Source: Tieghemiomyces parasiticus | Lineage: Eukaryota > Kickxellomycota > Dimargaritomycetes > Dimargaritales > Dimargaritaceae | Direction: 5' to 3' | Assembly (NCBI GenBank): GCA_027575765.1 | Contig: JANBPT010001118.1 | Coordinates: 1 to 14,126, forward strand | Length of the DNA stretch: 14,126 nt | Shown here: positions 1 through 14,126 of the stretch, one piece after another | Numbering within the stretch: position 1 is the stretch's first letter | Layout: each line of letters starts with the position of its first letter | Position numbers and translations under genes: made by a program | Notes under the pieces: generated by a model | Databases searched by the model: none | What the model was told of the DNA's origin: nothing | What the model saw: the letters and a program-made list of their open reading frames with translations, nothing else

Positions 1-1000
1 CACGCACGAGGCGGTGAAGCGTAGTTGTGACGGGGCTGGGAGCTGGAGGGGTACGGAAAGGGTCGACAACGCACGGTTGGAGGCCTCGTCGGGCAGTGTC
101 CAGCGCACTGGAACACGGGGGGACTAACCGAGGAAGAGGTTGCCGGCTTGCTGGACGGCCGTAATGAAACCAGCAGTACGTCACTTCCGGACAGGTGCCC
201 TACGAAACCAGGAGAAAAGGCCGTACGCTCGACAAGGACCTTTCAAAAATTGATTCAGGTGACACCGGAGAATCGGAAGGGCGAGTAACACCAAGGCCGG
301 CGAGGGCGGTGAGACCTTCTACACCGGACGGAGGGGTTACAAGACGGGGAGAGGAGGGGGGCACAGCCGGGGCAAGATGCGCAGAGAAGGGGAGAGACGG
401 AGTGGGTCTAGGAGGGCTCGCTTATTTGAGATACGGTACGTGGAAGGAGTGACAGAGCGAGGCAGGTCGGACGAGGAGACAACAAGCAAGGCGGAAGGAA
501 TACTAAAACTATTCGGTGGCACAAGTACTACGCAGTAGTAGAGGACGTGGTGGAGGGGCTGAGATCGCGGCAGACGTAGGAGAAAGGTGCCAGGCCAGCC
601 GGGACGCAGAGGGAGGTGGCTGATGTGGATGGTCTCGTTGAGCTTAGGAGATGAACGAGGCGCGCTCGGAAAGGAGCTGAGCACGGACAAGCTGGGAGAT
701 GGGGCAAGATAAAAGGTGGTTGGACGGTACAGGAGGTCCGGGTGGGAAGGCGGGTAGAAGAGGAGAGAGAAACGACGTCGGCCCCTGGGAGTGGCCGGTA
801 GAAAGGTAATGGCGGCGTGAACGGAACGGGAAAGAGCGTGGAGCTGGGAATACGCAAGGCCGCTCAGCAAGGTGAGAGGTCCAGAACGGAATGAGCGAAA
901 GGTCGGTGCGGATTGAGATGCGGTGGAGAACGGCGAAGGGAGTGGCAGGAGAGGGGACGGACCGACCAGGGTATATGCGCCGGGCCCTAAATTCTCTACA
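1..1000. other. Purine-rich gene-free region at left edge
   Basis: No gene is supported here. The + strand is dominated by G and A through about position 960, so the minus strand carries several long overlapping open frames in different phases (for example 870-337, 857-528 and 1045-644). Their translations are Pro/Ser/Arg/Leu-rich with no recognisable domain, as expected when composition alone removes stops. A similar purine bias lies just upstream of the minus-strand KH gene near 13040-13560. The bias may therefore mark the upstream region of a leftward gene outside the window; that is inference only. Confidence 0.5.
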
Positions 1001-3402
1001 GCCTAGGCGGGCCCCGCTCCGCCGCCACGACGGTTTGACTTCCACTCTCTATGCTGCATGCTGGACTTGCGGCTATTTTTTTTTGGTCAACGAACTAGCG
1101 AGACCAGGAGCTTTGGGCCGGGCCGTCGGTGGCAAGCCAGAAGGCCAGGGTGGGTGGGCCATAGACGACTAACCAATCCCACCGGGTTTGCCTAAACAAT
1201 ACCAGCAACTAACCTGCCCGGCTGGTTCTCGCCACCACGCCCCATTTCCAACCGCCCCCTTGTGCTGCCCTGCCAACTCGCCACCCGATGCCACTATCCG
1301 ACATACCGCCGTGCGCTCGGCTTCCCGCCAGACCTGCGCTGGCAAGGGCTGGCCCCCTCAAGTACTCTGCCTAATCACACTGCCGCTCCACGTACATCTC
1401 CCTGTCTCCCCTGAATTTGCTGAGCAAAACCAAAGTACACAGCACATGCCTCGGGACTGTTTGGCCCGTTCACCGGGCTGATGCGCGTCGCCACGCGGAC
1501 CGGTGCAGCTGAACCGCCGCCACATTAGAAGCCAAGTGGGAGCACAATGTTCGACCCTGACCAAGGCCCTCCACAGCAGATAGCAACCCCATCATGGCTA
1601 TGCTACCAACTTTTAGCGGCCGTGGCGGTTCAGTGTAATGTAAGGACGTGGTGTCCCTCGCCCTCCACTATCGCCGGCGTCCAACCGGGGGATGCATTTT
1701 GCACCCTGGCGCCTAACTGCGCTGGCCGATAGCGGACGTTGCCCATTATTCCCCGGCGAGGGTGTGAGGCCAATGAAGCTGGCCCGATTTCACGCCCGGC
1801 CAGACAGGAAGGATTGGCTGGATCTACGGGGTGGTGTCAGACACACTCCCTGCTTCTACTCGCGGGGGGGGGGGAGAAGAGAGTGGATGGGAAAGTGGAA
1901 GGCGGTGACGGGGGGGGGGAAGCCTGTTTCCCAACCCCATAGTTGGCCTATCACTGACTATCGACCCTGCACCACAGACGTGGTTGCATCTAGGTCCGGG
2001 ACCGCTGGCCCAGCGAATAGCCCCAGTAGGAGAGATACCTGCGTTGCGCAAGCATCAAAGAAACTAGGATTACCCCCCTCATTCTGCACACGAAGCCACC
2101 GACGCCGTAGGCTGTTCTGCAGCGGATTTCCAGAGAGAGATACTGCCCACCAGCCCCCGGGTCCCCAGGCTCTACCGTCGACTCCATCCTTAAATCCATA
2201 TCCAAGGGGGGGATAGCACATCACCCTGTGTATGGGACTCTCCGCTGGGGCCCAAATGCCCCTCCTCCCATCGTCCTCTGAATCATAAGTCAGGCCACGT
2301 GACTGTTTTAGGGCCATCGCGCTCGCCAACTGTATGATTGAGCATCCTATGGCAGTAGAGCCGCTAACACACTTGAGGGCTGGTGCGCCTATTCATTATC
2401 CTGCCACTGTGCTCCGTACTCACGCTGACCGATGGAAGCATGCAACAAGAGCGAAACAGCGGTTGGGCCCTCGCTGGGTACACCCCGACTATCACTGCGG
2501 CAATGTCTTCCAATGTCACTTTTTGCAGACTTGGGTTTATTCCACATTGGCCGCCATCCCCGCCCTTGCTCGCACGCTATTAGTGGGTACCGTGGGGCAG
2601 GGTAATCAAACCTCTGCCTACCTAATTGGGGTTAGATGCCTTGTTTGGCTGGTGACCTTGGTACCGCAACCGCGGCCTGGGAAGCTCTATAATAGTGGCA
2701 TGCCATGCCAGCCTTGGCTGGATCCTGACTCCGTTAGACATGCAGATCCATGGGAAGCGTATACGTGTACTTGCTAAGGCCCATTGGAGCCGAGGCCCTT
2801 TGCTTAGCCCACAAGCCCCGGCGGGATCCGAGCCAAAGAGAGAGGCACTACGGGCTAAAGGGGAAACGCCGCAGCACTTCAGTGGTGTGGCTATCGCCCC
2901 CATTCCTTCCCCCTCCCCTGGCCATCTCAATCCGCAGTCGGCGGAGGGGCACGCGGCAGGCTGAAAGGAGGGCGAGAAGGGGGGCCAGTCGTACCACATA
3001 ATGGGGAGGAGGGGTGTAGCCAATAGTGGGCGGCTGGACGGATGAGCGGATCGCAGGGCTTACGCCAGCACGCGGATCTGCCTCTTCTCGTTCGGATCGG
3101 GCGGGACCGAACGGTGCACCTGTCGGTCGCCGGTCTGGACGGCGTGCCGCGTGGTCCTTCAACTGGCCAGCGATCCATGCTTTAGTTTGTATAACCTATA
3201 GTCCACCCCAATCCCACTTTCCTGATCGCAAATCCAGCCAATTGTAACAGTTGGTCTCCCGCCTACTCCGTATCTGAGGCATTGACCCCACATTCCACAG
3301 GCGATAAGGGTTCTATCGGATTCAACCCATCGCTTCCCGCCGTCTCCACCCGAACGGGCAAGCCCGTCTCATATTCCACTTCAGACCCGACCGCATACTG
3401 CC
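1001..3402. other. Long gene-free region upstream of the m-AAA protease gene
   Basis: Open frames up to 174 codons (1692-2216 +) and 147 codons (2334-2777 +) occur, but none shows a family, domain or codon pattern I recognise, and overlapping frames on both strands are of similar length. I see no tRNA-like B box or rRNA segment. The last ~200 bases contain CCAAT motifs (for example near 3208 and 3238) and a C/T-rich stretch before the ATG at 3403, compatible with a fungal promoter and leader. No TATA box can be assigned. Confidence 0.5.
1864..1919 (+). repeat. Two long G homopolymers 35 bp apart
   Basis: A run of 11 G occupies 1864-1874 and a run of 10 G occupies 1910-1919, with further GGG/GG blocks between them. 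Such tracts can form G-quadruplexes and are prone to length error in sequencing. They lie in gene-free DNA. Confidence 0.85.
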
Positions 3403-5811
3403 ATGTCTTACGTTCGCCGCTTCGCCGGCCTACGGACGCCCGGTCTGGGCCTCACTCGTCCAGATACCGGTGCTCTGCGTTCCGCACTGCCCCGCCCTAG
3501 CGCTCTTCCCGCTTCCTTCACCCTGCGTCCTTTTACGCGGTCCTCCCTCTGGGCCAAATCCACGTCCGACTCTGACGATAAGAATGCCGCCCACCGCGCC
3601 GACGTTCCCAAGGGGTTCGGCCGATTCACCGAGGGCGGCAATGAGGACGCCGCTGCCGAGTCGGCCAAGGGAACGGGCAAGAAGGACGATAGTTCCCCGT
3701 CCGCTGATGGCAAGCAGCCCGAGGGCGAGAATGCACCGCCCAAACAGTCGCGAGCCGGGGCGGCCAAGGACGACGGCTTTCCGTCCTTCGAAAGCCTGCA
3801 GTCCAAGTTCCAGCAGTCGATGGGCGGTAAAGACGGTCCGGGTTCCGCAACCCTCCTCCTGCTGCTCTCGGTCGCGGCTATCTCCATGCTCGATCTACAA
3901 GGCTCCCAGCGCAAGGAAATCACTTGGCAAGAGTTCCGCGCCCAGCTACTCGACAAGGGCCTCGTAGACCGGCTGACCATCGAGAACCGCCACGACGTCC
4001 TGGTGGATCTCAGTCCCGAGGCCGCCAGCCTGCTGGCCGGCCAGCCCGGCGGCGCCGACCTCGCGCGTTACAGCCGCTTCTACTTCACTATCGGCTCCGT
4101 CGATAGCTTCGAGCGCCAGCTGGAGGAGGCCCAGAATGATCTCCAGATCCCGTCTAGCCAACGCATCCCCGTGCTTTACCGCGAGCGGGTCAGCTGGGCC
4201 AGTACATTGCTCCACCTCTCACCCACTTTGCTCCTGATCGGCGCCTTCTTCATGATGTCCCGGCGCGCCGGTGGTGGGGCCGGGGGTGCCTCAGGCATCT
4301 TCGGCGTGGGCAAGTCGCGCGCCAAAATGTTCAACCAGGAGAGCGACATCAAGGTCAAATTTAAGGACGTGGCCGGCATGGACGAGGCCAAGGAGGAGAT
4401 TATGGAGTTTGTCAAGTTCCTCAAATCCCCCCAGAAGTACGAGCGCCTGGGGGCTAAGATCCCCAAGGGCGCCATCCTGAGCGGCCCCCCCGGGACGGGT
4501 AAGACCCTCATCGCCAAGGCTACCGCCGGCGAGGCGGGGGTCCCCTTCCTCAGCGTGTCAGGGTCCGAGTTTTTGGAAATGTTCGTTGGCGTGGGCCCGT
4601 CGCGCGTTCGCGACTTGTTCGCCACCGCCAAGAAGAACACGCCTTGCATCATCTTTATCGACGAGATTGACGCCATCGGCAAGTCTCGCGAGCGCAGCTC
4701 CCGCTTCGGCGGTGGCAACGACGAGCGTGAGAGCACCCTCAACCAGCTACTGGTGGAGATGGACGGCTTTGAGTCGCACCAGCACGTGGTCGTGTTGGCC
4801 GGTACCAATCGCGCCGACGTGCTCGACAAGGCCCTGATGCGTCCCGGTCGTTTCGACCGCCACATCGTCATCGATCGCCCGGATATTCAGGGTCGTGTAG
4901 ACATCTTCTTGGTGCACCTGCGCCCCATCAAGACGGGCGAAAATGTGAACCACATTGCCCGCAAGATGGCCGCCCTAACCCCAGGCTTCGCCGGCGCGGA
5001 TATTGCCAACGTGTGTAACGAGGCCGCCTTGATCGCCGCCCGCACGCGGGCCGACACCGTCCAGGAGAAGCATTTTGAACAGGCCATCGAGCGCGTGGTG
5101 GCCGGCCTCGAGAAGAAGTCCCGCGTACTCTCCCCCGACGAGAAGAAGACGGTGGCCTACCACGAAGCTGGCCACGCCGTCGCCGGCTGGTTCCTCGAGC
5201 ACGCCGACCCGCTACTCAAGGTGTCCATCATCCCACGGGGGTCGGCTGCGCTGGGCTACGCCCAGTACCTACCCAAGGACCAATACCTCTACTCGACCGC
5301 CCAACTGCATGACCGCATGTGCATGACCCTGGCCGGACGTGCCGCCGAACAGATTTTCTTCAAGGTTATCACCACCGGTGCTGGCGACGATCTGCAGAAG
5401 GTGACCAAGAACGCCTACGCCCAGGTCGCCGCCTACGGTATGAACAGCGTGATTGGTAACGTGTCGTTCGAGGACAGCTCCAACCCCGAGCCGCGGTACC
5501 AGAAGCCCTACTCTGAGGAGACGGGCCGCCTGATTGACCACGAGGTGCGCAAGATGGTCTCCGAGGCCTACGATCGGACTGTCAAGTTGCTCACCGAACA
5601 TCGTGACGGGGTGGAGCGTGTGGCCCTCAAGCTGCTAGAGAAGGAGGTGCTAAACCGCGAGGATATGGTGGAGCTGCTGGGCAAGCGCCCGTTCCACCAG
5701 AAGACTCAGTATGAGGAGTACGTGCTCCGTGAGCCTTCCTCCAATACTCCCCCGACCCCAGAATCGCCCGCTACTGACCCGCCGGCCGATCAGCCCCCGC
5801 GGGCGGAGTAA
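3403..5811 (+). CDS. AFG3: Mitochondrial m-AAA protease subunit, AFG3/Yta10-like (FtsH family)
   Basis: This is an ATP-dependent zinc metalloprotease of the mitochondrial inner membrane with its active domains facing the matrix. The family degrades misfolded membrane proteins and matures some imported ones. In the 802-residue product, residues 1-50 are rich in Arg/Ser/Ala/Leu with almost no acids, as in a matrix-targeting presequence, and a charged low-complexity linker follows. Membrane segments lie near 149-163 and 268-285, flanking a small intermembrane-space domain. The AAA domain has Walker A GPPGTGKT at 361-368, Walker B with DE at 420-421, and the second region of homology RPGRFDR at 480-486. 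The peptidase has HEAGH at 587-591, with the expected third zinc ligand Asp in GDDL, likely D663. Length and motif order match the family, and all key residues are present. The NDERE-LNQLL segment and RPF near the C-terminus look more like Afg3/Yta10 than Yta12, but the paralogue call is less sure than the family. The ATG at 3403 opens the targeting sequence. No intron is needed. Confidence 0.97.
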
Positions 5812-6331
5812 ATTGAAGTCGAGGGTATCTTTGGGGAGTTTGTCCTTTTTTTTTAACAAACAACAACCAAAAACCAGAAATGTTTCGTGAACTCGACGTC
5901 ACTCTGCACGCTCGAGTCTACTGCTCCGATATCTGCGACATTCATCCCCCTGACATTTATACCTTTTACCTTCTGCTTATACCGCAACTACAATGAACGA
6001 CATAGAGTAGCGGACGTTAGACAAACGTTGATCACCAAATTAAATATTTTGTTTGGCTGAGAAACGGCCAACGCGTGGCGTCAAGAAGCATACCTAGTTT
6101 CCCGTATCGAAATAGCCTCGAATTGACTTGGGTGACCATGCACTCGGGCTGGGTAGCGGGTGGCCCTAGGCCATGTTCTAATGAGTCCGCCCCCCCGGAC
6201 CCTTGACTACCATGTACTATTTCACTTACCAGCCCCCCTTCCCTACCCGATCTCCTATCCGCATTCCCGTTAGGCCGGTTCTCCTTCGCTCGTCCCATCT
6301 CACCAGCTAACCACCAGCCGTCTGCCCGGCC
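5812..6331. other. Spacer between two same-strand genes
   Basis: About 520 bases with no supported gene. An 9-base T run followed by AACAAACAACAACC lies 40 bases past the protease stop and probably belongs to its 3' untranslated or end-forming region. The stretch near 6030-6055 is AT-rich. The last ~130 bases before 6332 are C/T-rich, which fits the leader of the next gene. Confidence 0.5.
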
Positions 6332-7078
6332 ATGTCTCCACAGGTGGCATTAGACTGGTCTGACCTTCGGGATCATGAGCAGGCGTGGTTCGCCGCCTTG
6401 AGTCCAACGTACCGGACGTACCTGGCCGTCGAACCTGGCGAGGACGTCCGTCGTCTGCAGCAGGAAACCGACACCGTGGCCTACCGGACGCGGGACTTGG
6501 GGTTTTGGGGTGAAATACTGTTCCTTGCATTGGAGTTGAAACCATGTGTCCTCCTTTGGTTCGGGGATGACACCGGGGTTACCGGTATCGAGGTGTGCGA
6601 AGCCCGCTGCGCCTCATCCCCTCGCTCGTGGGTCAAACAGATTGTCCTAGACGACTACGTGGCTCGGGTGATACGCCCGGGTCTCGACTTGGATCGCTAC
6701 GCGCTAGTCCAAATAGACCACACGTTGGCATCCCCAGAAATGGACCTGCGGCACGCCTACGTGCTTTACGATCGTACCCACGCGGCAGCCGCGACCGTTG
6801 AGGACTACCTTCTTAACCCTAAGCGCACCACGGTGGACGAGTCCGTGCTACAGACCGTCTTGGACTACCCAGGCAGCCTGCCCTCGGATCCCGCACAGGT
6901 ATCCCAATTGGTCGAGGTGGCCTACGGGGTGGTAGACTCCGATACCAATGTAAGCCCGCGCTGGGTGACCAGTTTTGGGGCCCTGCGCCAACAATTGCCT
7001 GCCGTCCGTCAGCACTTTGGCCGCTACCAAACAGCCTGCCGCCAGGCTGGCGTGGATCTGAGGCTGGCCTACGGGTAA
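6332..7078 (+). CDS. Uncharacterised conserved-looking protein, 248 residues
   Basis: Function unknown. The frame is intact and uses codons like the neighbouring protease gene (G/C at third positions), which together with good internal structure argues that it is real. I see no signal peptide, membrane helix or catalytic signature; the protein is probably soluble. The N-terminal half mixes aromatic and acidic residues (around WFGDD, 76-80). The C-terminal half carries DYPGSLP at 178-184, followed about 45 residues later by HFGRYQTAC at 228-236. A YPG-LP motif with a later HF-RYQ segment recalls a group of uncharacterised fungal hypothetical proteins, but that is from memory and no domain name is offered. 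The ATG at 6332 follows CGGCC and is the first in frame after a C/T-rich leader. It is 520 bases from the upstream gene, so it is an independent transcription unit. Confidence 0.8.
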   Translation: MSPQVALDWSDLRDHEQAWFAALSPTYRTYLAVEPGEDVRRLQQETDTVAYRTRDLGFWGEILFLALELKPCVLLWFGDDTGVTGIEVCEARCASSPRSWVKQIVLDDYVARVIRPGLDLDRYALVQIDHTLASPEMDLRHAYVLYDRTHAAAATVEDYLLNPKRTTVDESVLQTVLDYPGSLPSDPAQVSQLVEVAYGVVDSDTNVSPRWVTSFGALRQQLPAVRQHFGRYQTACRQAGVDLRLAYG

Positions 7079-7146
7079 AGCCAGAGCCTTGGGCTGGGTT
7101 CAGCCGGCCTTACGGATGATTACGGTGGGGAACCTGGATAGAACAG

Positions 7147-7163
7147 CCCCCGCTGAGCGGGGG
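7147..7163. other. Perfect GC hairpin downstream of the 248-residue gene
   Basis: CCCCCGC at 7147-7153 pairs exactly with GCGGGGG at 7157-7163 around a TGA loop. ACAG before and CTGT after can extend the stem past a two-base AA bulge. It begins 68 bases after the stop codon at 7078, so in mRNA it would be a stable 3' untranslated stem-loop. A function in RNA stability or end formation is inference. Confidence 0.6.
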
Positions 7164-8020
7164 AACTGTCCACTGGCCGCACAGCCTAGGAACTTTTTTG
7201 ATTTATTTTACTTGCCCTGGGCTTTTCTAGCGGGCACCAACTTTTTTTTGGTCCTTGGACCACTCCAGTTGCCACCTCGAGGAGTGAAGAAAGCAGCCGT
7301 AGGGTTGACAGGCAGCTGGGAGTGACTAATCAACCCAGCTCATGATGTCCCCACGGTAGAATGCTCTTGGCGGCAGCCGTTGGGGCCGCCCGGTGACCTA
7401 AACCGTTGTAAGCCACACTGCTTTGTTGTAAAGTGCCCCGGCGGGTCGAGAGGATCATAACTATTTAGGGCTGGGAGACCGCAGATGTGACGGGCGGAGT
7501 GCTCATACCATCTTTTAATCATACTTATGTAATTAGACGGCCAGCCGGGGGGAGATGAGGTTTGCAATTAAGTTTTGGTCACACGACCCAGGACGGCCTA
7601 TGTCAACAGGCAAGCATTTGACTGAGGCGATGTCAAAATGATGCTGATGGAAAGGCTACTAAGCATCATAAGTTTAAGTAAAATAAGCCGGGAAAAGCGG
7701 CCCCAAATGGCCGTAGGACATACTATTATTATCAAATGAGTCTGCACCATGCAATGATGGATATCACACCACCCGTGTGTAGTATTTTGTGGAGTATGTC
7801 CCGTGTATTAGTGTTTCGATGGAAGCGGATTTTACGTTTAATGAGCCGAGTCATTCGCGTGTGCATTTGTGTAGATGAAGCTATGACAAAGTGGGAATGT
7901 TAGCAGAATCGTAAAAGGTCGAGCCTATTAGTATGTTGCCACACAGCAGGCTGCAGTTATTCATTACATATCTTAGATGAGGCTTCTCTGCCCAGCCGAC
8001 TCGCCTCTAGGGTGCCTCCC

Positions 8021-8040
8021 CTCCATTGCATCGCATGGAG
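8021..8040 (-). other. Hairpin 60 bases downstream of the Fanzor stop
   Basis: Read on the minus strand, CTCCAT at 8040-8035 pairs with ATGGAG at 8026-8021. GC/GC inside the loop can extend the stem to about 8 bp with one bulged A. In Fanzor and TnpB loci the omega guide RNA lies at or just past the 3' end of the nuclease gene, so this is the right place for such a structure. The hairpin is small, and nothing else here identifies a guide RNA. Confidence 0.25.
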
Positions 8041-8101
8041 AGTGGCCAGAGTAGCTTTGCTTTTGTCACATCTTAGCGCTGCGATAACAGGGCCGGAAAG
8101 T

Positions 8102-10310
8102 TCAGTATGGACCTGGTGGGGAACTGCCTTTGTACCGGCACTTCACCTGCGGCTTCTGGTCGGCAGTAGTAGAGGCCTTGCGCTTTGCAGCCTTGGCAGG
8201 TGCCAGGCCACCACCACCACCATCATCCTGGGACTTTGCACACCGAAACTGTTCCAAAACCTTGATGTTGGCCTGGAAGTTCAAGAGGAGGTGCCTGACA
8301 TTGATCCCTGCTGTCATATACCAGTTCCACAGCTGCAGGTGAGCTGGTTCCCTAGCATATTCTATAGACTTCAAACAATTTAGGTTTATACACCTTAGAA
8401 GCCCACAGCTTTTGACTTCAGGGTGCTTTGTTCACTGCCATGGTCATGGATTGGGGACATGCTTGAAGGTCTCCAGGTGGTTGCAGCACTCAGGACAGGT
8501 CCTGGATGTGTGGTACTCATCCACCAGATAGACCTTACATCCATGCTTCTTGAACATTGCCCATCAGCCTTTGTCATGGATGGGCTCATGGTAGTGAGCT
8601 ATGGATGTGGACCAGTTTCCCATGATGAGTACTGTGTCCTTGCCAAGCCTGCGACATAGTGTGTACACCAGCCAAGCATCAGCCTGCCTCTGGTTGATAT
8701 AGGCAGAGAGTCACAATTTCCAATGGGGTGGATAATTGTTTTCCCCATGGCCAGTATATATATGCATCTTTCTGGCCTGATGCTTCCCCCAGTCACCCTT
8801 CACTGGGCTGTATTTGTGCATGGGGTGCATCAAGGTCATATGAGTAGTTGTGGTCCTGCTGTAAAAGCTGCTGAGCAGCAATCATTCCCTTTGTGGTGAT
8901 TGGGAACCACCACATTAGATTATCCTAGGGTAAAGTCCAATTCTGCTATTTCAGAACTATAAATTCTGTGATAGTAGAATAGCCTTTTGGTATGGTATTA
9001 GACTTAGACCTAATATCAACACACCCTTACTCACACCTCAATGTAGAGCTTGTACCTGGTGGCATTGATAATGCTGCAGCATACCTGTGTCAGCCTAGCT
9101 TTGGCATTTTGAATGGTGTGTATGTAGGAGAAGTCTGCAGAGTGGTCATTCCTGTACTGCTTCCTTTGAGTGTCCTGGTTCCCCATTCTGTCAGCCTTAG
9201 ACTTGCCCTTGGGCTTCACTGCACTATCATTGGCAGCAACCCCATCAGCATCAGTCTAGCTTTGCTTGCAACTAAGGTTCCTCTTTGTCTTGGGGGTCTT
9301 GAGTATGAATGATACAGACACCCCACCTGTCTGGATAGCCCTTAAGAACCTCCTGCCATGCTGGTCCTTGAATGCCTTGGAATGAAAGTGAAGAGCCACT
9401 CCCCCCCCATGTCTCCTTGATCAATGGCTCATTCTTGGATGCCCACTTTAGGATATGCTGGCAGAAGATCCACATATCTATGTGCAGGTGGCATGGCACC
9501 CAAGAAATCTGGAGAAGAAAGCACTGGACTGACTTTGCCTCCCTCACCTCCAGGAATTTGCAGAGCTCCTAGAATTCCTGAAGATGTGTTTCTAGAGATT
9601 TCTTGACATCATAATAAATGTCATCCTCAAAAAACACATAGGTGCCATCATACACTTGGAGGATTGGTAATAGTGCAGTGAGGATGAGCTGCCCTTCTGG
9701 TGGGACCTTGCTGCAATCAGGGTCTCTGTATTGCAGTGCCTCCTTGACCTGGCATGCTGGCCTCCAGATCCTCTCCTCACAGGCATGGTGGAACTCATGT
9801 TCATTACTGTTGGCCATTTCCTTGGGCAGAGCCTCCTTCCACTGGCACATGATCAGCAGGGTATTGCCAGTACACTGGAAGTACTCACCAAACCACAGCT
9901 GGACATTGACTTTGTACACAGTCATGATATTGGTGCCATAATAGACTGCCACCTGGGACTAACTTCTGTGTTTCCTAGGCTTAATGTTGGCAGCCTTTGT
10001 GTAGCCTTCAAGGTGTCTCTTAATGAGCACCCTAATGGCCTTGGTTGACAGCTTGACCTTCTCATGCATGATCTTCCTCCCAGCCAGGCTGAGGAAAATT
10101 TGGTAAAAGAATGCCTGGCTGAAGAGCTCACTGGGGTTGAAGTCATGGTTCCTCTCCAACTCATGGAGGAAAATTCAGCATACCAGCTGGTATGTGTGTT
10201 GTGAGAAAGTGGGTTGTCCGCACCAGATCCTCCTGTGACTCCTGATACTTCCACTTCCACCCAACAGACCACAGAGAGGTCTTGATGACGCTAAACTTGC
10301 CTTGGGCCAT
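8102..10310 (-). pseudogene. Decayed Fanzor (TnpB-like RNA-guided nuclease) gene
   Basis: An intact copy would encode an OMEGA nuclease that cuts DNA directed by a guide RNA. I pieced it together by reading the minus strand across breaks. The likely start is at 10310, and IKTSL (10286-10272) is the typical Fanzor opening, followed by HTYQL near 10203. Next come VQCF with SWVPCH and CQHIL (9529-9449), then SKAFKDQHG running into GGVSVSF (9381-9301). YIHT lies at 9126-9115, YINQRQADA at 8701-8675, GNWS at 8620-8609 and HEP near 8590. A zinc ribbon follows DEYHTS, with a C-x2-C pair (8497-8486) and a C-x4-C pair (8392-8375). A WN--MTAGIN RuvC-III segment ends near 8303, then a Gly/Lys-rich tail to the stop at 8104-8102. 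Stops lie at 10177, 9961, 9571, 9258, 8713, 8566, 8446 and 8434. There is a 2-base deletion near 10200, a one-base gain in the G8 run at 9401-9408, and a frameless zone at about 9030-8880. The RuvC-III Asp reads Tyr. The order of motifs makes the family call firm; the gene is certainly dead as read. Confidence 0.88.
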
Positions 10311-10432
10311 CAATGGCGTAGTAAAGGCCTTAGTAATTGCACAGTAAGGGGAGTGCTGAGCTCAATGAAAAGGGCAAAGAGACAAGCTGTGTAAGGAGCT
10401 AAGGGGAGGGCACTGAGGCTATTAATGGGTCA

Positions 10433-10453
10433 GTGTCCCCCTTGTGGGGACAC
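10433..10453. repeat. Perfect palindrome GTGTCCCC / GGGGACAC upstream of the Fanzor start
   Basis: GTGTCCCC at 10433-10440 and GGGGACAC at 10446-10453 flank the 5-base spacer CTTGT. Outside the arms, GGTCA near 10428 and TGACC at 10463-10467 are also complementary, suggesting a larger imperfect inverted structure. It lies about 125 bases upstream of the Fanzor ATG (the gene points left). It may be the element's terminus, a transposase or regulator binding site, or chance; sequence alone does not decide. Confidence 0.6.
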
Positions 10454-11295
10454 CACATTTATTGACCAGTGAAAACCATTGAACATAGAGCTGGTCGGCC
10501 TTGCTAACTAACTTGTCACCTATATTTTCTCTTTTTTTCGTTGGGGTCTCCCACCCTCACCGTTTACCCCACGCCTACACTTCCCCTTTTGCTGCGCGCA
10601 AGTCCTCTTAGCTCCTTTAACAACTTCTCCATTATTCTCTTTACCCCATATTGTTGCGACCAGTTTAGCCGGTCTCCCATCATAATGTACCGAGTTTTCT
10701 TAAATAAATTGTCGTGCAGGTAATAAAGGCATTAGGGCGGTTTTTTAAAAAAAACGATGGGAAATAGCAGGGTTCACTACACAGCCGTAGTCCGAAGGGT
10801 AGGATGGGTGGCCTGGGTATATTCCGAGCCTGGTAGAACGAAATGGGTCCAGTATTAATGAGGTATTTAGAAGAGACGAGGAGGGAGGGCACGCAAGGAA
10901 GAGGTATGAGTGAAGGGATGGGAGGGGAGTCATGAAGAGAGGCGGGAACAGGCGGAGGAGGCGACAGTGGAAGTGGTGCGGAGCGAAAGAAGATGCGAGC
11001 GATACCAGTCTAGCAACAAACAGGGATTAAGTGGAAGTCCGTACACAAAATATATCTAGCGTGCAAACGTAGAAAACTAAAAGCGCGAGGGCGCTAAATA
11101 GGCGTGACACCAAAGTAACAGGCCGATGAGGGGGCGAGAAAGAGAAAACTAACGGATCCAAGCAATTAAACCAAATGAAATCTATAGGGGCGAAAGGTAT
11201 GAGGGGGTACAGGGCGCTGGTGGGGGAGGGTGGGCGGAAAGGACGGCGGGTATATGTAACTATAAGGCAAATGGAGGGAGTGGGGATAGAGAGAG
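10454..11295. other. Gene-free region between the Fanzor relic and the KH gene
   Basis: No gene is supported. 10501-10740 is C/T-rich on the + strand and starts with GCTAACTAAC followed by a pyrimidine stretch, which looks like a fungal intron branch point and tract, although no exon can be assigned. A T6A8 stretch lies near 10741-10754. From there to 11295 the + strand is purine-rich. The last part is the 3' flank of the minus-strand KH gene ending at 11296. Confidence 0.5.
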
Positions 11296-13023
11296 CTAGG
11301 ACGACCCAGGTGGCGACGCAGCAGAGTCAGTGGCCGGGGCCGAGCCGTAACCTGAATAGTCGGGCGCGTACGTCGGGTAGTCGTAGGGCCCACTGGGCGG
11401 CGGGTACCCCGGGTACCCTGGAAACACTGCCCCGTTCGTTGCGTAGCCTCCAGTGAAGCCATAGCGTGGCGATGCGAACCCTGGATGGTAACCGGCCGGC
11501 GGGGGATGGTAGCCCGGGACAGCACTGGGCGCCGGCAAGTAGGGCGCGGGGTAAACGGCGACCGGGTCACCATAGCCGGCGGGATAGCCGACGGGATCTG
11601 CGCGCGGGTAATAAGGGCGGCTAGCCGGGTTACCATCGTCCGGGGCCGGAGAACCCCGCGGGGCGCGGCCGTCGGTGGGAACCCGGACCTGGCTTACGTA
11701 AGGGTTGCAGTTGGACGAGACGGACGGTACACGAGTGGCTGGATTGAACAGGACGCTACCCATGCCGCGTTCCGTGTCTTCGATCAGACATTTGCCCACC
11801 TCCTCTAGGGCCACCCGTAGGGCAGCGACCGTACCCTGGATCTCAACGACGCGCTCGGTGCTCTGCGGCAACATTTCCTTCTGGGCATCCATGCGCGCCC
11901 CGGATAGCTCCTGGATATGCTTAATCTTGAGGCCCTGGCGGCCAATGATGGTGCCCATCAGGTTATGCGAGATTAGGACGCGCACAGTGGTCAAGTGGGT
12001 GGCCAACGGGCCTGGGGGCCGGGGTCCCGAATGGGGAGCCACCCCAGTGATGGCAGTGGCGGCGGTGATGGGGTTCTCGAGGAGTCCCTGGGCGATCAGG
12101 GCGTAGGCCTGGGCTACCTGGGCGTGGGGGCCGGACACGGTCAGGATCCGTTCGGGTACGCTGGGCACGGCCTTGGACACGCCGGCCTTCACGCCAAACA
12201 GGTGCCGCAGGCGGGCCACATTGCTGCCGTTCTTGCCGATGATAACGCCGGCCTCCTTGGAGGTGACGAGGGCGCGCAGGATCAGTTGCGTTTCAAGGCG
12301 GCTGTCGGCAGGGTCCCCGGTTAAGGAAACCTTACGGACGCGGTCAGTCAGGGCGGCGAGCGACGTTGACGGGGGCACGGAGGTGACGGCCACGGGGCTG
12401 ATATCAGGCGCGTGGGCGGAAGTAATGGGGGCGGTGGACAGACCCGAAGCGCTCGAGGTGGGCGGCTCGCTGGTCGAAAAAAAATTGCTTAACAGGCCCG
12501 GCCCGGGCGGGTGATGCAGCACGTACGGCGGGGCGGATGGGGGCGCCTCGGTGGCCGGCGTGCCGGCAGTCGAACTGGCCAGAGTGACGAGCGAGGCGGT
12601 GGCAGGGGCGTTGCCGAAGGGGTGGGACAATGGGAAGGGCGGGGCGTCCAGGTCGAGGCGGCCCAGGCGGGCAATGGCCTCGCGGTTACCCTGGCGCAGG
12701 GTTGGATTCGGACGTGAAGCGCCGTCGAAGAGGAACGGGCGTGTAGTGTCTCCCAGACGGCGGGACTGGCTGGCCTCGGTCAGATACGAAGTCTTGTGGA
12801 GGCGGTCGGTGGAGGCGGGCGAAGCATGGCCGTTGGCAGCGGGGGCAGCGTGGACGTCGAGACTGGAGTGGGCAGCGGGGCGCGGTGAGGCCTGGGCGGC
12901 GACTTTGGACCGTAGGGCCTGGCGGTTGGCCGTGGCGGGGGAATCGTCGGCCACGGGGGCCGCCTGCCGAGCGCGGCGGGCTCGTATAGTCGGCGAGAAG
13001 GTGCTAGGCTGTGGAGAGGCCAT
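11296..13023 (-). CDS. KH-domain RNA-binding protein (two KH domains, Pro/Gly/Tyr-rich tail)
   Basis: The product is about 575 residues from the ATG at 13023. It resembles the PCBP/hnRNP K-type group (yeast Hek2/Pbp2, fission yeast Rnc1), which binds C- or U-rich RNA and controls mRNA location, stability or translation. The first ~240 residues are Ala/Pro/Ser/Arg-rich and probably disordered. KH1 spans about 245-315 with the GKNG loop at 263-266. KH2 spans about 344-414 with GRQG at 361-364. Both have the flanking hydrophobic pattern expected (VIIGKNG, TIIGRQG). Many relatives carry a third KH. Here the segment YVSQVRVPTDG (442-452), which looks like the start of a KH strand, runs straight into a tail rich in Tyr, Pro and Gly up to the stop. 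I chose 13023 because its context GCCATGG is an excellent initiation site. An in-frame ATG at 13152 would add 43 residues with Arg and no acids, which could be targeting sequence but more likely is translated leader. No intron is needed. Confidence 0.9.
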   Translation of the reverse strand: MASPQPSTFSPTIRARRARQAAPVADDSPATANRQALRSKVAAQASPRPAAHSSLDVHAAPAANGHASPASTDRLHKTSYLTEASQSRRLGDTTRPFLFDGASRPNPTLRQGNREAIARLGRLDLDAPPFPLSHPFGNAPATASLVTLASSTAGTPATEAPPSAPPYVLHHPPGPGLLSNFFSTSEPPTSSASGLSTAPITSAHAPDISPVAVTSVPPSTSLAALTDRVRKVSLTGDPADSRLETQLILRALVTSKEAGVIIGKNGSNVARLRHLFGVKAGVSKAVPSVPERILTVSGPHAQVAQAYALIAQGLLENPITAATAITGVAPHSGPRPPGPLATHLTTVRVLISHNLMGTIIGRQGLKIKHIQELSGARMDAQKEMLPQSTERVVEIQGTVAALRVALEEVGKCLIEDTERGMGSVLFNPATRVPSVSSNCNPYVSQVRVPTDGRAPRGSPAPDDGNPASRPYYPRADPVGYPAGYGDPVAVYPAPYLPAPSAVPGYHPPPAGYHPGFASPRYGFTGGYATNGAVFPGYPGYPPPSGPYDYPTYAPDYSGYGSAPATDSAASPPGSS

Positions 13024-13175
13024 GGCGTGGCGACGGTGGAGGAGAGAGGGGGGGACGTGCGCCGGCCGGGCTGAAGGGCGCAGGCGGGAGGAGGCGTTGA
13101 AGGAGGTAGAGAGGGAAAGAGTGGTAGAGAGGAATAAGGACGGCACACTCACAAGCGCAGACGGCTATACACAAG

Positions 13176-13198
13176 CACACACACACATACACACACAC
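13176..13198. repeat. CA/TG microsatellite upstream of the KH gene
   Basis: A CA-dinucleotide array with one TA interruption near 13188 lies about 150 bases upstream of the preferred KH-gene start at 13023. On the transcribed strand it reads as a TG array in the promoter or leader. It is a simple repeat likely to vary in length. Confidence 0.85.
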
Positions 13199-14126
13199 CA
13201 CGCGCGTGCACGCTGGTGGAGTGCAGCACACTTGGTGCGGGAGAGGAGGGTTGTCAAGCGAGACGGTTGTCGGGAAGTATGAGGGTGCGCAGGTGTCGAC
13301 GCTGGCGACGTGGGGAAGTGAGGGGGCTAGGGATGAGGACAATACAACGAGGGTGGGCCAAGGCAGGGAAGACCGAACACGGAGAAATGGGCTGCTGCGC
13401 GGCACAAATAGAGGTCAATAGCCAATGCGCAAGTGACAAGGACGCGGGATGGCAAGACAAGAGCAGGATGGGGAGGCTAGTGCAAAGGTTCAAAAACGAA
13501 ATGCCACAACGAGCTGAAAAGGGACAAGTAGATGGCGGACAGTGGGGGGGGGATGTGGGTGGGTGGGGAAGGCGTATGGCTGGTGAAACCACGGGGTGGC
13601 GGTTCCGACTCCTACTTCTCGCCTACCAGGTGGGCTGCAGGGCCTCAGGGCGTGCGGGAGGGGCAGTGAATGGGCGACGAGGGGCCCGCGGCGGCCTGCG
13701 GGACCGGTGCCCGCGTCCACAGGGCGGCTGCAATCGCTAGTCTGGTGGGCCTTGTGGACAGTAACGCCCACAGGCCCACGCGTGGAACAGGGGGGGACCA
13801 GTCCGACCCGCACGAGGACGGCGCTGCCGACCTTGTATCTCTCCGACCGCATCAAGGGCGGCTGCCGACAGGTCCCCTGGCCGCAGCCCCTGGACGCCCC
13901 TGGCTGGGCCGCCGCGGCAACGGCCTCATCCCAGCTGCTTCCGCTCCCTCCGTTTTCAAGCCGGGCCTGCCTGGCGGACTAAGTTCGCCCCCCTCCCTCC
14001 ACGTGCAGGCTTCCTCCTGGCCCCCCCTCCCCCTTGCGCGTGGGGAACCGGACGCCAACCGGGGTATTGTGGTGGTGGGAACCTGTCAATCCAGAGCGGG
14101 CCGCACATGGAGCCTGTATGGTTTAG
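13199..14126. other. Gene-free region at right edge
   Basis: No gene is supported. Up to about 13570 the + strand is purine-rich and is the upstream region of the KH gene. Beyond that it is GC-rich with overlapping frames on both strands (for example 13596-13982 + and 13855-13490 -). Their translations show no recognisable domain. A gene could begin just past the right edge, but nothing in the window shows one. Confidence 0.5.

Follow-up and report, generated by a model that had tools for sequence, protein, structure and literature searches.

A dead Fanzor1 gene in the remains of a mariner-like element of Tieghemiomyces parasiticus, with erased CpG, likely copying of dead sequence and a likely cross-phylum history

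The window analysed here, a 14,126-nucleotide stretch of the fungus Tieghemiomyces parasiticus (contig JANBPT010001118.1, C134 below), raises the question of what the interrupted coding sequence on its minus strand is, how it was inactivated and where it came from. Fanzors are eukaryotic proteins related to the bacterial ancestors from which CRISPR nucleases arose. The original prediction, made from the sequence, was that the window holds a Fanzor relic in a fungal genome, and this identification was borne out. Two features were needed to follow it:

8102–10310, minus strand: Fanzor1 pseudogene, read in frames 3-1-2-1.
8375–8521, minus strand: DEYHTS motif and zinc ribbon (CPEC ... RC-INLN-C), with two in-frame TGA stops.

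The read-through of the minus strand from 10310 to 8228, with X at stops, matched two Fanzors among the PDB chains, Parasitella parasitica Fanzor1 (E 2e-74) and the Spizellomyces Fanzor (E 7e-22). The same read-through matched four proteins in a large protein database, the best being P0001 of the Mucorales mould Dichotomocladium elegans (E 2.9e-209). Because its frames had been picked by hand, the fair control was a mechanical six-frame search of the genome with P0001, which returned C134 at 8231–8899 (E 9.8e-85), 9401–10060 (E 1.2e-80) and 9109–9405 (E 6.5e-25). Together, the PDB, protein database and six-frame matches to Fanzor1 are far beyond chance. The Pfam family PF07282 matched at 8459–8551 with 26.3 bits, exactly its cut-off and in the zinc ribbon only; in hmmscan the whole read-through (23.4) and P0001 (17.8) were both below the cut-off.

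All the predicted landmarks were found on the minus strand in the order claimed, from MAQGK at 10310 through IKTSL, HTYQL, VQCF/SWVPCH/CQHIL, SKAFKDQHG/GGVSVSF, YIHT, YINQRQADA, GNWS/HEP, DEYHTS-CPEC and GLLRC-x4-C to WNWYMTAGIN, with the last in-frame stop at 8102. As anticipated, no single open frame crosses the gene, whose reading takes three frames and includes stops, and the nine single short minus-strand frames gave no Fanzor family, in agreement with the expectation that gene callers would miss it. The motif [TS][TS]xx followed by a C4 zinc ribbon, described for Fanzor1 in a section of PMC3627910, was present (TSRT-CPEC and RC-INLN-C, in one frame with two stops between). Judged by its sequence, the window gene is a Fanzor1 by descent and a pseudogene rather than a working Fanzor; the membership is by descent only because the RuvC-I aspartate (DPG) is deleted. 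This deletion, a 133-bp foreign element at 8892–9023 and the greater extent of the surrounding transposon (7721–10727) went beyond the original prediction.

9108–9121, minus strand: junction at which approximately 90 bp, including the RuvC-I (DPG) segment, were deleted, from the copy alignment (gap near 9113–9119).
8318–8329, minus strand: RuvC-III site, WNRD changed to WNWY, from comparison with Fanzor rows (RD absent in the window).
8887–9028, minus strand: 133-bp MITE (8892–9023) with the 5-bp duplication AAGGG on both sides, from repeat comparison.

The reading frame changes near 10190, near 9402 and between 9031 and 8890, and there are in-frame stops besides, among them the zinc-ribbon TGA codons at 8446–8444 (Arg572 of P0001) and 8434–8432; the four zinc cysteines are retained. 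The RuvC-I segment deleted in the window is kept in four other copies of the gene, as DPG in L035 and L042 and as DLG in L033 and L038, and the fifth aligned copy, L032, runs into a MITE there. About 40 residues that follow RuvC-I in P0001 are, on our reading of the alignment, absent from the window and the four covering copies, and part of this stretch is also missing from one Rhizopus row. The comparisons showed that both RuvC-I and RuvC-III are lost in the window copy. We give almost no credence to the idea that the gene is functional and that its apparent breaks are introns, recoding or sequencing errors: a GTGAGT after YIEV, just ahead of the MITE, would taken on its own allow an intron, and against it stand the loss of both RuvC sites, a stop in the conserved NPRPW motif in 8/8 copies and a second-haplotype contig that is broken too, differently.

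The 133-bp repeat belongs to a family with the ends TGTGYTGAT...ATCACCACA and at least 41 matches in the genome (best 40 of 365 candidates scored). Fourteen of its copies, 12 full and two partial, lie in the window and in the Fanzor loci L032, L034–L041, L043 and L044. The 5-bp duplication matches in five of the 12 full copies; the seven without it border on gaps in the Fanzor sequence, as if the insertions promoted neighbouring deletions. The copy in L035 sits at window position 9377, a point at which its partner L032 is uninterrupted. An intron-making element was considered and rejected for this repeat, which we call a MITE, as no evidence of splicing was seen and seven of the 12 full copies stand at such gaps.

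The gene lies within the remains of a larger element:

7721–10727, minus strand: remains of a mariner-like element, as delimited by the ends that sister copies have in common (right end retained at 7721).
7721–8289, minus strand: 3' part common to the high-copy 1.26-kb derivatives, from sequence comparison.

The left approximately 36 bp beyond 10727 are missing in the window copy and in its partner contig (L034). In sister copies the left end reads TA|CWGTATTTTGCA, with the TA in 9/10 rows (the window and L034 having no left end), and the right end reads TGCAAATAATAG|TA, with the TA in 9/13 rows. The element thus shows terminal inverted repeats flanked by TA, as a Tc1/mariner element does. The left-end pattern had 107 genome matches at three or fewer mismatches and its reversed control had none. 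No transposase family was identified in the nine minus-strand frames of the element region, and none of the 39 DDE_3 matches elsewhere in the genome was tied here to the ends of the Fanzor element. A 413-aa transposase in L036 was considered as the element's own and rejected, as it has different terminal repeats and is nested at a TA. That nested element is a 1.4-kb mariner with 24-bp inverted repeats (L036 4742–6177 in Fanzor orientation, G000:C569), inserted in the relic, and its 413-aa frame is open despite an internal MITE that adds 138 bp, or 46 codons, in frame.

A family of approximately 1.26 kb carries both ends of the Fanzor element together with the terminal portion of its coding sequence (from window 8289). 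Its high-copy members L025 and L027–L031 consist of the 3' approximately 570 bp of the Fanzor element and, on the left, of approximately 690 bp of other sequence. These elements are possible candidates for guide-RNA carriers. The consensus fold of 16 right ends had 33 pairs, six of them with two-sided change, and covariation contributed −1.1 of −18.73 kcal/mol; the case for a conserved guide RNA at the right end is weak.

The original prediction had also treated the relic as pointing to active relatives elsewhere in the host genome, and this was not supported. Searches of the genome with P0001 (36 matches on 15 contigs, 31/31 candidates scored) and with a Coemansia Fanzor (17 matches, 17/17 candidates scored) recovered only the one decayed family. 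The 14 loci read, namely the window and L032–L044, lie at eight insertion sites and are all broken, with a longest stop-free Fanzor frame of 232 codons, and no intact copy was found in the assembly. C721 carries a further short piece, which was left out, and the count of DNA copies is a lower bound, from the best 40 of 422 candidates scored in the first DNA search. For a long open frame one has to go to another phylum, where the nearest such copy is the 656-aa P0001 of Dichotomocladium.

Six of the eight insertion sites occur twice, with flanks 92–97% alike, and the gene AFG3 of the window has a second copy, 99% identical, on C457, the contig of the window's partner L034. From these two observations the assembly probably contains two haplotypes. 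Many genes were matched twice on separate contigs, such as C134/C457, C422/C592 and other pairs. The same-site partners are L037/L041, L040/L044, L042/L043, L032/L035, L036/L038 and the window/L034; their Fanzor bodies are differently deleted, differently related and 84–91% alike within the 92–97% alike flanks. These differences between partners reflect active exchange or repair at the relics.

The most general lesion of the family is the loss of CpG:

8245–10218, no strand assigned: CpG-erased gene body with one CpG, at 8652, from the CpG count.

The ratio of observed to expected CpG is 0.03 in the window gene (MITE excluded) against 1.06 in AFG3 and 1.02 in the neighbouring KH gene, and 0.02–0.19 in the other 13 loci (MITEs and part of the ends included). 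The ends of the element keep their CpG (0.73 and 1.04), as do the high-copy derivatives with the same ends (0.72–0.92 in five elements and one piece), a pattern that plain transposon silencing fails to explain. CpG loss is also no proof of death, since the nested mariner with its open transposase frame is CpG-poor (0.29, MITE included). In the coding sequence the loss falls on arginine, whose identity to P0001 across copies is 26%, each other residue being at 49–83%. Among the 454 aligned arginine cells, R is kept in 117 and replaced by H, Q, W, C or a stop in 290; arginine positions account for 29 of the 72 stops. At the 61 arginine sites covered by at least four copies each, we counted 147 CAN, 132 TGN, 111 AGR, 8 CGN and 55 other codons. 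The AGR arginines, which lack CpG, serve as an internal control for CpG decay: CpG-free arginines are mostly kept and CpG-containing ones are not.

Repeat-induced point mutation follows repetition and in Neurospora is mainly CpA to TpA. In its classic form it was rejected here, on account of the CpG-specific spectrum and the CpG retained in the high-copy derivatives; the flanks that are 92–97% alike and have normal CpG are probably haplotypes and hence no test of it. A protein with BAH and C5-methyltransferase domains is encoded on C422 and C592, with DNMT1 as its best PDB match (E 9.7e-87). Given this DNMT1-type gene, deamination of methylated cytosine would be the likely cause of the CpG loss. 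Counting against methylation decay, a 2026 review describes, in the portion that deals with them, 5mC as near-undetectable in the early fungi listed there (PMC13297926).

Instead of one element having decayed unevenly, younger mariner-like ends could have captured a Fanzor body that was already a fossil. Over 10/14 loci, bodies (10303–9747) differed by 13.8% between sites, with 3.7% of the differences of CpG type, and 3' ends differed by 22.2%, with 14.1% of CpG type, as if the body had already lost its CpG while the ends still had theirs; these ends are also common to the 1.26-kb family. That family includes the last Fanzor coding part and fits equally well if it was derived from the Fanzor element, and we regard capture as the less probable history, though one of some weight.

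The lesions are in large part common to copies at different sites. At 19 of 32 arginine sites the CpG product is identical at every independent insertion scored and at 13 it differs, leaving aside cells other than TG or CA and sites at which haplotype partners disagree; independent mutation predicts 1.7 concordant sites, with a maximum of 8 in 20000 simulations. Arg572 is TGA in 8/8 copies and at 6/6 sites, a tally that treats L036 and L038 as two sites although the comparison of flanks joins them, and Gln143, Tyr172 and Arg576 have stops in 6/8 copies each. One common MITE-and-deletion junction is found in L039, L040 and L041, whose three sites have unrelated flanks, and the partners L037 and L044 have other junctions; the bodies of L033 and L042, also at different sites with unrelated flanks, are 98–99% identical. 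Over 10303–9747, the bodies of haplotype partners are hardly closer to each other than to copies elsewhere. Dead sequence was thus likely copied on from one site to another, whether through transposition in trans, through gene conversion or through gap repair.

The idea that all the common lesions came from a dead founder was rejected, as sequence exchange among copies was found; such exchange can also explain common lesions, so that death before spread is unproven. The converse history, in which an active element spread, its copies were inactivated separately and lesions became common later only via gene conversion, agrees with the 13/32 arginine sites at which the product differs, with several private stops, with the exchange seen in partner bodies set in more similar flanks and with 5/6 partner pairs in which, over 10303–9747, the two bodies are nearer to each other than to copies elsewhere by less than 0.01 or not at all. 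We consider it the less probable history, though again one of some weight, since near-complete concordance at many sites, as for the TGA at Arg572, would require conversion that swept all of them. Copying of already dead sequence remains the preferred reading.

The origin of the family was approached through the neighbouring gene:

3403–5808, plus strand: AFG3 (M41 protease), used for host placement.

In a tree of 31 rows picked from 120 listed, which included Lichtheimia and had no Dichotomocladium row, the window AFG3 grouped with Dimargaris and Dispira (100/100), which places the contig in the Dimargaritales (Kickxellomycotina). The Blyttiomyces AFG3 is 59% identical to that of the window. 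The best-scoring foreign match, P0006, labelled Entrophospora sp. SA101 (77% over 58%), was placed with Glomeromycota. The Dimargaritales attack mostly Mucoromycota hosts, according to the part of a 2023 review that treats them (PMC10386755).

The Fanzor trees told another story from AFG3. In a tree of 43 rows, for which 42 of the 71 Fanzor proteins recovered were combined with the window, the latter paired with D. elegans (100/99) within Coemansia and Dispira rows, and the pair was stable in trees of 15 rows (100/99) and 14 rows (100/100), although the window row is decayed and of odd composition. The Mucorales as one clade were rejected (AU p 3.2e-6), as was a window grouped with Coemansia apart from Dichotomocladium (AU p 1.7e-6) in the 14-row test, whose clade was named after a tree had been seen and from which Dispira was omitted because it had changed sides between the 43-row and 15-row trees. 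Contamination is disfavoured by the contigs of the two Dichotomocladium sequences, 413 kb for P0001 and 2.06 Mb for a second piece, P0182. With a Dimargaritales host by AFG3 and a Fanzor that is sister to a Mucorales copy, the trees point to a likely horizontal transfer between the Dimargaritales and Mucorales lineages, in either direction.

Without any transfer, Kickxellomycota and Mucorales would both have inherited an old Fanzor1, which most Mucorales would then have lost. A passage of PMC10432273 states that Fanzor1 is widespread among fungi, and Halteromyces and Benjaminiella rows stand apart from Rhizopus, which implies more than one Mucorales Fanzor lineage. The Fanzor path from the window to Dichotomocladium, 0.62–0.66 even as lengthened by decay, is nevertheless shorter than the AFG3 path from the window to Lichtheimia (approximately 1.67 as a sum of branch lengths), the Fanzor path from the window to Coemansia is approximately 2.2, and the vertical groupings were rejected by the AU tests. 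We therefore hold vertical descent to be improbable and retain transfer as the preferred reading. Sections of PMC10432273 and PMC10711439 propose, in general terms, that Fanzors have been transferred among eukaryotes. Among open-licence PMC papers, we found none on Fanzor with Zoopagomycota or with Dichotomocladium and none on transposon transfer with a mycoparasite and Mucorales.

Taken together, we conclude with reasonable confidence that the window holds a dead Fanzor1 in mariner-like remains, that its CpG codons became TpG or CpA, likely by deamination, and that the dead sequence was likely copied on. The live ancestor would have been a guide-RNA-directed DNA nuclease that aided the persistence of its transposon, and it likely moved between the Dimargaritales and Mucorales lineages, perhaps through contact of mycoparasite and host. 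A DNMT1-type methyltransferase would then have marked the Fanzor element, and deamination would have turned its arginine codons into those of His, Gln, Trp and Cys and into stops. Dead copies may have been mobilized in trans by a mariner-type transposase, or overwritten by gene conversion or gap repair, and MITE insertions with adjoining deletions would have eroded them further. A bolder version, which we offer tentatively and think the less probable, is that the Fanzor transposon jumped between the mycoparasitic Dimargaritales and the Mucorales on which they prey, that a CpG-directed mutational defence, not so far credited to such fungi, killed it in the parasite lineage and that it spread further while dead, the nuclease being dispensable for this spread.

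These findings offer two definite lineages, linked by an ecological route, in which the movement of Fanzors among eukaryotes can be tested. Dead copies that were copied between sites bear on whether the spread or persistence of a transposon requires its Fanzor, and, in a fungal phylum that has been little studied, the CpG pattern opens cytosine methylation of transposons to testing. The kind of element, a Fanzor1 in a mariner-like element, is already known and the interest lies in its history; specialists may look again at the likely cross-phylum origin, at the CpG-directed inactivation and at how dead sequence was copied from site to site.

Among known systems, the closest to the window gene is its sister in the three Fanzor trees, the hypothetical protein BX666DRAFT_1063248 of Dichotomocladium elegans (P0001), which is 60% identical over 534–537 columns. 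Unlike the window gene, P0001 has both DPG and WNRD in a frame of 656 aa, and its N-terminus as annotated does not line up with the register of the relics. The Fanzor1 of Parasitella parasitica (PpFz1, PDB 9cf0) aligns in two stretches, one N-terminal and one comprising the C-terminal RuvC and zinc ribbon. As reported in the relevant section of PMC11423790, PpFz1 cuts DNA in vitro, whereas the window copy has stops and lacks the RuvC-I and RuvC-III residues. The Fanzor1 proteins of Coemansia (e.g., P0125–P0141) come from the same subphylum as the host and are the nearest surrounding rows in the 43-row and 14-row trees, yet they are far from the window, with a path of approximately 2.2 against 0.62 to Dichotomocladium in the 14-row tree. 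In organization, the closest parallel is the Fanzor1-only Mariner elements of Bao and Jurka 2013 (PMC3627910), which, in the description of them that we drew on, likewise have a lone Fanzor gene between TA-flanked mariner-like terminal repeats; set against the elements described there, every one of the 14 copies that we read is dead and CpG-erased.
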